This document shows, one piece after another, positions 1-64,000 of a DNA stretch of 64,000 nt. Numbering within the stretch: the first letter of the stretch is position 1; the number at the start of each line of letters is the position of its first letter. This DNA is from Streptomyces sp. NBC_00091. Its GTDB lineage: Bacteria; Actinomycetota; Actinomycetes; Streptomycetales; Streptomycetaceae. The notes beneath the pieces are model-generated. The model searched no databases. It was not told the origin of the DNA and worked only from the letters and a program-made list of their open reading frames with translations. A program made the translations under genes and the position numbers. The stretch lies in contig NZ_JAPEMA010000001.1 in the NCBI RefSeq assembly GCF_026343185.1, positions 992,001-1,056,000 on the forward strand, given 5' to 3'.

Positions 1-2337
1 GCCGAGCGGGAACCCGTGGGCGACGGCCTCCGCGGTCTCGGCGCGGACGTCGGCGATCCGGCCCTCCCCCTCGGCCACGCCGACGGCCAGCCGGTAGAGC
101 GGCAGCCGGTGCTGGGGCTGGGTGTCGTGGGTGCCGAAGTGCGCGTGGGCGGCGGCGAGCTGCTGGGCGGCCTCGGCGAGTTCGCCGCGGGCCAGGGCCA
201 GGTAGGCCAGGCGCGCGGAGGCTGAGCCGCGCGGGGCGGCGCTCTGGCCGACGTGCAGGGTGCGGCGGGCGGCCGCGGCGGCCTCGTCCCAGCGGCCGAG
301 GCTGTACAGGCTCTCCGCCATGTTTCCGCAGACCCAGGCCTCGGTGTCCAGGAGCCGGGACCTGCTGACGAGTTCGACCCCTTGTTCGGCCAGTTCCACG
401 GCTTCGCGGGACCGGCCCATCGATTCGAGTTGAGAGCTGAGGTTGATGTGTGCGCGACCGGCGAGCAGTGTGAGTCCGAGTTCGGTGGCGCGGTCCAGGA
501 CCGCGCGGATCTCGGTGAGGCCCGGTTCTCCGTCACCGGCGTCGCAGAGCAGGCAGCCGAGGGTGATCCGGGCGTTGAGTTCGGTCTCCTCGGCGCCGAC
601 CATGCGGGCGTACTCGACGGCCCGTTCGGCGGCGGCGAGGTTGCCGGGGCCCGGGTTGTGGAGCATGCCCCAGCCCGCGGCCCGGACGAGGACGTCGGCG
701 TGCACCTGGGAGGGGGGCAGGCCCTTGACCAGTTCCTGGGCCCTGGCGATCTCCTCCCAGCCGTCGCCCCGGGCGAGGCTGGCGACCAGCCGGGAGCGCT
801 CGGTCCAGAACCAGGCGGCGCGCAGCGGGTCGTCGCCGTCCTCGTCGAGGATCCGCAGGGCCAGCTTGGTGAGTTTCAGGGCCCGTTCGCGTTCGCCGCC
901 GAACCGGGCGGCGACGGTGGCCTCGGCCAGCAGGTCGAGGCGTTGCAGCGGGGTGGTGGCGGGGTCGCAGCCGCAGGGCGGGTACACGTCGGTGTAGTCG
1001 GCCGGGCGCAGGTCCGCGCGTATCTCGTCGGGGACGCTCTCCCACAGGTCCATGGCCCGTTCCAGCAGGCTGAGCTGCTCGGAGTAGGCGTGCCGGCGGC
1101 GGGCGGTAACGGAGGCGGCGAGGACGGCGGGCAGGGACTTGGCGGGGTCGTTGGCGGCGTACCAGTAGTTGGCCAGCCGGATGACCCGCTCCTCGGCGCG
1201 GACCAGCGATTCGTCGGCCTCCATGGCCTCGGCGTAGCGGCGGTTGACGCGGGCGCGCTCGCCGGGCAGGAGGTCGTCGCTGACGGCCTCGCGGACCAGC
1301 GAGTGGCGGAAGCGGTAGCCGTCGCCGTCGGTGGTGGCGAGGAGGATGTTGGCGCCGACCGCGGCGCGCAGGGCTTCGATCAGTTCGTCCTCGCCGAGCT
1401 GGACCACGGCGCGCAGCAGGGAGTACTCGACGGTGGAGCCGCCCTCGGCGACGATGCGGACCACGCGCTGGGCGGCGTCGGGCAGTACCTCGACGCGGAC
1501 GAGCAGGAGGTCGCGCAGGGATTCGGTGAGCCCGGTGCGGCAGCCGCTCTCCTGGGAGGCGACGAGTTCCTCGACGAAGAAGGCGTTGCCGTCGGAGCGG
1601 TCGAAGACGGAGTCGACGAAGCTCTCGTCGGGCTGCGAGGCGAGGATCCCGGCGAGCTGGCGGCGTACTTCGGCCCGGTTGAAGCGGGGCAGTTCGATCC
1701 GGTGGACGGTGCGGAGCCGGTCGAGTTCGGCGAGCAGCGGGCGCAGCGGGTGACGGCGGTGGATGTCGTCGGCCCGGTAGGTGGCGACGAGGACGAGCCG
1801 GCCCCTGGCGAGGGTGCGGAAGAGGTAGGCGAGCAGGTGCCGGGTGGAGGTGTCCGCCCAGTGCAGGTCTTCCAGGACGAGCACGACGGTGCGGTCGGCG
1901 GCGAGCCGTTCCAGCATCCTGGCGGTCAGTTCGAAGAGCCGGGCGGTGCTCTCCTCGTCGTGGGGGCCCCGGGGGGTCTCGCCGAGTTCGGGGAGGATGC
2001 GGGCGAGTTCGTCCTCCTGCCCGGCGGCCGCGGCGGCCAGTTCGTCGGGGAGCAGGCGCAGGAGGGTGCGCAGGGCGGTCGAGAAGGGGGCGAAGGGAAG
2101 TCCCTCCGCCCCTATCTCCACACAGCCTCCGACCGCCACCACGGCTCCGCGGCGGGCGGCCTCCGTGAGGAACTCCTCGGTCAGGCGGGTCTTGCCGACT
2201 CCGGCCTCTCCCCCGATGAGCAGGGCCTGCGGCTCCTGCTCCGCGGCGCGGGTCAGGGCGTCCACGAGTGCGGCCAGTTCGTCGGCTCGGCCGACGAACA
2301 CCGGGCTGACAGATCTGGTCTCCACGCCGCCGAGCAT
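1..2337 (-). CDS. LuxR-family LAL-type regulator with AAA ATPase domain (3' end outside window)
   Basis: About 779 N-terminal residues are visible and the frame runs off the left edge. An N-terminal FVGRADEL-type box is followed by a Walker A motif GGEAGVGKTRL (around 2185-2217) and a Walker B-like LVLEDLHWAD (around 1855-1890). After these comes a long alpha-helical, Ala/Arg/Leu-rich region typical of MalT/LAL regulators. The C-terminal LuxR helix-turn-helix expected for the family would lie beyond position 1, so DNA binding is inferred. The start is uncertain: ATG at 2337 lacks a clear ribosome site, and in-frame GTG 2388 and ATG 2385 lie just after an in-frame TGA. Large LAL proteins commonly act as pathway activators in actinomycetes; the target is unknown. 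Confidence 0.85.
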   Translation of the reverse strand, partial: MLGGVETRSVSPVFVGRADELAALVDALTRAAEQEPQALLIGGEAGVGKTRLTEEFLTEAARRGAVVAVGGCVEIGAEGLPFAPFSTALRTLLRLLPDELAAAAAGQEDELARILPELGETPRGPHDEESTARLFELTARMLERLAADRTVVLVLEDLHWADTSTRHLLAYLFRTLARGRLVLVATYRADDIHRRHPLRPLLAELDRLRTVHRIELPRFNRAEVRRQLAGILASQPDESFVDSVFDRSDGNAFFVEELVASQESGCRTGLTESLRDLLLVRVEVLPDAAQRVVRIVAEGGSTVEYSLLRAVVQLGEDELIEALRAAVGANILLATTDGDGYRFRHSLVREAVSDDLLPGERARVNRRYAEAMEADESLVRAEERVIRLANYWYAANDPAKSLPAVLAASVTARRRHAYSEQLSLLERAMDLWESVPDEIRADLRPADYTDVYPPCGCDPATTPLQRLDLLAEATVAARFGGERERALKLTKLALRILDEDGDDPLRAAWFWTERSRLVASLARGDGWEEIARAQELVKGLPPSQVHADVLVRAAGWGMLHNPGPGNLAAAERAVEYARMVGAEETELNARITLGCLLCDAGDGEPGLTEIRAVLDRATELGLTLLAGRAHINLSSQLESMGRSREAVELAEQGVELVSRSRLLDTEAWVCGNMAESLYSLGRWDEAAAAARRTLHVGQSAAPRGSASARLAYLALARGELAEAAQQLAAAHAHFGTHDTQPQHRLPLYRLAVGVAEGEGRIADVRAETAEAVAHGFPLG

Positions 2338-2417
2338 CGCACAGAGGTGCGGGGCACCGGCACTCGTTATCGGTGCGCTTCTCATCACGTGTCAGTTCAC
2401 GTGGCCGGCGACGCGGG

Positions 2418-2585
2418 TTACGCGGCGCGGGTGAAGAGGCCGCGGTGCCCTCTCACCGACCTTTCGGATTCCTGGCCGCGAGAGGAGGCGCGGTACGCCT
2501 TCTTGGCCTCCTGGACGATCCGGTACTCGTTGGCCTCGCGGATGAGGTCGGCGCGGCGGGCGGTGGCGATCTCGTACTCGAACAT
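2418..2585 (-). CDS. 55-aa conserved-looking small protein
   Basis: ATG at 2585 is preceded by GGGAG at a spacing of 5 bases. The product begins MFEYEIATARRADLIREAN and ends with a basic tail (LFTRAA). It is helical, highly charged (Glu/Arg/Lys) and has no Cys, signal peptide or membrane segment. Proteins with this kind of start recur in Streptomyces genomes as far as I recall, but no function is known to me. It lies on the same strand just upstream of the LAL regulator gene (stop at 2418, 30-80 bases before the regulator start), so the two may be co-transcribed. Confidence 0.7.
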   Translation of the reverse strand: MFEYEIATARRADLIREANEYRIVQEAKKAYRASSRGQESERSVRGHRGLFTRAA

Positions 2586-2698
2586 CTCGTACTCCCTGGT
2601 TGCTCTTCTCGGGCACCTCGTTCGGTGTGATCCAAGATTCGCTTCCCAGAGGGGTGCGGCACATGGGGCTGATGCCGCATCTCTGCGGTGCCGGGGTC

Positions 2699-2745
2699 CT
2701 TAGGCCGGGGCCCGGGGGCCCTGAGGCGGACTAGGGCGGCCTAAG
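2699..2745. terminator. inverted repeat, possible terminator or operator
   Basis: A perfect 9-base inverted repeat (CTTAGGCCG at 2699-2707, CGGCCTAAG at 2737-2745) encloses a second G/C-rich self-complementary stretch. It lies between the membrane protein gene (stop at 2775) and the 55-aa gene (start 2585), both on the minus strand. It could terminate the former or regulate the latter. Confidence 0.4.
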
Positions 2746-2774
2746 ACCGGGCGGGAGATCGCGTAAGGCGGTGC

Positions 2775-3359
2775 CTACTGGGCGGCCGTGGGGAGGGGGA
2801 AGAGGAGGTCGAAGTACATGAGGCCGAAGAGCAGGACACCGAGGAGGCCGAGGGCGACGGCGGCCCAGGAGACGGACCGGACCCAGACCGGAAGGACCCG
2901 GCCGGGGGCGCCGAAGGCGGGGCGGGCGAGGACGAAGACGGCGAGGAGGAGGGCGAGGGTGGACAGGACACCGTTGACGAGGGCGGTCGTGTGCCAGGCG
3001 TCGCCGTACAGGGCGGCGATCTTCTCCTTGGCGGTGCTGGCGTTGACCGATTCGATCTGGCCGATGAGCGTCTGGCGCTCGGCGGCGACGCGGGACACCC
3101 AGCTGCCGCTGAGGGCGACGAGCCCCAGGCCCGCGGCGACGACGGCGGATGCGGCGGCCCCGACGCCGGTGCTCTGCTCGGGGGCGTCCTCGTCGGCGTA
3201 CTCGTCGGCGTCGTCGGCGTCCTCGGCGAGCTCCTCGCCGGATTCGCCCGGCTCTTCGGTCACGTCGGTGGGCTCGGCGGCGGCCGCCTTGTCCTCGGCG
3301 GCGTCCTCGGCGGCGTCCGCGTCGGGGGCGGTCGGGGCGAGGGTCTTCGTGGTGTCCAT
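2775..3359 (-). CDS. membrane protein with acidic N-terminal tail
   Basis: 194 aa from ATG 3359. Residues 1-75 are unusually rich in Asp/Glu/Ala (many EDAAED/ADEYADED-like runs). Three hydrophobic segments follow (near residues 78-98, 132-152 and 163-185). Between the first and second lies a soluble loop with AERQTLIGQIESVNAS. No enzymatic motif is visible. There is no good Shine-Dalgarno before ATG 3359, so translation may be leaderless; a longer frame to 3485 exists but is compositionally unlike the protein. Function unknown. Confidence 0.7.
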   Translation of the reverse strand: MDTTKTLAPTAPDADAAEDAAEDKAAAAEPTDVTEEPGESGEELAEDADDADEYADEDAPEQSTGVGAAASAVVAAGLGLVALSGSWVSRVAAERQTLIGQIESVNASTAKEKIAALYGDAWHTTALVNGVLSTLALLLAVFVLARPAFGAPGRVLPVWVRSVSWAAVALGLLGVLLFGLMYFDLLFPLPTAAQ

Positions 3360-3460
3360 GACGCGCACCGTAGGCGGCGTTTCTGAGAGGTTCCTGAGAG
3401 CCCGGCGGGCTTCGGGCCCGGTGGGCCGCAGGTCCGGGGCGGGGCCTGCGGCCGTGGCGG

Positions 3461-4015
3461 CTACGCCGGGCGGGCGGTGGCCCATTCGTGGGCGAGTACG
3501 GCCCAGACCTCGGTGTCCTGGCGGACGCCGCGGTGGAGGTGGTTCTGCCGCAGGACGCCTTCACGGGTCAGGCCGAGCCGCTCGGCGACGGCGATGCTCT
3601 TCTTGTTGCCGGAGGCCACGTGCCACTCCACGCGGTGCATGCCGCGCTGCTGGAAGGCCCAGTCGATCAGGACCCGGCAGGCCTTGGTGATCAGGCCCCG
3701 GCCGGCCGCGGTGGGCTCCAGCCAGCAGCCGACCTCGCAGTTGCCGCGGGCGGCGTCGAAGTTCGGGAAGAGGACCCCGCCGACCAGCGTGCCGTCGACC
3801 CGGATGCCGTAGAGGCGGGCGCCGTCCTTGGCGGCCTTCTCCGCGTTCGAGCCGAGCAGGAGCCGCGCCGACTCGAGGTCGGTGGCGCGGTCGGGGAAGC
3901 CCACGAACTGGCCGATGAACTCACGGCCGCGGTCCATGTGCGCGAGGAACTCCTCGGCGTGCCACACCTCCAGCGGGAACAGCTGGGCGTCCTCGGCCAG
4001 GTCTATCGCGAACAT
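3461..4015 (-). CDS. GNAT N-acetyltransferase, RimJ/RimL type
   Basis: 184 aa, a normal length for the RimL-like ribosomal-protein/small-molecule acetyltransferases. Visible motifs: the central beta strand GCWLEPTAAGRGLITKACR (acetyl-CoA pyrophosphate loop), HRVEWHVASGNKKSIAVAERLGL, and REGVLRQNHLHRG near the C-terminus. ATG 4015 has AAGGAAG at proper spacing. It lies directly downstream of the MMPL transporter gene on the same strand (27 bases), so co-transcription is likely. The substrate cannot be told from sequence. Confidence 0.9.
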   Translation of the reverse strand: MFAIDLAEDAQLFPLEVWHAEEFLAHMDRGREFIGQFVGFPDRATDLESARLLLGSNAEKAAKDGARLYGIRVDGTLVGGVLFPNFDAARGNCEVGCWLEPTAAGRGLITKACRVLIDWAFQQRGMHRVEWHVASGNKKSIAVAERLGLTREGVLRQNHLHRGVRQDTEVWAVLAHEWATARPA

Positions 4016-4042
4016 GCGTGCTTCCTTACGGCTCGTAACCGG

Positions 4043-6277
4043 TCAGCGGGGCAGGCGGGCCGGCTCCGCGTGGTCCGCGTCCGGCCGCTGCGACGGAAGT
4101 GTCGCACGGGGAGCACTGCGTTCCGGTGGCTCGATGCTGATCCGGGGCAGCCGCCGGTCCAGCCAGGCGGGGATCCACCAGTTGGCGCCGCCGAGCATGT
4201 GCATGAGGGCGGGGACGAGCAGGGTGCGCAGGACGAAGGCGTCGAGCGCGACGGCGGCGGCGAGCGCGATGCCGAACATCGCGATGAGCCGGTCGCCGCT
4301 GAGCACGAAGGCCAGGAAGACGGAGATCATGATGACGGCCGCCGAGTTGATCACCCGGCTGGTCTCGGCGAGGCCCACCCGGACGGCCCGCCTGTTGTCA
4401 CCGGTCTCCAGCCACTCCTCGTACATCCGGCTGACCAGGAAGACCTGGTAGTCCATGGACAGTCCGAAGAGCACCGACACCATGATCACCGGCAGGAAGG
4501 GCTCGATCGGTCCGGCGCTGCCCAGGCCCAGCAGCTCGCTCCCCCAGCCCCACTGGAAGATCACGACGACGACGCCGAAGGAGGAGGCGACGGCGGCGAC
4601 GTTCATGGCGGCGGCCTTGAGCGGGATGCCTATGGACCGGAAGGCCAGCAGCAGGAGGACGCAGCCGAGGGCGATGACCACCCCGACGAAGAGCGGGAGC
4701 TTCCCGACGATCACCTCGGCGAAGTCGTCGTAGCCGGCCGTCACCCCGCCGACGTGGACGTCCATCGAGCTGCCGTGGCCGGCGCGCGGGATGACGTCCC
4801 GGCGCAGGGTGTCGACCAGCTCGCTCGTGGCCCGGGACTGCGGGGCGAAGTCCGGTACGACCGTCAGGACGGCGGTGTCCCCGCTGCGGTTGAAGACGGC
4901 CGGGCCGGCGGAGGTGACGCCCTCGGTGGTGCGCAGTGCCTCGGTCAGCCGGTCGACGGCGACGCGGTCCGCGGCTCCGTCGAGGCGGGCGACGACGGTC
5001 AGCGGGCCGTTCGCGCCCGGCCCGAATCCGTCGGCCAGCAGGTCGTAGGCCTTGCGGGTGGTGGAGGTGGCCGGGTTGTTGCCCTGGTCGGAGGTGCCGA
5101 GGTGGAGGGAGAGGGTCGGCAGCGCCAGCACCACCATGACCAGGGCGGCGACCAGGCCGAGCAGTTTGGGGCGGCGCTCCACGAAGGCCGACCAGCGGGC
5201 GGCGAACCCGGTGGGCGGCTGGGGCCGGGGGCCCTCGGCGGCGAGCTTGCGCCGTTCGCGGCGCGAGAGGGCCCGCATGCCGATGTAGGAGAGGAGGGCG
5301 GGCAGCAGGGTGACGGAGGCGGCCACGGTCAGGACCACGGTGAGGGAGGCGGCTATCGCGACCCCGTTGAGGAAGTTCAGCCGCAGCACGAGCATGCCGA
5401 GCAGCGCGATGCAGACGGTGGCCCCGGCGAAGACGACGGCCCGGCCGGTGGTGGCGACGGCGCTCGCGGCGGCCTCTTCGACCGTCAGCCCGCGCGCCAG
5501 GCCCTTGCGGTGGCGGGTGACGATGAACAGGGCGTAGTCGATGCCGACGCCGAGGCCCACGAGGGTGCCCAGCATCGGGGCGAAGTCGGCGACGGGCATG
5601 GCGTGCCCGAGGAGGGTGATGCCGAAATAGGCGCTGCCGACGCTGACGAGGGCGGTCGCGATGGGCAGCAGGCTCGCGGCGAGCGAACCGAAGGCGAGGA
5701 AGAGGACCACGGCGGCGATGGCGACGCCGATGACCTCGGCGAGGTGGGCGCCGGGTGCCTCGGTCAGGCCGATGGCGCGGCCGCCGAGTTCGACCTGGAG
5801 GCCGTCGGCCTCGGTGGCGGGGTTCTTCGCGGCGTCCACGACGGCCTTGGCCTGGGCCTTGGGTACGGAGTCGGCCTGCCGGTCGAAGGTCACCACGGCA
5901 TAGGCGGTGCGTCCGTCGGGGCTGATCTGGGCGGCGCTCGCGGGGGCCGGTCCGTAGGGGCTCGCGACCGAGGTGACGCCGGGGAGGGCCGCGACGGCGT
6001 CCAGGGCCCGGGTCATGCGCTGTTCGATGTCGGGGGTCCGGGCCGTCCGGTGGTCCGGGGCCCGCCACACGATGGTGTCGGTGTCGCCGCCCTGGCCGTG
6101 GAATCCCTCGCGCAGGAGGGCGTGGGCCTTGGCGGACTCCGTGCCGGGGACCTCGTAATCGTTGGAGAACGCGCTCCCGGCGGCTCCGGCCGCCGCGGCG
6201 GTCCCGCCGAGGGCGAGCAGCCAGATCAGGACGGTGACCAGTCGGTGCCGGAGGCACCACCGTGCGATTGCTGCCAA
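4043..6277 (-). CDS. MMPL/RND-family membrane transporter
   Basis: 744 aa with the duplicated RND layout: one transmembrane helix at the N-terminus, an extracytoplasmic domain, a cluster of about five helices containing GIDYALFIVTRHR, then a second extracytoplasmic domain and a second helix cluster with MDYQVFLVSRMYEEW. These paired Asp-Tyr motifs in the helix-4 position mark the proton-relay region of MMPL proteins. The start is a TTG at 6277 with a good GGGAG ribosome site; no in-frame ATG or GTG fits better. Such proteins export lipids, pigments or drugs in actinomycetes; the substrate is not evident. Confidence 0.92.
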   Translation of the reverse strand: MAAIARWCLRHRLVTVLIWLLALGGTAAAAGAAGSAFSNDYEVPGTESAKAHALLREGFHGQGGDTDTIVWRAPDHRTARTPDIEQRMTRALDAVAALPGVTSVASPYGPAPASAAQISPDGRTAYAVVTFDRQADSVPKAQAKAVVDAAKNPATEADGLQVELGGRAIGLTEAPGAHLAEVIGVAIAAVVLFLAFGSLAASLLPIATALVSVGSAYFGITLLGHAMPVADFAPMLGTLVGLGVGIDYALFIVTRHRKGLARGLTVEEAAASAVATTGRAVVFAGATVCIALLGMLVLRLNFLNGVAIAASLTVVLTVAASVTLLPALLSYIGMRALSRRERRKLAAEGPRPQPPTGFAARWSAFVERRPKLLGLVAALVMVVLALPTLSLHLGTSDQGNNPATSTTRKAYDLLADGFGPGANGPLTVVARLDGAADRVAVDRLTEALRTTEGVTSAGPAVFNRSGDTAVLTVVPDFAPQSRATSELVDTLRRDVIPRAGHGSSMDVHVGGVTAGYDDFAEVIVGKLPLFVGVVIALGCVLLLLAFRSIGIPLKAAAMNVAAVASSFGVVVVIFQWGWGSELLGLGSAGPIEPFLPVIMVSVLFGLSMDYQVFLVSRMYEEWLETGDNRRAVRVGLAETSRVINSAAVIMISVFLAFVLSGDRLIAMFGIALAAAVALDAFVLRTLLVPALMHMLGGANWWIPAWLDRRLPRISIEPPERSAPRATLPSQRPDADHAEPARLPR

Positions 6278-6489
6278 CGGACGTGCTCCCTGGTGGTTCG
6301 GATCTTCACCGGGAGGCAGCCCGACGCAAAGAACGCTTGAACTCGTGTACGTGTGAACTTGTGAAGGTCCGGCCGCGCAGTGCGGGCCTGGGCGGTCTAC
6401 ACCTCGATTGACACGATCTCAGCGTTTAGTGATCGTTGGCCCGTTTCGTGTGCATCGTCACAGGCCTGTGCCGAGGTGCGGGACCTAGG

Positions 6490-6882
6490 TCAGTGCGGGC
6501 CCGGGCCGGACGGCTCGTCGGCCCGGTAGCCCGGGACCGAGGGCCACCGGACGGTGAGGACCACCGTGTCCTCCTCCGCGTACCAGGAGTGGTCGACCCC
6601 GCGCCCCCAGACCACGTAGTCGCCCTGTTCGGCGAGGACGACGGTGCGGCCGGGGAACTCCAGCCGGAACCGGCCGCTGATCAGCACCTGGAGCGCGGTG
6701 CGCCGCTCACCGGTCACCCACCGGTCGCGTTCCTCCCCCTTGGGGTGGACCCCCCACTTGATCTCGACGTCCTCGCTGTGGCGGGGATCGCCGGGACTCT
6801 TGAAGTGGCCGAGGAGCCAGCCCCGGTCGACGGCGGCGTCGGGGGTGGCCTTGCCGGTGTAGATGGCGGAGTCGTCGTTCAC
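6490..6882 (-). CDS. cupin-fold small protein
   Basis: 130 aa with a single cupin-like beta barrel: residues 62-115 contain RTALQVLISGRFRLEFPG, a G-D-Y-V-V-W turn and VDHSW followed by a Glu/Asp-rich strand. The start is GTG 6882 with weak ribosome-site evidence. It is divergent from the acetyltransferase at 6937. Metal ligands typical of enzymatic cupins are not complete, so a binding role is as likely as catalysis. Confidence 0.75.
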   Translation of the reverse strand: MNDDSAIYTGKATPDAAVDRGWLLGHFKSPGDPRHSEDVEIKWGVHPKGEERDRWVTGERRTALQVLISGRFRLEFPGRTVVLAEQGDYVVWGRGVDHSWYAEEDTVVLTVRWPSVPGYRADEPSGPGPH

Positions 6883-6936
6883 GGGGTGAGGCTAATGCAC
6901 TTGTATGCCCGGGCGGGCGCCTGGTGAGCTGACCCG

Positions 6937-7776
6937 ATGACGATGGATCGTGAAGAACTTCTGAAGGTGCGCGACCGCTACGACCGGGAGATGCGGCGCG
7001 ACGCGCAGCCCGATGCGGCGGAGGCGCGGGTGGAGCGGGTGGGCGCGGTCGTACGGCAGACCGTGCCCGGGCTCGGCTGGAACGGCGTGCTGTGGTCGGA
7101 CCTCGACGAGGAGACGGCCGACGCGGAGATCGCGGCGCAGGTGGCGCACTTCGGCGCCCGCGGGGCCGGCGGGGCGGATGGGGCGGATGGGGTGGAGTTC
7201 GAGTGGAAGCTGTACTCCCACGACCGCCCGGCGGACCTCGGGGACCGGCTGCGCGCGGCGGGGTTCGTGCCGGAGCCGGCGGAGACGCTGCTGGTGGCAC
7301 GGACGGCCGACCTCGCCGCGCTGCCGGTGGAGCCGCCGGAGGGGATCACCCTGCGGGTGGTGACGGACGAGGCCGGGGTCGACCTGATGATGGAGGTCCA
7401 CCACCGGGCCTTCGGCACCGAGCGGCCGCGGATCCGGGCGCAGATGCTCAGCCTGCTGCGGGAGGAGCCGGAGACCATCGAGGCGGTGGTGGCGATGGCC
7501 GGGGAGGTTCCGGTGAGCGCGGCCCGGATGGAGATGCGGCCGGGCAGCGCCTTCGCGGGACTGTGGGGCGGCGGCACCGCCCCGCAGTGGCGCGGCCGGG
7601 GCGTCTACCGCCTGCTGGTGGCCCACCGCGCCCGCGTGGCGGCGGCGCGCGGCATCCCGTACCTCCAGGTCGACGCCTCCGACGACAGCCGCCCCATCCT
7701 GGAGCGCCTGGGTTTCGGTGTGCTGGGGGTGACGGTCCCGTACGTGTGGCAGGGCCGGGACGCGTCCGCGCGGTAG
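6937..7776 (+). CDS. GNAT family N-acetyltransferase
   Basis: 279 aa. The C-terminal half (about 125-275) carries a canonical GNAT core: LRVVTDEAGVDLMMEVHH, then GGGTAPQWRGRGVYRLLVAHRARV, which is the Q/RxxGxG/A acetyl-CoA loop, and YLQVDASDDSRPILERLGF. The N-terminal 120 residues are an acidic helical domain and probably a degenerate GNAT half. It stands between divergent or differently regulated genes, so no pathway can be inferred. Confidence 0.88.
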   Translation: MTMDREELLKVRDRYDREMRRDAQPDAAEARVERVGAVVRQTVPGLGWNGVLWSDLDEETADAEIAAQVAHFGARGAGGADGADGVEFEWKLYSHDRPADLGDRLRAAGFVPEPAETLLVARTADLAALPVEPPEGITLRVVTDEAGVDLMMEVHHRAFGTERPRIRAQMLSLLREEPETIEAVVAMAGEVPVSAARMEMRPGSAFAGLWGGGTAPQWRGRGVYRLLVAHRARVAAARGIPYLQVDASDDSRPILERLGFGVLGVTVPYVWQGRDASAR

Positions 7777-7860
7777 GCCGGGGCCCTTCGGGCGGCGCGC
7801 GGGTTGCCGGCGGGGCCGGACGGTTCCACGACTCGGGGGCGGCGGGGCATGATCGGCGGC

Positions 7861-8370
7861 ATGGACATCTCGGAACGCGTCGGGCCGCCCCTGGCCGGCG
7901 GTGAACGCGAAACCCTCCGCGCCTACCTCGACTACCACCGGGCCACCCTCGCCTGGAAGTGCGAGGGCCTCACCGACGAGGAGCTGCGGCGCCCGGCCTC
8001 ACCGCCCTCCGCCCTGTCCCTGCTGGGACTGGTCCGGCACATGGCCGAGGTGGAGCGGCACTGGTTCCGCCGCACGCTCGGCGGCGCGGACGTACCGCAC
8101 CTGTGGTCCGACGAGCACGACTTCCAGGCCGCGTACGACGCCTCCCGCGCCACCCGCGCCGAGGCGTTCGCCGCCTGGGAGGCGGAGGTCGGGCACTCCC
8201 GCGCCGTCGAGGCCGCCGCCGGCTCCCTCGAGGTGACGGCGTACGTCGCCAAGTGGGAGGCGGAGGCCTCGCTGCGCATGCTGATGCTCCACATGATCCA
8301 CGAGTACGCCCGCCACAACGGCCACGCCGACTTCCTCCGCGAGGCCATCGACGGCACGGTCGGCGCCTAG
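7861..8370 (+). CDS. DinB-like/DUF664 protein
   Basis: 169 aa from ATG 7861; ATG 7849 is an in-frame alternative. It is a four-helix-bundle protein of the DinB superfamily with GLVRHMAEVERHWF in the first half and MIHEYARHNGHADFLREAIDG at the C-terminus. The spaced His residues match the family's metal site. Relatives include mycothiol- and bacillithiol-dependent transferases, but no substrate is implied here. Its stop overlaps by four bases the stop of the convergent reductase gene. Confidence 0.88.
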   Translation: MDISERVGPPLAGGERETLRAYLDYHRATLAWKCEGLTDEELRRPASPPSALSLLGLVRHMAEVERHWFRRTLGGADVPHLWSDEHDFQAAYDASRATRAEAFAAWEAEVGHSRAVEAAAGSLEVTAYVAKWEAEASLRMLMLHMIHEYARHNGHADFLREAIDGTVGA

Positions 8371-9101
8371 ACCGCGCGCCAGTAGCCCAGCCCGTTCACG
8401 CGCTGCTTGGGCAGGCCCAGGTCCTTCCTGAGGTACGCCGTCAGGTTCCGGGTGGTGGCCGTGTCGCAGGCCAGCCAGACGTACGCGGAGGCGGGGTCCG
8501 GGCCGAGCAGCTCCGGCAGTTCGGCCCGGACCCGCTCGGCCAGCGCCGCCCCGCCCCGGGCCACCCGCCGGATGTCGTGCCGGGCCGCGTCGGCGCGTAC
8601 GGGCAGCCGCGCGTCGTCGGCGTGCTGGGTCTCGAACCAGATGGTGGCCGGGGTCCGCGGGTACGCGTCCAGCAGGGAGTTGATGGCCGGCAGGGAGGCC
8701 GGGTCGCCGATCACCAGCAGCCGCTCCGGTTCCGGGTCCGGCGCCGCGAAGCCGGTGCCCTGGACGGTGGCCTCCAGGGTGTCCCCCGGCCGGGCCCCGC
8801 GCGCCCACCGGCTGGCCAGCCCGTCGTGCAGGGCGAACTCGAAGGCGAAGGTCCCTGCGGCCGGATCGGGGTCCACCAGCGTGTAGGCCCGCTGGTGCGG
8901 ACGGCTCCCGCCCTCGAACCAGACCCGGACCCACATGGTCGGGTGCAGGGAGTCGCCGGCGGCCGCCAGCAGCCCGCCGTCGCCGAAGCGGACCCTGCGG
9001 TAGTGCTCGGTGACCTCTTCCACCCCGGTGACCGTGAACGTGAAGTCCTTGCCCCGAAGCAGCTTGAGGACCACGCCCTCCCAGCCCTTGCCGACCGCCA
9101 T
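8367..9101 (-). CDS. siderophore-interacting FAD-binding protein (ferric-siderophore reductase family)
   Basis: 244 aa from ATG 9101 (ribosome site in GGGGAGAAGGGGCGG). The N-terminal FAD-binding beta barrel contains the RAYTL signature (HQRAYTLVDPD, around residue 80). The C-terminal SIP domain contains RLLVIGDPASLPAI and YVWLACDTATTRNLTAYLRKD. Family members reduce ferric siderophores in the cytosol to release iron. The gene starts 41 bases from an iron box shared with the divergent acylase gene, so iron-dependent repression by a DmdR/IdeR-type regulator is strongly suggested. Confidence 0.93.
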   Translation of the reverse strand: MAVGKGWEGVVLKLLRGKDFTFTVTGVEEVTEHYRRVRFGDGGLLAAAGDSLHPTMWVRVWFEGGSRPHQRAYTLVDPDPAAGTFAFEFALHDGLASRWARGARPGDTLEATVQGTGFAAPDPEPERLLVIGDPASLPAINSLLDAYPRTPATIWFETQHADDARLPVRADAARHDIRRVARGGAALAERVRAELPELLGPDPASAYVWLACDTATTRNLTAYLRKDLGLPKQRVNGLGYWRAV

Positions 9102-9141
9102 GTCCGCCCCTTCTCCCCGACACTCACCAACACCCCTATAG

Positions 9142-9160
9142 TTAGGGCAGCCTAACCTAA
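9142..9160. promoter_or_regulatory. iron box (DmdR/IdeR operator) in divergent promoter
   Basis: TTAGGGCAGCCTAACCTAA matches the classic 19-base actinomycete iron box TTAGGTTAGGCTAACCTAA at 16 of 19 positions. It lies between the reductase gene (start 9101) and the acylase gene (start 9166). An iron-loaded repressor bound here would block both promoters. Confidence 0.88.
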
Positions 9161-9165
9161 GATGC

Positions 9166-11262
9166 ATGGGGAAGAGTGTGAGCAGCGTGACTTCAGAGGC
9201 CTACGAGGTCTACCGCGACAGCTGGGGCATCCCCCACCTGCGCGCATCCGACCCGATCCGCCTCTCCTACGCCCAGGGCCGCGTCACCGCCCTGGACCGG
9301 GCCTGGCAGCTCGAGGTCGAGCGGCACCGCGCGCAGGGCTCCAGCGCCGCCTTCCTCGGCGCCGACTGCGTCGGCTGGGACCGCTTCGCCCGCCAGGCCC
9401 GCCTCGACGACACCGCCCGGCGCTGCCACGAGGCGCTCGACCCCGACACCGCCGCCTGGCTCGGCGCCTACGTGGAGGGGGTCAACTCCGGCCTGGCCGA
9501 AGGCGCCGCCCGCGACGACCGCTTCGCCCGCACCGGCCACACCCCCACCCCATGGGAGCCCTGGGTCCCGCTGTCCGTCTGGATCGCCACCCACATCCTC
9601 TTCGCCGGCTTCGCCACCAAGCTCTGGCGCGAGCGCGTCGCACGCGTCCTCGGCGACGAGGCCGCCACCCTCTTCGCGACCGACGGACCCGGCACCGCCG
9701 GCAGCAACGGCTGGCTGGTGCCGGGCGACCGGACCGTCACCGGGGCGGCGATCATCGCGGGCGACCCGCACCGGTTCATCGAAGAGCCGGGCGTCTACCA
9801 GCAGATACGCATCTCCTGCCCCGAGTACGACGTCCTCGGCCTGGCCGTCCCCGGTGTCCCCGGCCTCGCCCACTTCGGGCACACCGGCAGCGCCGCCTGG
9901 GCCATCACCAACGCCATGGCCGACTACCAGGACCTCTACGCCGAGCGGCTGCGCCCCACCGCCGCCGGCGGCCTGGAGGCGCTCGGCCCGGGCGGCACCT
10001 GGGAGCCGGTCGCCCGCCACACCGAGACCATCGCCGTGGCCGGTGGCGCCGATGTCGAGGTCGAGGTCCTGGAGACCCGCCGCGGCCCGGTCGTCGTCCG
10101 CGAGGGCGCGGACGGCCTCGTCCCGCAGGGGGCGGACGCCCTCTCCCTGCGCTACCCGCCGCGCGTCCGCCGCGACCTGGGCTTCGCCGCGCTGCCCGCC
10201 CTGCTCCGCGCCCGCACCGTCGCCGACGTCGACCGCGCCCTCGACGGCTGGGCGGAACCCGTCAACGTCGTCCACGCCGCCGACTCCGAGGGCGGGCTGC
10301 TGCACCGGGTCGCGGGGGCCGTTCCCCTGCGCGACGGCGCGGGCCGGCTGCGCCCGGTCCCCGCCTGGGACTCCCGGTACGACTGGCAGGGCTGGGCGCC
10401 CACCCCCGCCGAGCCGGTCCAGGGCTTCGCCGTCATGGCGAACGCGCGCGGGATCGCCTCCCCGCTCGGCGTGGAGTTCGCGCCCCCGCACCGCGCCGAC
10501 CGGATCCGGGAGCTGCTCAGCGGCTCGGCGGACTGGTCCCCGCAGGCGATGGCCGACGTCCACCGGGACACGTACCTGGCCTCGGCCGGGCCGCTGCTCG
10601 CGCTGCTGCCCGGCCTCGAGGGCCTCTCCCCCGCCGCCGGCCGGCTCCGCGCGCGGCTCGTCGCCTGGGACCGGCACATGGAGGCCGACAGCACCGACGC
10701 CTCCGTCTTCGCGGCCTTCCGCAGCGCGACCGTACGCCGCTTCGCCGCCGACCCCGTCTTCGCGGGCCTGGCCCCGGCCCCCGGCGGCCCGGAGGTCTTC
10801 CACCCCTGGCTGTACCTCCTGCCGCGCGTCGGCTACGCCCTCGAAGGCCTGCTGGCCACCCCCCTCCTCCCCGGCCTCGACCGCGCGGCCCACGTCCGCG
10901 CCGCCCTGGAGGAGACGGCCGCGGCCGACGCCCCCGAGACCCCCTGGTCGCAGCTCCACGTCCTCGCCCCCTGGTCGGCGCTGCCCGACCCGGACGCCGA
11001 GTGGCCGGGGCTCGGCGGCGACCACGACTGCGTCAACGCCACCTCCTCCGTGCCCGGATTCACCGACCGGGCCGCCCGCGCCTCGGCGGCCCGCTACGTC
11101 TGGGACCTGGCCCGCCGCGAGGACAGCCTCTGGGCGGTCCCGCTGGGCGCGGACGGCGTCCCGGGCTCCCCCCACCACCGCGACCAGCTCCCCCTCTGGG
11201 CGCGCTGCGCACTCGTACCGGTCGTCACCGACTGGGCCCGCCTCACCAAGGAATCCGTATGA
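9166..11262 (+). CDS. penicillin acylase-family Ntn hydrolase, iron-box regulated
   Basis: 698 aa, usual for the S45 peptidase family, which is made as one chain and self-cleaved. The N-terminal nucleophile is Ser180 in GPGTAGSNGWLVPG, and the alpha-subunit GIPHLRA motif is at about 21-27. No clear export signal is seen. ATG 9166 is only 5 bases after the iron box; GTG 9178 and GTG 9187 are alternative starts. The gene overlaps the next by ATGA. Homologues called DesG occur next to some desferrioxamine gene sets (from memory) and PvdQ trims pyoverdine precursors, so acyl removal from or transfer to a siderophore is a reasonable inference. Confidence 0.88.
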   Translation: MGKSVSSVTSEAYEVYRDSWGIPHLRASDPIRLSYAQGRVTALDRAWQLEVERHRAQGSSAAFLGADCVGWDRFARQARLDDTARRCHEALDPDTAAWLGAYVEGVNSGLAEGAARDDRFARTGHTPTPWEPWVPLSVWIATHILFAGFATKLWRERVARVLGDEAATLFATDGPGTAGSNGWLVPGDRTVTGAAIIAGDPHRFIEEPGVYQQIRISCPEYDVLGLAVPGVPGLAHFGHTGSAAWAITNAMADYQDLYAERLRPTAAGGLEALGPGGTWEPVARHTETIAVAGGADVEVEVLETRRGPVVVREGADGLVPQGADALSLRYPPRVRRDLGFAALPALLRARTVADVDRALDGWAEPVNVVHAADSEGGLLHRVAGAVPLRDGAGRLRPVPAWDSRYDWQGWAPTPAEPVQGFAVMANARGIASPLGVEFAPPHRADRIRELLSGSADWSPQAMADVHRDTYLASAGPLLALLPGLEGLSPAAGRLRARLVAWDRHMEADSTDASVFAAFRSATVRRFAADPVFAGLAPAPGGPEVFHPWLYLLPRVGYALEGLLATPLLPGLDRAAHVRAALEETAAADAPETPWSQLHVLAPWSALPDPDAEWPGLGGDHDCVNATSSVPGFTDRAARASAARYVWDLARREDSLWAVPLGADGVPGSPHHRDQLPLWARCALVPVVTDWARLTKESV

Positions 11263-11867
11263 TCCCCAGCTCCGCCCCCGCCTCCGTCCGTACCCCCGTG
11301 CACACCCAGCACGTCGAGGGCTTCGGCACGGTCACCATCACCCCCGTCGACCCCGCCGCCGACTCCGCGCTGATCCACAGCTGGGTCACCGAGGAGCGGG
11401 CGCGCTTCTGGGGCATGGGCGGGGCCAGCCGCGAGCTGGTCCAGGAGATCTACGAGGACGTCGACCGCCGCACCACCCACCACGCCTTCATGGTCAGCCG
11501 GGACGGCGAGCGGGTCGCGCTCTTCCAGACGTACGACTGCGCCGAGGACCGGGTCGGCGAGTGCTACGAGGTCCGGCCCGGGGACATCGGCGTGCACCTG
11601 CTGATCGGCCCCAGCCGCGGCGGGGTCCGGCACGGTTTCACCGGGGCCCTGATGTCGGCCTTCATCGGCTACGTGTTCTCGGACCCGGCCGTCCGCCGCG
11701 TCGTCGCCGAACCGGACGCCCGCAACGCCAAGGCCATCGACCTGCTGGAGCGGACCGGCTTCGTACTCGGCGCGGAGGTCGAGCTCCCCGAGATCGACCT
11801 GCCGGAGGTCTACCTCCCGGCGAAGCCGGCCCGCCTGGCCTTCCTCAGCGCGCCGGCAGCTCGCTGA
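11259..11867 (+). CDS. siderophore-type acetyltransferase (IucB/RhbD-like GNAT)
   Basis: 202 aa. The start ATG overlaps the acylase stop (ATGA) and has AAGGA upstream, so the two are translationally coupled. The sequence has the Acetyltransf_8 signature: SWVTEERARFWGMGG, LFQTYDCAEDRVGECYEV, PGDIGVHLLIGP and VVAEPDARNAKAIDLLERTGF. Members N-acylate hydroxylamines or amines in hydroxamate-siderophore assembly. Together with the acylase it mirrors the DesG/DesH pair reported beside some des clusters (from memory). No desABCD core is present in this window. Confidence 0.88.
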   Translation: MIPSSAPASVRTPVHTQHVEGFGTVTITPVDPAADSALIHSWVTEERARFWGMGGASRELVQEIYEDVDRRTTHHAFMVSRDGERVALFQTYDCAEDRVGECYEVRPGDIGVHLLIGPSRGGVRHGFTGALMSAFIGYVFSDPAVRRVVAEPDARNAKAIDLLERTGFVLGAEVELPEIDLPEVYLPAKPARLAFLSAPAAR

Positions 11868-12639
11868 GGAACTCCGTGACCAGGGACGCCCATTCGGCCG
11901 GGCGCTCGGCGAACGGAAGGTGCCCGGTGGGCAGTTCCGCGCGCCGTGCGCCCGGCAGGGCGTCCGCCAGCTCCCGCTGGAGGGCGGGCGGTACGAGCCG
12001 GTCCCCGGTGGTCTCGACGACCAGGGCGGGTACGCCGATCCGCGCGAGTTCCGCGCGCAGGTCCGCGCCCTTGATGAGCGCGGCCTGGTCCCCGCCCCCG
12101 GGCGTTGCCGTGTCCGCGGCCCCCCGCACGAGGTCTTCCAGCTGCTCGGGGCTCAGCGCCTCCAGCTGCTCCTCGCTGAGCACCAGCGGTACGAGGAGCC
12201 GCGCGAGCAGCTCGTTCTCCCCGCGCCGGCCCAGCTCGGACCACATCTGCCCGACCAGCCCGAAGCGGTGGCCGGCCCGCGCGAAGCTCGCGGTGAGCAC
12301 GAGCGCGGTGACCCGCCCGGGGTGGCGGGTGGCGACCCGGACGGCCACGTTCCCGCCGAGGGAGTACCCGAGCACGGCGAACCGCTCCAGCCCCTCGGCG
12401 TCGGCGGCGGCCACCAGCTGGTCGGCCAGCTCGTCGAGCCGCAGCGGCTCGACGGCCTTCGGGGTGTCCCCGGCGCCGGGGTAGTCGACGCCGACGACGC
12501 TGTGACGGGCGGCGAGCGCGTCCAGCAGCGGCCCGAAGTTGCCCTCGACCGACCCGCCCGCGCCGTGGGCGAGCAGCAGGCCGGGGCCGCCGCTCTCCTT
12601 GCGGACGGTGCGGGCGTAGCGGGTCTTCGTTGCGGACAT
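11845..12639 (-). CDS. alpha/beta-fold hydrolase
   Basis: 264 aa from ATG 12639. Oxyanion-hole LLLAHGAGGS is at residues 21-30, the nucleophile elbow GYSLGG has Ser93, the acid lies in VETTGDRLVPP and the catalytic His in PTGHLPFAERP. It is a typical esterase or C-C hydrolase size with no signal peptide. Its 3' end overlaps the convergent acetyltransferase gene by 23 bases. The promoter region carries two copies of a TAGCG-type operator (see 12662-12710), so a TetR-like repressor elsewhere probably controls it. Confidence 0.9.
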   Translation of the reverse strand: MSATKTRYARTVRKESGGPGLLLAHGAGGSVEGNFGPLLDALAARHSVVGVDYPGAGDTPKAVEPLRLDELADQLVAAADAEGLERFAVLGYSLGGNVAVRVATRHPGRVTALVLTASFARAGHRFGLVGQMWSELGRRGENELLARLLVPLVLSEEQLEALSPEQLEDLVRGAADTATPGGGDQAALIKGADLRAELARIGVPALVVETTGDRLVPPALQRELADALPGARRAELPTGHLPFAERPAEWASLVTEFLSELPAR

Positions 12640-12661
12640 GAGGGATCCCCGTTTCTTTCGA

Positions 12662-12710
12662 TAGCGGTCGCTACAGAAAGAACCGTACACAATTAAGCTA
12701 ACGATCGCTA
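12662..12710 (-). promoter_or_regulatory. duplicated palindromic operator upstream of hydrolase gene
   Basis: TAGCGGTCGCTA (12662-12673) and TAACGATCGCTA (12699-12710) are near-palindromes with the same half-site CGCTA, each followed by CAGAA; their centres are 37 bases apart. The first lies 23 bases before the hydrolase start. The second overlaps the stop codon of the isochorismatase-like gene. The form suggests a TetR-family dimer site; the regulator is not identifiable here. Confidence 0.55.
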
Positions 12711-13337
12711 CAGAAGGCTGTCGACGCCGGGGACCACGAGGCCGAAGACGTCGTGGATCGTGGTCAGCGCGGCGGCCTGGAGGGCTGACGCGGGCAGGAC
12801 GGTGCCGTCCGGGGCGGGCAGGGCGCGGGTCGCGGTGGCCTCGGCGACCACGGTGGGCCGGTAGCCGAGGGTGAAGGCGCCCTCGGAGGTGAAGGTGATG
12901 CACATGTGCGTCATGAACCCGGCCAGCACCAGGTCCTTGCCGCTGCCCGCGCCGAAGCCCAGGCCGCTCAGGGTCTTCTCCAGCTCCGTGGCGTGGAAGG
13001 CGTTCGGGAACTGCTTGACCACCACCGGCTCGCCCTCGGCCGGCGCCACCTCGTCGCTGATGGCGCCGATGTGGGCGCGGATGTCGTAGGGGGTGCCCTC
13101 GCCGCCGTCGTTGACGACGTGGATGACGGGGATGCCGGCGGCCCGGGCGCGCTCCAGCAGGCGGGCTCCGGCCGCGAGGGCCTCCTCGGCGCCGTCCAGT
13201 GCCATGACGCCGGTGCGGTAGGTGTTCTGGAAGTCGATCATGATCAGGACGGAATCGCCCAGCAGGGGCGGCCGGTTGTCCAGCCCGCCCAGGTCGCGCA
13301 GGGTCGTGGACGCGGTGTGGGTGCTCTGGGTGCTCAT
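12708..13337 (-). CDS. isochorismatase-family cysteine hydrolase
   Basis: 209 aa from ATG 13337 with GGAAAGG upstream. The Asp-Lys-Cys triad is visible: Asp35 in MIDFQN, Lys108 in VVVKQF and Cys146 in FMTHMCITFT, with the preceding cis-peptide region AGFMT. The family includes nicotinamidases and isochorismate hydrolases; the substrate cannot be assigned. It sits downstream of a GlxA-type regulator on the same strand, an arrangement often seen for regulator/target pairs. Confidence 0.92.
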   Translation of the reverse strand: MSTQSTHTASTTLRDLGGLDNRPPLLGDSVLIMIDFQNTYRTGVMALDGAEEALAAGARLLERARAAGIPVIHVVNDGGEGTPYDIRAHIGAISDEVAPAEGEPVVVKQFPNAFHATELEKTLSGLGFGAGSGKDLVLAGFMTHMCITFTSEGAFTLGYRPTVVAEATATRALPAPDGTVLPASALQAAALTTIHDVFGLVVPGVDSLL

Positions 13338-13389
13338 CGGAAGGCCTTTCCTGGAAATGTAGGTGCCAAGGGTGTGGGTGAGGGAAGAA

Positions 13390-13422
13390 GGCATGGCGAA
13401 GTCCTCCGCCTCGCTCCATGCC
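13390..13422. promoter_or_regulatory. inverted repeat in leader of isochorismatase gene
   Basis: GGCATGG (13390-13396) and CCATGCC (13416-13422) form a 7-base inverted repeat with a 19-base spacer, between the GlxA-type regulator gene and the isochorismatase-like gene. It is a candidate binding site for that regulator. Confidence 0.35.
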
Positions 13423-13452
13423 GAGGGGATCCGGTGGGTGGGTGGGCGCCGG

Positions 13453-14445
13453 TCAGCCGGCCTGTGTGCGGAACCGGCGGCGGTAGGCCGCCGGGGTCGT
13501 GGCGAGCTGCCGCCGGAAGGCCCGGTGCAGGGTCTCCGCCGAGCCGAGCCCGGAGGCGGCCGCCACCTGGTCGAGCGGACCGTCGGTGGTCTCCAGCAGG
13601 CGCCGGGCCACCTCGATGCGGGCCGCTTCCACGTACGCGGCGGGAGTGGTGCCCGTCTCCTGCGTGAACACGCGGGCGAAGTGCCGCTCGCTCAGGCACA
13701 TCCGGGCCGCCAGCGCCTGCGCGGACAGGTCCGCGTCGAGGTGGTCGGCGATCCACAGGCGCAGCTCGTCGATGTCCCGGCGTCCGGCGGCCGGCCGGCT
13801 CAGCGGCACCGAGAACTGGCTCTGGCCGCCCTGCCGCTTGAGGTACATCACCAGCTGCCGGGCCACGGCGAGCGCGGTCTGCTCGCCCAGGTCCTCCGCG
13901 ACGAGGGCCAGCGCCAGGTCCAGACAGGCACTGATCCCCGCCCCGGTCCACAGCCGGCCGCGGTCGGTCCGTACGAAGATCGGATCGGGGTCGACCCTGA
14001 CCTCCGGATGGTCGGCCGCGAGCTGGGCGGCGGTCGACCAGTGGGTGGTGGCCGTCCTCCCGTCCAGCAGCCCGGCCGCCGCCAGCAGGTGCGCGCCCAC
14101 GCACACCGACGCCACCCGCCGGGCGTGCGGGGCGGTCTCCCGCACCCACGCCACGACGGTGTCGTCGATCCGGGCGACGGGGCCGGCGTCGGTCATGTCG
14201 ACCGCGCCGGGCACCAGCAGGGTGTCCACCCGCTCGCCGACCTCGCCGAAGGCGACGTCGGCGAGCAGCCGGACCCCCGCCGAGGTCCGCACCGGGCCTG
14301 CGGCCGGCCCCGCGAGGCGGACCTCGTAGCCGGCCCGGCCCCCGGTCTCCCGGTTGGCCAGGGCGAAGACCTCGGCCGGGCCCGTGACGTCGAGGAGGTC
14401 GGCATCGGGGAAGACCGCGATGACGACCCGGTGCGGAGTGGGCAT
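13453..14445 (-). CDS. GlxA-type AraC regulator (DJ-1/PfpI + AraC HTH)
   Basis: 330 aa. Residues 1-185 form a DJ-1/PfpI-like sensor domain (VVIAVFPDADLLDVTGPAEVF, and VASVCVGAHLLAAAGLL with Cys at the usual nucleophile-elbow position). Residues about 220-325 contain two helix-turn-helices of the AraC family (ALAARMCLSERHFARVF; DQVAAASGLGSAETLHRAFRR). The start ATG 14445 is the first residue of the conserved domain. It probably controls the downstream hydrolase gene. Confidence 0.92.
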   Translation of the reverse strand: MPTPHRVVIAVFPDADLLDVTGPAEVFALANRETGGRAGYEVRLAGPAAGPVRTSAGVRLLADVAFGEVGERVDTLLVPGAVDMTDAGPVARIDDTVVAWVRETAPHARRVASVCVGAHLLAAAGLLDGRTATTHWSTAAQLAADHPEVRVDPDPIFVRTDRGRLWTGAGISACLDLALALVAEDLGEQTALAVARQLVMYLKRQGGQSQFSVPLSRPAAGRRDIDELRLWIADHLDADLSAQALAARMCLSERHFARVFTQETGTTPAAYVEAARIEVARRLLETTDGPLDQVAAASGLGSAETLHRAFRRQLATTPAAYRRRFRTQAG

Positions 14446-14550
14446 GCCCCCATCCTCACGGCGGCCCCCGGATGGCCGCAATGACGATTCCCTGTCACAT
14501 CCGGACACCCTCCCCCGGGAAGCGCCGGTGGAACGCGCCGGTGGAACGCG

Positions 14551-14585
14551 CAGTGGCCCGCACCGGAATCCGGTGCGGGCCACTG
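14551..14585 (-). terminator. gatB terminator
   Basis: A perfect 16-base inverted repeat with a 3-base AAT loop lies 22 bases past the gatB stop codon. It is among the strongest hairpins in the window and lies between two minus-strand genes, ending the gat operon before the GlxA-type regulator gene. Confidence 0.85.
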
Positions 14586-14606
14586 TGTGCGTGCGGTGCG
14601 CGGGGA

Positions 14607-16121
14607 TCAGCCCTCGGAGACGCCCAGGCGTTCCAGGATGAGCTCCTTGACACGGGCCGCGTCGGCCTGGCCGCGGGTGGTCTTCATGACCGCGCCGACC
14701 AGGGCGCCGACGGCGGCGATCTTGCCGCCGCGGATCTTGTCGGCGATGCCCGCGTTGCCCGCGATGGCCTCGTCCACGGCCGCGCCGAGCGCGCCCTCGT
14801 CCGAGACGACCTTCAGGCCGCGCTTCTCGACGACCTCGTCCGGGGTGCCCTCGCCGGCGAGGACGCCCTCGAGGACCTTGCGGGCCAGCTTGTCGTTGAG
14901 CGAGCCGTCCGCGACCAGCGCCGCGACGCGCGCGACCTGGGCCGGGGTGATCGGCAGCTCGTCGACGGACACGCCCTGCTCGTTGGCGTTGCGGGCCAGC
15001 TCGCCCATCCACCACTTGCGCGCGGCGGTCGAGTCGGCGCCCGCCTCGATGGTGGCGACGATGGAGTCCACCGCGCCCGCGTTGAGGATCGACTGCATGT
15101 CGTGCTCGTTGACGCCCCACTCCTCGCGGAGGCGGTTGCGGCGCACGCGCGGCATCTCGGGCAGACCGCCGCGCAGCTCCTCGACCCAGTCACGGGCCGG
15201 GGCGACGGGGACCAGGTCGGGCTCCGGGAAGTACCGGTAGTCCTCGGCGTTGTCCTTGATGCGGCCGGCCGTGGTGGAGCCGTCCTCCTCGTGGAAGTGC
15301 CGGGTCTCCTGCACGATCGTGCCGCCCGAGGTGAGCACCGCCGCGTGGCGCTGGATCTCGAAGCGGGCCGCGCGCTCGACGGAGCGCAGCGAGTTGACGT
15401 TCTTCGTCTCGCTGCGGGTGCCGAACTCGGACTCGGGGGTCGGGCGCAGCGACAGGTTCACGTCGCAGCGCATCTGGCCCTTGTCCATGCGGGCCTCGGA
15501 GACGCCGAGCGCCTTGATGACCTCGCGCAGCTCGGCGACGTACGCCTTGGCGACCTCGGGGGCGCGCTCGCCCGCGCCCTCGATCGGCTTGGTGACGATC
15601 TCGATGAGCGGGATGCCGGCGCGGTTGTAGTCCAGCAGGGAGTGGGACGCGCCGTGGATACGGCCGGTGGCGCCGCCGACGTGCAGCGACTTGCCGGTGT
15701 CCTCCTCCATGTGGGCGCGCTCGATCTCCACGCGGAAGATCTCGCCGTCCTCCAGCTGCACGTCGAGGAAGCCGTTGAAGGCGATCGGCTCGTCGTACTG
15801 GGAGGTCTGGAAGTTCTTCGGCATGTCCGGATAGAAGTAGTTCTTCCGGGCGAAGCGGCACCACTCGGCGATCTCGCAGTTCAGCGCGAGACCGATCTTG
15901 ATGGCCGACTCGACGCCGATCGCGTTGACGACCGGGAGGGAGCCGGGCAGACCGAGGCAGGTGGGGCAGGTCTGCGAGTTGGGCTCGGCGCCCAGCTCGG
16001 TGGAACAGCCGCAGAACATCTTGGTCTTGGTGCCGAGCTCGACATGGACCTCAAGGCCCATGACGGGGTCGAACGAGGCGAGAGCGTCCTCGTACGACAT
16101 CAGTTCGGTGTAGGTGCTCAC
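14607..16121 (-). CDS. gatB: Asp-tRNA(Asn)/Glu-tRNA(Gln) amidotransferase subunit B
   Basis: 504 aa from GTG 16121. The N-terminal kinase-like domain begins [22 protein letters not shown] and contains the CPTCLGLPG zinc-site region. It is followed by the helical linker and the C-terminal YqeY-like tail that grips tRNA. GatB activates the misacylated tRNA carboxylate with ATP, and ammonia from GatA completes the amidation. Last gene of the gatC-gatA-orf-gatB operon. Confidence 0.98.
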
Positions 16122-16138
16122 GGTGAAACTTTTCCCTC

Positions 16139-16384
16139 TCAGCCCAGCAGGACGTCGTCGTCGCCCAGGCGCTTGAGCTCGCGGTACAGGATCGCGAGGC
16201 CGGTGACGATGGCGGCGGCGGACACTACGGCGTCGACCAGCTTCAGCGTGTCGTGCTCGGTGCGGGCCTTCTTGGCCTGCTTGATCACGCTGAAGGCGCC
16301 GAAGGCGGTGGTGCCGATCGACAGGTAGGTGCCGGACTTGGACTTCTTGAAGCCCTTGGCCTTGGACAGTGCACTGGAACTCAC
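16139..16384 (-). CDS. conserved small membrane-associated protein in gat operon
   Basis: 81 aa; its GTG start overlaps the gatA stop codon (GTGA). It has a Lys-rich N-terminus ([11 protein letters not shown]), a hydrophobic stretch ([16 protein letters not shown]) and a second one near residues 49-67, ending [14 protein letters not shown]. It lies between gatA and gatB in the same order I recall from S. coelicolor (SCO5500). No function is known, but the tight coupling implies co-expression with the amidotransferase. Confidence 0.88.
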
Positions 16385-17874
16385 AGCGACGGAGCCTCCT
16401 CAAGCAGCGGGTGACCCCAGCGCTCGACGAAGGCGGCCTCGACGGCGGCACCGACCTTGTACAGGCGGTCGTCCTTCATCGCCGGGGCGATGATCTGCAG
16501 TCCGACCGGGAGACCGTCCTCCGGTGCCAGGCCGCAGGGCAGCGACATGGCGGAGTTGCCGGCCAGGTTGGTCGGGATGGTGCACAGGTCCGCGAGGTAC
16601 ATCGCCAGCGGGTCGTCGGTGCGCTCACCGATCGCGAAGGCGGTGGTCGGGGTGGTCGGGGAGACGATCACGTCGACCTGCTCGAAGGACTTCTCGAAGT
16701 CCTTGGTGATGAGCGTGCGGACCTTCTGGGCGGAGCCGTAGTACGCGTCGTAGTAGCCGGAGCTGAGCGCGTACGTGCCGAGGATGATGCGGCGCTTGAC
16801 CTCGTCGCCGAAGCCGGCTTCGCGGGTCAGGGCGGTGACGTCCTCGGCGGACTTCGTGCCGTCGTCGCCGACGCGCAGGCCGTAGCGCATGGCGTCGAAG
16901 CGGGCCAGGTTGGAGGAGCACTCGGACGGCGCGATCAGGTAGTACGCGGCCATGGCGAGGTCGAAGGACGGGCAGTCCAGCTCGACGATCTCGGCGCCGA
17001 GCTCCTTGAGGAGCTCCACCGACTCGTTGAAGCGCTGGACGACACCGGCCTGGTAGCCCTCGCCGGCGAACTGCTTGACGACACCGACGCGCATGCCGGC
17101 GACGGAGCCGTTGCGGGCCGCCTCGACGACCGGCGGGACCGGGGCGTCGATGGAGGTGGAGTCGAGCGGGTCGTGGCCGGCGATGACCTCGTGGAGGAGG
17201 GCCGCGTCCAGGACCGTACGGGCGCACGGGCCGCCCTGGTCCAGGGAGGAGGAGAAGGCCACCATGCCGTAGCGGGAGACGCCGCCGTACGTGGGCTTCA
17301 CGCCGACGGTGCCGGTGACGGCGGCGGGCTGGCGGATGGAGCCGCCGGTGTCCGTGCCGATGGCGAGCGGGGCCTGGAACGCGGCGAGGGCCGCGGCGCT
17401 GCCGCCGCCGGAGCCGCCGGGGATCCGGGTGAGGTCCCAGGGGTTGCCGGTGGGGCCGTAGGCACTGTTCTCGGTGGAGGACCCCATGGCGAACTCGTCC
17501 ATGTTGGTCTTGCCGAGGATGACGACGTCGGCTTCCTTGAGCTTGCGCGTCAGGGTGGCGTCGTAGGGCGGGATCCAGCCTTCGAGGATCTTCGAGCCGA
17601 CGGTGGTCGGGACCCCGACGGTGGTGAAGATGTCCTTGAGGGCGAGCGGGACGCCGGCCAGCGGGCCGAGCTTCTCGCCGGCCGCCTTCTTGGCGTCGAC
17701 GGCGCGGGCCTGCGCGAGGGCGCCCTCGCGGTCGACGTGCAGGAAGGCGTGGACCTTCTCGTCCGTCGCCTCGATGCGGGCCAGGTGGGCCTCGGTGACC
17801 TCGACGGCCGTGAGCTCGCCGGTGGCGATCTTCTCGGCGGTCTGGGCGGCCGTGAGCTTGATGATGTCGGTCAT
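16381..17874 (-). CDS. gatA: Asp/Glu-tRNA amidotransferase subunit A (glutaminase)
   Basis: 497 aa. The amidase-signature triad is complete: Lys80 in LALKD, cis-Ser155 in the GGSGGGS segment and nucleophile Ser179 in [12 protein letters not shown]. It hydrolyses glutamine and channels ammonia to GatB. It is located 5 bases after gatC and overlaps the next gene by four bases. Confidence 0.98.
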
Positions 17875-17879
17875 GGTTG

Positions 17880-18176
17880 TTAGTCCTCCCCCAGGATCTG
17901 CGGCACCTTGAAACGCTGCTGCTCCTGGGCGGGAGCGCCGGAAAGCGCCTGCTCGGGGGTGAGCGACGGACGGACCTCGTCCGCGCGCATGACGTTCGTC
18001 AGCGGCAGCGGGTGGGAGGTCGGCGGGACGTCTTGGTCGGCGACCTCGGAAACGCGGGCGACCGCGCCGATGATGTCGTCGAGCTGTCCGGCGAAGTGGT
18101 CGAGCTCTTCGGCCTTGAGTTCCAGACGTGCCAGCCGAGCGAGGTGGGCGACCTCCTCGCGCGTGATGCCAGGCAT
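17880..18176 (-). CDS. gatC: Asp/Glu-tRNA amidotransferase subunit C
   Basis: 98 aa from ATG 18176 with AGAGGA eight bases upstream. It shows the family pattern [36 protein letters not shown] and a C-terminal [10 protein letters not shown]. GatC wraps around GatA and stabilises the complex. First gene of the gat operon. Confidence 0.97.
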
Positions 18177-18213
18177 GCAGCGATCCTCTGGGGGTGGTGA
18201 GTGTGTAGGTTTC

Positions 18214-18233
18214 GGCCCCAATCCTATGGGGCC
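18214..18233. terminator. hairpin between rmdB and gatC
   Basis: GGCCCCA (18214-18220) pairs with TGGGGCC (18227-18233) across a 6-base loop, in the 185-base gap between the rmdB stop and the gatC start. It may end the rmdB transcript or lie in the gat leader. Confidence 0.4.
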
Positions 18234-18361
18234 GGGCCCCCGACCCGTTAAACGGTTTGCCGCCGCCCTCGCCCGGGGCGTCGCCGCACCACCTCGCAGC
18301 ACCCCCGCGCCGGCCTGCGCCGGGGCCCGTGGCCGGACCCCGGACCCCCGGAACGGCCGGG

Positions 18362-20563
18362 CTAGGGGGCCGGGGTCTCGGAGGCGGCGGCGGCCGCGGC
18401 GAGTTCCGCGGTGATGTCGGCCGGGCGGCGCCAGCCGCGCTCGCCGCGGGCCAGGAGCCAGGCGGTGGCCTCCTGCGGGGGCATGGCGGCGGCGACCAGC
18501 CAGCCCTGGACGGCGTCGCAGCCCAGGTCGCGCAGGCGCTCCCAGGTCTCGTCGTCCTCCACGCCCTCGGCGACGACCAGCAGGCCCAGGGAGTGCGCGA
18601 GGTCGACCGTGCAGCGGACGATCTCGGCGTCCTGGGCGTCGACGGCCAGCCGGGCCACGAAGGAGCGGTCGATCTTCAGCTCGCTCACCGGCAGCCGGCG
18701 CAGGTGCACCAGGGAGGAGTAGCCGGTGCCGAAGTCGTCCAGGGACATCTTGACTCCGTGGCCGGTCAGCCCGGCCATGGTGTCGGCCGCCCGCTGGGGG
18801 TCCTCCAGCAGCACGTGTTCCGTTATCTCCAGCTGGAGCCCGCTCGCCGGGACCCCGTGCCGGGCCAGCCGCGCGGCGACGGCTCCCGCGAAGCCCGGGG
18901 TGTGGACGTCGCGCGGCGAGACGTTGACGGCGACGGGGACCTTCAGCCCCTGCGCCCGCCAGCGTGCGACCTGGGCGAGGGCCGTCTCCAGGACGTACTC
19001 CGTCAGGTGCGGCATCAGCCCGGAGGTCTCGGCGATCGCGATGAACTCGTCCGGGGGGACCCGGCCGCGCTCCGGGTGGACCCAGCGGACCAGCGCTTCC
19101 AGCCCCGCCACCTGTCCGTCGAAGCGGACCTTCGGCTGGTAGTGGAGTTCCACCTCGCCTGCGTCGAGGGCCCGGCGCAGGTCGCCGAGCAGGCCCAGCC
19201 GGTCGGGGGTGTTGCTGTCGCGCTTGGACTCGTAGACCTCCACGCCCGTGCGGTCCCGCTTGGCCTGGTACATGGCCACGTCGGCCCGCCGCAGCAGCCC
19301 TTCCGCGTCCAGCGCGTGGTCGGGGAAGACGGCGAGTCCGGCGCTGGCCTCCAGGACCAGGGTGAGGCCGTCGAGGTCCAGCGGGGAGCTGAGCTCGGCG
19401 ACCAGGCTGCGGGCGACCCGCTGGGCGCTGGTGGTGGAGTCGGTGGCGGGCAGCAGTACGGCGAACTCGTCGCCGCCGAGCCGGGCCGCCTCCGCGTCCG
19501 GCGGGAGCGCCTGGCGCAGCCGCTCGGCGATCTGGAGCAACAGCCGGTCCCCCGCGAGGTGGCCCAGCGTGTCGTTGACGGCGCGGAAGCGGTCCAGGTC
19601 GATCAGCACGAGAGCCGAGCGGGTGCCCAAACGTTCAGCCTCGTCCAGCGCGGACCAGGCCCGCTCCAGCAGCCACTGCCGGTTCGGCAGCCCCGTGAGC
19701 GGGTCGCGCAGCTGCTCCTCGGCGCGGGCGCGGGCGATCCACAGGGTGGAGTCGAGGGCGATGAGCGGTACGGCGAACAGCGGCAGCAGCACCGGCTGGG
19801 AGACGGCGACCACGCAGATCAGCGGGGCGATGCCGAGCAGGGCCGCGGCGACCAGCGCCTGCCGGAGCAGGGCCGTACGGGCCACCGTGGGCAGCCCGCC
19901 GCCTCTGGGGGCCAGCGCGAACCACAGCAGGACCCGGGTCACCACCAGGTAGGAGAGGGCGACCAGGACCACCTCGGGGGCGGCGGCGAGGTCCCAGCCG
20001 GTGGGCAGCCACGGGCTCTCGACGCTCGGAGCGTCGCCGAAGGCGGCCAGGACCAGGGCCCCCGCGCCGATGCCGAGGATGTCGACGGAGCCGTGCAGCA
20101 GGCCCTGCCGCCAGCGCTGCCGGCGGGCGGCCCCGACGAGGGAGACCACGGCCAGGGAGACCAGTCCGGCGGGGATCCAGCCGTAGAGGATGAGCACGCC
20201 GAGGGTGAGCGCGGCGCCGGATCCCGTGCCGCCCCACCAGCGGTCGCGGCCCAGGGCGACCAGGTGGCCGACGATGATGCCGGTGAGCAGGGCCAGGGCC
20301 CAGCCCACCGGGCCGCCCGGGAAGAGCGCCTGACGGTCGGTCAGTGCCGAGACGATGCCGCCGGCGAGCACCACGGCGGCGAGGCCCACGAGGGCGAGGG
20401 GCAGTACGGTGCGACGCCGCTCCTGCCCCGGTCCGCCCGCTCCGCTCTCGAGGGCGCGGGTCTCCGGTGTCCTGGCACCCAGGACACCCAGCCGGCCCGC
20501 CCGCATGGGCGGGATGTCCCCGCCGAATTCAGGTGACGGGTCGGCGCTTTCGGTGGGTTTCAT
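18362..20563 (-). CDS. rmdB: membrane-bound GGDEF-EAL protein, RmdB type
   Basis: 733 aa from ATG 20563 (GGGACGGG upstream). Several transmembrane helices occupy residues 52-275. A GGDEF domain follows with an intact RLGGDEF motif (363-367), then an EAL domain with GLEALVRW (EAL 489-491), DDFGTGYSS and [10 protein letters not shown]. Architecture and position next to ligA and gatC match S. coelicolor RmdB (SCO5495, recalled), a c-di-GMP phosphodiesterase affecting morphological development. Both motifs look catalytically competent by sequence. Confidence 0.92.
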
Positions 20564-20914
20564 GCCCGTCCCTCTCACAGCCGGCGATGCCGATGTCACG
20601 CGATGGCCCCGATGTCATGCCATCACGGCTGAAAGCGCATCAGGCAGCCGCGCACGACAGGCGCACCCCACAACAGTAGGACGCGAGAGGCTCCCAGGGG
20701 CAGCGGTCGGCGGTGGTTGCCCGAATGCGGCCCAGCCATCCTCATCAGTACGGTATCCGCCGAACGGGTGAGTTTGGACCAGGACCCCCACGTCACCCAT
20801 CCGATGATCCGACAGCTCACCGCTGCTCGACCAGCCTTGTACCGGCCGATTACCACCGCGGACCGCGCCGGGCGTGCGCCCGCCCGTACGGCCGCACGCC
20901 ACGCAACCGTTCGC

Positions 20915-20935
20915 CCGGCCCGACCCCCGGGCCGG
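20915..20935 (-). terminator. ligA terminator candidate
   Basis: CCGGCCC/GGGCCGG form a perfect 7-base stem with a 7-base loop just past the ligA stop codon. The rest of the 384-base gap (20564-20947) shows no gene I can support; it should hold the rmdB promoter. Confidence 0.55.
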
Positions 20936-20947
20936 CTCCCGTGTGGG

Positions 20948-23194
<2,247 letters not shown>

Positions 23195-24178
23195 TCACTC
23201 AGGGTTGTCGGCGAGCGACCTCGCCGCCCTGACGCAGTGCGCCTGCACCGCGCGGGCGTAGGCGGGCGAGGCGCCCGCCAGACCGCACGAAGGGGTGACC
23301 ACGACGGACTCGGCGAGAGTCCCCGGAGCCAGCCCCAGCCTGCGCCAAAGCTTCCTGACACCCATGACGCTACCGCCCGGGTCTGACAACGGGCCGTCGG
23401 TGCCCGGCACCACTCCGGCGAAGAGTTTCACGCCGCCTTCGACGGCCTCCCCGATGGCGTCGTCCTCGCGCTCGGTGAGCAGCGAGAAATCGAACGAGAC
23501 CCCCGTGGCGCCGGCCCGGCGCAGCAGCGCGAAGGGGACCTCGGGCGCGCAGGAGTGCACGACGACCTCTCCCTCGTGCACGGCGAAGAGGTCGCGCAGG
23601 GTGCTCTCGACCACCTGCCGGTCGACGGCCCGGTAGGTGCGGTAGCCGCTGGCGGAGCGCACCCGGCCGAGCAGGACGGCGGTGAGCGACGGCTCGTCGT
23701 ACTGGAGCACGATCTCGGCGCCGGGGATGCGCTTGCGTACGTCGGCCAGGTGCCCGCGCAGGCCTTCGGCGAGGGATCCGGCCAGGTCGCGGCAGGCTCC
23801 GGCGTCCTGGAGCACGGCCTCGCCGCCGTGCAGCTCCAGGGCGGCGGCCAGGGTCCACGGGCCGACGGCCTGGACCTTGAGCCGGCCCGTGTAGCCCTGG
23901 GTGAACTCCTCGAGGGCGTCGAGGTCCTCGCCCAGCCAGGACCGGGCCCGCCGGGTGTCCCGTCCGGGGCGGTCGCTGATCCGCCAGCCGCTGGGCTCGA
24001 CGTGGGCGTACATGTCGACGAGCAGCCCCAGGGAGCGGCCGATCATGTCCGCGCCGGGCCCGCGGGCGGGCAGCTCGGCCAGGTAAGGGAACTCCTCGAA
24101 GGAGCCGGTGACGGTCTTGGCGGCCTCGCGGGCGTCGCCGCCCGGCAGGGAGCCGACTCCGGTGGCGCTCGCGGTCAT
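23195..24178 (-). CDS. MetE C-terminal-domain-like protein (methionine synthase, vitamin B12-independent family)
   Basis: 327 aa, only the barrel corresponding to the catalytic half of MetE. It starts TGVGSLPGGDAREA. Zinc-type ligands are visible in VVVHSCAPEVPF (His and Cys) and VTPSCGLAGASP (Cys). It lacks the N-terminal tetrahydrofolate-binding half, so the methyl donor is probably not the polyglutamylated folate used by full MetE. Its ATG overlaps the stop of the SDR gene (ATGA), implying a two-gene unit. Confidence 0.88.
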   Translation of the reverse strand: MTASATGVGSLPGGDAREAAKTVTGSFEEFPYLAELPARGPGADMIGRSLGLLVDMYAHVEPSGWRISDRPGRDTRRARSWLGEDLDALEEFTQGYTGRLKVQAVGPWTLAAALELHGGEAVLQDAGACRDLAGSLAEGLRGHLADVRKRIPGAEIVLQYDEPSLTAVLLGRVRSASGYRTYRAVDRQVVESTLRDLFAVHEGEVVVHSCAPEVPFALLRRAGATGVSFDFSLLTEREDDAIGEAVEGGVKLFAGVVPGTDGPLSDPGGSVMGVRKLWRRLGLAPGTLAESVVVTPSCGLAGASPAYARAVQAHCVRAARSLADNPE

Positions 24179-24864
24179 CGGCCGGGCCTGACGGAGAGGT
24201 CGTTGACCTCGGCGTCGCGCGGGAGGTCGACGGCCATGACGATGGTGGTCGCCACGGACTCGGGGTCGATCCAGGCGGCGGGGTCGTACTCCTTGCCCTC
24301 CTGGGAGTGGACCTTGGCCTGCATGGGGCTGGCGGTGCGGCCCGGGTAGACGGAGGTCACCCGCAGACCGTTGGCCTTCTCCTCCTCGCGCAGGGAGTCG
24401 GCGAGGGCCTTGAGGCCGTGCTTGGAGGCGGCGTAGGCGCTCCACTCGGCGTGGGCGTGGAGTCCGGCGCCGGAGTTCACGAAGACGACGGTGGCCTTGG
24501 AGGCCCGCAGGGTGGGCAGCAGCAGCCGGGTGACCTCGGCGGGGGCGATCAGGTTGACGTTGAGCTGCTGGTGCCAGGTCTTGGGGCGCAGCTCGCCGAC
24601 GGGGCCGAGGTCGACGATCCCGGCGATGTGCAGGAGGGAGTCGATCCGTTCGGGGACCGGCTGCTTGGAGAAGGCCCACGAGAGCCGGTCGGGGTCCGCG
24701 AGGTCGCCCACGAGGGTCCGCGCGCCGGGGTAGCGCTCGACGAGCTGGCGGGCGCGGGCGGCGTCGCGGGCGAGCAGGACGAGGTCGTCGCCGCGGGAGT
24801 GCAGCCGGGCCGCGACGGCGGCGCCGATGCCGGACCCGGCACCGGTGATCAGGTGAGTAGCCAT
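24175..24864 (-). CDS. short-chain dehydrogenase/reductase
   Basis: 229 aa with the classical SDR features: TGAGSGIG at residues 7-14, a basic residue pair after beta-2 suggesting NADPH, an FVNSGAG strand with the catalytic Ser region, and YAASKHGLKAL with the Tyr-x-x-x-Lys pair. It overlaps the MetE-like gene by four bases. Substrate unknown. Confidence 0.92.
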   Translation of the reverse strand: MATHLITGAGSGIGAAVAARLHSRGDDLVLLARDAARARQLVERYPGARTLVGDLADPDRLSWAFSKQPVPERIDSLLHIAGIVDLGPVGELRPKTWHQQLNVNLIAPAEVTRLLLPTLRASKATVVFVNSGAGLHAHAEWSAYAASKHGLKALADSLREEEKANGLRVTSVYPGRTASPMQAKVHSQEGKEYDPAAWIDPESVATTIVMAVDLPRDAEVNDLSVRPGR

Positions 24865-24930
24865 ACGGCCATGCTCGCATCCGCCCCGGCCCGCGCGCCG
24901 CCGCGGCCTGCTGCCGCGGCCGGACGGGCA

Positions 24931-25275
24931 TCAGAGCCCGGCGCCCTCGCGCCGGGCGGCGGCCGTCTTCGCCGCGTCGTAATCGGCCGGAACGCCCTCG
25001 ACCAGGATGGCCTCGCCCTGGATGTGGTCGGTGCGCAGCGGGAGGATCTCCTGGTAGGCGTCCGAGTCGTACCATGCGCGGGCCCGGCCGATGTCGGGGA
25101 AGCCGATGACGACGACCGTGCCGGGCCAGGGGCCCTCCTTGACCTCCACCTCCTTGCCGTGGACGAGGAAGCGGCCGCCGAAGGGGTCCATCGTCGCCTG
25201 GATCTCCTCGATGTAGCGGAGGATGTCCTCGTTCATGGTGTCGGGCCGGATGTGGGCGATGGCGTACGCGGTCAT
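24931..25275 (-). CDS. DUF1330 protein
   Basis: 114 aa from ATG 25275 with GGGGAG at a 6-base spacing. A ferredoxin-like alpha/beta dimeric fold is suggested by YAIAHIRPDTMNED, FLVHGKEVEVKEGPWPGTVVVIGFPDIGRARAWYDSDAYQEI. No catalytic residues are assigned in the family. It stands alone between the SDR and GlxA-type genes. Confidence 0.9.
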   Translation of the reverse strand: MTAYAIAHIRPDTMNEDILRYIEEIQATMDPFGGRFLVHGKEVEVKEGPWPGTVVVIGFPDIGRARAWYDSDAYQEILPLRTDHIQGEAILVEGVPADYDAAKTAAARREGAGL

Positions 25276-25328
25276 GTCGCTCTCCCCTGTCAACGGGCCG
25301 GGCGTTCCGGGCCGTTGACCCGATCCTG

Positions 25329-26336
25329 TCAGCGGGCGTCGGCCGCGGCGATTACCTCAGGGGTCATGGTGTGCGGGCCGAAGGTGCGGCGGTAGGCCAT
25401 CGGGGAGACGCCGAAGGCCGTCCGCATGTGCTGGCGCAGGGAGTTGGCGGAGCCGAAGCCGGACCGGTGCGCGACCAGGTCGACGGGCAGGTCGCTGGAC
25501 TCCAGCAGCTGGCGGGCGATCTCCAGGCGCTGCCCGGTGAGCCACTGCACGGGGGTCATGCCGACCTCGTCGCGGAACCGCCGGGTGAAGGTGCGCAGGC
25601 TCATCCGGGCGTGGGCGGCGAGCTCGGCGAGGGCGATCGGCTCGGCGAGGCGTTCCAGGGCCCAGGCGCGGGTGGCGGTGGTGGTGGCGACCGTGGGGGC
25701 GGGGACGGGGCGGTCGATGTACTGGGCCTGCCCGCCGTCGCGCCAGGGCGGTACGACGCACAGCCGGGCGGCCCGGTTGGCGACGGCCGTGCCGTGGTCC
25801 TGGCGGACCAGGTAGAGGCAGAGGTCGACGCCCGCGGCGACGCCGGCGGAGGTGAGGATGTCGCCGTCGTCGACGAAGAGCACCTCGTCGTCGAGCCGGA
25901 CGCGCGGGAAGGCCCGCTGGAACTCGGGGGCGTGCACCCAGTGGGTGGTGGCGGGCCGGCCGTCGAGGAGGCCGGCCGCGGCGAGGACGTAGGAGCCGGT
26001 GCAGATGGAGACCAGCCGGGTGCCGGGGCGGATCGCCGCGAGGGCGTCAGCCAGGGCCTGCGGCAGCGGGGCGCCGTGCGCGAGCTCGTCCATGGCGTGG
26101 GTGGGCGGGATGATCACCGTGTCGGCGACGGCGAGTGCCTCCGGGCCGGCCGCGACCCCGACCGTGAAGCCCGCGTCGCTGGTCACGGCCTGTCCGTCGG
26201 CGGTGCACACGGTGATCTCGTAGAGGGGGTTCCCGTCCTCGTCGAAGGCGTTTCCGAAGACCCGGGAGGGGATTCCGAGCTCGAAGGGCGGTACGCCCTC
26301 GAGGGCGAGTACGGCGATGCGGTGGAAGGACTCCAT
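25329..26336 (-). CDS. GlxA-type AraC regulator (DJ-1/PfpI + AraC HTH)
   Basis: 335 aa. The sensor domain opens IAVLALEGVPPFELGIPSRVF; the elbow region VSICTGSYVLAAAGLLDG contains the conserved Cys. The AraC domain occupies about 215-320 (LAAHARMSLRTFTRRF; VAHRSGFGSANSLRQHM). It is divergent from the oxidoreductase gene at 26487, with a perfect inverted repeat in the shared promoter, so it probably controls that gene. Confidence 0.93.
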   Translation of the reverse strand: MESFHRIAVLALEGVPPFELGIPSRVFGNAFDEDGNPLYEITVCTADGQAVTSDAGFTVGVAAGPEALAVADTVIIPPTHAMDELAHGAPLPQALADALAAIRPGTRLVSICTGSYVLAAAGLLDGRPATTHWVHAPEFQRAFPRVRLDDEVLFVDDGDILTSAGVAAGVDLCLYLVRQDHGTAVANRAARLCVVPPWRDGGQAQYIDRPVPAPTVATTTATRAWALERLAEPIALAELAAHARMSLRTFTRRFRDEVGMTPVQWLTGQRLEIARQLLESSDLPVDLVAHRSGFGSANSLRQHMRTAFGVSPMAYRRTFGPHTMTPEVIAAADAR

Positions 26337-26354
26337 GGCCAGATCCTGTCACAG

Positions 26355-26372
26355 GGTGGCCGTCTGGCCACC
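26355..26372. promoter_or_regulatory. perfect inverted repeat in divergent promoter
   Basis: GGTGGCC-GTCT-GGCCACC, 19 bases upstream of the GlxA-type start and 115 bases upstream of the oxidoreductase start. It is the best operator candidate in this 150-base intergenic region. Confidence 0.55.
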
Positions 26373-26486
26373 ACCACGAGCGTACGCCGACGGCGAAGCT
26401 GATGTCGTCGCCCGGAGAACCCGGGGCAGATCAGCACGAACAGAGCAAGCAGCGCAAGCAGCGCAGTACGACCAGAGGAGACATCC

Positions 26487-27422
26487 ATGCGTGCCGTCGT
26501 CGTCAGCCGGTGGGGCGGACCCGAAGTGCTCACCGCGACCGAGGCCGACCGGCCGGAGCCGCAGCCGGGCGAGATCCTCGTACGGGTCCACGCGGCCGGG
26601 GTGAACCCGGTGGACTGGAAGACCCGCGAGAGCGGCGGGCTCATCCACTGGGGCCCGGTCCCGGCCGTCGGCTGGGACGTCTCCGGGACCGTCGAGGCCG
26701 TCGGTGGCGGCGTCACCCTCGTCCGCCCCGGCGACGAGGTCTTCGGCATGCCGCGCTTCCCGCACCAGGCGGGCGCGTACGCCGAGTACGTGACGGCCCC
26801 GGCCCGGCAGTTCGTGCGGAAGCCGGAGGGCATCGGCCACATCGGCGCGGCCGCCCTGCCGCTCGCCGCGCTCACCGCCTGGCAGGCGCTGGTGGACACG
26901 GCGCGCGTGCAGCCCGGACAGCGCGTCCTGGTGCACGCCGCCGCGGGCGGGGTCGGGCACCTGGCCGTACAGATCGCCAAGGCGCTCGGGGCGTACGTGA
27001 TCGGCACCGCGAGCACCGAGAAGCACAAGCTGCTGCGCGAACTGGGCGCGGACGAGCTGATCGACTACCGGACCACCGACTTCGCCGAGGCGGTGTCCGA
27101 TGTGGACGTGGTGATCGACTCGATCGGCGGGGACTACGGGAAGCGCTCGCTGCGGGTGCTCAAGCCCGGCGGGCACCTGGTCACCCTGCCCTCCCCGGAC
27201 GACGTACCGGAAGGGGCCGGGGGCGTGCACACCGGCTGGACGCTGGTCGAGCCCGACTACCGGGGCCTGGTGCAGATCGCCGCCCTGGTCGAGGAGGGCA
27301 GGCTGCGCCCGGTCGTCGACACGGTGCTGCCGCTGGAGGAGGCCGCGAAGGCCCACGAGATCGGCGAGCGCGGCCGGACCACCGGCAAGATCGTCCTGAC
27401 GGTGGTCCCGGACGGGGTCTAG
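26487..27422 (+). CDS. zinc-independent NADP-dependent quinone oxidoreductase-like MDR protein
   Basis: 311 aa with the MDR fold: an N-terminal GroES-like domain (VNPVDWKTRESG, VGWDVSGTVEAVGG) and a Rossmann domain with VHAAAGGVGHLAVQIAKALG. Zinc ligands of alcohol dehydrogenases are absent, as in QOR enzymes. ATG 26487 has AGAGGAG upstream. It is divergently arranged with the GlxA-type regulator. Confidence 0.93.
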   Translation: MRAVVVSRWGGPEVLTATEADRPEPQPGEILVRVHAAGVNPVDWKTRESGGLIHWGPVPAVGWDVSGTVEAVGGGVTLVRPGDEVFGMPRFPHQAGAYAEYVTAPARQFVRKPEGIGHIGAAALPLAALTAWQALVDTARVQPGQRVLVHAAAGGVGHLAVQIAKALGAYVIGTASTEKHKLLRELGADELIDYRTTDFAEAVSDVDVVIDSIGGDYGKRSLRVLKPGGHLVTLPSPDDVPEGAGGVHTGWTLVEPDYRGLVQIAALVEEGRLRPVVDTVLPLEEAAKAHEIGERGRTTGKIVLTVVPDGV

Positions 27423-27434
27423 GCGCCTGGGCGC

Positions 27435-27599
27435 CTAGTGCTGTGACCGGAAAGGTTCACCGGGTCACGGCGCCCGGCACGGCACCTCGCTGCGTTGTCG
27501 GACCGCGCAAGTACGTCCAGTACGAGACGCGGTCCTCCGCCTTGCGATGCACCGCACCGGACGCCGCGACCCGGCAAACCTTTCCGGCCACAGCACTAG
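27435..27599. mobile_element. 165-bp MITE-like element with near-perfect terminal inverted repeats
   Basis: The ends CTAGTGCTGTGACCGG... and ...CCGGCCACAGCACTAG form 31-base terminal inverted repeats with 28 matches. The interior is itself an extended imperfect palindrome centred near a GTACGTCCAGTAC motif, so the whole element can fold as one long hairpin. No coding capacity. CTAG at both edges may be a target duplication as in IS5-type insertions (inference). It lies between convergent genes, its right end supplies the TAG stop codon of mnmA, and it could act as a bidirectional terminator. Confidence 0.8.
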
Positions 27600-28735
27600 A
27601 CGCCCGCGATGGCGGTGGCCCGGGTGGTGGTGGCGATGGTGGCGGAGCCGACCACGCGGGTGCCGTCGTAGAGCACGATCGCCTGGCCCGGGGCCACGCC
27701 GCGCACCGGCTCGGTGAAGGACACGCGCAGCTCGCCGTCCACGACCTCGGCGTGGACCTCGGTCTCGCCGCCGTGGGCGCGTAGCTGGGCGGTGTAGGTG
27801 CCCGGGGCGGCCGGCGTGGAGCCGCACCAGCGGGGGCGGATCGCGGTGAGGGCGGTGACGTCGAGGGCCTCGACGGGGCCGACGGTGACGGTGTTGTTCA
27901 CCGGGGAGATGTCGAGGACGTAGCGGGGCTTGCCGTCGGGGGCCGGGTGGCCGATCCGCAGGCCCTTGCGCTGGCCGATGGTGAAGCCGAAGGCGCCCTC
28001 GTGGGTGCCGACCTTCTCACCGGTGGCCCCGTCGACGATGTCGCCCTCGGCCTTGCCCAGGCGGTTCGCGAGGAAGCCCTGGGTGTCGCCGTCGGCGATG
28101 AAGCAGATGTCGTGGCTGTCGGGCTTCTTCGCGACGGCCAGGCCCCGCTCCTCGGCCTCGGCGCGGATCTCGTCCTTGGTGGTGAGGGTGTCGCCGAGGG
28201 GGAAGAGGGCGTGCGCGAGCTGCTTCTCGTCGAGGACGCCGAGGACGTAGGACTGGTCCTTGGCCATGTCGGAGGCGCGGTGCAGCTCGCGGGAGCCGTC
28301 CTCGTTCTCCACGACGGTGGCGTAGTGGCCGGTGCAGACGGCGTCGAAGCCGAGGGCGAGGGCCTTGTCGAGCAGCGCCGCGAACTTGATCTTCTCGTTG
28401 CAGCGCAGGCAGGGGTTCGGGGTGCGCCCGGCCTCGTACTCGGAGATGAAGTCCTCGACGACGTCCTCGCGGAAGCGCTCGGCGAGGTCCCAGACGTAGA
28501 AGGGGATGCCGATGACGTCGGCGGCGCGGCGGGCGTCGCGGGAGTCCTCGATGGTGCAGCAGCCGCGGGCGCCGGTCCGGAAGGACTGGGGGTTCGCGGA
28601 GAGCGCCAGATGGACCCCGGTGACGTCGTGCCCGGCTTCGACCGCGCGGGCGGCGGCGACGGCGGAGTCCACACCACCGGACATGGCGGCCAGGACGCGG
28701 AGGGGGCGGGCGGTGCGCGGCAGGTTCTCAGTCAT
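27596..28735 (-). CDS. mnmA: tRNA-specific 2-thiouridylase
   Basis: 379 aa. The PP-loop SGGVDS is at residues 19-24. The catalytic pair is Cys109 in NPCLRCN and Cys211 in [13 protein letters not shown]; the C-terminal beta-barrel domains bind tRNA. It thiolates U34 of Lys/Glu/Gln tRNAs using sulfur delivered from a cysteine desulfurase; such an enzyme is encoded 1.2 kb away (29950). The stop codon lies inside the right terminal repeat of a MITE, so the native 3' end may have been altered slightly. Confidence 0.97.
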
Positions 28736-28803
28736 AGCACCGTCCAGGGTACGGGGAACCGGGCGGGGTCACGGCGCGTTATCGGCTGTGGGGGGTGGAT
28801 CAC

Positions 28804-29454
28804 ATGGTGGAGCAGGGGAAGAAGGGGCCGCGCCGGACCCGGCGGGCGGTGCTCTTCGGCGGGCTGGGCGCCCTCGCGGTGGCGGGGGTCGCGGCCCGGG
28901 ATGAGATCGGGCGGGCCTGGTGGCTGGTGCCGGGGGTGTCCAAGCCGCGCAAGGAGGGTGAGCTGGACCACGCGGGGGCGGGCTGGACGGCGGCCTCCCC
29001 GGCGAACTGGCGGCTCGCGGACCGGCCCGACGACTACCGGGTGGACCGGATCGTCGTCCATGTCACACAGGGCAGCTTCGCGTCCTCGGTGGACGCCTTC
29101 AAGAACCCGTGGCACAAGGCGTCGGCGCACTACATAGTGCGCCAGGACGGCCATGTGGAGCAGATGGTGCGCGAGCTGGACGTGGCGTTCCACGCGGCCA
29201 ACCGCTCGATGAACGAGCGCAGCATAGGCATCGAGCACGAGGGCTTCGTCGACCGCCCGCAGGACTTCACGGACGCCATGTACGAGGCCTCGGCCCGGCT
29301 GGCCGCCGACGTCTGCCGGAGGTACGGCATACCGGCGGACCGCCGGCACATCCTGGGCCACTCCGAGGTCCCGGGCGCCGACCACACGGACCCGGGCCGC
29401 CACTGGGACTGGGACCGGTACATCGCCCTCGTGCGGTCGCAGCTGCCCTCGTGA
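28804..29454 (+). CDS. exported N-acetylmuramoyl-L-alanine amidase (Amidase_2)
   Basis: 216 aa from ATG 28804 with GGGGGTGG just upstream; an in-frame GTG at 28795 is the alternative. The N-terminus TRRAVLFGGLGALAVAG is a twin-arginine signal. The catalytic domain has the zinc His of IVVHVTQG, HYIVRQDGHVEQMV, RSIGIEHEGF and GHSEVPGADHTDPGRHWDWDRY. It cleaves the amide between MurNAc and the peptide stem in peptidoglycan. It is coupled by a GTGA overlap to the next gene. Confidence 0.93.
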   Translation: MVEQGKKGPRRTRRAVLFGGLGALAVAGVAARDEIGRAWWLVPGVSKPRKEGELDHAGAGWTAASPANWRLADRPDDYRVDRIVVHVTQGSFASSVDAFKNPWHKASAHYIVRQDGHVEQMVRELDVAFHAANRSMNERSIGIEHEGFVDRPQDFTDAMYEASARLAADVCRRYGIPADRRHILGHSEVPGADHTDPGRHWDWDRYIALVRSQLPS

Positions 29455-29933
29455 GGCGGCCCGAGGAGCGGGAGCCCGCGTTCACACTGCCGCCGGGCGC
29501 GACGGGCTTCCACCGGCCGCAGGACGGCCCGCTTCCGGAGACCGGTCTGCCGGCGTTCCGTACCGCTCTCTACGCCGCCGCCCGCGCGGCCGGGGGCTCC
29601 GTGGGCGAGGTGGAGGCCCGGGCGTATCCCCGGACCTTCCACACCGCGTCGGTTGCCGGCAGGGCGGGCGAGAGCTTCGTCCTGTGCCACGCGCACCATC
29701 CCTGGATCGCCTTCGCCGCGGAACGCCGGGACTGGTACCGGGACGAGTTCCTCGCCCCGCCACCCTGGTCCCGGGCCTTCGCCGCCTCGGGCTTCACGGT
29801 CCTGAGCGGCGAGACGCTGGCCACGCCCCTGTCCGGCGTGGACACCTCGGCGCTTTCACCGGGTGAGCGGCGGCAGGTCCGTTCCTACGCGATCGACACC
29901 CTGGGCGGGTTGCTGTTCAACGCCTGGGACTGA
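29451..29933 (+). CDS. hypothetical protein coupled to amidase gene
   Basis: 160 aa; GTG 29451 overlaps the amidase stop. No signal peptide or membrane segment. Visible pieces: FHTASVAGRAGESFVLCHAHHPWIAFAAE in the middle and an aromatic segment RRDWYRDEFLAPPPWSRAF, ending in SYAIDTLGGLLFNAWD. I do not recognise a family. Its stop lies 5 bases before a MITE-end remnant. Confidence 0.75.
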   Translation: MRRPEEREPAFTLPPGATGFHRPQDGPLPETGLPAFRTALYAAARAAGGSVGEVEARAYPRTFHTASVAGRAGESFVLCHAHHPWIAFAAERRDWYRDEFLAPPPWSRAFAASGFTVLSGETLATPLSGVDTSALSPGERRQVRSYAIDTLGGLLFNAWD

Positions 29934-29937
29934 CGAG

Positions 29938-29953
29938 CCGGTCACAGCACTAG
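29938..29953. repeat. solo end of the MITE at 27435
   Basis: CCGGTCACAGCACTAG is identical to the complement of the left 16 bases of the element at 27435-27599. It overlaps the TAG stop codon of the cysteine desulfurase gene. No partner end is present, so it is a remnant or a precursor target site. Confidence 0.7.
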
Positions 29954-31113
29954 CTGAGGCCGGCGGTGCGGGCGCGGGATACGGCGGGGCCGATGGCGGC
30001 GGCGACCGCGGCGACGTCCTCCTTCGTGGAGGTGTGGCCCAGGGAGAAGCGCAGGGTGCCGCGGGCCAGCTGCGGGTCGGTGCCCGTCGCCAGCAGGACG
30101 TGGCTGGGCTGGGCCACGCCCGCGGTGCAGGCGGAGCCGGTGGAGCATTCGATGCCCTGCGCGTCCAGCAGCAGCAGGAGGGAGTCGCCCTCGCAGCCGG
30201 GGAAGCTGAAGTGGGCGTTGGCCGGGAGCCGGTCCTCGGGGTCGCCGCCCAGGACGGCGTCGGGGACGGCGGCCAGCACGGCCGCGACCAGCTCGTCGCG
30301 CAGGGCGCCGACCTCGGCGGCGAACCGCTCGCGCCGCTCGGCGGCGAGTACGGCCGCCACCGCGAAGGCGGCGATGGCCGGCACGTCGAGGGTGCCGGAG
30401 CGGACGTGCCGCTCCTGGCCGCCGCCGTGCAGGACCGGGACGGGGCTCTGGTCCCGGCCGAGGAGCAGGGCGCCGATCCCGTAGGGGCCGCCGACCTTGT
30501 GGCCGCTGATGGTCATGGCGGCCAGGCCGCTGTCACCGAAGCGGACGTCGAGCTGCCCGAAGGCCTGGACGGCGTCCGAGTGCAGGGGGAGGGAGAACTC
30601 GCGGGCGATGGCGGCCAGTTCGCGGACCGGCATCACGGTGCCGATCTCGTTGTTGGCCCACATCACGGTGGCCAGGGCGACATCGCCCGGGTTCCGCTCG
30701 ACGGCCGCCCGGAAGACCTCGGGGTGCACGCGGCCGTAGCGGTCGACGGGGAGGTACTCGACCTGGGCCCCTTCGTGCTCGGCGAGCCAGTGCACGGCGT
30801 CGAGGACGGCGTGGTGCTCGACGGGGCTGGCGAGGATCCGGTTCCGGGCCGGGTCGGCGTCGCGGCGGGCCCAGTACAGGCCCTTGACGGCGAGGTTGTC
30901 GGCCTCGGTGCCGCCCGCGGTGAAGACCACCTCGCTCGGGCGTGCGCCGAGGGCCTCGGCGAGGGACTCGCGGGCCTCCTCGACGGTACGGCGGGCGCGG
31001 CGGCCGGCGGCGTGCAGGGAGGACGCGTTACCCGTGGCGGCGAACTGCGCGGTCATCGCCGCAGCGGCTTCCGGGAGCATCGGCGTGGTCGCGGCGTGGT
31101 CGAGGTAGGCCAT
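29950..31113 (-). CDS. cysteine desulfurase (NifS/IscS-like, class V aminotransferase)
   Basis: 387 aa. PLP-binding Lys206 in SGHKVGGP, His100/101 in SPVEHHAV and catalytic Cys328 in STGSACTAG on the mobile loop are visible. It removes sulfur from cysteine as a persulfide. The adjacent mnmA gene (with only the amidase pair between) indicates a role in tRNA 2-thiolation; a general Fe-S role is also possible. Its stop codon coincides with a solo MITE end. Confidence 0.95.
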
Positions 31114-31286
31114 GATCCCCCGATTCTACGAGGCCCCCACCGAGACGGGTCCCCTCCGGGGGCGGTTACTCGGTGGCGTGACGCTTTGCTGCCGCGGATG
31201 TGGCCGCTGCGCGGGCTGCTCCCCTACCCGCCCTTCGCCCGTTCCCGCCTCAATCACCGGCGCGGCTCACTACACGGCGCTCCGCG

Positions 31287-31347
31287 CCCGCGCCTCAAAC
31301 GCCGGCGGGGCTGGATCTTCCAGCCCCGCCGGCGTTTGAGGCGCGGG
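31287..31347. repeat. 29-bp perfect inverted repeat of a dispersed family
   Basis: Two 29-base arms (31287-31315 and 31319-31347) with a 3-base loop carry the core CGCCTCAAACGCCGGCGGGG. The 312-base gap 31114-31425 is otherwise made of related sequence: a degenerate copy at about 31201-31260 and an inverted extension to about 31400. The same family recurs at 41801-41990. It also lies past the thioesterase stop codon (31426, minus strand) and could terminate that transcript. Confidence 0.8.
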
Positions 31348-31425
31348 TCCGGGCAGCGCCCGGGGAACGGTGGAAGGGCGGGTAGGGGACCGCTCCGCGC
31401 AGCGGTGGAGCGGGGCCCGGCAGGG

Positions 31426-32280
31426 CTAGCGCGGGGCGCGGGCCAGTTGGCGGGACTGGGCCACCAGGCGGTTCGCGGAGTCCCAGACCTCGGCGTCCTC
31501 CTCCAGGAAGCCGCCGGCCAGGTTGCGGGTGACGATGCCGACCCGGAGCGGGCCCGGGGCGGGGCGGTGGCGGATGTGCGTGGTGAGCTCGACGGTCGGG
31601 GCCCAGCCCAGCAGTCCGAGGTCGAAGGCGGTCGGCGGGAGCGCGTCCACCGCGAGCAGCAGCGACAGCGGGTCGGCGTCGCGGCCGTCGGCCAGCTCGA
31701 ACCAGGCCCGCATCTCGCCCTTGCCCGAGGGCGCGCCGACCGCCCAGCCGGCCGTCGCCGGGTCCAGGCGCAGCCGGAGCCGGTCGACGATGGCGTTGCT
31801 GCCCGGGATCGGTGCCGGGCCGGCCTCGGGGCCGAGGCAGTCCTCGTACGCGGGCATGACCGGCGGCTGCGCCACGGTGTGCACGGTGTCGGGGAGCGCG
31901 GCGAGGTCCCCGTACGAGGCGATGACCCGGATCCGCTCGATCTCGGCGCCGCTCTCGTCGTACTGGAACAGCGAGGCCTGGCCGGTGGAGAGGGTGCGGC
32001 CCACCCGCACGACCTCGGTGCGGATCACGGCGGGGCCGGGCACGGAGGAGGTCAGGTAGTGGGCGGACACGGTGAAGGGGTCCGGGTGCGGCAGGGCCGC
32101 CGCGAGGGCCCGGCCGACCAGGGCCAGCAGATAGCCGCCGTTGACGGCGGTGATGATCGTCCAGCCGGCGGACAGCTCCGCTTCGTACACACCGGGCTCG
32201 CCCGCACGGGCGGTGATGGCGGTGTCGCGGTCGAATTCGCTGTCGCCGATGGAGGCCGCCTGGGCCGCTGCGTAAGACAT
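31426..32280 (-). CDS. acyl-CoA thioesterase-like double hotdog protein
   Basis: 284 aa, a TesB-like double-hotdog size. N-terminal hotdog: LSAGWTIITAVNGGYLLALVGRAL and VSAHYLTSSVPGPAVIRTEVVR. C-terminal hotdog: ELTTHIRHRPAPGPLRVGIVTRN. Such proteins hydrolyse medium or long acyl-CoAs. It is monocistronic between repeats and the TRIC gene. Confidence 0.88.
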   Translation of the reverse strand: MSYAAAQAASIGDSEFDRDTAITARAGEPGVYEAELSAGWTIITAVNGGYLLALVGRALAAALPHPDPFTVSAHYLTSSVPGPAVIRTEVVRVGRTLSTGQASLFQYDESGAEIERIRVIASYGDLAALPDTVHTVAQPPVMPAYEDCLGPEAGPAPIPGSNAIVDRLRLRLDPATAGWAVGAPSGKGEMRAWFELADGRDADPLSLLLAVDALPPTAFDLGLLGWAPTVELTTHIRHRPAPGPLRVGIVTRNLAGGFLEEDAEVWDSANRLVAQSRQLARAPR

Positions 32281-32338
32281 GCCGACGACGGTACACCGGC
32301 AAGCTACTAAGCGGTAGCTTTTGTTTCCCGGGAAGGAC

Positions 32339-32995
32339 CTACGGCTCTTCGGCCACCGAGGAGCGGCGGTTCCAGGCCAGCGGGGCCTGCCAGTGGTAGC
32401 GCATCGCCAGCAGGCGCAGCACGAAGGTGGTGACGATCGCGAGGGCGGTGGTCACGCCGTTGAGCAGGTCGAAGCCGATGAAGACGGCCACCATCGAGGA
32501 GCCGACGACGGCCGGGACGGCGTACATCTCGCGGTCGCGCAGCAGCGAGGGCACCTCGTTGGCGAGTACGTCGCGCAGTACGCCACCGCCGACGGCCGTG
32601 GCCAGGCCGAGTGCCGCGGAGGCGGTCAGGCCGAGGCCGTACTCGTAGGCCTTGGTGGTGCCGGTCACGCAGAACAGCCCGAGGCCGGCGGCGTCGAAGA
32701 CGTTGATGGCCCGGTTGATGCGCTGCACCTCGGGGTGGAGGAAGAAGACGAGCGCGGCGGCGATCAGGGGGGTCACGAAGAAGCTGAGCTCCCCGAAGGC
32801 CGCGGGCGGCACGGCGCCGATACAGAGGTCGCGCAGCAGGCCACCGCCGAGGGCGGTGACGAGGGCGAGGACGGCGATGCCGAAGACGTCGAAGTTCTTG
32901 CGGACCGCGAGGAGCGCACCGGCGGTCGCGAAGACGAAGATGCCCGCGAGGTCCAGGGCGTGCTGGATGCCGGGCGGGAAGAGATCGTGGAGCAC
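32339..32995 (-). CDS. TRIC/UPF0126 family cation channel
   Basis: 218 aa with seven hydrophobic helices and the duplicated glycine-rich motif ALGGGLLRD(LC) and AVGGGVLRDVLANEVP that lines the pore of trimeric intracellular cation channels. The prokaryotic members conduct K+ or Na+. It is preceded by a G-rich tandem repeat region. Confidence 0.93.
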   Translation of the reverse strand: MLHDLFPPGIQHALDLAGIFVFATAGALLAVRKNFDVFGIAVLALVTALGGGLLRDLCIGAVPPAAFGELSFFVTPLIAAALVFFLHPEVQRINRAINVFDAAGLGLFCVTGTTKAYEYGLGLTASAALGLATAVGGGVLRDVLANEVPSLLRDREMYAVPAVVGSSMVAVFIGFDLLNGVTTALAIVTTFVLRLLAMRYHWQAPLAWNRRSSVAEEP

Positions 32996-33060
32996 CCGGT
33001 CATTGTCGCCCGGCGGCGGGCGCGTCCATGCCAGCGGCGTCGCCGGTCACGCGGATGCGG

Positions 33061-33233
33061 CGGCCAGGCGCGTGCGGCGGCCGGGCGTGTGCGGCGGCCG
33101 GGCGTGTACCGGGGCGAGGCGTGTGCCGGGGCGAGGCGTGTGCGGGGGCGGGCGTGTGCGGGGGTGTGCGGGGGCGGGGGTGTGCGGGGGCGGGGGTGTG
33201 CGGGGGCGGGGGTGTGCGGGGGCGGGGGTCTCG
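33061..33233. repeat. G-rich tandem repeats
   Basis: Successive near-copies start as CGTGTGCGGCGGCCGGG, change to GGGGCGAGGCGTGTGCC and end as four 16-base units TGTGCGGGGGCGGGGG. All are strongly strand-asymmetric (G on the plus strand) and can form G-quadruplexes. It lies between the TRIC gene and the opp terminator with no coding potential. Confidence 0.8.
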
Positions 33234-33259
33234 TCCGCTACTCCGAGACCCCCGCCCCC
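33218..33259 (-). terminator. opp operon terminator
   Basis: A perfect 16-base stem (33218-33233 with 33244-33259) and a 10-base loop, 27 bases past the oppF stop. The right arm begins with a 13-base copy of CTACTCCGAGACC found at the oppF 3' end (33286-33298). Confidence 0.85.
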
Positions 33260-33285
33260 GGGTCACCGCCCGGCCGGGGCGCGGT

Positions 33286-34368
<1,083 letters not shown>

Positions 34369-34373
34369 GTCCG

Positions 34374-35468
34374 TCACAGCTTCGGCGCAATCTCTTCGGT
34401 CCAGATCCGGGTCCGCTCCTCCTGCGACATGTGGCAGGCGGACCAGTGCCGGCTGTCGTCCTCGGTCAGCTCGGGACGCTGGGTGCGGGTGATGCCCCCC
34501 TTGGGCACGTCGGCGTAGGGGCACCGGGGGTTGAAGGCGCAGCCGCTCGGGATGTTGATGAGGCTGGGCGGCGAGCCCTTGACCGGGATCAGCCGCTCGG
34601 TCTGGTCGCGGTCGATGCGCGGCATGGAGCCGAGCAGTCCCCAGGTGTACGGGTGGCGGGGGCCGTAGAAGACCTTCTCGGCGGTGCCCCGCTCGACGCA
34701 CCGGCCGCCGTACATCACGAGGATCTCGTCGGCCATCTCGGCGACCACGCCGAGGTCGTGGGTGATCATGATGACCGCGGAGCCGAACTCCTTCTGGAGG
34801 TCCCGGATCAGGTCGAGGATCTGCGCCTGGACGGTGACGTCCAGGGCCGTGGTCGGCTCGTCCGCGATGAGCAGTTCGGGGTTGTTGACCAGCGCCATCG
34901 CGATCATCGCGCGCTGGCGCATGCCGCCGGAGAACTCGTGCGGGTACGCGTCCACGCGCCGGTGGGGCTCCGGGATGCCGACGCGGTCGAGCATCTCGAC
35001 GGCCCGGGCGCGGGCCTTCTTCTTGTCGACGTCGTTGTGGGTCCGGTAGGCCTCGACGATCTGCTTGCCGACCGAGTAGTACGGGTGCATCGCGGAGAGC
35101 GGGTCCTGGAAGACCATCGCCATCTTGCGGCCGCGCAGGCGCCGTACGTGGTCCGCGTCGGCCTGGACCAGGTCCTCGCCGTCGAGGACGACCTCGCCCG
35201 AGATGTGCGGGCGACTGCGCGCGTTGCCGGTGCGGTGCAGGCCCATGATCGCGAGCGAGGTGACCGACTTCCCGGAGCCGGACTCGCCGACGATGCCGAG
35301 GGTCTTGCCGCGCTCCAGGTCGAAGGAGAGGCCGTCGACGGACTTCACCAGGCCGTCGTCGGTCGGGAAGTGGACCTTCAGGTCGCGCACGGAGAGGAAG
35401 GGGTTCGCGTCGCGCGGACCGCCCTGCTCGGGCACGAAGGCCGGCTCGTCGGAAACGTTCTTGGTCAC
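34374..35468 (-). CDS. oppD: oligopeptide ABC transporter ATPase (OppD-like)
   Basis: 364 aa from GTG 35468, which overlaps the oppB stop (GTGA). Walker [25 protein letters not shown], signature [15 protein letters not shown], Walker B LLIADEP, and the C-terminal oligo_HPY region ending with a Cys cluster ([11 protein letters not shown]). It pairs with OppF to power peptide uptake. Confidence 0.96.
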
Positions 35469-36466
35469 GTCAGCCTCACGCGCGGGTCGATGACGGCGTA
35501 CAGCAGGTCCACGATCAGGTTGGCCATCACCACGAACAGCGCGGCGAGCAGGGTGACCCCCATGATCACGGGGAGGTCGCCGGCCCCGATGGCGGCGACG
35601 GCCGCCGTCCCGAGGCCCTGGAAGTTGAAGGTGGTCTCGGTGAGCACCGCGCCGCCGAGGAGACCTCCGAGGTCGAGGCCGAACATGGTGACGATCGGGG
35701 TGAGCGTGGAGCGCAGGGCGTGCTTGCGGATGACCACGCCCTCCTTGAGGCCCTTGGCCCGGGCGGTGCGGATGTAGTCCTCGCCGAGGACCTCGAGCAT
35801 GGTCGCCCGGGTGATGCGGGCGTAGGTCGCGGCGAAGAGGAAGGCGAGGGTGACCCAGGGCAGGATCAGGCTGTTGAGCCAGGCCACCGGATCCTCGGTC
35901 AGGGGTTTGTAGTTGGACACGTCCAGCCAGCCGAGGCTGTAGACGAAGAGGGCGGGAGCCACCATGCCGGTGAAGAAGATCGGCAGGGAGACGCCGGCGA
36001 GCGCGCCGACCATGACCGTGCGGTCGATGGCGGTGCGGCGCTTGAGGGCGGAGATCACTCCTGTGGCCACACCGGCGATCACCCAGATCACGGCCGCCCC
36101 GAGGGCGAGCGAGAGGGTGACCGGGATCCGGTCCATCATGGTCTCCCAGACGGGTGCCTCGGTCTTGAACGAGTAGCCGAAGCAGGGAGCCGCACAGTGG
36201 GTGATCTCGGTGCCGCCGTCGTAGTCGCGGCCGGCGAAGATGCCCTTGACGAAGAGCAGGTACTGCTCGGAGATGGGCTTGTCGAAGCCCATCTTCACGC
36301 GGATGCCCGCCAGGGCGGTCTCGTTGGTCTCGCGTCCGGCGTACATGAGCGCGGGATCGCTGCCGGTCAGCTTCGGGACCGCGAAGAAGATGCCGAAGGT
36401 GACCACGGAGACCACCAGCAGCGTGGCGGCGACGTTGAACAGCCGCCGTATGAGGTAGACGAGCAC
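35465..36466 (-). CDS. oppB: oligopeptide ABC permease (OppB-like)
   Basis: 333 aa with a long extracytoplasmic insert (residues 38-100, including a Cys pair AAPCFGY region) after the first helix, then five further helices. The EAA loop is [26 protein letters not shown] 36466 start; the ribosome site is weak and a strong hairpin precedes it, so it may be translated less than oppA. Confidence 0.95.
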
Positions 36467-36487
36467 TGCAGTCGGCCGCCCGGGGCG

Positions 36488-36522
36488 GGTGGCCGCCGCC
36501 CCTCGTGGGGACGGCGGCCACC
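36488..36522 (-). terminator. strong hairpin between oppA and oppB
   Basis: GGTGGCCGCCGCCCC pairs with GGGGACGGCGGCCACC (one bulged A) around a TCGT loop, about 15 base pairs, in the 158-base oppA-oppB gap. In binding-protein operons such hairpins often stabilise the upstream message or cause partial termination so that binding protein is made in excess. Confidence 0.8.
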
Positions 36523-36624
36523 GCCTGCGGCCTTCACCTGCCCTTCGGACTAGCGCATGTGCGGTGAAGGCACTTACTTACGTGCTGAGTTGCGTTTGCC
36601 TGACTGTCGGCCGAGCGGCCTGCA

Positions 36625-38391
36625 CTACTTCGGGGAGATACCCACGGTGGCGAGGTCGATCTTGCCGAAGGACTCGTTGAAGAAGACGTTCGTCAGGCGC
36701 GGGTTGTGGTAGACGAGCGCCTTGTCGAAGTTGATCGGCAGGTAGAGCGCCTTGTCCATGACCTTCTTGTTGATCTCCGTGTAGAACGGAGCGGCAGCCT
36801 CGGGCGTGTTGGCGGCGGCGGCCTTGTCGAACAGCCCGTTGATCTCGCTGTCGTTGATCTCGGTGTAGTTGTTGTTGCCGTTCGGCAGGATGAACGATCC
36901 GTCGACCAGCGGCTGGAGGAAGCCCGCGCCGGAGTTGTAGTCGGCGCCCCAGCCCATGACGATGATGCCGTAGCCCTTCTTCTTCACGTTCTCGGGCGAA
37001 CCGATCGTGGAAGAGGAGAGCTTGCCGTCGAACTGGTCGATCGTCGCCTTGATGCCGACCTTGGCGAGCGAGGCCTGGAGGGACTCGGCCGTCTTCACCT
37101 CGGGGGCGCGGTTGTTGCGCACGGCGATGGTGGTCTCGAAGCCGTCGGGCTTGCCGCAGGCCTTGAGCGCCGCCTTGGCCTTGGCCTCCTGCGGCTTGCC
37201 CTTCGTCAGGCTGAAGGGGTCGTACTCCTTCTCCGAGCCGGGGACGCCGGCCGGCAGCATGTTCGCGCCGAGGTCACCGCTGGTCGGGCCGCCGCGGGCG
37301 GTCTGCAGGGACTTCGGGTCGGCCGCGTAGATGACGGCCTTGCGGCACTCGATGTTGTCGAACGGCGCGACCGTCTGCGGGAAGGCGAAGTAGCGGATGT
37401 AGCCCGTGAACGGGTTGTCCGCGTTCTTCTTGAGTTCCGCGTCCTTGAGGATCTTGTTCTTCGCGGCCTGCTGGACACCGGTGCCGTCGACGGCCATGTC
37501 GATGTCGCCCGAGAGCAGGCGCTGGTCCATGTCGTCCGGGTTGGTGGTGACCGTGAAGGAGACCTTGTCCGGCAGACCCTTGCGGATCGGGTCCGTCTTC
37601 GGGTCCCAGTTCTCGTTGCGGACGAAGGTCGCGCCCTTGCCCGCGGTGAAGCTCTCCACCTTGTAAGGGCCGGTGGAGATCGGCTTGTTGGTGTACGTGG
37701 CGCCCGTGTCCTTGCCCACCGGGACCGGCGAGGAGGACGGCATGGCCAGCAGGTAGCTGAAGTCGGAGTTCGCGCTCGCCAGGTTGAAGACGATCGTCTT
37801 GTCGTCCGGCGTCTCGACGGTCTTCAGACCCATCTTGTTCGGGTCGGTGTCCTTGTACGGGCCGGGGTACTTCTGGCCCTGGTCGAGGAGGTCGATCAGG
37901 TAGGTCGGGCCGCCCGACAGCACGTCCTGCGCGAAGACGCGCTCGACGCCGTACTTGATGTCCTTCGAGGTGATCGGCGTACCGTCCTCGAACTTCACCC
38001 CGTCCTTGAGCTTGAGGGTGTACGTCTTGCCGTCGTTGCTGATGACCGGCAGGGCCTCGGCGAGGTCCGGGACCACCTTGGTGCCGTCCTTGCCCGGCTT
38101 GGCGTCGTAGGCGAGCAGGCTGCGGACGTAGAGCCGCTGCATGTTCCACACGAAGCCGTAGTAGGCGCGCGCCGGGTCGAGGTAGTCGACGTCCTGCGGG
38201 GACCAGAGCTTGAGCTCGCCGCCCTTGGCGTCCGAGGGGTTGATGACTGCGGTAGCGGCACCGCTGTAGCCCTTGCCGCTGTCGCCGTCCGCCTTGTCGT
38301 CCTTCTTGGCCCCGTTGTCACCGCACGCGGCGGTCATCGAGAGGGCGGCGATCACGGCGGTGATCGCGAGAGCCTGCTTTCTGCGGATCAC
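36625..38391 (-). CDS. oppA: oligopeptide-binding lipoprotein (SBP_bac_5)
   Basis: 588 aa from GTG 38391, with GGAGG ten bases upstream. The signal MTAACG gives a lipoprotein Cys near residue 24, followed by a Lys/Asp/Gly linker and the type-II binding fold (GGELKLWSPQDVDYLDPARAYYG, YTLKLKDGVKFEDGTPITSKDIKYGVERV, STGPYKVESF). It delivers peptides to OppBC; in streptomycetes such systems can also carry developmental peptides (BldK is the known case), but nothing here shows that. Confidence 0.95.
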   Translation of the reverse strand: MIRRKQALAITAVIAALSMTAACGDNGAKKDDKADGDSGKGYSGAATAVINPSDAKGGELKLWSPQDVDYLDPARAYYGFVWNMQRLYVRSLLAYDAKPGKDGTKVVPDLAEALPVISNDGKTYTLKLKDGVKFEDGTPITSKDIKYGVERVFAQDVLSGGPTYLIDLLDQGQKYPGPYKDTDPNKMGLKTVETPDDKTIVFNLASANSDFSYLLAMPSSSPVPVGKDTGATYTNKPISTGPYKVESFTAGKGATFVRNENWDPKTDPIRKGLPDKVSFTVTTNPDDMDQRLLSGDIDMAVDGTGVQQAAKNKILKDAELKKNADNPFTGYIRYFAFPQTVAPFDNIECRKAVIYAADPKSLQTARGGPTSGDLGANMLPAGVPGSEKEYDPFSLTKGKPQEAKAKAALKACGKPDGFETTIAVRNNRAPEVKTAESLQASLAKVGIKATIDQFDGKLSSSTIGSPENVKKKGYGIIVMGWGADYNSGAGFLQPLVDGSFILPNGNNNYTEINDSEINGLFDKAAAANTPEAAAPFYTEINKKVMDKALYLPINFDKALVYHNPRLTNVFFNESFGKIDLATVGISPK

Positions 38392-38431
38392 GGTTGTCCA
38401 ACCTCCATAGGTGGTGAATCGAAGAAGCGGT

Positions 38432-39424
38432 TCAGCTGCCCTTGGGGTCGAGTGCGTCACGCAGCCCGTCCCCGAAGAGGTTGAACGCCAGGACGGTGAT
38501 GAAGATCGTCATACCGGGGACCACCATGTACATGGGGTCGTCCTGGTAGATGGGGACGGCGTCGGAGAGCATCTTTCCCCAGGAAGCGGTGGGCGGCTTG
38601 ACGCCGGCGCCCAGGAAGCTGAGTGCCGCTTCGGTCAGGATGTTGGTCGGGATGATCAGCGTGGCGTAGACGAGGATCGGCGCGACCAGGTTCGGCAGCA
38701 GCTCCTTGACCAGGATGTAGCCGCGGCCGGCTCCGAGGCTGCGCGCGGCCTCGACGTACTCGCGTTCACGCAGGGAGATCGTCTGACCCCGGACGATACG
38801 GCCGATGTACGGCCATCCGAAGAAGCCGATGACCAGGATGAGCACGCCCATCCGGACGCCCGAACCCTCGAACCCCCAGAGGGAGTTGGGGACGACGGAC
38901 ACCAGGGCGATGGTGAACAGCAGCTGCGGGAAGGCCAGCAGCAGGTCCATCAGTCGGCTGATGATCCCGTCCACCCAGCCTCCGAGGAAGCCGGCGAGGG
39001 CGCCCAGGAGGCTGCCGAGGACGACCGAGACGAAGGCCGCCAGGAAGGCGACGACCAGGGAGATACGGGCGCCGTAGACGATCCGGCTGAACACGTCGCG
39101 GCCGTTGGTCGGTTCGACGCCCAGCAGGAAGTCGGAGCTGATGCCGCCGAAGGAGCCGAGCGGCGTGCCCAGGTCCGGGTCGATCATGTCCTCGTGGAAC
39201 TCGTTGGGATCGTGTCCCAGCAGGCTCACGATCAGCGGCGCGAAGACCGCCACCAGGATCAGGAGGATCACGACCACACCGCCGGTCAGCGCGACCTTGT
39301 CGCGCTTGAGGCGCATCCAGGCGATGCGGCCGGGCGAGCGGCCTTCGATGGCCTTGGCAGGGACGTCGGCTACGGACACGGGTGCGGGTGATTCCGCGCT
39401 CGTGTCGTGCAGTGGTGCCGTCAT
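38432..39424 (-). CDS. oppC: oligopeptide ABC permease (OppC-like)
   Basis: 330 aa. Cytoplasmic N-terminus with RIAWMRLKRDKVALTGG, then six helices; EAA loop EREYVEAARSLGAGRGYILVKELLPN. First gene of the opp operon (C-A-B-D-F order) after a 620-base upstream region. Confidence 0.95.
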   Translation of the reverse strand: MTAPLHDTSAESPAPVSVADVPAKAIEGRSPGRIAWMRLKRDKVALTGGVVVILLILVAVFAPLIVSLLGHDPNEFHEDMIDPDLGTPLGSFGGISSDFLLGVEPTNGRDVFSRIVYGARISLVVAFLAAFVSVVLGSLLGALAGFLGGWVDGIISRLMDLLLAFPQLLFTIALVSVVPNSLWGFEGSGVRMGVLILVIGFFGWPYIGRIVRGQTISLREREYVEAARSLGAGRGYILVKELLPNLVAPILVYATLIIPTNILTEAALSFLGAGVKPPTASWGKMLSDAVPIYQDDPMYMVVPGMTIFITVLAFNLFGDGLRDALDPKGS

Positions 39425-39919
39425 CGTGGTGGGGACCCCTCTCGGCCGACGGGTGGGTCGGCCCATGCCCGCCGCTGTGGCGGCGTTGGTGCGGAGTGGC
39501 GCTCGGAGTGCTCGGGGCACGTGAACGCGTACGAGGTGCGAGGTGCTGGCAGTGCTGGCTGTGCGGCCGTGCTGTGGGTGGAGCAGGGTGCGGTGCTTGC
39601 GGTGCGGTGCAGCTGAAGTGCGGGAACCGCGGAAGTTGCCGGGCGGAACGCGCGGCGAAGTCCACGTGCCGAACCGCGTCCTGGAGGACTGACCGGCTCT
39701 TGGGTGGGGAGTCTTCATCGGGCGCTCGACCAGCCGCCAGACCCGCAGATGAATGGATGCGCAACCGTGATCTGACGCCCCGGTTCCCGTTATCCGGACT
39801 CCGCTCTCGGCTCAGCGGAGCAAGACCGTCCGTTCGGTACGCAAACGGACATCCCGCTCAACCCCGGGGAGGAGTGTGCCAATTGGGCGCCCATCGGCGG
39901 TGAAATCCGGACAAGACGA
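39425..39919. other. long non-coding region upstream of the opp operon
   Basis: No convincing gene on either strand. It contains a GTGC/GCTG-rich stretch (39530-39620), a 7-base stem hairpin at 39799-39820 (CTCCGCT/AGCGGAG) and a 7-base inverted repeat at 39828-39850 (GTCCGTT/AACGGAC). The opp promoter and possibly a long leader must lie here. Confidence 0.5.
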
Positions 39920-39951
39920 AGGCCGCCGGGAACCGTGGTTCCCGGCGGCCT
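39920..39951 (-). terminator. terminator after SseB-like gene
   Basis: AGGCCGCCGGGAACC pairs perfectly with GGTTCCCGGCGGCCT (15 bases; centre GT) about 100 bases past the stop of the gene at 40048. It separates the sseB pair from the opp operon. Confidence 0.85.
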
Positions 39952-40047
39952 GGTGTCCGTCGGACAGGTCTGTCTCAGGGTCCGGGCACACCCGGACAAT
40001 CCCTGTAGGTGGCTCGGGGAACGACGCCCCCGAGGCCCCTGAGCGGC

Positions 40048-40815
40048 TCAGTAGGCGGCCGCCTGCCCCTCGCGGTCGTAGAAGGGGCGGGTCTGCGCAC
40101 GCAGCCACATCGCCACCGGATCGTGCTCGTCCGCCAGCGCGACCGTGCACACCGGAACCCCCTCGGGCACGGCGCCGACCGACTGCCGCATCATCTCCCG
40201 TACGGATTCCAGCGCGGGCGCCGAGGCGTCGTAGAGGTCGAGCCCCACCGCGAGGTACGCCGATCCGAGCGAGGGCTGCACCCAGGCGCGGCGCAGCGAC
40301 CGGACGGCCGGTGTACGGTGCGCGTGCTGGGTCAGCAGCCCGTAGAACTGCGGGAGCTCCAGGGCCGGCTCGGACAGCCGCAGCGGCCCCGCCGGCATCC
40401 GGTCCAGGCCGGTGGCGACCCGGCGCAGGTCGGCCCAGGGCACGCCGAGGCCGCCGCCCTGGGCGTGCGGGTTGACCCACAGCCCCCAGCGGTCGGGGTA
40501 GAGGGCGCGGGCGATGTCCCGGCCGGTGACCACCTCGTAGCCGCGGTTCCAGCCGCTGGCGGCCAGCTCCTGCGGCGAGGTCACGCAGGGGGCGTATCCG
40601 AGCCCCTCGACCTCCATGCCGCCGTACTGGGCGTCCGGTGAGCCCGGCTGCCCCTGCCAGAGCAGCATCCACAGCCTGCCCTCGGCCAGGGCGCCCAGGA
40701 ATGACTCGTAGCTCTCATAGCGCCCGGGAGTCACCTGGCGCAGCATGTGCTCGACCTGCCCGGCCGCGGCCGTGCCTGACGCACTCACCCGGTACCCCTC
40801 TTCGTCTTCGTCCAC
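40048..40815 (-). CDS. SseB-like protein, first of two paralogues
   Basis: 255 aa, GTG start at 40815. It has two related alpha/beta halves: an N-terminal SseB-like half with LAEGRLWMLLWQG, AQYGGMEVEGLGYAPCVTSP and ARALYPDRWGLWVNPHAQGG, and a C-terminal half with SLGSAYLAVGLDLYD, ending MWLRAQTRPFYD. The ending is shared with the neighbouring gene (RPFY). SseB overproduction in E. coli alters serine sensitivity; its proximity to glycine/serine genes is suggestive only. Confidence 0.75.
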   Translation of the reverse strand: MDEDEEGYRVSASGTAAAGQVEHMLRQVTPGRYESYESFLGALAEGRLWMLLWQGQPGSPDAQYGGMEVEGLGYAPCVTSPQELAASGWNRGYEVVTGRDIARALYPDRWGLWVNPHAQGGGLGVPWADLRRVATGLDRMPAGPLRLSEPALELPQFYGLLTQHAHRTPAVRSLRRAWVQPSLGSAYLAVGLDLYDASAPALESVREMMRQSVGAVPEGVPVCTVALADEHDPVAMWLRAQTRPFYDREGQAAAY

Positions 40816-40850
40816 CCGTCGTCCACACGTACCACTCAGCTTAAGCGGCG

Positions 40851-41585
40851 CTACGGGACGTAGAAGGGGCGTACGCGCTCACGAATCCAGTCCGTGACCG
40901 GGTCCTCGGCCGCGTCCAGCAGGATCAACTGCACCGGCCAGGGCGCCGGTACGCGGGCCAGGGCGCGGCCGAGCGCCTCCAGCGGGGCGGTCCGCGCGTC
41001 GGACTGCCATCCCAGCAGCCGGACACCGATGTAGAGCTCGGGGTCCCGGCCCTCGACGCTGGCGAGGCAGCGGTGCGCGGAGGCGACCACGCCGGTGGCG
41101 CGGAACTCCTCCGCGGCGGCGGCGAGGAAGTCCACCGGGTCGTCCTGCCAGTCGGGCTCGAAGAGCCGGACGCGGCCGCCGGTGGCCGGGCCGTCGAGCG
41201 GGGTGCGGCCGGCCCGGCACAGCTCCGCGACGGCGGCCGGGGGCAGCGGGACCCCGACGGCGCCCTCGGGGTTCACGGCGATGCCGAGCTGCGGGGGCAG
41301 GCCGCGGGCGAACTCGACGGCGGGGGCGACGGCGAAGTCCATGGCGGGGCCGGCGCCGAAGCGGAACTGGGCCTCCGAGCTGTAGACGGGGACGTACGCC
41401 TCCCCGCCGATCAGCATCGTGGGGAGGCTGAGGCTGCCCTGGTCGGGCCCGCCGCCCTCGGGCAGCGGCACCCAGACCTGGCTGCGGCCGAGCACCTCCA
41501 GGATCCGCGCGCCGGCGTCCGCCTGTCCCAGCGCGGTCCCGAGCACCTGCTCCAACTCGTTGGCCGGCCAGCCGTTGCCCTGCAT
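40851..41585 (-). CDS. enhanced serine sensitivity protein SseB family
   Basis: 244 aa from ATG 41585. SseB N-terminal domain: SQVWVPLPEGG, LPTMLIGGEAYVPVYSSEAQF, and the FARGLPPQLGIAVNPEGAVGVPL loop. C-terminal SseB domain: ELYIGVRLLGWQSDARTAPLEALGRAL, ending DWIRERVRPFYVP. It lies 35 bases upstream of its paralogue at 40048, so the two are co-transcribed. Biochemical function is unknown. Confidence 0.85.
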   Translation of the reverse strand: MQGNGWPANELEQVLGTALGQADAGARILEVLGRSQVWVPLPEGGGPDQGSLSLPTMLIGGEAYVPVYSSEAQFRFGAGPAMDFAVAPAVEFARGLPPQLGIAVNPEGAVGVPLPPAAVAELCRAGRTPLDGPATGGRVRLFEPDWQDDPVDFLAAAAEEFRATGVVASAHRCLASVEGRDPELYIGVRLLGWQSDARTAPLEALGRALARVPAPWPVQLILLDAAEDPVTDWIRERVRPFYVP

Positions 41586-41862
41586 GTGCCCCTGCTCTCC
41601 GTACGGTCCCGGGTGTGTCGGGCCGAGGCTACCGGCCCGGGCCACGCCGCTGCGCGGGGCCGGTCCCTTCTGGACGCGGCCCTCGCGCGGCTCGGCGCCG
41701 GGGCGCCTCTCCGGCTTCGCGCCGCTGCGCCGGACTCCGTCCGTCGGACCCCGGGCGGGCCCCGGGCCCGGGCTGGGGTCGGTCTCCGTCTGCGGGTGGT
41801 GGGCCGCTGCGCGGGGCTGGTCCCCTACCCGCCCTTCCACCGTTCCCCGGGCGCCGCCCGGA

Positions 41863-41986
41863 CCCGCGCCTCAATCGCCGGCGAGGCTGGAGGGGCGGGC
41901 GCTGCCCGGGCCCGCGCCTCAAACGCCGGCGGGGCTGGGTTGTGCGGGGCTGCCCGGACCCGCGCCTCAAACGCCGGCGGGGCTGG
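41863..41986. repeat. three 28-bp cores in a 48-bp tandem array
   Basis: The core CGCGCCTCAAACGCCGGCGG (with one CAAT variant) occurs at 41863, 41911 and 41959, an exact 48-base period. The flanking sequence 41801-41862 matches the region at 31201-31250 directly and 31348-31400 inversely. The gap 41586-42018 (433 bases) is largely this repeat family; no gene is supported in it. Confidence 0.85.
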
Positions 41987-42018
41987 GTTGGGCGGCGGGG
42001 CTGGGAGGTCGGGGTCGG

Positions 42019-42672
42019 TCAGGGGCGGAAGGTGATGCGGGTCAGGGTGGCGGCGGAGGGGCGGTCGAGGAGGGTGGCGGAGGCGCAGCCCGCCGGCGGG
42101 CGGCCGGCTTCCGCGGCGCGCAGGAGGCGGGTCACCGCACCGCGGTGGCGGGCGAAGGCGTACGCCGAGACCCGGCGGCCCCGGGCCGCCTGCCCGGACA
42201 GGGCCTCCTCGGGGCTGGTGTCCAGCAGCAGCAGGTGCAGCGCCCGGCCCCGCCGCCGGGCGACGGCGGCGAGCAGGCCCCGTACCCACGCCTGGGTGCC
42301 GCAGTCGTGGACCACCACAGAGGCGCCGGAGCGCAGCTCGCGCCACAGCCCCCAGTAGTGGGCCGCGCGCACCAGCGGCCGGTACACGGCGTAGGGCAGG
42401 GCGGCCGGCATCCGGCGCTCCCAGCGCTCGCGGGCGTCCTGGGAGTCGATGCCGGCCTCCGCGGCCCGCTTGATCAGGGTGCTCTTGCCGCCTCCGGGCA
42501 GCCCGGACACCACCACGATGTCCCCGGCGGCGAAGGCGAGCCGGTGCGGCCGCGCGGCCTTTCCGCGCAGGTCACGCACGGGTCCGCCCATCGCAAGGGG
42601 GCGGGCGGCGGCCCGCTGGGCCGGAACCGTCCCGACCGTTCCTGTCGTGGTCACCACTCCGAATCTCCGCAC
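42019..42672 (-). CDS. P-loop NTPase / kinase-like ATP-binding protein
   Basis: 217 aa from GTG 42672 (GGGGAG upstream). Walker A GLPGGGKSTLIK around residue 52, followed by a helical lid and VVVHDCGTQAWVRGLL and LHLLLLDTSPEEALSGQAARGR segments, resembling small zeta-toxin/Zot or nucleoside-kinase-like P-loop proteins. No substrate can be read. It is divergent from the gcv operon. Confidence 0.8.
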   Translation of the reverse strand: MRRFGVVTTTGTVGTVPAQRAAARPLAMGGPVRDLRGKAARPHRLAFAAGDIVVVSGLPGGGKSTLIKRAAEAGIDSQDARERWERRMPAALPYAVYRPLVRAAHYWGLWRELRSGASVVVHDCGTQAWVRGLLAAVARRRGRALHLLLLDTSPEEALSGQAARGRRVSAYAFARHRGAVTRLLRAAEAGRPPAGCASATLLDRPSAATLTRITFRP

Positions 42673-42916
42673 AGTGATCGTCTCCCCCCGAATCGGGCCG
42701 CGAGGGCCCCATGCCCACTGAATGTAAAGAGACGGTAATCCGGCTGTCCCGGTTCCGGTCGGCCGTTCCACAGCGCGGACGGCCGGCGCCCCGGACCGGA
42801 CCCGGACCGGGCCCCGGGACCGCACGTTCTTTCGGGCCCCACTGCCCTCCCGCGCCCGTCCCGTGCAATGATGTGCGCCATCTGGACACCAAACTGCATA
42901 CCGGCCGCTTGAATCC

Positions 42917-43128
42917 GCGCGGGAGAGTCCCGGAGACCTTACGGTCGACCGGGCGCCGAAGGAGCAAGTTCCTCCCTTGAATCTCTCAGGCCCCGTACCG
43001 CGTGGATGAGGCAGATCTGAAAAGCGGGCTGCTCGGCAGCTCCACCCAAGGTGCAAGTCGGCGTTCCCCCTCGGTGGGAACTCTCGGCGAACCTCTCAGG
43101 TTCCGATGACAGATGGGGAGGATCCTCC
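42917..43128 (+). ncRNA. tandem glycine riboswitch
   Basis: Two consecutive aptamers precede gcvT. Aptamer 1 (about 42917-43031) has GGGAGAG, CCGAAGGAGCAAG (42956) and AATCTCTCAGG (42980). Aptamer 2 (about 43035-43125) has CCACCCAAGGTGCAAG (43043), AACCTCTCAGG (43091) and GACAGA. These are the conserved GGAGAGA / CCGAAGGNGCAA / CUCUCAGG elements of RF00504. A GGAGGATCCTCC palindrome follows at 43118. It should switch on gcvT-gcvH-glyA when glycine is abundant. Confidence 0.92.
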
Positions 43129-43168
43129 TCCTCGTCATGTCATGCCCTGGGACCCGGGAGCCACACCC

Positions 43169-44284
<1,116 letters not shown>

Positions 44285-44364
44285 CCCTCGAACCGGGCTC
44301 CACCCGTCTCAGCACACAAGACCATCGTTCGTATCCACCTCCCCGCATCCAGGAGAATCAGGTC

Positions 44365-44748
44365 ATGAGCAACCCCCAGCAGCTGCGTTACACCAAGGAG
44401 CACGAGTGGCTGTCGGCCGCCGAGGACGGCGTCGCGACGGTCGGCATCACGGAGTTCGCGGCCACCGCGCTCGGTGACGTCGTCTACGCCCAGCTCCCCG
44501 CGGTCGGCGACACCGTCACCGAGGGCGAGACCTGCGGCGAGCTGGAGTCGACCAAGTCGGTCAGCGACCTGTACTCCCCCGTCTCCGGTGAGATCGTCGA
44601 GTTCAACCAGGACGTCGTGGACGACCCGGCGCTGGTGAACTCCGAGCCGTTCAAGGGTGGCTGGCTGTTCAAGGTGCGCCTGTCGGAGGAGCCGGAGCAC
44701 GCGCTCTCCGCCGACGAGTACGCCGCGCTCACCCACTCCGACAACTGA
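44365..44748 (+). CDS. gcvH: glycine cleavage system H protein
   Basis: 127 aa. Lipoylated Lys64 in [21 protein letters not shown]-terminal [14 protein letters not shown] ribosome site at 44350. It carries the aminomethyl group between P, T and L proteins. Second gene of the riboswitch-led operon. Confidence 0.98.
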
Positions 44749-44766
44749 CACCCCAGGGGCCCCTGA

Positions 44767-46023
44767 ATGTCCGTTCTGAACACCCCCCTCCACGAACTCG
44801 ACCCTGACGTCGCCGCCGCCGTCGACGCCGAGCTCGTGCGCCAGCAGTCGACCCTGGAAATGATCGCGTCGGAGAACTTCGCTCCGGTCGCCGTCATGGA
44901 GGCCCAGGGCTCGGTCCTGACCAACAAGTACGCCGAGGGCTACCCGGGCCGCCGCTACTACGGCGGCTGCGAGCACGTCGACGTGGTCGAGCAGATCGCG
45001 ATCGACCGCATCAAGGCGCTGTTCGGCGCCGAGGCCGCGAACGTCCAGCCGCACTCGGGTGCGCAGGCCAACGCCGCCGCGATGTTCGCGCTGCTGAAGC
45101 CGGGCGACACGATCATGGGCCTGAACCTGGCCCACGGCGGTCACCTGACCCACGGCATGAAGATCAACTTCTCCGGCAAGCTCTACAACGTGGTCCCGTA
45201 CCACGTCGACGAGACCGGCGAGGTCGACATGGCCGAGGTCGAGCGCCTGGCCAAGGAGTCCAAGCCGCAGCTGATCGTCGCCGGCTGGTCCGCCTACCCG
45301 CGCCAGCTGGACTTCGCCGCCTTCCGCCGCATCGCGGACGAGGTCGGCGCGTACCTGATGGTCGACATGGCGCACTTCGCGGGCCTGGTCGCCGCGGGCC
45401 TGCACCCGAACCCGGTGCCGCACGCCCACGTCGTCACCACCACCACGCACAAGACCCTCGGCGGTCCGCGCGGCGGTGTCATCCTGTCGACGCAGGAGCT
45501 GGCCAAGAAGATCAACTCCGCGGTCTTCCCGGGTCAGCAGGGCGGCCCCCTGGAGCACGTGATCGCGGCCAAGGCGGTCTCCTTCCTCGTCGCGGCCTCG
45601 CCCGAGTTCAAGGAGCGCCAGGAGCGCACCCTGGAGGGCGCGAAGATCCTCGCCGCCCGCCTGGTCCAGGAAGACGTCAAGGCCGTGGGCGTGGACGTCC
45701 TCACCGGCGGCACCGACGTGCACCTGGTCCTGGTCGACCTGCGCAACTCCGAGCTGGACGGCCAGCAGGCCGAGGACCGCCTCCACGAGGTCGGCATCAC
45801 GGTCAACCGCAACGCCATCCCGAACGACCCGCGGCCCCCGATGGTCACCTCGGGTCTGCGGATCGGTACGCCGGCCCTCGCGACCCGCGGCTTCGACGCC
45901 GAGGCCTTCACCGAGGTCGCCGAGATCATCGCCCAGGCGCTGAAGCCGACGTACGACGCCGAGGGCCTCAAGGCGCGCGTCTCGGCGCTCGCCGCGAAGT
46001 TCCCGCTGTACCCGTCGCTCTAG
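44767..46023 (+). CDS. glyA: serine hydroxymethyltransferase
   Basis: 418 aa. PLP Lys229 in [14 protein letters not shown]; substrate motifs [22 protein letters not shown] and [12 protein letters not shown]. It converts glycine plus methylene-THF to serine, using the one-carbon unit made by GcvT. It begins 18 bases after gcvH in the glycine-responsive operon. Confidence 0.98.
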
Positions 46024-46034
46024 CCACGGGCTCG

Positions 46035-46074
46035 GAAGGGCCCGGCCTTGTTCTCACACAGGGCCGGGCCCTTC
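46035..46074 (+). terminator. glyA terminator
   Basis: A 13-base stem (GAAGGGCCCGGCC with GGCCGGGCCCTTC) and a 14-base loop followed by TC, 12 bases past the glyA stop. It closes the gcvT-gcvH-glyA operon. Confidence 0.88.
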
Positions 46075-46305
46075 TCATGACCGGAGGTCGCCCTGGTGGC
46101 GGCCATGACCCTCGTCACATGCTCCTGGGCCGTCCAGGACACCGGAACGCGAGCCGGCTCACGTCTGGCGGACCCGTCCGGGAGACGAACCGTTCATCTC
46201 CACGCGTTAGGCTCGACTGCCGGACAAAATCCGCAGATCCACCCCTAAGATCCACCACACCCCTGCCCCCCTCCCCACCCCACGAGCAGACAAGGGAGTC
46301 CGCCA

Positions 46306-47688
46306 GTGGCCATCTCCGTCTTCGATCTCTTCTCCATCGGTATCGGCCCCTCCTCCTCCCACACGGTCGGCCCGATGCGCGCGGCGCGCATGTTCGTGAC
46401 GCGGCTGAAGAAGGACGGCGTCCTCGCCCAGACCGCCGCCGTACGGGCGGAGCTGTTCGGCTCCCTCGGCGCGACCGGCCACGGGCACGGCACGCCCAAG
46501 GCGGTCCTGCTGGGCCTGGAGGGCCACTCCCCCCGCACGGTGGACGTGGAGGGCGCCGACGACGAGGTGGAGCGCATCCGCAAGAGCGGCAAGCTGCGTC
46601 TGCTGGGTGCGGAAATAGGCGGTGCCCACGAGATCGACTTCGACGAGCCGAACCAGCTGATCCTGCACCGCCGCCGCTCGCTGCCCTACCACGCGAACGG
46701 CATGACGCTCTTCGCGTACGACGCCGCCGGCGCCCCGCTGCTGGAGAAGACGTACTACTCGGTCGGCGGCGGCTTCGTCGTGGACGAGGACGCGGTCGGC
46801 GAGGACCGGATCAAGCTCGACGACACCGTGCTGAAGTACCCCTTCCGCTCGGGCGACGAGATGCTGCGCCTGGCCAACGAGACCGGTCTGTCGATCTCCT
46901 CCCTGATGCTGGAGAACGAGAAGGCCTGGCGCACCGAGGAGGAGATCCGCGAGGGGCTCCTGGAGATCTGGCGGGTCATGCAGTCCTGCGTCTCGCGCGG
47001 CATGTCCCGCGAGGGCATCCTCCCGGGCGGGCTGCGCGTCAAGCGCCGCGCCGCCTCCACGGCGCGCCAGCTGCGCACCGAGGGCGATCCGATGATGCAC
47101 CGCAGCGAGTGGACCACGATCTACGCGATGGCGGTCAACGAGGAGAACGCGGCGGGCGGCCGTGTCGTGACGGCCCCGACGAACGGCGCGGCGGGCGTCC
47201 TCCCCGCGGTGCTGCACTACTACATGAACTTCGTCCCGGGCGCGGACGAGGACGGCGTGGTCCGCTTCCTCCTCGCCGCGGGCGCGATCGGCATGCTGTT
47301 CAAGGAGAACGCCTCGATCTCCGGCGCCGAGGTCGGCTGCCAGGGCGAGGTCGGCTCCGCCTGCTCGATGGCGGCGGGCGCCCTCGCCGAGGTCCTGGGC
47401 GGGACCCCGGAGCAGGTCGAGAACGCCGCGGAGATCGGCATGGAGCACAACCTCGGCCTGACCTGCGACCCGGTCGGCGGTCTGGTCCAGATCCCCTGCA
47501 TCGAGCGCAACGGCATGGCCGCCGTCAAGGCCGTCACCGCCGCGAAGATGGCGATGCGCGGGGACGGCAGCCACAAGGTCTCCCTCGACAAGGTCATCAA
47601 GACCATGAAGGAGACGGGCGCCGACATGAAGGTCAAGTACAAGGAGACGGCGCGCGGCGGCCTCGCCGTCAACGTCATCGAGTGCTGA
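46306..47688 (+). CDS. sdaA: L-serine ammonia-lyase, Fe-S dependent, single chain
   Basis: 460 aa from GTG 46306 (AAGGGAG upstream). [15 protein letters not shown] near the N-terminus; the [4Fe-4S] Cys set is Cys345, Cys387 and Cys398 in GCQGEVG, TCDPVGG and IPCIERN. The protein ends in Cys460 (VIEC); in the Legionella enzyme a C-terminal Cys coordinates the cluster in the resting state, and the same is likely here. It degrades serine to pyruvate and ammonia. It has its own promoter region after the glyA terminator. Confidence 0.97.
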
Positions 47689-47726
47689 TCCTCTAAATGA
47701 TCTCCGGTCCGGGGTTTGGACCGAGT

Positions 47727-47798
47727 TGATCACGCTTGCGAGGGAAGAAGCCGGTCCGGGCTGGTTTCTCGATGATCACGTACGTCAGTCTGATCACG
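47727..47798. promoter_or_regulatory. three TGATCACG motifs upstream of a secreted-protein gene
   Basis: TGATCACG occurs at 47727-47734, 47773-47780 and 47791-47798, spaced 46 and 18 bases, in the 186-base gap between sdaA and the secreted-protein gene. Such clustering suggests a regulator site; I cannot name the regulator. Confidence 0.4.
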
Positions 47799-47874
47799 CG
47801 ACGTCGCGTCACCCCCGGGCGGTAGGCCAACCGCCTTGACCCCCTTGCTGTTTTGCGTAACTGGAGGCTTCACC

Positions 47875-48189
47875 ATGGCAGGTATCCGCAGCATCCGCGT
47901 GATGGCGGCGCTCGCATCGCTCCCCCTGGCCGCCGCCCTCTTCTCGGGCACGGCCCAGGCCGACAACGGGGCCGGCGCCGCCGGCACCGCGTCGAACGCG
48001 GCCCTCGCCGGCATCCTCGGCAGCGGGGTCGGCGGCAGCAACCTCGGCAACTCCTCCACCGCGCAGCAGGTCGCCTCCGGCTTCGGGGCGTCCAACCAGA
48101 ACAACGGCGCGCAGGCCAACGGCTCCGGCTTCACCGCCATCGGCCAGTCGAACGCGCACGAGTCCCTGATCTACAACCCGCTGCCGTAG
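47875..48189 (+). CDS. small secreted Gly/Asn/Ser-rich protein
   Basis: 104 aa from ATG 47875 with GGAGG seven bases upstream. A Sec signal (ALASLPLAAALFSGTAQA) precedes a mature part of about 75 residues rich in Gly, Asn, Ser, Ala and Gln (STAQQVASGFGASNQNNG, GQSNAHESLIYNPLP), without Cys. It does not match the chaplin or rodlin patterns I know. The Gln/Asn/Ser spacing is reminiscent of surface-amyloid repeats, which is only an impression. Confidence 0.75.
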   Translation: MAGIRSIRVMAALASLPLAAALFSGTAQADNGAGAAGTASNAALAGILGSGVGGSNLGNSSTAQQVASGFGASNQNNGAQANGSGFTAIGQSNAHESLIYNPLP

Positions 48190-48218
48190 CGGTCGCGCGG
48201 CCCGCCGCGCAGGCCCCT

Positions 48219-48248
48219 GGGCCCGCCCTTCCCCCGGAGGGCGGGCCC
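48219..48248 (+). terminator. terminator after secreted-protein gene
   Basis: GGGCCCGCCCT pairs with AGGGCGGGCCC (11 bases, 8-base loop), followed by TT. Confidence 0.82.
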
Positions 48249-48388
48249 TTCGCGTACCCCGTGGCCGAAATCAGGTCCTGCGGCCCCCGCCTCCCGGGAC
48301 CTTCGGCCCGGAGAGTGCCCCCCGGCGTCGGCTAGCGTGCCCGGAGGGGCCCGGGAAGACCCCACGGGCGCGACGAGAGGCAGCCGCC

Positions 48389-48802
48389 ATGGCCACCACC
48401 ATCACCGAACACAGGGTCCTGCCGCTGCGGCTGGAAACCGCCCCCGTGTCCGTCCCCCTGTCCGGCAGCTTCGTGTACCGCACGGACCGGCCGTACGAGG
48501 TGGCCGTCGACTTCCGCGGCGCCGGGACCCACATCGCCCGCTGGGTGTTCTCGCGGGAGCTGCTGCTCGACGGGCAGACCTGCGCCACCGGCGAGGGCGA
48601 CATACAGGTCTGGCCGCGCTGGACCGGCTCCGAGCCGCGCGTCCTGCTCGGCTTCAGCAACGGCGAGCAGAGCTGTGTGGTCTCCGCCCGCGCCAAGGAC
48701 GTGCGCGAGCTGTGCCGGCGGATGACGGAGCTGGTCCCGCGCGGGCAGGAGCGGAGCCACTACGACCTGGACGCGCAGCTCAGCGCGCTGCTGGCGCACT
48801 GA
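48389..48802 (+). CDS. SsgA-like sporulation/cell-division protein (SALP)
   Basis: 137 aa with the family pattern: DRPYEVAVDF, HIARWVFSRELLLDG, GEGDIQVWP and a C-terminal SHYDLDAQLSALLAH. SALPs guide FtsZ, SsgB-type positioning and wall remodelling in sporulating actinomycetes. It is not one of the lettered S. coelicolor paralogues as far as I can tell from position, so it may be an additional family member. Confidence 0.88.
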   Translation: MATTITEHRVLPLRLETAPVSVPLSGSFVYRTDRPYEVAVDFRGAGTHIARWVFSRELLLDGQTCATGEGDIQVWPRWTGSEPRVLLGFSNGEQSCVVSARAKDVRELCRRMTELVPRGQERSHYDLDAQLSALLAH

Positions 48803-48909
48803 GCCGCCGCGCGGCGGCGTGCTGGCAACCGCGCGGGGAACCACGCGCGGCCGTGCGGTGTCCTACCAGGTGACAGCCCGTCCCCGTCCCAGAGAACCGG
48901 GGAGACATC

Positions 48910-49419
48910 ATGCGTCACCCGCACCGCCGCCGGATCGTGGCCATCGCCACGGGCGCCCTGCTCACCGCAGGGCTCGCGCTCTCCGCGCCGGCTTCCGCCG
49001 CCACCACGTCCGCCCGCACCCAGACCCCGCTCGTGGTCAACGCCCGCTGGGGCGGGCACTGCACGTACGACCGGATCGTGATCGACCTCCAGGGGTACGT
49101 GCCCCCGGTCACCGTCACTCCCGTCTCCCAGCTGGTCTACGACGGGTCCGGCCAGCCCGTGCCGCTGGCCGGGAAGTACTTCCTGGAGATCCGCCTGCAC
49201 CCCGCCGCCGCGCACAACGACGCCGGGCAGAACGTCTACCAGGGCCCCAAGCTCCAGAAGATCTACCTCAGCAAGCTCAAGGGCCTCGCCCTGACCGGCG
49301 ACTACGAGGGGTACGTGACCTTCGGCGCCGCCTTCGACACGCAGCCGTCCTACAGCACCTCCGTCCTGCACTCGCCCGAGCGGTTCGTGCTGGACATCGC
49401 GCACCCGAACACCTGCTGA
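48910..49419 (+). CDS. secreted AMIN-like domain protein
   Basis: 169 aa with a Sec signal (ATGALLTAGLALSAPASA). The mature part has HCTYDRIVIDLQGYVPPV, FLEIRLHPAAAH, LKGLALTGDYEGYVTFGAAFD and a terminal RFVLDIAHPNTC, typical of AMIN-like beta-sandwich proteins that bind the cell envelope. GGGGAG ribosome site. Confidence 0.85.
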   Translation: MRHPHRRRIVAIATGALLTAGLALSAPASAATTSARTQTPLVVNARWGGHCTYDRIVIDLQGYVPPVTVTPVSQLVYDGSGQPVPLAGKYFLEIRLHPAAAHNDAGQNVYQGPKLQKIYLSKLKGLALTGDYEGYVTFGAAFDTQPSYSTSVLHSPERFVLDIAHPNTC

Positions 49420-49436
49420 CCAGCGCGTACGCAGCG

Positions 49437-49465
49437 GGGCCCGGGGCGTCGCACGCCCCGGGCCC
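49437..49465. terminator. bidirectional terminator
   Basis: A perfect 13-base stem (GGGCCCGGGGCGT with ACGCCCCGGGCCC) and a 3-base loop between the AMIN-like gene (plus) and the SGNH remnant (minus). Confidence 0.85.
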
Positions 49466-49474
49466 GCCGCGCGG

Positions 49475-49933
49475 TCAGCACGCGGGGCGGATCCGCATCC
49501 GGCCCGGGTCCCCGTTGCCGAACCAGTCCTGGGTGCAGGACCAGCCGCCGGGAGCCGCCGCGCCCACCAGGCCGAGGCAGGCGGCCATCGCCCGCTGCCC
49601 GTGGGCGTTGGGGTGCATGGACTCCTCCAGGGTGCCCTGGGTGTTCGCGTAGTCCAGGAAGCGGAACCACTCGTGGTGGCGGGGGTCCGGGCCGCTCTGG
49701 CCCACCTGCTCCGTCCCCACCGAGCACACCTCGTGCCCCGCGAGGGCGTCGCGCAGGTCCAGGTAGTCGGTGCCGCGCGCCGCGGCGACCGTCTTCACCA
49801 TGTCGCCCATCTGCGGGACGAGCGTGTACGCCGCCCAGTCCGCGTCGCGGTCGTTGAAGGGGCAGCCGTCCTTGAACATCCGGTCCGAGTCGTTCTGCGA
49901 GAGCCGGAAGTACCCCGCGCCGGGGATCGGTGA
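49475..49933 (-). pseudogene. 3' remnant of an SGNH/GDSL hydrolase
   Basis: About 150 C-terminal residues of a secreted SGNH hydrolase: GAGYFRLSQNDSDRMFKDGCPFNDRDADWAAY, DYLDLRDALAGHEVCSV, the block-V catalytic region SMHPNAHGQRAMA with His, and CTQDWFGNGDPGRMRIRPAC. The N-terminal GDS nucleophile block and the signal peptide are absent; upstream sequence is the opposite-strand SARP remnant. No start codon fits. The break is at about 49933. Confidence 0.82.
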
Positions 49934-50996
49934 CGCCCGCCGCCGCCCGCGCCCGCCCCCCGGGCGCCCGTCGGCGGGCCGGGGCTCCGGCCCGCGCAAC
50001 TGCCCGCCGGGCCGGTGGCCTTCGCGGGGCGGGAGGCGGAGGCGGGCCGAGCCGGTGCGCTGGCTCGGGGCCGAACGGGAGGCCCTGGTCGCCACGGCGC
50101 GGCAGGCCGCGCGCGTGGACCCGTACACCGCCTGGGAGCTCGCGGCGGCCGGGGAGTACGTGTTCGGCCTGCGCAGCGATCTCGCGGGCTGGCAGGCGGT
50201 GCAGGAGGCGGGCCTGGCGGCGGCCCGCGCGGCCGGGGACCGTACCGGGCAGGCCCTGATGCTGGTCGGGCTGGGCCGGCTGCGGGCCTGCCGGGAAGAG
50301 TGGGGACCGGCCCGGGAGGCGCTCTTCGAGGCCCTCGGGGACGCGCACGGGGCGGCGTACGCGGGCTGGGTGCTCTCGTACCTCGACCGGCTCCATGGGC
50401 GCCTCGACGAGGCGGTGCACCGCTGCGAGCGGGGCGCGGCGGTCTTCGAGGCGGCCGGCGACCGCTACGGCCAGGCGCACTCCCCACGCGGCATCGGCCA
50501 GGTGCTCCTCGCGCGCGGGGACACCGGGGGCGCCCTGGAGGTGCTGCGCCGGGCGCTGGCGGTGGCCGAACCGGGCGGGGCGGCCTGGCCCCGGATGTGC
50601 ATGCTGCGCTGGGTCGCGGAGGCGCTGCGGATCGAGGGGTGCCCCGAGGAGGCGGCCCGCGGTTTCGCCGAGGTGCTGCGGCACCCGCGGGGTTCGGGGG
50701 ACCTGGCGGGCCAGTGCGCGGCCCTGATCGGGCTGGGCCGGATCGCCCTGACCGGCGGGGACACGGCCGCGGCCCTGCGGGAGCTGCGGGCGGCCGACGA
50801 GCTGGGCCGCCGCTCGGGCCAGACCCTGGTACGGGCCCTGGCGGTGCCCCCGCTGGCGGAGGCCCTGGTGGCGGCCGGACAGCCGGCGGCGGCCCGGGCG
50901 CTGCTGGAGGAGGCCATGGAGGGCTGCCGCCGGATGAACGCCCGGCCGCTGCTGGCCCGGCTGGAGTCGGCGCTGGCGAAGGCGGGAGCCGTCTGA
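49934..50996 (+). pseudogene. truncated SARP/AfsR-type regulator remnant
   Basis: The visible part begins in a Pro/Ala-rich linker, continues with a RPAQLPAGPVAFAGREAEA segment typical of the entry to the NB-ARC domain, then shifts frame (about 50045) directly into the TPR region (RWLGAEREALVATARQAARVDPYTAWELA... to LARLESALAKAGAV). The N-terminal DNA-binding and BTAD domains and the P-loop ATPase core are missing. A TPR-only product from GTG 50055 is conceivable but has no ribosome site. Confidence 0.78.
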
Positions 50997-51713
50997 TCAG
51001 CGGTGTTCGGGGTTGGGGAAGTCGAAGCGGCAGCCGGCGTCCCACAGGGAGCGCTGGTTGCCGTGCGCGGGCATGCCGCCGGCGCGCTTGAGGAGGGCGG
51101 CCAGGTGCATCAGGTTCCAGGACATGAAGGCGGTGTTGCGGTTGGTGAAGTCGTTCTCGGGGCCGCCGGAGTCCGGGTCCAGGTAGGAGGGGCCGGGGCC
51201 GGCCTCGCCGATCCAGCCCGCGTCGGCCTGGGGCGGGATGGCGTAGCCGAGGTGCTGGAGGCTGTAGAGGATGTTCATGGCGCAGTGCTTGACGCCGTCC
51301 TCGTTGCCGGTGATCAGGGCTCCGCCGACGCGCCCGTAGTAGGCGTACTGGCCCTGGTCGTTGAGCAGCGAGGAGCAGGCGTAGAGCCGCTCGATGACCT
51401 GCTTCATGACGGAGCTGTTGTCGCCCAGCCAGATCGGGCCGCACAGCACGAGGATGTCGGCGTCCATGATCTGGCTGTAGAGGACCGGCCACTGGTCGCT
51501 CTCCCAGCCGTGGTCGGTCATGTCCGGCCAGACGCCGGTGGCGATGTCGTGGTCGACGGCCCGGACCAGCGAGGTCCGCGCGCCGGCCGACTCCATGACG
51601 GCGCGGCTCTTGGCGATCAGGCCCTCGGTGTTGCTGGTCTCGGGAGAGCGTTTGAGGGTGCAGTTGACGTAGACGGCGGAGAGGTCCGGGTACGCGAAGG
51701 AGTCGGCAGCCAC
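50997..51713 (-). CDS. flavodoxin-like NAD(P)H-dependent FMN reductase
   Basis: 238 aa from GTG 51713 (in-frame ATG 51749 is an alternative; neither has ideal spacing). VYVNCTLKRSPETSNTEGL near the N-terminus is the FMN phosphate loop; ADILVLCGPIWLGDNSSVMKQVIERLY and RVGGALITGNEDGVKHCAMN complete the flavodoxin fold. It probably reduces FMN or quinones. It is divergent from the cobalamin-controlled operon. Confidence 0.88.
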   Translation of the reverse strand: MAADSFAYPDLSAVYVNCTLKRSPETSNTEGLIAKSRAVMESAGARTSLVRAVDHDIATGVWPDMTDHGWESDQWPVLYSQIMDADILVLCGPIWLGDNSSVMKQVIERLYACSSLLNDQGQYAYYGRVGGALITGNEDGVKHCAMNILYSLQHLGYAIPPQADAGWIGEAGPGPSYLDPDSGGPENDFTNRNTAFMSWNLMHLAALLKRAGGMPAHGNQRSLWDAGCRFDFPNPEHR

Positions 51714-51840
51714 CCTCCCACGGTGCCCGCCGCCCCCCGGCCCGGCCACCGGACCGCGCCCGTCCGGGGGACGCGTGACGCGGCGGCAGGTGGCCGGATC
51801 GGTCCGGGTTGTGACGGATCCGTCCGGGCGACTAGGGTCA

Positions 51841-52016
51841 TCGGGCCTTGGTGTTCGGGAAACCGGTGGAAAACCGGTGCGGCCCTCGCCACTGTGATCG
51901 GGAAGTCCGGCTCCACTCCCCCGCGGGAAGCCACTGGGCCCGCGCGGGAGACCGCATGGGCCCGGGAAGGCGGAGTCAGGGCATCAGTACCCGTGAGCCA
52001 GGAGACCGGCCGGGGC
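51841..52016 (+). ncRNA. cobalamin riboswitch
   Basis: All conserved boxes are present in order: GGTGTTCGGGAAACCGGTG, the junction GCGGCCCTCGCCACTGTGAT, GCCACTGGGCC, GGGAAGGCGG and the 3' B12 box GAGCCAGGAGACCGGCC (ends about 52013). It controls the cbiMNQO cobalt-uptake operon starting 45 bases later; adenosylcobalamin binding should reduce expression. Confidence 0.93.
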
Positions 52017-52057
52017 GCGTCGTCCATCCACGAGGTGCTGGAGAGGTCTCCCAACTC

Positions 52058-52765
52058 ATGCATATAGCCGAGGGGTTCCTGCCCCCTTTGCACGCGGTCG
52101 CCTGGGGCGCCGCGTCCGCCCCCTTCGTCGTCCACGGGGTCCGCGCCCTGACCCGCGAGGTGAAGGCCAATCCGGAGAGCACCCTGCTGCTCGGGGCGTC
52201 CGGAGCGTTCACCTTCGTACTGTCCGCCCTGAAGATCCCGTCCGTGACGGGCAGTTGTTCGCACCCGACCGGGACGGGGCTGGGGGCCATCCTCTTCCGG
52301 CCGCCGATCATGGCGGTGCTCGGCACGATCACCCTGCTCTTCCAGGCGCTGCTGCTGGCCCACGGCGGGCTCACCACCCTGGGCGCCAACGTGTTCTCGA
52401 TGGCCATCGCCGGGCCCTGGGCGGGCTACGGGGTCTACCGGCTGCTGCGGAAGTCCGGAGCGCCGCTGATGGTGACGGTCTTCTTCGGCGCCTTCTTCGC
52501 CGACCTGGTCACCTACTGCGTGACCTCGGTCCAGCTGGCGCTGGCCTTCCCCGACCCGGCGAGCGGCTTCCTCGGCTCGCTGGAGAAGTTCGCGGGGATC
52601 TTCGCGCTCACCCAGATCCCGCTCGCGGTCAGCGAGGGGCTGCTGACGGTGCTCGTGATGCGGCTGCTGATGCAGTCCAGCAAGTCCGACCTCGTCCGGC
52701 TCGGGGTCGCCAGGCTGACCGGGAGCGGGACGGCGAAGACGGCGAAGCAGGAGGCGGCGCTCTGA
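52058..52765 (+). CDS. cbiM: cobalt ECF transporter S component CbiM
   Basis: 235 aa from ATG 52058. The N-terminus [10 protein letters not shown] carries the Co2+-chelating Met1/His2 tip; several transmembrane helices follow, with [19 protein letters not shown] and [22 protein letters not shown]. It overlaps cbiN by one base (TGATG). Substrate-binding subunit of the energy-coupling-factor cobalt importer feeding B12 synthesis. Confidence 0.96.
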
Positions 52766-53109
52766 TGACCAGGAACGCGAAGATCAACACCCTGCTGCTG
52801 CTCGTGGTGGCGGCGCTGGCCGTGCTCCCGCTCGCACTGGGCCTCGGCGAGGGCAAGGAGGAGCCGTTCGCGGGCGCCGACGGGCAGGCGGAGGCGGCCA
52901 TCACCGAGCTGAAGCCGGATTACGAGCCCTGGTTCTCCCCGCTGTACGAACCCCCGTCCGCGGAGATCGAGTCGGCGCTGTTCGCCCTCCAGGCGGCCCT
53001 GGGCGCGGGCGTGCTCGCGTACTACTTCGGTGTCCGCAAGGGCCGCCGCCAGGGCGCGGCGCAGGCCCTCGCCGAGGCCGGGGCCGCCCGCTCCACCCCG
53101 GAGTCGTAG
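52765..53109 (+). CDS. cbiN: cobalt transporter auxiliary component CbiN
   Basis: 114 aa, ATG 52765 within TGATG. First helix INTLLLLVVAALAVLPLAL, periplasmic loop with the GADGQAEAAITELKPDYEPWF segment, second helix LFALQAALGAGVLAYYFGVRKGRR. CbiN assists metal loading of CbiM. Confidence 0.94.
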   Translation: MTRNAKINTLLLLVVAALAVLPLALGLGEGKEEPFAGADGQAEAAITELKPDYEPWFSPLYEPPSAEIESALFALQAALGAGVLAYYFGVRKGRRQGAAQALAEAGAARSTPES

Positions 53110-53112
53110 GCG

Positions 53113-53862
53113 GTGCTGCCGATCGACGTGGCGGCCCACGGCAGCCGCTGGCGGGGCCGCCATCCGCTGGAGAAGGCCCTGCTGGGGTTCGGGCTCACCC
53201 TCACCGCGGTCTGCCTGCCGCCGTGGCCCGGCGGGCCGTTGGTCGCCGCGGCGACGCTGGCGGTGCTGCTCGGTCCCGCCGGGGTGGCCGGGCGGCAGCT
53301 GTGGCGGGCCTTCCGGGTCCCGCTCGGCTTCTGTGTCACCGGGGCGCTGCCGCTGCTCGTCTCGGTGGGCGGCCCGGACGGGTTCCTCGCCCTGGCCCCG
53401 GACGGGCCCCGGCAGGCGGCGGAGCTGCTGCTGCGCACCTCGGCGGCCTCGCTCGGGGTGCTGCTGTTCGCCTTCACCACACCGGTCTCGGACGTGCTGC
53501 CCCGGCTGGTGCGGGCCGGGGTGCCGGCGCCGGTGGTGGACGTGGCCCTGGTCATGTACCGGATCGGCTTCCTGCTGCTGGACTCGATGGCGCAGGTCCG
53601 CCGCGCCCAGGCGGCCCGGCTCGGGCAGACCAGCCGGGCGGCGGTGTGGCGTTCGCTGGCGGGGCTCGCGGCGACCTCGTTCGTCCGGGCCTTCGACCGC
53701 GCGGCCCGGCTCCAGGAGGGGCTGGCGGGCCGCGGTTACGACGGCGCGCTGCGGGTGCTGATCCCGGAGGCGGCGCTGTCCCGGCGGTTCCTGACGGGGT
53801 CCGCCGCCCTGCTGACCGCCCTGGTCGCGGGGACCCTCGTACTGAAGGAGCTGTGGCTTTGA
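53113..53862 (+). CDS. cbiQ: cobalt ECF transporter T component CbiQ
   Basis: 249 aa, GTG 53113. Multi-helix transmembrane protein with the cytoplasmic coupling motif ARGYDG-like AARLQEGLAGRGYDGALRVL. It couples CbiM to the CbiO ATPase. Its TGA stop lies within the TTGAA (TTCAA on the other strand) end of a transposon relic inserted between cbiQ and cbiO; the C-terminus appears preserved. Confidence 0.95.
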   Translation: MLPIDVAAHGSRWRGRHPLEKALLGFGLTLTAVCLPPWPGGPLVAAATLAVLLGPAGVAGRQLWRAFRVPLGFCVTGALPLLVSVGGPDGFLALAPDGPRQAAELLLRTSAASLGVLLFAFTTPVSDVLPRLVRAGVPAPVVDVALVMYRIGFLLLDSMAQVRRAQAARLGQTSRAAVWRSLAGLAATSFVRAFDRAARLQEGLAGRGYDGALRVLIPEAALSRRFLTGSAALLTALVAGTLVLKELWL

Positions 53863-54135
53863 ATCCTCCCCCAGCCGAAGCAGAGGGATTCCTGGCTCAC
53901 GCCGCTCGGTCGCTCAGCGAGCGACCGAGTCTTCCACGATCAACACCAGCCGGGTTGAAACCAGCCCGGGTGTCTGAAGTTTCGGAGGTTGCTGTGCTGG
54001 CTTGGCTCTCGCTCAGCACGTCGTACGCGCTTGGTTCTCGCAACGCACGATATGGACTCTACCGAGCGGCCCTTCGCCCTGGGGGTCAAACACCGTTTCT
54101 TTCCCTCCTGCGCAGGAGTTCGATTCCTCGCCGGC
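53859..54135 (-). mobile_element. TnpB-less IS200/IS605-type element with omegaRNA-like right end
   Basis: A 277-base insertion, less G+C-rich than its flanks, without open reading frames. On the minus strand the right end shows an 11-base perfect hairpin (53905-53929) and a final imperfect hairpin GAATCC...GGATTCAA, which is how IS605-family TnpB guide RNAs (omegaRNAs) end. The left end carries a 14-base palindrome CTCCTGCGCAGGAG (54105-54118), and the flanking TTCAA (plus 54136-54140) matches the right terminal TTCAA (53859-53863). Removing the insert restores a tight cbiQ stop, AGGAGG and cbiO start. Confidence 0.75.
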
Positions 54136-54151
54136 TTGAAGGAGGTTGCCC

Positions 54152-55003
54152 GTGACCCCGTTGGTGGAGCTGGTCGGCGCGGGTTACGCGTACGAGGACG
54201 GCCCGGCGGTGCTGTCCGGGGTGGACTTCGGCATCGCCGAGGGCCGGGCGCTGGTGCTGCTGGGCCGCAACGGCAGCGGCAAGACCACGCTGATGCGGCT
54301 GCTGAGCGGGGGGCTGCGGCCCGGCTCGGGGGCGCTGCGCCTGGACGGCGCGGAGGTGGCGTACGACCGCAAGGGCCTGACCCGGCTGCGGACCTCGGTG
54401 CAGCTGGTGGTGCAGGACCCGGACGACCAGCTCTTCGCGGCCTCCGTCGAGCAGGACGTGTCCTTCGGCCCGATGAACCTGGGGCTCCCTGCGCCGGAGG
54501 TCCGCGAGCGGGTGGACTCGGCGCTGGCCGCGCTGGACATCACCGCGCTGCGGGACCGCCCGACGCACCTGCTGTCGTACGGGCAGCGCAAGCGCGCGGC
54601 GATCGCGGGCGCGGTGGCGATGGCGCCGCGGGTGCTGATCCTGGACGAGCCCACGGCCGGACTCGACCCGGACGGCCAGGAACGCCTCCTGGACGTCCTC
54701 GCGGGACTGCGGGCCGTCGGCACCACGGTGGTCATGGCCACCCACGACGTGGACCTCGCGGTCCGCTGGGCCGACGACGCGGCGGTCCTGACCCCGGCCG
54801 GCATCCGGGTGGGTCCCGCCGGGGTCCTCCTGTCGGATCCGGACCTGCTGGCCTCGGCGGGCCTGCGCCAGGCCTGGTCCCCCGCGGTGACGGCCTTCCT
54901 GCGCGCCCACGGCCTGCTGGCCCCGGACCTGCCCGGCCCCCGTGTCCCGCAGGCGCTGGCCGACTGGCCGCGAGCGGCCTCGCGGACCCGGCCGCAAACC
55001 TAG
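54152..55003 (+). CDS. cbiO: cobalt ECF transporter ATPase CbiO
   Basis: 283 aa from GTG 54152 with a perfect AAGGAGG seven bases upstream. Walker A GRNGSGKTTLMR, signature LLSYGQRKRAAIAGAVA, Walker B VLILDEPTAGLDPDG, H-loop TVVMATHDVDLA. It is separated from cbiQ by the transposon relic, so its supply may depend on read-through or on a promoter inside the insert. Confidence 0.96.
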   Translation: MTPLVELVGAGYAYEDGPAVLSGVDFGIAEGRALVLLGRNGSGKTTLMRLLSGGLRPGSGALRLDGAEVAYDRKGLTRLRTSVQLVVQDPDDQLFAASVEQDVSFGPMNLGLPAPEVRERVDSALAALDITALRDRPTHLLSYGQRKRAAIAGAVAMAPRVLILDEPTAGLDPDGQERLLDVLAGLRAVGTTVVMATHDVDLAVRWADDAAVLTPAGIRVGPAGVLLSDPDLLASAGLRQAWSPAVTAFLRAHGLLAPDLPGPRVPQALADWPRAASRTRPQT

Positions 55004-55012
55004 GATGTCCGC

Positions 55013-55624
55013 ATGTCGCTGCCGCACGCCATCCTCACCGCCCTGCTGGAGAAGCCCTCGTCGGGGCTGGAGCTGACCCGGCGGTTCGACAAGTCGATCG
55101 GCTACTTCTGGTCCGCGACGCACCAGCAGATCTACCGCGAGCTGGGGCGGCTGGAGGAGGCCGGGCTGATCCGGGCGCTGCCGAGCGAGGGGCCCGTGCG
55201 GGGGCAGAAGAAGGAGTACGAGGTCCTGCCCGACGGCGGCGCGGAGCTGGCGCGGTGGGTGGACGAGAGCCAGGACCCGAAGCCGATGCGGGACGCGCTG
55301 CTGCTGCGGATCCGCGCGGCGGCCGTGGTGGGACCGCAGCGGCTCGGGCCGGAGCTGCGGCGCCATCTGGAGCTGCACCGGGCGCAGTTGGCGACGTACG
55401 AGGCCATCGAGGCGAAGGACTTCCCGCCGGGGCGGGACACCGCCCCGGACCGGCTGCGCCGGCTGGTGCTGCACGGGGGGATCGCTCTGGAGAGCTTCTG
55501 GCTGAGCTGGCTGGAGGAGGCCCTGGGCGAGGTGGAGGACCTGAGCGGGGTGCAGGACCCGGGCGAGGTGCAGGACCCGAGCGGTGCGGAGGGCCTGGCG
55601 CCGCCGGAGGGCGGCGGGGCCTGA
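55013..55624 (+). CDS. PadR-family transcriptional regulator
   Basis: 203 aa. N-terminal winged helix (LPHAILTALLEKPSSGLELTRRFDKSIGYFWSATHQQIYRELGRLEEAGLI) and a C-terminal dimerisation helix domain. The end carries a short internal repeat (GVQDPGEVQDPSG). It starts 9 bases after cbiO, so it may be part of the cobalt operon; its target is unknown. Confidence 0.92.
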   Translation: MSLPHAILTALLEKPSSGLELTRRFDKSIGYFWSATHQQIYRELGRLEEAGLIRALPSEGPVRGQKKEYEVLPDGGAELARWVDESQDPKPMRDALLLRIRAAAVVGPQRLGPELRRHLELHRAQLATYEAIEAKDFPPGRDTAPDRLRRLVLHGGIALESFWLSWLEEALGEVEDLSGVQDPGEVQDPSGAEGLAPPEGGGA

Positions 55625-55631
55625 CGCGCCC

Positions 55632-55652
55632 CCGCCCCGGCGGGCGGGGCGG
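55632..55652. terminator. shared terminator of convergent genes
   Basis: CCGCCCC pairs with GGGGCGG around a 7-base loop in the 45-base gap between the PadR gene and the EF-hand gene. Confidence 0.65.
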
Positions 55653-55669
55653 AGGCGGGCGCGGCGCGT

Positions 55670-55882
55670 CTACTTGTTCAGGGAGGCCCAGAACTCGTCG
55701 AAGCTGAGCAGCTTGTCGCCGTTGGCGTCCTTGGCGGCGAGCACGGCGTCCGCGACCGCGGCGGTGACGTGCGCGTCGCCCATCGCCTTCATGGCCGCGC
55801 TGTACTCGTCGGCCGTGACGAAGCCGTCACCGTTCACGTCGAACTTGTCGAACGTCGCCCGTGCGCTCTCGATGTCAGCCAC
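55670..55882 (-). CDS. two-EF-hand calcium-binding protein
   Basis: 70 aa from GTG 55882 (AAGGGG upstream). Two canonical EF-hand loops: residues 15-26 (DVNGDGFVTADE) and 52-63 (DANGDKLLSFDE), each flanked by helices. This is the calbindin-like streptomycete Cab type. It probably buffers or senses calcium, which affects aerial growth in the genus. Confidence 0.95.
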   Translation of the reverse strand: MADIESARATFDKFDVNGDGFVTADEYSAAMKAMGDAHVTAAVADAVLAAKDANGDKLLSFDEFWASLNK

Positions 55883-56134
55883 TGGGTCCACCCCTTCTCG
55901 GTGCTTGTTGACCGGCTCAGGGTAGCGGCCTCCGGCGGGCCGCACTCCCGCGGGGGCCGTTCGGTCGGCAGAAAGATATTCAATTACCCGCCCGTAAGCA
56001 GGGCCAACAGCCCGGAACTCAGACGGAACCGATAATTCCAGCCAAGAAATCAGCCTCCCACTTGTCACGCTCCGGGATCACGGCATAACGTACCGGCATT
56101 GCCGCCACACCAGGAGCGCAGGGCTCCCAGGGAC

Positions 56135-56914
56135 ATGCGGCAACAAGGGCGATCACAGGTGACGATCACAGCTGACGCATCATTCGAAGTTCTGCCCTTC
56201 ACCCGTACCTGCCGCCATATCTGGGAAGACGGCGACCATGTGCTCATCGGCGTGAGTCCTGGCAACAGCTACTTCAGTGCCGAGCGCGTGTCCAGTCTCG
56301 CCCGATGGGCCACGACCCGCTTCGCGCAGGTCGACTTCGTGTACGCAGACCTCCACGTGGACCGGATGTTCGCCGCTTTCGGCTACACCACGGAACACGC
56401 GCAGAAGCGTGCGGCGAAGGAGATCAAGGCGGTTCGGAGGAGGATCGTCAAAGGCGTCGAGGAATCAGGGCCTCAGCACGCCGAGATCCGAGTGAGGGCA
56501 CTTTCGGAGTTCCAGGCGAACCCCGTCTACCGGCTTCTGCACCGGCGCGTACTGCATTTCCTCGACACCGACGACGTATTCCGCAAGGGCTGCGAGGAAA
56601 TGGCCCTGCATTTTGTCGGCTCCAAGTTGCCCGAAGGTGAATCCATCACGGACGCGCAGTTGCGTGTGTGTTTCGACTACATGGCGGCGGAGCTGCCCTT
56701 CTTCATCGACACTCCCAGCATTCTCGACGTGCCCTCCTCCGTCGCCGCCTACCACGTCAAGATGCCGATGACGGACGTCCTCTTCGCCCGCGGCGGGGGC
56801 CTGCGCGCCACCCGCAACCAGGCGTACGCCGTCGTACGCCCCGAGCCCGCCGTCTCCCACGGCACCGCCGCCGCAGCAACCGAAGGGAACGTCGATGAGC
56901 GTCGAGCAGCTTGA
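56135..56914 (+). CDS. cyclodipeptide synthase
   Basis: 259 aa from ATG 56135; GTG 56159, with AAGGG at good spacing, is an alternative. AlbC-like landmarks: covalent-intermediate Ser41 in LIGVSPGNSYFS, Tyr182 and Glu186 in DYMAAELPFF, and the basic helix QKRAAKEIKAVRRRIVK that contacts tRNA. It uses two aminoacyl-tRNAs to make a diketopiperazine. It overlaps the P450 gene by 20 bases and is visibly lower in G+C than its neighbours, suggesting transfer. By similarity of its partner P450 to CYP121, cyclo(Tyr-Tyr) is the likely product (inference). Confidence 0.93.
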   Translation: MRQQGRSQVTITADASFEVLPFTRTCRHIWEDGDHVLIGVSPGNSYFSAERVSSLARWATTRFAQVDFVYADLHVDRMFAAFGYTTEHAQKRAAKEIKAVRRRIVKGVEESGPQHAEIRVRALSEFQANPVYRLLHRRVLHFLDTDDVFRKGCEEMALHFVGSKLPEGESITDAQLRVCFDYMAAELPFFIDTPSILDVPSSVAAYHVKMPMTDVLFARGGGLRATRNQAYAVVRPEPAVSHGTAAAATEGNVDERRAA

Positions 56915-58133
56915 GGGCCGGGAGGACCGGGAGCAGCCGCTCCTGGACTTCCCGCTCTCGCGGCGCGGTGACGTCCTCCCGCAGGAGTGCGCCTGGCTGC
57001 GCGAAAAGGCTCCCGTCGCCAGGGTCCGCACCCTGACCGGGGACCCGGCCTGGCTGGTGAGCAGCTACGCGCTGGCCAAGCAGGTGCTGGAGGACGAGCG
57101 GTTCAGTCTCAAGGACACCGCCAACGCCGGGGTGCCCCGCCAGTACGCGCTGACGATCCCGCCCGAGGTCGTCAACAACATGGGCAACATCAACAGCGCC
57201 GGTCTGCGCAACGCGGTGATGAAGGCGCTCAACCCCCGCCAGCAGGGCCTTCAGGAGCTGCTGCGCGCCACGGCCGGGGAGCTGCTCGACCGGATCGTCG
57301 CCGAGGGGGGCCCGGCCGACCTCCGGGCCGGCTTCGCCGACCCGTTCTCCGCGGCCCTGCACTGCCGGGTGCTGGGGGTGCCGTTCGAGGACTGGCGCCG
57401 GCTGATGTCGGGGCTGGACGTCGCGTTCATGACCGTACGCGAGCCGTTCGCCGACTCGGCCCTCAACTGGTACAAGGACGTCGGCTACTTCGCGGGGCGG
57501 CTGGAGGCGCAGCTGGCGCTGCCGGCCGAGGAGCGTACGGGGCTCCTCGGCAGGTTCGCCGGGCTGAAGGAGGCCGATCCGGAGTCGGCCCACCTGACGG
57601 ACGAGATGTTCGCGACCGTCGCCGTCTCGCTCTTCGGCGCGGGCGCCGTCTCCACGTCCGCCTTCCTGGTCCTCGCGGTCCTCGCGCTGCTCCAGAAGCC
57701 CGAGCTGATCGGGTATCTGCGCGAGCACCCGGAGCGCATGGGCCGGGCCGTCGACGAGCTGCTGCGCTGGAACCTGTCCGTCGGGGACGGCCTGCCGCGC
57801 ATCGCGCTGGCGGACGTCCAGGTCGGTGACGTCCTGGTCCGGGAGGGCGAGCTGGTGCTCGTCCTGCTGGAGGGGGCCAACTTCGACCCGGAGGCCTTCG
57901 AGAACCCGGACGAGCTGGACCTCGAGCGGGAGAGCTCCCACCCCAACCTCGCCTTCGGCGCCGGCCGGCACTTCTGCCCGGCCTCGGCGCTGGGCCGGGC
58001 GCACGCCGAGATCGCGCTGGAGGTGCTGGTCGAGCGGCTGCCCGGGCTGCGCCTCGCGGTGCCGGCGGAGAACCTGGTGTGGCGTACGGGCTTCATCAAG
58101 CGGCTGCCCGAGCGACTTCCGGTCGCCTGGTAG
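56895..58133 (+). CDS. cytochrome P450, CYP121-like (cyclodipeptide tailoring)
   Basis: 412 aa, ATG 56895 with GAAGGGA upstream. Heme Cys361 in FGAGRHFCPASALGR, K-helix ExxR 288-291, I-helix FGAGAVSTSAF. The sequence follows M. tuberculosis CYP121 (as I recall it) almost end to end: VRTLTGDPAWLVSSYAL, PPEVVNNMGNI, ADLRAGFADP, DGLPRIA and GELVLVLLEGANFDPE. CYP121 joins the two Tyr rings of cyclo(Tyr-Tyr) to mycocyclosin. Differences: CPA instead of CPG after the heme Cys, and Lys402 at the place of CYP121 Arg386. Confidence 0.93.
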   Translation: MSVEQLEGREDREQPLLDFPLSRRGDVLPQECAWLREKAPVARVRTLTGDPAWLVSSYALAKQVLEDERFSLKDTANAGVPRQYALTIPPEVVNNMGNINSAGLRNAVMKALNPRQQGLQELLRATAGELLDRIVAEGGPADLRAGFADPFSAALHCRVLGVPFEDWRRLMSGLDVAFMTVREPFADSALNWYKDVGYFAGRLEAQLALPAEERTGLLGRFAGLKEADPESAHLTDEMFATVAVSLFGAGAVSTSAFLVLAVLALLQKPELIGYLREHPERMGRAVDELLRWNLSVGDGLPRIALADVQVGDVLVREGELVLVLLEGANFDPEAFENPDELDLERESSHPNLAFGAGRHFCPASALGRAHAEIALEVLVERLPGLRLAVPAENLVWRTGFIKRLPERLPVAW

Positions 58134-58154
58134 CCGCCTGGTGGATGTCGGTGT

Positions 58155-58179
58155 CCCGGGAGCTGTGCGAGCTCCCGGG
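58155..58179. terminator. terminator between P450 and propeller genes
   Basis: CCCGGGAGCT pairs with AGCTCCCGGG (10 bases, 5-base loop); a second small hairpin (GTCGC/GCGAC) follows at about 58185. It serves two convergent genes. Confidence 0.8.
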
Positions 58180-58208
58180 GCGCCGTCGCATGCGGCGACG
58201 ACCGGCGG

Positions 58209-59396
58209 CTACCGGAAGATCCCGGTGTGGCCGAGGGAGTAGCGGCCGGGCTGCGGGTACACGGCGAGGCCGTGGGGGCCGCCGCCGACCGGGATCCGGG
58301 CCAGCTGCTTGCCGGTGACGGTGTCGATCGCGTAGACCTCGGAGTTGTAGCGGCCGGACAGCCACAGCACCTTGCCGTCGGCCGAGACCCCGCCCATGTC
58401 GGGGCTGCCGCCGTCCGGGAGTTCCCACTTCTTGGTGAGCCGCTTCTCCTTGAAGTCGAAGACGGAGACGGTGCCCTCGCCCCGGTTGGAGACGTACATC
58501 TCCTTGGAGTCGCGGCTGACGTACAGGCCGTGGCAGCCCTTGCCGGTGGGCAGCAGCTGGGGGACGTCGAACTTGTCCCCGCTGAGCACCCACATGCCGT
58601 GCGCCATCATGTCCGCGACGTAGAAGGTCTTTCCGTCGGGGGAGATCTTCACGTCCTGGGGCATCGCGCCCTCGAAGGGGAGCTTCTGCTGGCCGACGAC
58701 CTCCATCCGCTCGGTGTCCACCTTGAGCAGTTCGCCGGAGAACTCGCAGCTCACGATGAAGTAGCGGCCGTCCGCCGAGAAGTCGGCGTGGTTGACCCCG
58801 AAACAGGTCACCGGGACGGTCTTCACGCGGTTCATGGTGTGCGGGTCGCGGAAGACCAGCTCGCGGTCCATGGAGGCCATCACGACCGCGTACTTGCCGT
58901 TGGGCGTGAAGTACAGGTTGTACGGGTCGTGGACCTCGACGGGTGCGCCGGCCTCGCCGGTGGCCGGGTTGATCGGGGTGAGGGTGTGGCCGCGGTTGTT
59001 GTTGACCCACAGGGTCTTCATGTCCCAGGAGGGCACCACGTGCTGGGGCTGGACGCCGACCGGGATGGTGTCGATGACCTTGTAGGTGGCCGGGTCGATG
59101 ACGGACACCGTGTTGGAGTTGGTGTTGGGCACGTAGACGCGGGACGGGAAGTCCTTGACCACCGGGGAGAGCCGGTTCGGCCGGTCGGCGGCGTACACGT
59201 CGTTCGGGTCGAGCAGCGGGGGCATCCCGGCCAGCCCCGGGGGCACGGCGGGGACGGCCTTGACGGGCTTGGCCGGGCCCTTGGAGCCGAGCGCCTCGGC
59301 GGGGGCCTTGTCGGCCGAACCGCAGCCGGCCAGGGCGGCGAGGACCAGACCGGCGAGCAGCACGGTGGCCTTCCGGGGAAGGCGGATGGTCGTCAT
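58209..59396 (-). CDS. YVTN-type beta-propeller lipoprotein
   Basis: 395 aa with lipobox LAALAGC (Cys near residue 25) and a low-complexity Pro/Ala linker, then about seven propeller blades (SRVYVPNTNSNTVSVIDPATYKVIDTIPVG, TLWVNNNRGHTLTPINPATG, KTFYVADMMAHGMWVLSG, EMYVSNRGEGTVSVFDF, KVLWLSGRYNSEVYAIDTVTG). Its ATG overlaps the deacetylase stop (ATGA). It is an extracytoplasmic binding or scaffold protein; the ligand is unknown. Confidence 0.9.
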   Translation of the reverse strand: MTTIRLPRKATVLLAGLVLAALAGCGSADKAPAEALGSKGPAKPVKAVPAVPPGLAGMPPLLDPNDVYAADRPNRLSPVVKDFPSRVYVPNTNSNTVSVIDPATYKVIDTIPVGVQPQHVVPSWDMKTLWVNNNRGHTLTPINPATGEAGAPVEVHDPYNLYFTPNGKYAVVMASMDRELVFRDPHTMNRVKTVPVTCFGVNHADFSADGRYFIVSCEFSGELLKVDTERMEVVGQQKLPFEGAMPQDVKISPDGKTFYVADMMAHGMWVLSGDKFDVPQLLPTGKGCHGLYVSRDSKEMYVSNRGEGTVSVFDFKEKRLTKKWELPDGGSPDMGGVSADGKVLWLSGRYNSEVYAIDTVTGKQLARIPVGGGPHGLAVYPQPGRYSLGHTGIFR

Positions 59397-60193
59397 GAGG
59401 TCAGCAGCTCCGTGGTGGTCACCGCGCGCAGTTCGCGGCGCGCGAGTTCTTCGAGGAGGGGCGGCATCGCGTCGACCGTGTCCGCGTAGCCGAAGTGCAG
59501 GCTCACCACCGATCCGCCCTGGATCGTCCCGGTGACGGTGCGGATGACGGCCGCGGCGCCGGGCGAGGTGAAGTCGAGGGAGTCCACGTCGTACGAGAGG
59601 ACGTGCGGGTAGCCGGCCCGCTGGGCCAGCTCGCGGACGAGCGGACTGGCGTACTGGGTCTGCGAGGGGCGGAACCAGGTGCCGATCGATCCGGTGAGGC
59701 GCTTGAGGCGCTGGGCGCAGTGGGTGATCTCGGCGTAGGCCTCCGCCTCGGGCAGGTCGTTGATCGCGAGGTGGCGCTGGGTGTGGTTGCCGAGTTCGTG
59801 GCCGCCGTCGAGGATCCGCCGGGCCATGGCGGGGTGGGCGTCGAGCCAGCTGCCGATGGCCAGTACGGTGACCCGCGCGCCGGCCTTCTCCGCCGCGGCC
59901 AGCACGGCGCGGGCGATGGCGGGGTCGCCGTTGCCGTGGAAGGTGAGCGCGACCTTCGCCCGCTCGCGGGGGCCGTGCCCGATCTCGACGGGCTGCCCGG
60001 GGAACCGGCGGGGGGCGGGGGCCGCCTGGACGGGCTTGGCAGGCCGGGCCGGCTCGGCGGGCCTGGCGGGAGCGGGCCGGACGGGCCCCGGCGCCGCCGG
60101 GCCGCCGTCCGCGCCGCAGGCCGCGGTGAGGGCACCGGCGGCGACCGCCGCGGTGGCGCGCAGGGCCGTACGGCGGTCTGGGTAACAGAGCAC
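59393..60193 (-). CDS. NodB-like polysaccharide deacetylase lipoprotein with atypical motif 1
   Basis: 266 aa from GTG 60193. DRRTALRATAAV suggests a twin-arginine signal and LTAAC a lipobox; a Pro/Ala linker follows. In the NodB fold, motif 1 reads LTFHGNGD instead of TFDDGP, motif 2 is GNHTQRH with the two metal His, and motif 3 is FRPSQTQY. The Asp base of motif 1 is displaced, so activity may be altered. It is coupled to the propeller lipoprotein. Confidence 0.85.
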   Translation of the reverse strand: MLCYPDRRTALRATAAVAAGALTAACGADGGPAAPGPVRPAPARPAEPARPAKPVQAAPAPRRFPGQPVEIGHGPRERAKVALTFHGNGDPAIARAVLAAAEKAGARVTVLAIGSWLDAHPAMARRILDGGHELGNHTQRHLAINDLPEAEAYAEITHCAQRLKRLTGSIGTWFRPSQTQYASPLVRELAQRAGYPHVLSYDVDSLDFTSPGAAAVIRTVTGTIQGGSVVSLHFGYADTVDAMPPLLEELARRELRAVTTTELLTS

Positions 60194-60564
60194 CTGCCCA
60201 TTTAAGGGCCGGACGACCCCGAAGGTAATGATTGACCCAATTTGGGACTTTCGTCAGCGGGGCCCGCACAGCAAGGTGTCCAGTATGTGATCAACGATTT
60301 ACGCAGAGCGGTCGATATTTATTCGTTGATTACGAGGCGCGTGGCCCATCTCACCTAGGATTTAGGTGGAAACTCTTGGGATATGCACACTTATGTCCGA
60401 CTCGGGACTTTTGGCGTTTGAGCCCTCGTCTGCCATAGTCGGAACCACGGCTTCCCTTTGACCCGAGCGAAGTCCACCGCCGAGGATCACACCCCAATCG
60501 ATCCTCGGCGCACCCATGAAACCCCCGCAGCGCCCCACCTCGGCGACAGGGGGTTTCTGGCTTT
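60194..60564. other. A+T-rich intergenic region
   Basis: The 371 bases between the RsbW-type gene and the deacetylase gene are visibly poorer in G+C (for example 60285-60345). They should contain the promoter of the deacetylase/propeller pair. GGGACTTT occurs twice (about 60244 and 60404). No supported gene. Confidence 0.5.
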
Positions 60565-61068
60565 CTAGCGGTCGGCGACCCGCATCTCGAACCAGGTGAT
60601 CTTGCCGCGCGGCAGCAGGTCGGCGCCCCAGCGGTCGGACAGCTTGTCGACGAGGAACAACCCCCGGCCGGTGGTGTCCAGCTCGTGCACCGGCATCAGA
60701 CAGGGCAGCCCGCGCGAGGGATCGCGCACCTCGACCCGGATCCAGCCGCGCCGGCGCAGCATCCGTAAGCCGAAGGAGCGGGCCCCGGTGTGGCGCACCG
60801 CGTTCCCGACGAGTTCCGAGACCAACAGGACGGCGTGCTCCGAGATCTGCGGCGACAGCCCCCAGAAGCGGACGACAACGCTCTGGGTGAGCCGACGGGC
60901 CGTGCTCGCGGACTCCGGCATGGACGGCAGCGTCACTTCCGCCTCGGCCGGGTTCCCGTACAACTCCAGGGCTCTGAGGCCCTGTTCGTCCTCGACCGCC
61001 GCCGTCAGCCGTACGGCCGAAGCGCTGCTGCGCTGCCGCGGCTGTTCCACACCCTCCAGGCCCGCCAT
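60565..61068 (-). CDS. RsbW-type ATP-binding protein (HATPase_c)
   Basis: 167 aa. N-box LLVSELVGNAVRHTGARSF, G1 region VRDPSRGLPCL, G2 GRGLFLVDKLSDRWG, then ITWFEMRVADR. These single-domain histidine-kinase-like ATPases are abundant in Streptomyces, acting as anti-sigma kinases or unassigned regulators. No anti-sigma-antagonist gene is adjacent. Confidence 0.92.
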   Translation of the reverse strand: MAGLEGVEQPRQRSSASAVRLTAAVEDEQGLRALELYGNPAEAEVTLPSMPESASTARRLTQSVVVRFWGLSPQISEHAVLLVSELVGNAVRHTGARSFGLRMLRRRGWIRVEVRDPSRGLPCLMPVHELDTTGRGLFLVDKLSDRWGADLLPRGKITWFEMRVADR

Positions 61069-61251
61069 GCACCCATCATGGACGTCCGGCGCACCCGTCC
61101 GGGCCGTTCCCCGGGAATACGCCCCCCGGAATCAGCGATTCCGAGGGGGCGCCCCGGCATATGCGAACGGCAACCGAAGGCGGCAGGAGCCACCCTGACC
61201 TGGTGTGACGTTCCGCTGCCCGACGATCACCGTGAGTGGATCAGCGATTCT

Positions 61252-61270
61252 CCTTAAGGTTGCCTTAAGG
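61252..61270. promoter_or_regulatory. twin CCTTAAGG palindromes
   Basis: CCTTAAGG-TTG-CCTTAAGG: two identical 8-base palindromes with a 3-base spacer, which also pair with each other. The site lies between the enoyl-CoA hydratase stop (61362) and the RsbW-type start (61068). It could be an operator of the latter (184 bases upstream) or a terminator of the former. Confidence 0.5.
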
Positions 61271-61306
61271 CCTGGCTAATCCACCCGCAGGGGTTTCTCC
61301 AGTCAC

Positions 61307-61367
61307 GCTCAACCGACCGTGCTCATACGGCTGGGCTCAACCGGCTGCGCTCATACTGGGCTCATAC
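61307..61367. repeat. 28-bp tandem duplication at 3' end of hydratase gene
   Basis: GCTCAACCG (61307, 61335) and GCTCATAC (61321, 61349, 61360) show a 28-base tandem repeat with a third partial unit. The hydratase stop codon (61362-61364) lies inside the last GCTCATAC. Confidence 0.65.
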
Positions 61368-62129
61368 AAACTTGGCCTTGCCCGGGCCCTCTTCGACGAA
61401 GCTGCGCATACCGCGCTCCCGGTCCTCGGTGGCGAACAGGCCCGCGAACCAGTTGCGTTCGATGGTCAGGCCGGTGTCGATGTCCGCCTCCAGGCCCGCG
61501 TCCACGCACTCCTTCGCGGCGCGCAGCGCGAGCGCCGGGCCCTGGGCGAGCTTCGCGGCCCAGGCGTGCGCCTGCTCGTACACCTCGGCGGCGGGCACGA
61601 TCCGGTCCACCAGGCCGAGGGCGAGGGCCTCTTCGGCCTTGACCATCCGGCCGGTGAAGATCAGGTCCTTGGCCTTGGAGGGGCCGATCAGCCGGGACAG
61701 CCGCTGGGTGCCGCCCGCGCCCGGGATCAGGCCGAGCAGGATCTCGGGCTGGCCGAGCTTCGCGTTGTCGGCGGCGATCCGGTAGTCGGCGCACAGGGCC
61801 AGCTCGCACCCGCCGCCGAGGGCGTAACCGGTGATGGCGGCGACGACGGGCTTGGGGATCCGGGCGACGGCCGTGAAGGCGTCCTGGAGACCGCGGGACC
61901 GGGCGACCATGGCCGCGTGGTCCATGTTCTGCATCTCCTTGATGTCCGCGCCGGCCGCGAACACCTTCTCCCCGCCGTAGAGGACGACCGTGCGCACGTC
62001 GGCACGGTCGGTGGCCTCCACCGCGAGCTCGCGCAGCCGGTCCTGGGTGGCGATGTCCAGGGCGTTCATGGGCGGGCGGTCCAGCAGGATGGTGCCGACG
62101 CCTTCGGAGACTTCGAGAGAGATGGTCAT
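61362..62129 (-). CDS. enoyl-CoA hydratase/isomerase family protein
   Basis: 255 aa. Oxyanion loops FAAGADIKEM and TGYALGGGCELALCADYRI; Glu in PEILLGLIPGAGGTQRL matches the catalytic Glu region, and a second acid is present. Crotonase fold, fatty-acid degradation or related CoA chemistry. Single gene with a repeat at its stop. Confidence 0.95.
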   Translation of the reverse strand: MTISLEVSEGVGTILLDRPPMNALDIATQDRLRELAVEATDRADVRTVVLYGGEKVFAAGADIKEMQNMDHAAMVARSRGLQDAFTAVARIPKPVVAAITGYALGGGCELALCADYRIAADNAKLGQPEILLGLIPGAGGTQRLSRLIGPSKAKDLIFTGRMVKAEEALALGLVDRIVPAAEVYEQAHAWAAKLAQGPALALRAAKECVDAGLEADIDTGLTIERNWFAGLFATEDRERGMRSFVEEGPGKAKFV

Positions 62130-62159
62130 ACGGGGAAGGTTAGCGTCGGTTAACCCAAG

Positions 62160-62194
62160 GTGGCCCGGTGCTGTGGGTCACAGCACCGGGCCAC
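62160..62194 (-). terminator. terminator of L,D-transpeptidase gene
   Basis: A perfect 16-base stem (GTGGCCCGGTGCTGTG with CACAGCACCGGGCCAC) and a 3-base loop, 22 bases past the stop codon of the gene at 62216. Confidence 0.9.
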
Positions 62195-62215
62195 GGGACT
62201 ACGTACGCGCTGTGG

Positions 62216-63460
62216 CTACTTGATCCACTCCGCCCAGTCCATGTTCCAGCCGTTGAGGCCGTTGTCCGGGGCGATCTGCTTGTCCTTGGAGTTCTTCACG
62301 ACCACCACGTCGCCGATCAGGGACTCGTTGTAGAACCACGCGGCGGGCGTGCTGTCGTCGCCGGCGCCGCGCTCGTCCTGGAGGCCGACGCAGCCGTGGC
62401 TGACGTTCTCCGAGCCGAAGGTGCTCGAGGAGGCCCAGTAGTTGCCGTGGACGAAGGTGCCGGAGGTCGAGAGCCGCATCGCGTGGGGGACGTCGGAGAT
62501 GTCGTACTCGCCGCCGAAGCCGACGGTGGCGCCGTTCATCCGGGTCACCTTGTACTTCTCGCTGATGACCATCTGCCCGTTGTAGGTGGTCGTCGCCGGG
62601 GCGCCCGCGGTGATCGGGATGTTCTTGATCACCTGGCCGTCGCGGACGACCTCCATCTGCTTCGAGGTCGCGTCGACCGTGGTGACCTGGGAACGGCCGA
62701 CGGTGAAGGTGACCGTACGGGTCTGCTTGCCGTAGACCCCGGGGCGGCCCTCGACGCCGTCGAGGGCGATCTTCACGGTGACCTTGGTGCCCGCGGCCCA
62801 GTACTTCTCGGGGCGGAAGTCGAGGCGGTCGTTGCCGAACCAGTGGCCCTCGACCGGCACGGACGGCTCGGCCGTGACCTGGATGGCCTTCTCGACGCCC
62901 TCGGTGTTGGTGATGCCGCGGGTGAAGTTGATGGACACCGGCATGCCCACGCCGACGGTCGTACCGTCCTCGGGGGTGTAGTGGCCGACGAAGGTGTTCT
63001 GGGGAGTCAGGGTGGTGAAGGTGGTGTCCTTGGCGGACTCGCGGCCGGCCTCGTCCTTGGCGACCGCGTGCACCTTGTACTCGGTGGCGGCGGCCAGGTG
63101 GCGGGCGGGCTCCCAGCTCGCGCCGTCGGCGGCCAGCTTGCCCTCCACCGCGTTGCCCTTGGTGTCGGCGACGGTCACGGTCGTCAGCTTGCCGCCCGAG
63201 CTGGTGATCTTCAGGATGCCGCTGGTGGCGACCTCCTTGGACCCGTCGTCCGGCTTGACGTTGACCACGGCCTTGGACGCCTCGGTGCCGGTCTTCGCCG
63301 CGGCACCGCCGCTCTTGCCGTTGTCCCCGCCGCTGCCCCCGCTGTTGCCGCCGCCACTGCACGCGCTGGTCAGCAGCAGGGCCGCTCCCAGCAGGAGGGC
63401 CGGCAGGCCGGTGCGGACGCGGCCGCGTATCGGCTGCAGGTTCACTCGTGTTCTCCCCAT
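62216..63460 (-). CDS. L,D-transpeptidase lipoprotein
   Basis: 414 aa from ATG 63460 (GGGGGAC upstream). Lipobox LLTSACSG; a Gly/Ser-rich linker; two Ig-like domains (about 75-270, with the EDGTTVGVGMPVSINFTRGI type segment); C-terminal YkuD domain with HGNYW and the catalytic SHGCVGL. It forms 3-3 crosslinks in peptidoglycan outside the membrane, important in polar-growing actinomycetes. Confidence 0.95.
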   Translation of the reverse strand: MGRTRVNLQPIRGRVRTGLPALLLGAALLLTSACSGGGNSGGSGGDNGKSGGAAAKTGTEASKAVVNVKPDDGSKEVATSGILKITSSGGKLTTVTVADTKGNAVEGKLAADGASWEPARHLAAATEYKVHAVAKDEAGRESAKDTTFTTLTPQNTFVGHYTPEDGTTVGVGMPVSINFTRGITNTEGVEKAIQVTAEPSVPVEGHWFGNDRLDFRPEKYWAAGTKVTVKIALDGVEGRPGVYGKQTRTVTFTVGRSQVTTVDATSKQMEVVRDGQVIKNIPITAGAPATTTYNGQMVISEKYKVTRMNGATVGFGGEYDISDVPHAMRLSTSGTFVHGNYWASSSTFGSENVSHGCVGLQDERGAGDDSTPAAWFYNESLIGDVVVVKNSKDKQIAPDNGLNGWNMDWAEWIK

Positions 63461-63572
63461 GTCCCCCGCGCGCGGACAGTCGCGCGCTTGTCGACAGGAA
63501 ATCACATGGGGAGACTACGAATAGGCACAGTCATGTCACCGTTCCGTCCCAACTGCCGGGGCGTCCGGGGTG

Positions 63573-64000
63573 TCAGTCCTCGGAGCCGGCTCCCATGGGC
63601 CAGTCCCCGGGGTGCCAGCCGGGGCCGTCGGGCCGGCCGTGCTCCGGGCGGCCGTATTCGGGCCCGCCCTGCTCGCCGTGCTCGTCGTGCCCGCCCTGCT
63701 CCTCGTGCCCGCCGTGCTCGGGGCGGCCGTGGTCGGGCTTCCCGTGGCCGTCGGGCTTGCCGTGGCCCTCCTCCTCGCAGTGGCAGACCTCGCCCTCGTG
63801 CGCGCGCTTGTTGAGGAGCGTGACGGCGATCCGGTGGCCCGGGGTGCGTCCGTCCAGCGTCAGCGGGCCGGTCACCGGGTCGCGCGGCAGGACGTAGCCG
63901 TCGGGGACGTCCGTCTCGACCACGTAGTACTCACCGTCGGCGAGGCCCTCGAAGGCGCAGACGCCGTCCCGGCCGGTGGTGCAGTCGCCGCCGGTCCGCT
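63573..64000 (-). CDS. surface protein C-terminus: SpaA-like domain and His/Gly/Glu-rich tail (5' end outside window)
   Basis: 142 residues are visible. First comes the end of a SpaA/prealbumin-like beta domain (GVCAFEGLADGEYYVVETDVPDGYVLP, GHRIAVTLLNKR). It is followed by a Cys-His-Cys patch and repeats of G-H-G-K-P-D, GRPEHGGHEEQGG and GRPEHGRPDGP, ending MGAGSED. No sortase motif or membrane anchor is seen at the end. The tail composition suggests metal binding. The start lies beyond 64000. Confidence 0.7.
   Translation of the reverse strand, partial: RTGGDCTTGRDGVCAFEGLADGEYYVVETDVPDGYVLPRDPVTGPLTLDGRTPGHRIAVTLLNKRAHEGEVCHCEEEGHGKPDGHGKPDHGRPEHGGHEEQGGHDEHGEQGGPEYGRPEHGRPDGPGWHPGDWPMGAGSED

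Follow-up and report, generated by a model that had tools for sequence, protein, structure and literature searches.

The junction between cbiQ and the ABC ATPase gene that follows it, in the 64,000-nucleotide stretch of Streptomyces sp. NBC_00091 DNA analysed here (the window), contains a block of inserted DNA, and thereby raises the question of what that block is and how it could be accommodated where the stop codon of one gene normally forms part of the start codon of the next. The answer judged highly probable is that a TnpB-less mini-element resembling a PATE inserted at the GTGA that combines the cbiQ stop with the ABC ATPase start, and did so in a manner nearly invisible to translation.

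The limits of the insert were established by comparison with the empty junctions of relatives. From 80 sampled cbiQ loci, nearly all of Streptomyces, 79 readable junctions were obtained (L176 ends before the stop), and in all 79 the TGA of cbiQ overlapped the start codon of the ABC ATPase gene, as GTGA in 62, ATGA in 16 and TTGA in one. In each case the frame that began at the overlapping start codon ran to 273 aa or more, with a Walker A motif recognised in 64 of the downstream frames and GRNGGGKTT present in the other 15. The covariance model described below matched none of the 80 loci, so that the element is absent there, and the same insertion was not found in any relative among them. An empty site was consequently available at every readable junction, and the insertion is later than the operon, as the original prediction had held. 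Set against these sites, the window junction reads ...GAGCTGTGGCT, then 53859-54151, then GTGACCCCG, which defines a minus-strand mini-element of 293 bp inserted next to GTGA (TCAC on the element strand); the empty junctions show no duplicated base, indicative of insertion without target duplication beside a fixed short target.

The insert had initially been given as 277 bases flanked by TTCAA, the excision of which was thought to restore the cbiQ stop, an AGGAGG and a start codon. The insert is real, but that boundary falls 16 bp short of the true left end. Since the start codon of relatives overlaps the cbiQ stop directly, both the AGGAGG and the right-hand TTGAA belong inside the element, and the TTGAA taken as right flank corresponds to TGAAGG, the loop of the left-end hairpin in other copies. 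Excision of 277 bp would leave TTGAAGGAGGTTGCCC between the two genes, with a ribosome-binding site that the element itself had brought; TTCAA is likewise element sequence, and the true flank is GTGA/TCAC. Without the 293 bp, cbiQ ends LWL*, the same as with the insert, its last four bases (TTGA, 53859-53862) now being the right tip of the element. The subterminal palindrome of the left end, the 11-base hairpin and the right-end GAATCC...GGATTCAA arrangement were all present as first described (Table 1), as were the two flanking genes; the identity of the second is consistent with cbiO, PF00005 being its sole family match. The open reading frames between the two genes included neither a TnpA nor a TnpB frame, again as predicted. 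A PadR-type regulator gene (PF03551, PF10400) lies directly after cbiO, at window positions 55013-55624.

Table 1. Features of the cbiQ-ABC ATPase junction, in window coordinates.
Feature	Position	Strand	Basis or remark
cbiQ	53113..53862	+	PF02361, E 1.5e-46; ends CTG TGG CTT TGA, LWL*
Would-be guide, reverse complement of the cbiQ end	53839..53858	-	position past right tip; ISDra2 rule
Whole mini-element	53859..54151	-	left end 54151, right end 53859; RNA read on minus strand
Right-end hairpin and tip, ...GGATTCAA	53859..53892	-	conserved in alignment A2; TTGA on plus strand
11-bp perfect stem, putative guide-RNA scaffold	53905..53929	-	helix 6; both-sided changes in 7 of 11 pairs
Invariant 5-bp hairpin, CCGGG...CCCGG	53950..53969	-	helix 3; never varies, hence neutral for covariation
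Second tandem hairpin, loop GAGAGCCAA	53994..54019	-	helix 2; 97.9% of cells paired
First tandem hairpin, loop GAGAACCAA	54022..54049	-	helix 1; 72.2% of cells paired
Candidate -10 box for guide RNA, GGTAGAGT	54056..54063	-	GTA[AG]NNT motif
Subterminal 7+7 palindrome of left end	54105..54118	.	
Left tip; tip-proximal hairpin half deleted	54119..54151	-	alignment A1 and fold
Shine-Dalgarno AAGGAGG in left tip	54139..54145	+	6 nt ahead of start codon
ABC ATPase gene, called cbiO	54152..55003	+	PF00005, E 1.9e-30; GTG start at 54152, as in relatives
Target flank GTGAC (GTCAC on element strand); expected transposon-associated motif	54152..54156	-	empty sites; [AG]TGA spacing

A DNA search with the 277-base query returned matches in 36 of 150 relatives, covering at least 266 of the 277 bases at one place in G041 (77%), four of five places in G025 (72-76%) and three of five places in G074 (70-73%). 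Many further matches spanned only about the first 111 query bases; those inspected were the right ends of longer elements, and the left end was also common to several. The right end, left end and structured RNA all match TnpB-encoding elements, in line with the IS200/IS605-type ends originally proposed: the three relatives' proteins tested each carried OrfB_IS605 and Cas12f1-like TNB domains (PF01385 and PF07282), and one of these proteins, when compared with PDB, matched an AI-designed nuclease (E 4.1e-30), the natural TnpB 8bf8 (E 1.3e-27) and also 8ex9, the last two entries presumably both being ISDra2 TnpB.

A covariance model (R1) built from 12 minis, the window copy among them, matched at least 106 of 246 Streptomyces genomes (E <= 1e-6), and gave 231.8 bits for positions 53859-54078 (minus strand) of the window, itself one of the training sequences. 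The model matches and earlier loci together yielded 140 copies, divided by match length into 74 short ones (including the window) and 66 of TnpB type, 49 of the latter appearing intact as judged by length and motifs. The right tip was TTGA in 138 of the 140, and the minis measured 217-344 nt over 17 aligned copies. They are short, contain no transposase gene, retain their ends and occur in several copies per genome (G025, for example), which are the attributes of a PATE or MITE; a TnpB element with its omegaRNA would encode TnpB, and the insert does not. On sequence grounds, the insert belongs, as a non-autonomous, PATE-like mini without tnpB, to an IS200/IS605-type TnpB family of Streptomyces. 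A Y1 TnpA (PF01797) was detected in only nine of 16 genomes searched, several carriers of copies being without one, and the search for a parent TnpA found a convincing copy of these ends at none of 20 TnpA loci (best 18.5 bits, mostly fragments).

A further gene of the TnpB-type elements, small and divergently oriented, encodes an Arc-like ribbon-helix-helix protein that may regulate tnpB; in L252 this gene lies between the left end and tnpB (52-residue piece, PF03869, E 8.8e-7). Similar stretches occur in L250, L253, L265 and L017, and a rough motif located the gene in 11 of the 66 TnpB-type copies.

A hand-set structure of 49 pairs, developed on 12 related sequences and guided in part by RNA energy rules and by the fold of the window itself, was paired in 90.9% of cells, with both-sided changes in 15 pairs, a figure reached by none of 500 shuffles (mean 9.8), while slid structures gave just 1-5 such pairs. 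This covariation over relatives constitutes strong evidence for the fold; folding of one sequence by itself carries little weight, a z of -1.89 having been obtained for the 277-nt minus strand, with five of 200 shuffles as good. Helix 2, the second tandem hairpin, contributed both-sided changes in three of its eight pairs, and helix 1, the first, was shifted by one base in four alignment rows. Application of the structure to tnpB copies was rejected as independent evidence: although 401 of 462 cells were paired, the structure slid by -2 still reached 0.72. Because G-U cells outnumber A-C cells (335 versus 86 over 74 aligned minis, the alignment having been fitted to the model), the RNA is more likely to be read from the minus strand, which is antisense to the operon. 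The right end read on that strand would be, in kind, the TnpB guide-RNA scaffold first suggested, its ends being shared with TnpB-bearing relatives.

The tandem hairpins of two-hairpin minis share a GAGARCCAA loop, and the loop sequence of the first also occurs in the zinc-finger codons of tnpB, where a short motif list recognised it in all 66 copies. By virtue of this common loop the minis resemble TnpB elements that have lost their interior and had one hairpin doubled; counted by the loop motif, 36 of the 74 have two hairpins, 30 have one, and none was recognised in eight. A GTA[AG]NNT box precedes the first hairpin in 44 of the 67 minis with the loop motif, and TAGAGT-like boxes are found shortly ahead of tnpB in several TnpB copies; the mini may have captured the tnpB promoter. 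A generic scan for promoters and terminators found nothing, no terminator-like site included, and the Rfam search gave no meaningful match, its one hit being a chance match to a miRNA model (E 1.9) in the neighbouring gene.

Of the 140 copies, 77 matched a left-end profile from which the flank had been left out, and 66 of these 77 had [AG]TGA 5-8 bases past the left-end block. The site test was conducted with a codon-usage score on 62 copies, one per locus, that had a GTGA target and enough flank, the other 78 being left out for want of a left-end block, GTGA or flank, or as repeated loci. A first control comprised all GTGA sites within the same flanks, with coding required to begin there. The target coincided with the start codon of a downstream gene in 30 of the 62 copies (control 76 of 1211), with the stop codon of an upstream gene in 24 (33 of 1211), and with both, as a stop/start junction, in 15 (9 of 1211). 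A second control, taken around cbiQ and itself rich in overlaps, gave 226 stops, 294 starts and 134 of both among 3833 sites, and Fisher p was <= 5e-9 for all comparisons. A naive expectation of 1/3 for the downstream reading frame was dropped since NTGA sites within genes already favour that frame (262 of 363 same-strand sites). Purging of harmful insertions would by itself account for the enrichment, and no seeking of start codons is claimed.

Of 33 copies with at least five Shine-Dalgarno bases in the left tip, 26 lie at starts, against eight of the 37 other copies, as judged by a simpler frame label applied alike to both groups; since tips so equipped lie mostly at starts, the left tip can, it appears, supply a ribosome-binding site. 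In the window, the element's AAGGAGG stands 6 nt before the GTG and the native AAGGAG at the end of cbiQ is now 293 bp further off, while the right tip TTGA replaces the TGA of the target, so that the cbiQ stop is renewed in frame and both proteins can probably still be made. A second class of left tip, CGCAAG, has no Shine-Dalgarno sequence and occurs among TnpB-type copies (L247, L263, L266, L276 and others); only three of 19 such copies were labelled as preceding an in-frame gene.

The same exchange of stop codons was encountered at a second junction, examined with a query that joined one mini to the end of the gene upstream of it, for which 273 of 295 genomes gave a match, mostly via the gene part. 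Among the best 30 loci, seven had the element after CT, 22 were empty (19 CTGTGA, three CTTTGA) and one was unreadable. Five of the insertions belong to one subtype with similar truncated left sides (L291-L295), and L296 and L298 look different, which suggests repeated insertion at one site, this junction ahead of an ATPase-like gene. The T of CTTTGA in L299, L301 and L314, where others have CTGTGA, could be chance (a TTG start) or the footprint of a lost element.

Seven sets of copies at the same junction, related by putative vertical descent, were compared for constraint, with four-fold degenerate sites of the upstream gene as the yardstick. The RNA part was more alike than those sites at the second junction (0.885 against 0.663, five genomes), at another (0.905 against 0.675, three genomes) and at a further one (0.916 against 0.681, two genomes). 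It was less so in the 'Glc' pair (0.648 against 0.781) and the 'L196' pair (0.935 against 0.974); the 'L199' pair (0.955 against 0.824) was also entered among those against purifying selection, and the 'GH' pair offered merely two usable four-fold sites. Past the RNA, identity dropped to 0.68 in the AAA set and to 0.68-0.76 in GH, the drop being unclear in the SCP2 and ABC sets (0.84-0.88), and copies from other loci could be as alike as those of one junction (for example, 0.93, the mean within the own set being 0.90). The evidence that copies unable to move are under purifying selection is accordingly suggestive only.

Several of these observations are also those expected of a passive MITE, whose fold is inherited from tnpB mRNA and DNA ends and which survives, idle, at harmless junctions where a ribosome-binding site is ready to hand. 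This explanation is a serious contender, if a shade below even. The enrichment at junctions would require just selection against damage, the 'Glc' pair falls below its four-fold sites, unrelated copies can equal same-junction ones in similarity, and the left hairpin of the window copy is broken: the right hairpin is intact, but one arm of the tip-proximal left hairpin, present in other copies, has been lost, as a consequence of which this copy is probably immobile. The term relic used in the original prediction therefore suits the window copy, but not a family that is widespread and structured. An idle sequence accords less well with RNA pairs that still covary in copies without tnpB, with wobble pairs placed on the RNA strand, and with an RNA part that exceeds four-fold identity at three junctions.

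Another explanation is an active, or recently active, guide RNA that would be loaded on the TnpB of other copies and direct the cutting of alleles without the insert, with homing or retention as the outcome. By the ISDra2 rule, in which the flank after the right tip is the guide (PMC8612924), the guide would read the end of cbiQ, as had been anticipated. TCAC together with the guide sequence is present only in the empty allele, and an outside TnpB would on that account cut chromosomes without the insert, much as has been proposed for ISDra2 and reported for plasmids. The scaffold is conserved and covaries in the absence of tnpB, the apparently intact TnpB-type copies are possible sources of nuclease, and cutting by TnpB is established both for empty sites of ISDra2 (PMC8612924) and as a plasmid drive (PMC11870625). 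Against this, only some sets of immobile copies show constraint, and the proposal is put forward as tentative, plausible yet well short of even. That the insert is a host regulatory element on the operon mRNA (an attenuator, riboswitch-like or antisense control of cobalt uptake) is most improbable: it does separate two genes of a metal-transport operon and hold the nearest Shine-Dalgarno sequence of the second, but the same family stands beside unrelated genes, is absent from the 79 readable cbiQ junctions, has no meaningful Rfam match or terminator-like site, and carries wobble pairs that favour the antisense strand.

Of the known systems compared with the PATE-like mini proposed here, HEARO RNA of IscB elements may likewise insert next to ATGA or GTGA; the mini matches no HEARO or other curated RNA in Rfam, and the nuclease of its relatives is TnpB. 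The closest printed case found is a PATE-like IS605 sequence of Halanaerobium hydrogeniformans (PMC7290912), described in the passages concerned as approximately 271 nt comprising the left-end hairpin, the last 58 nt of tnpB and the whole right end, likewise without a transposase gene. That sequence is a single copy, whereas the present minis extend across the genus as a family, target GTGA, have one hairpin in duplicate and bear tips that restore translation, and those passages mention neither start codons nor a guide RNA for it. ISDra2 resembles the mini in that its right end and the 3' end of tnpB form the reRNA (omegaRNA) with the flank as guide, in its target motif beside the left end and in its related TnpB, but differs in that the mini has neither tnpB nor tnpA and targets TCAC rather than TTGAT (PMC8612924). 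IStrons are similarly IS605-type elements harmless to the gene they interrupt, but they leave by splicing as group I introns (PMC4227781), whereas the mini ends would rebuild a stop and a ribosome-binding site without splicing. TldR guide-RNA regulators embody a similar idea, namely a TnpB-derived guide RNA kept for another use (PMC13418256), but no nuclease-dead TnpB is present in the insert or the adjoining window stretch examined. Titles and abstracts found in the open literature, the searching of which is no proof of absence, did not treat IS605 ends as carriers of Shine-Dalgarno sequences or as neutral at stop/start sites; as far as that literature was searched, what is new is the size of the family, the doubling of the hairpin and the ends that restore translation.

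The course of events envisaged is that a Y1 TnpA acting in trans would have moved the mini, which would have landed beside TCAC on the strand opposite to the operon. Both frames would remain whole, with the TGA renewed by the right tip TTGA, the GTG kept, and the Shine-Dalgarno sequence of the left tip at a usable distance. A minus-strand RNA might then be expressed from the -10-like box that resembles a tnpB promoter, and would carry the cbiQ end as its guide, which a TnpB from elsewhere could use to cut the empty allele. A broader proposition, that TnpB-free guide-RNA elements are widespread at stop/start overlaps in Streptomyces, with translation-restoring ends and a captured tnpB promoter, and are kept though immobile since their RNA serves the TnpB of other copies against empty alleles, is at present rather unlikely to hold as a whole.

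The locus shows that a transposon can occupy the tightest part of an operon with neither gene broken, the target being the translational overlap itself and the ends of the element rebuilding that overlap. Minis of this type are, in addition, a natural setting in which to ask whether a guide RNA that lacks a nuclease gene of its own can persist in trans.
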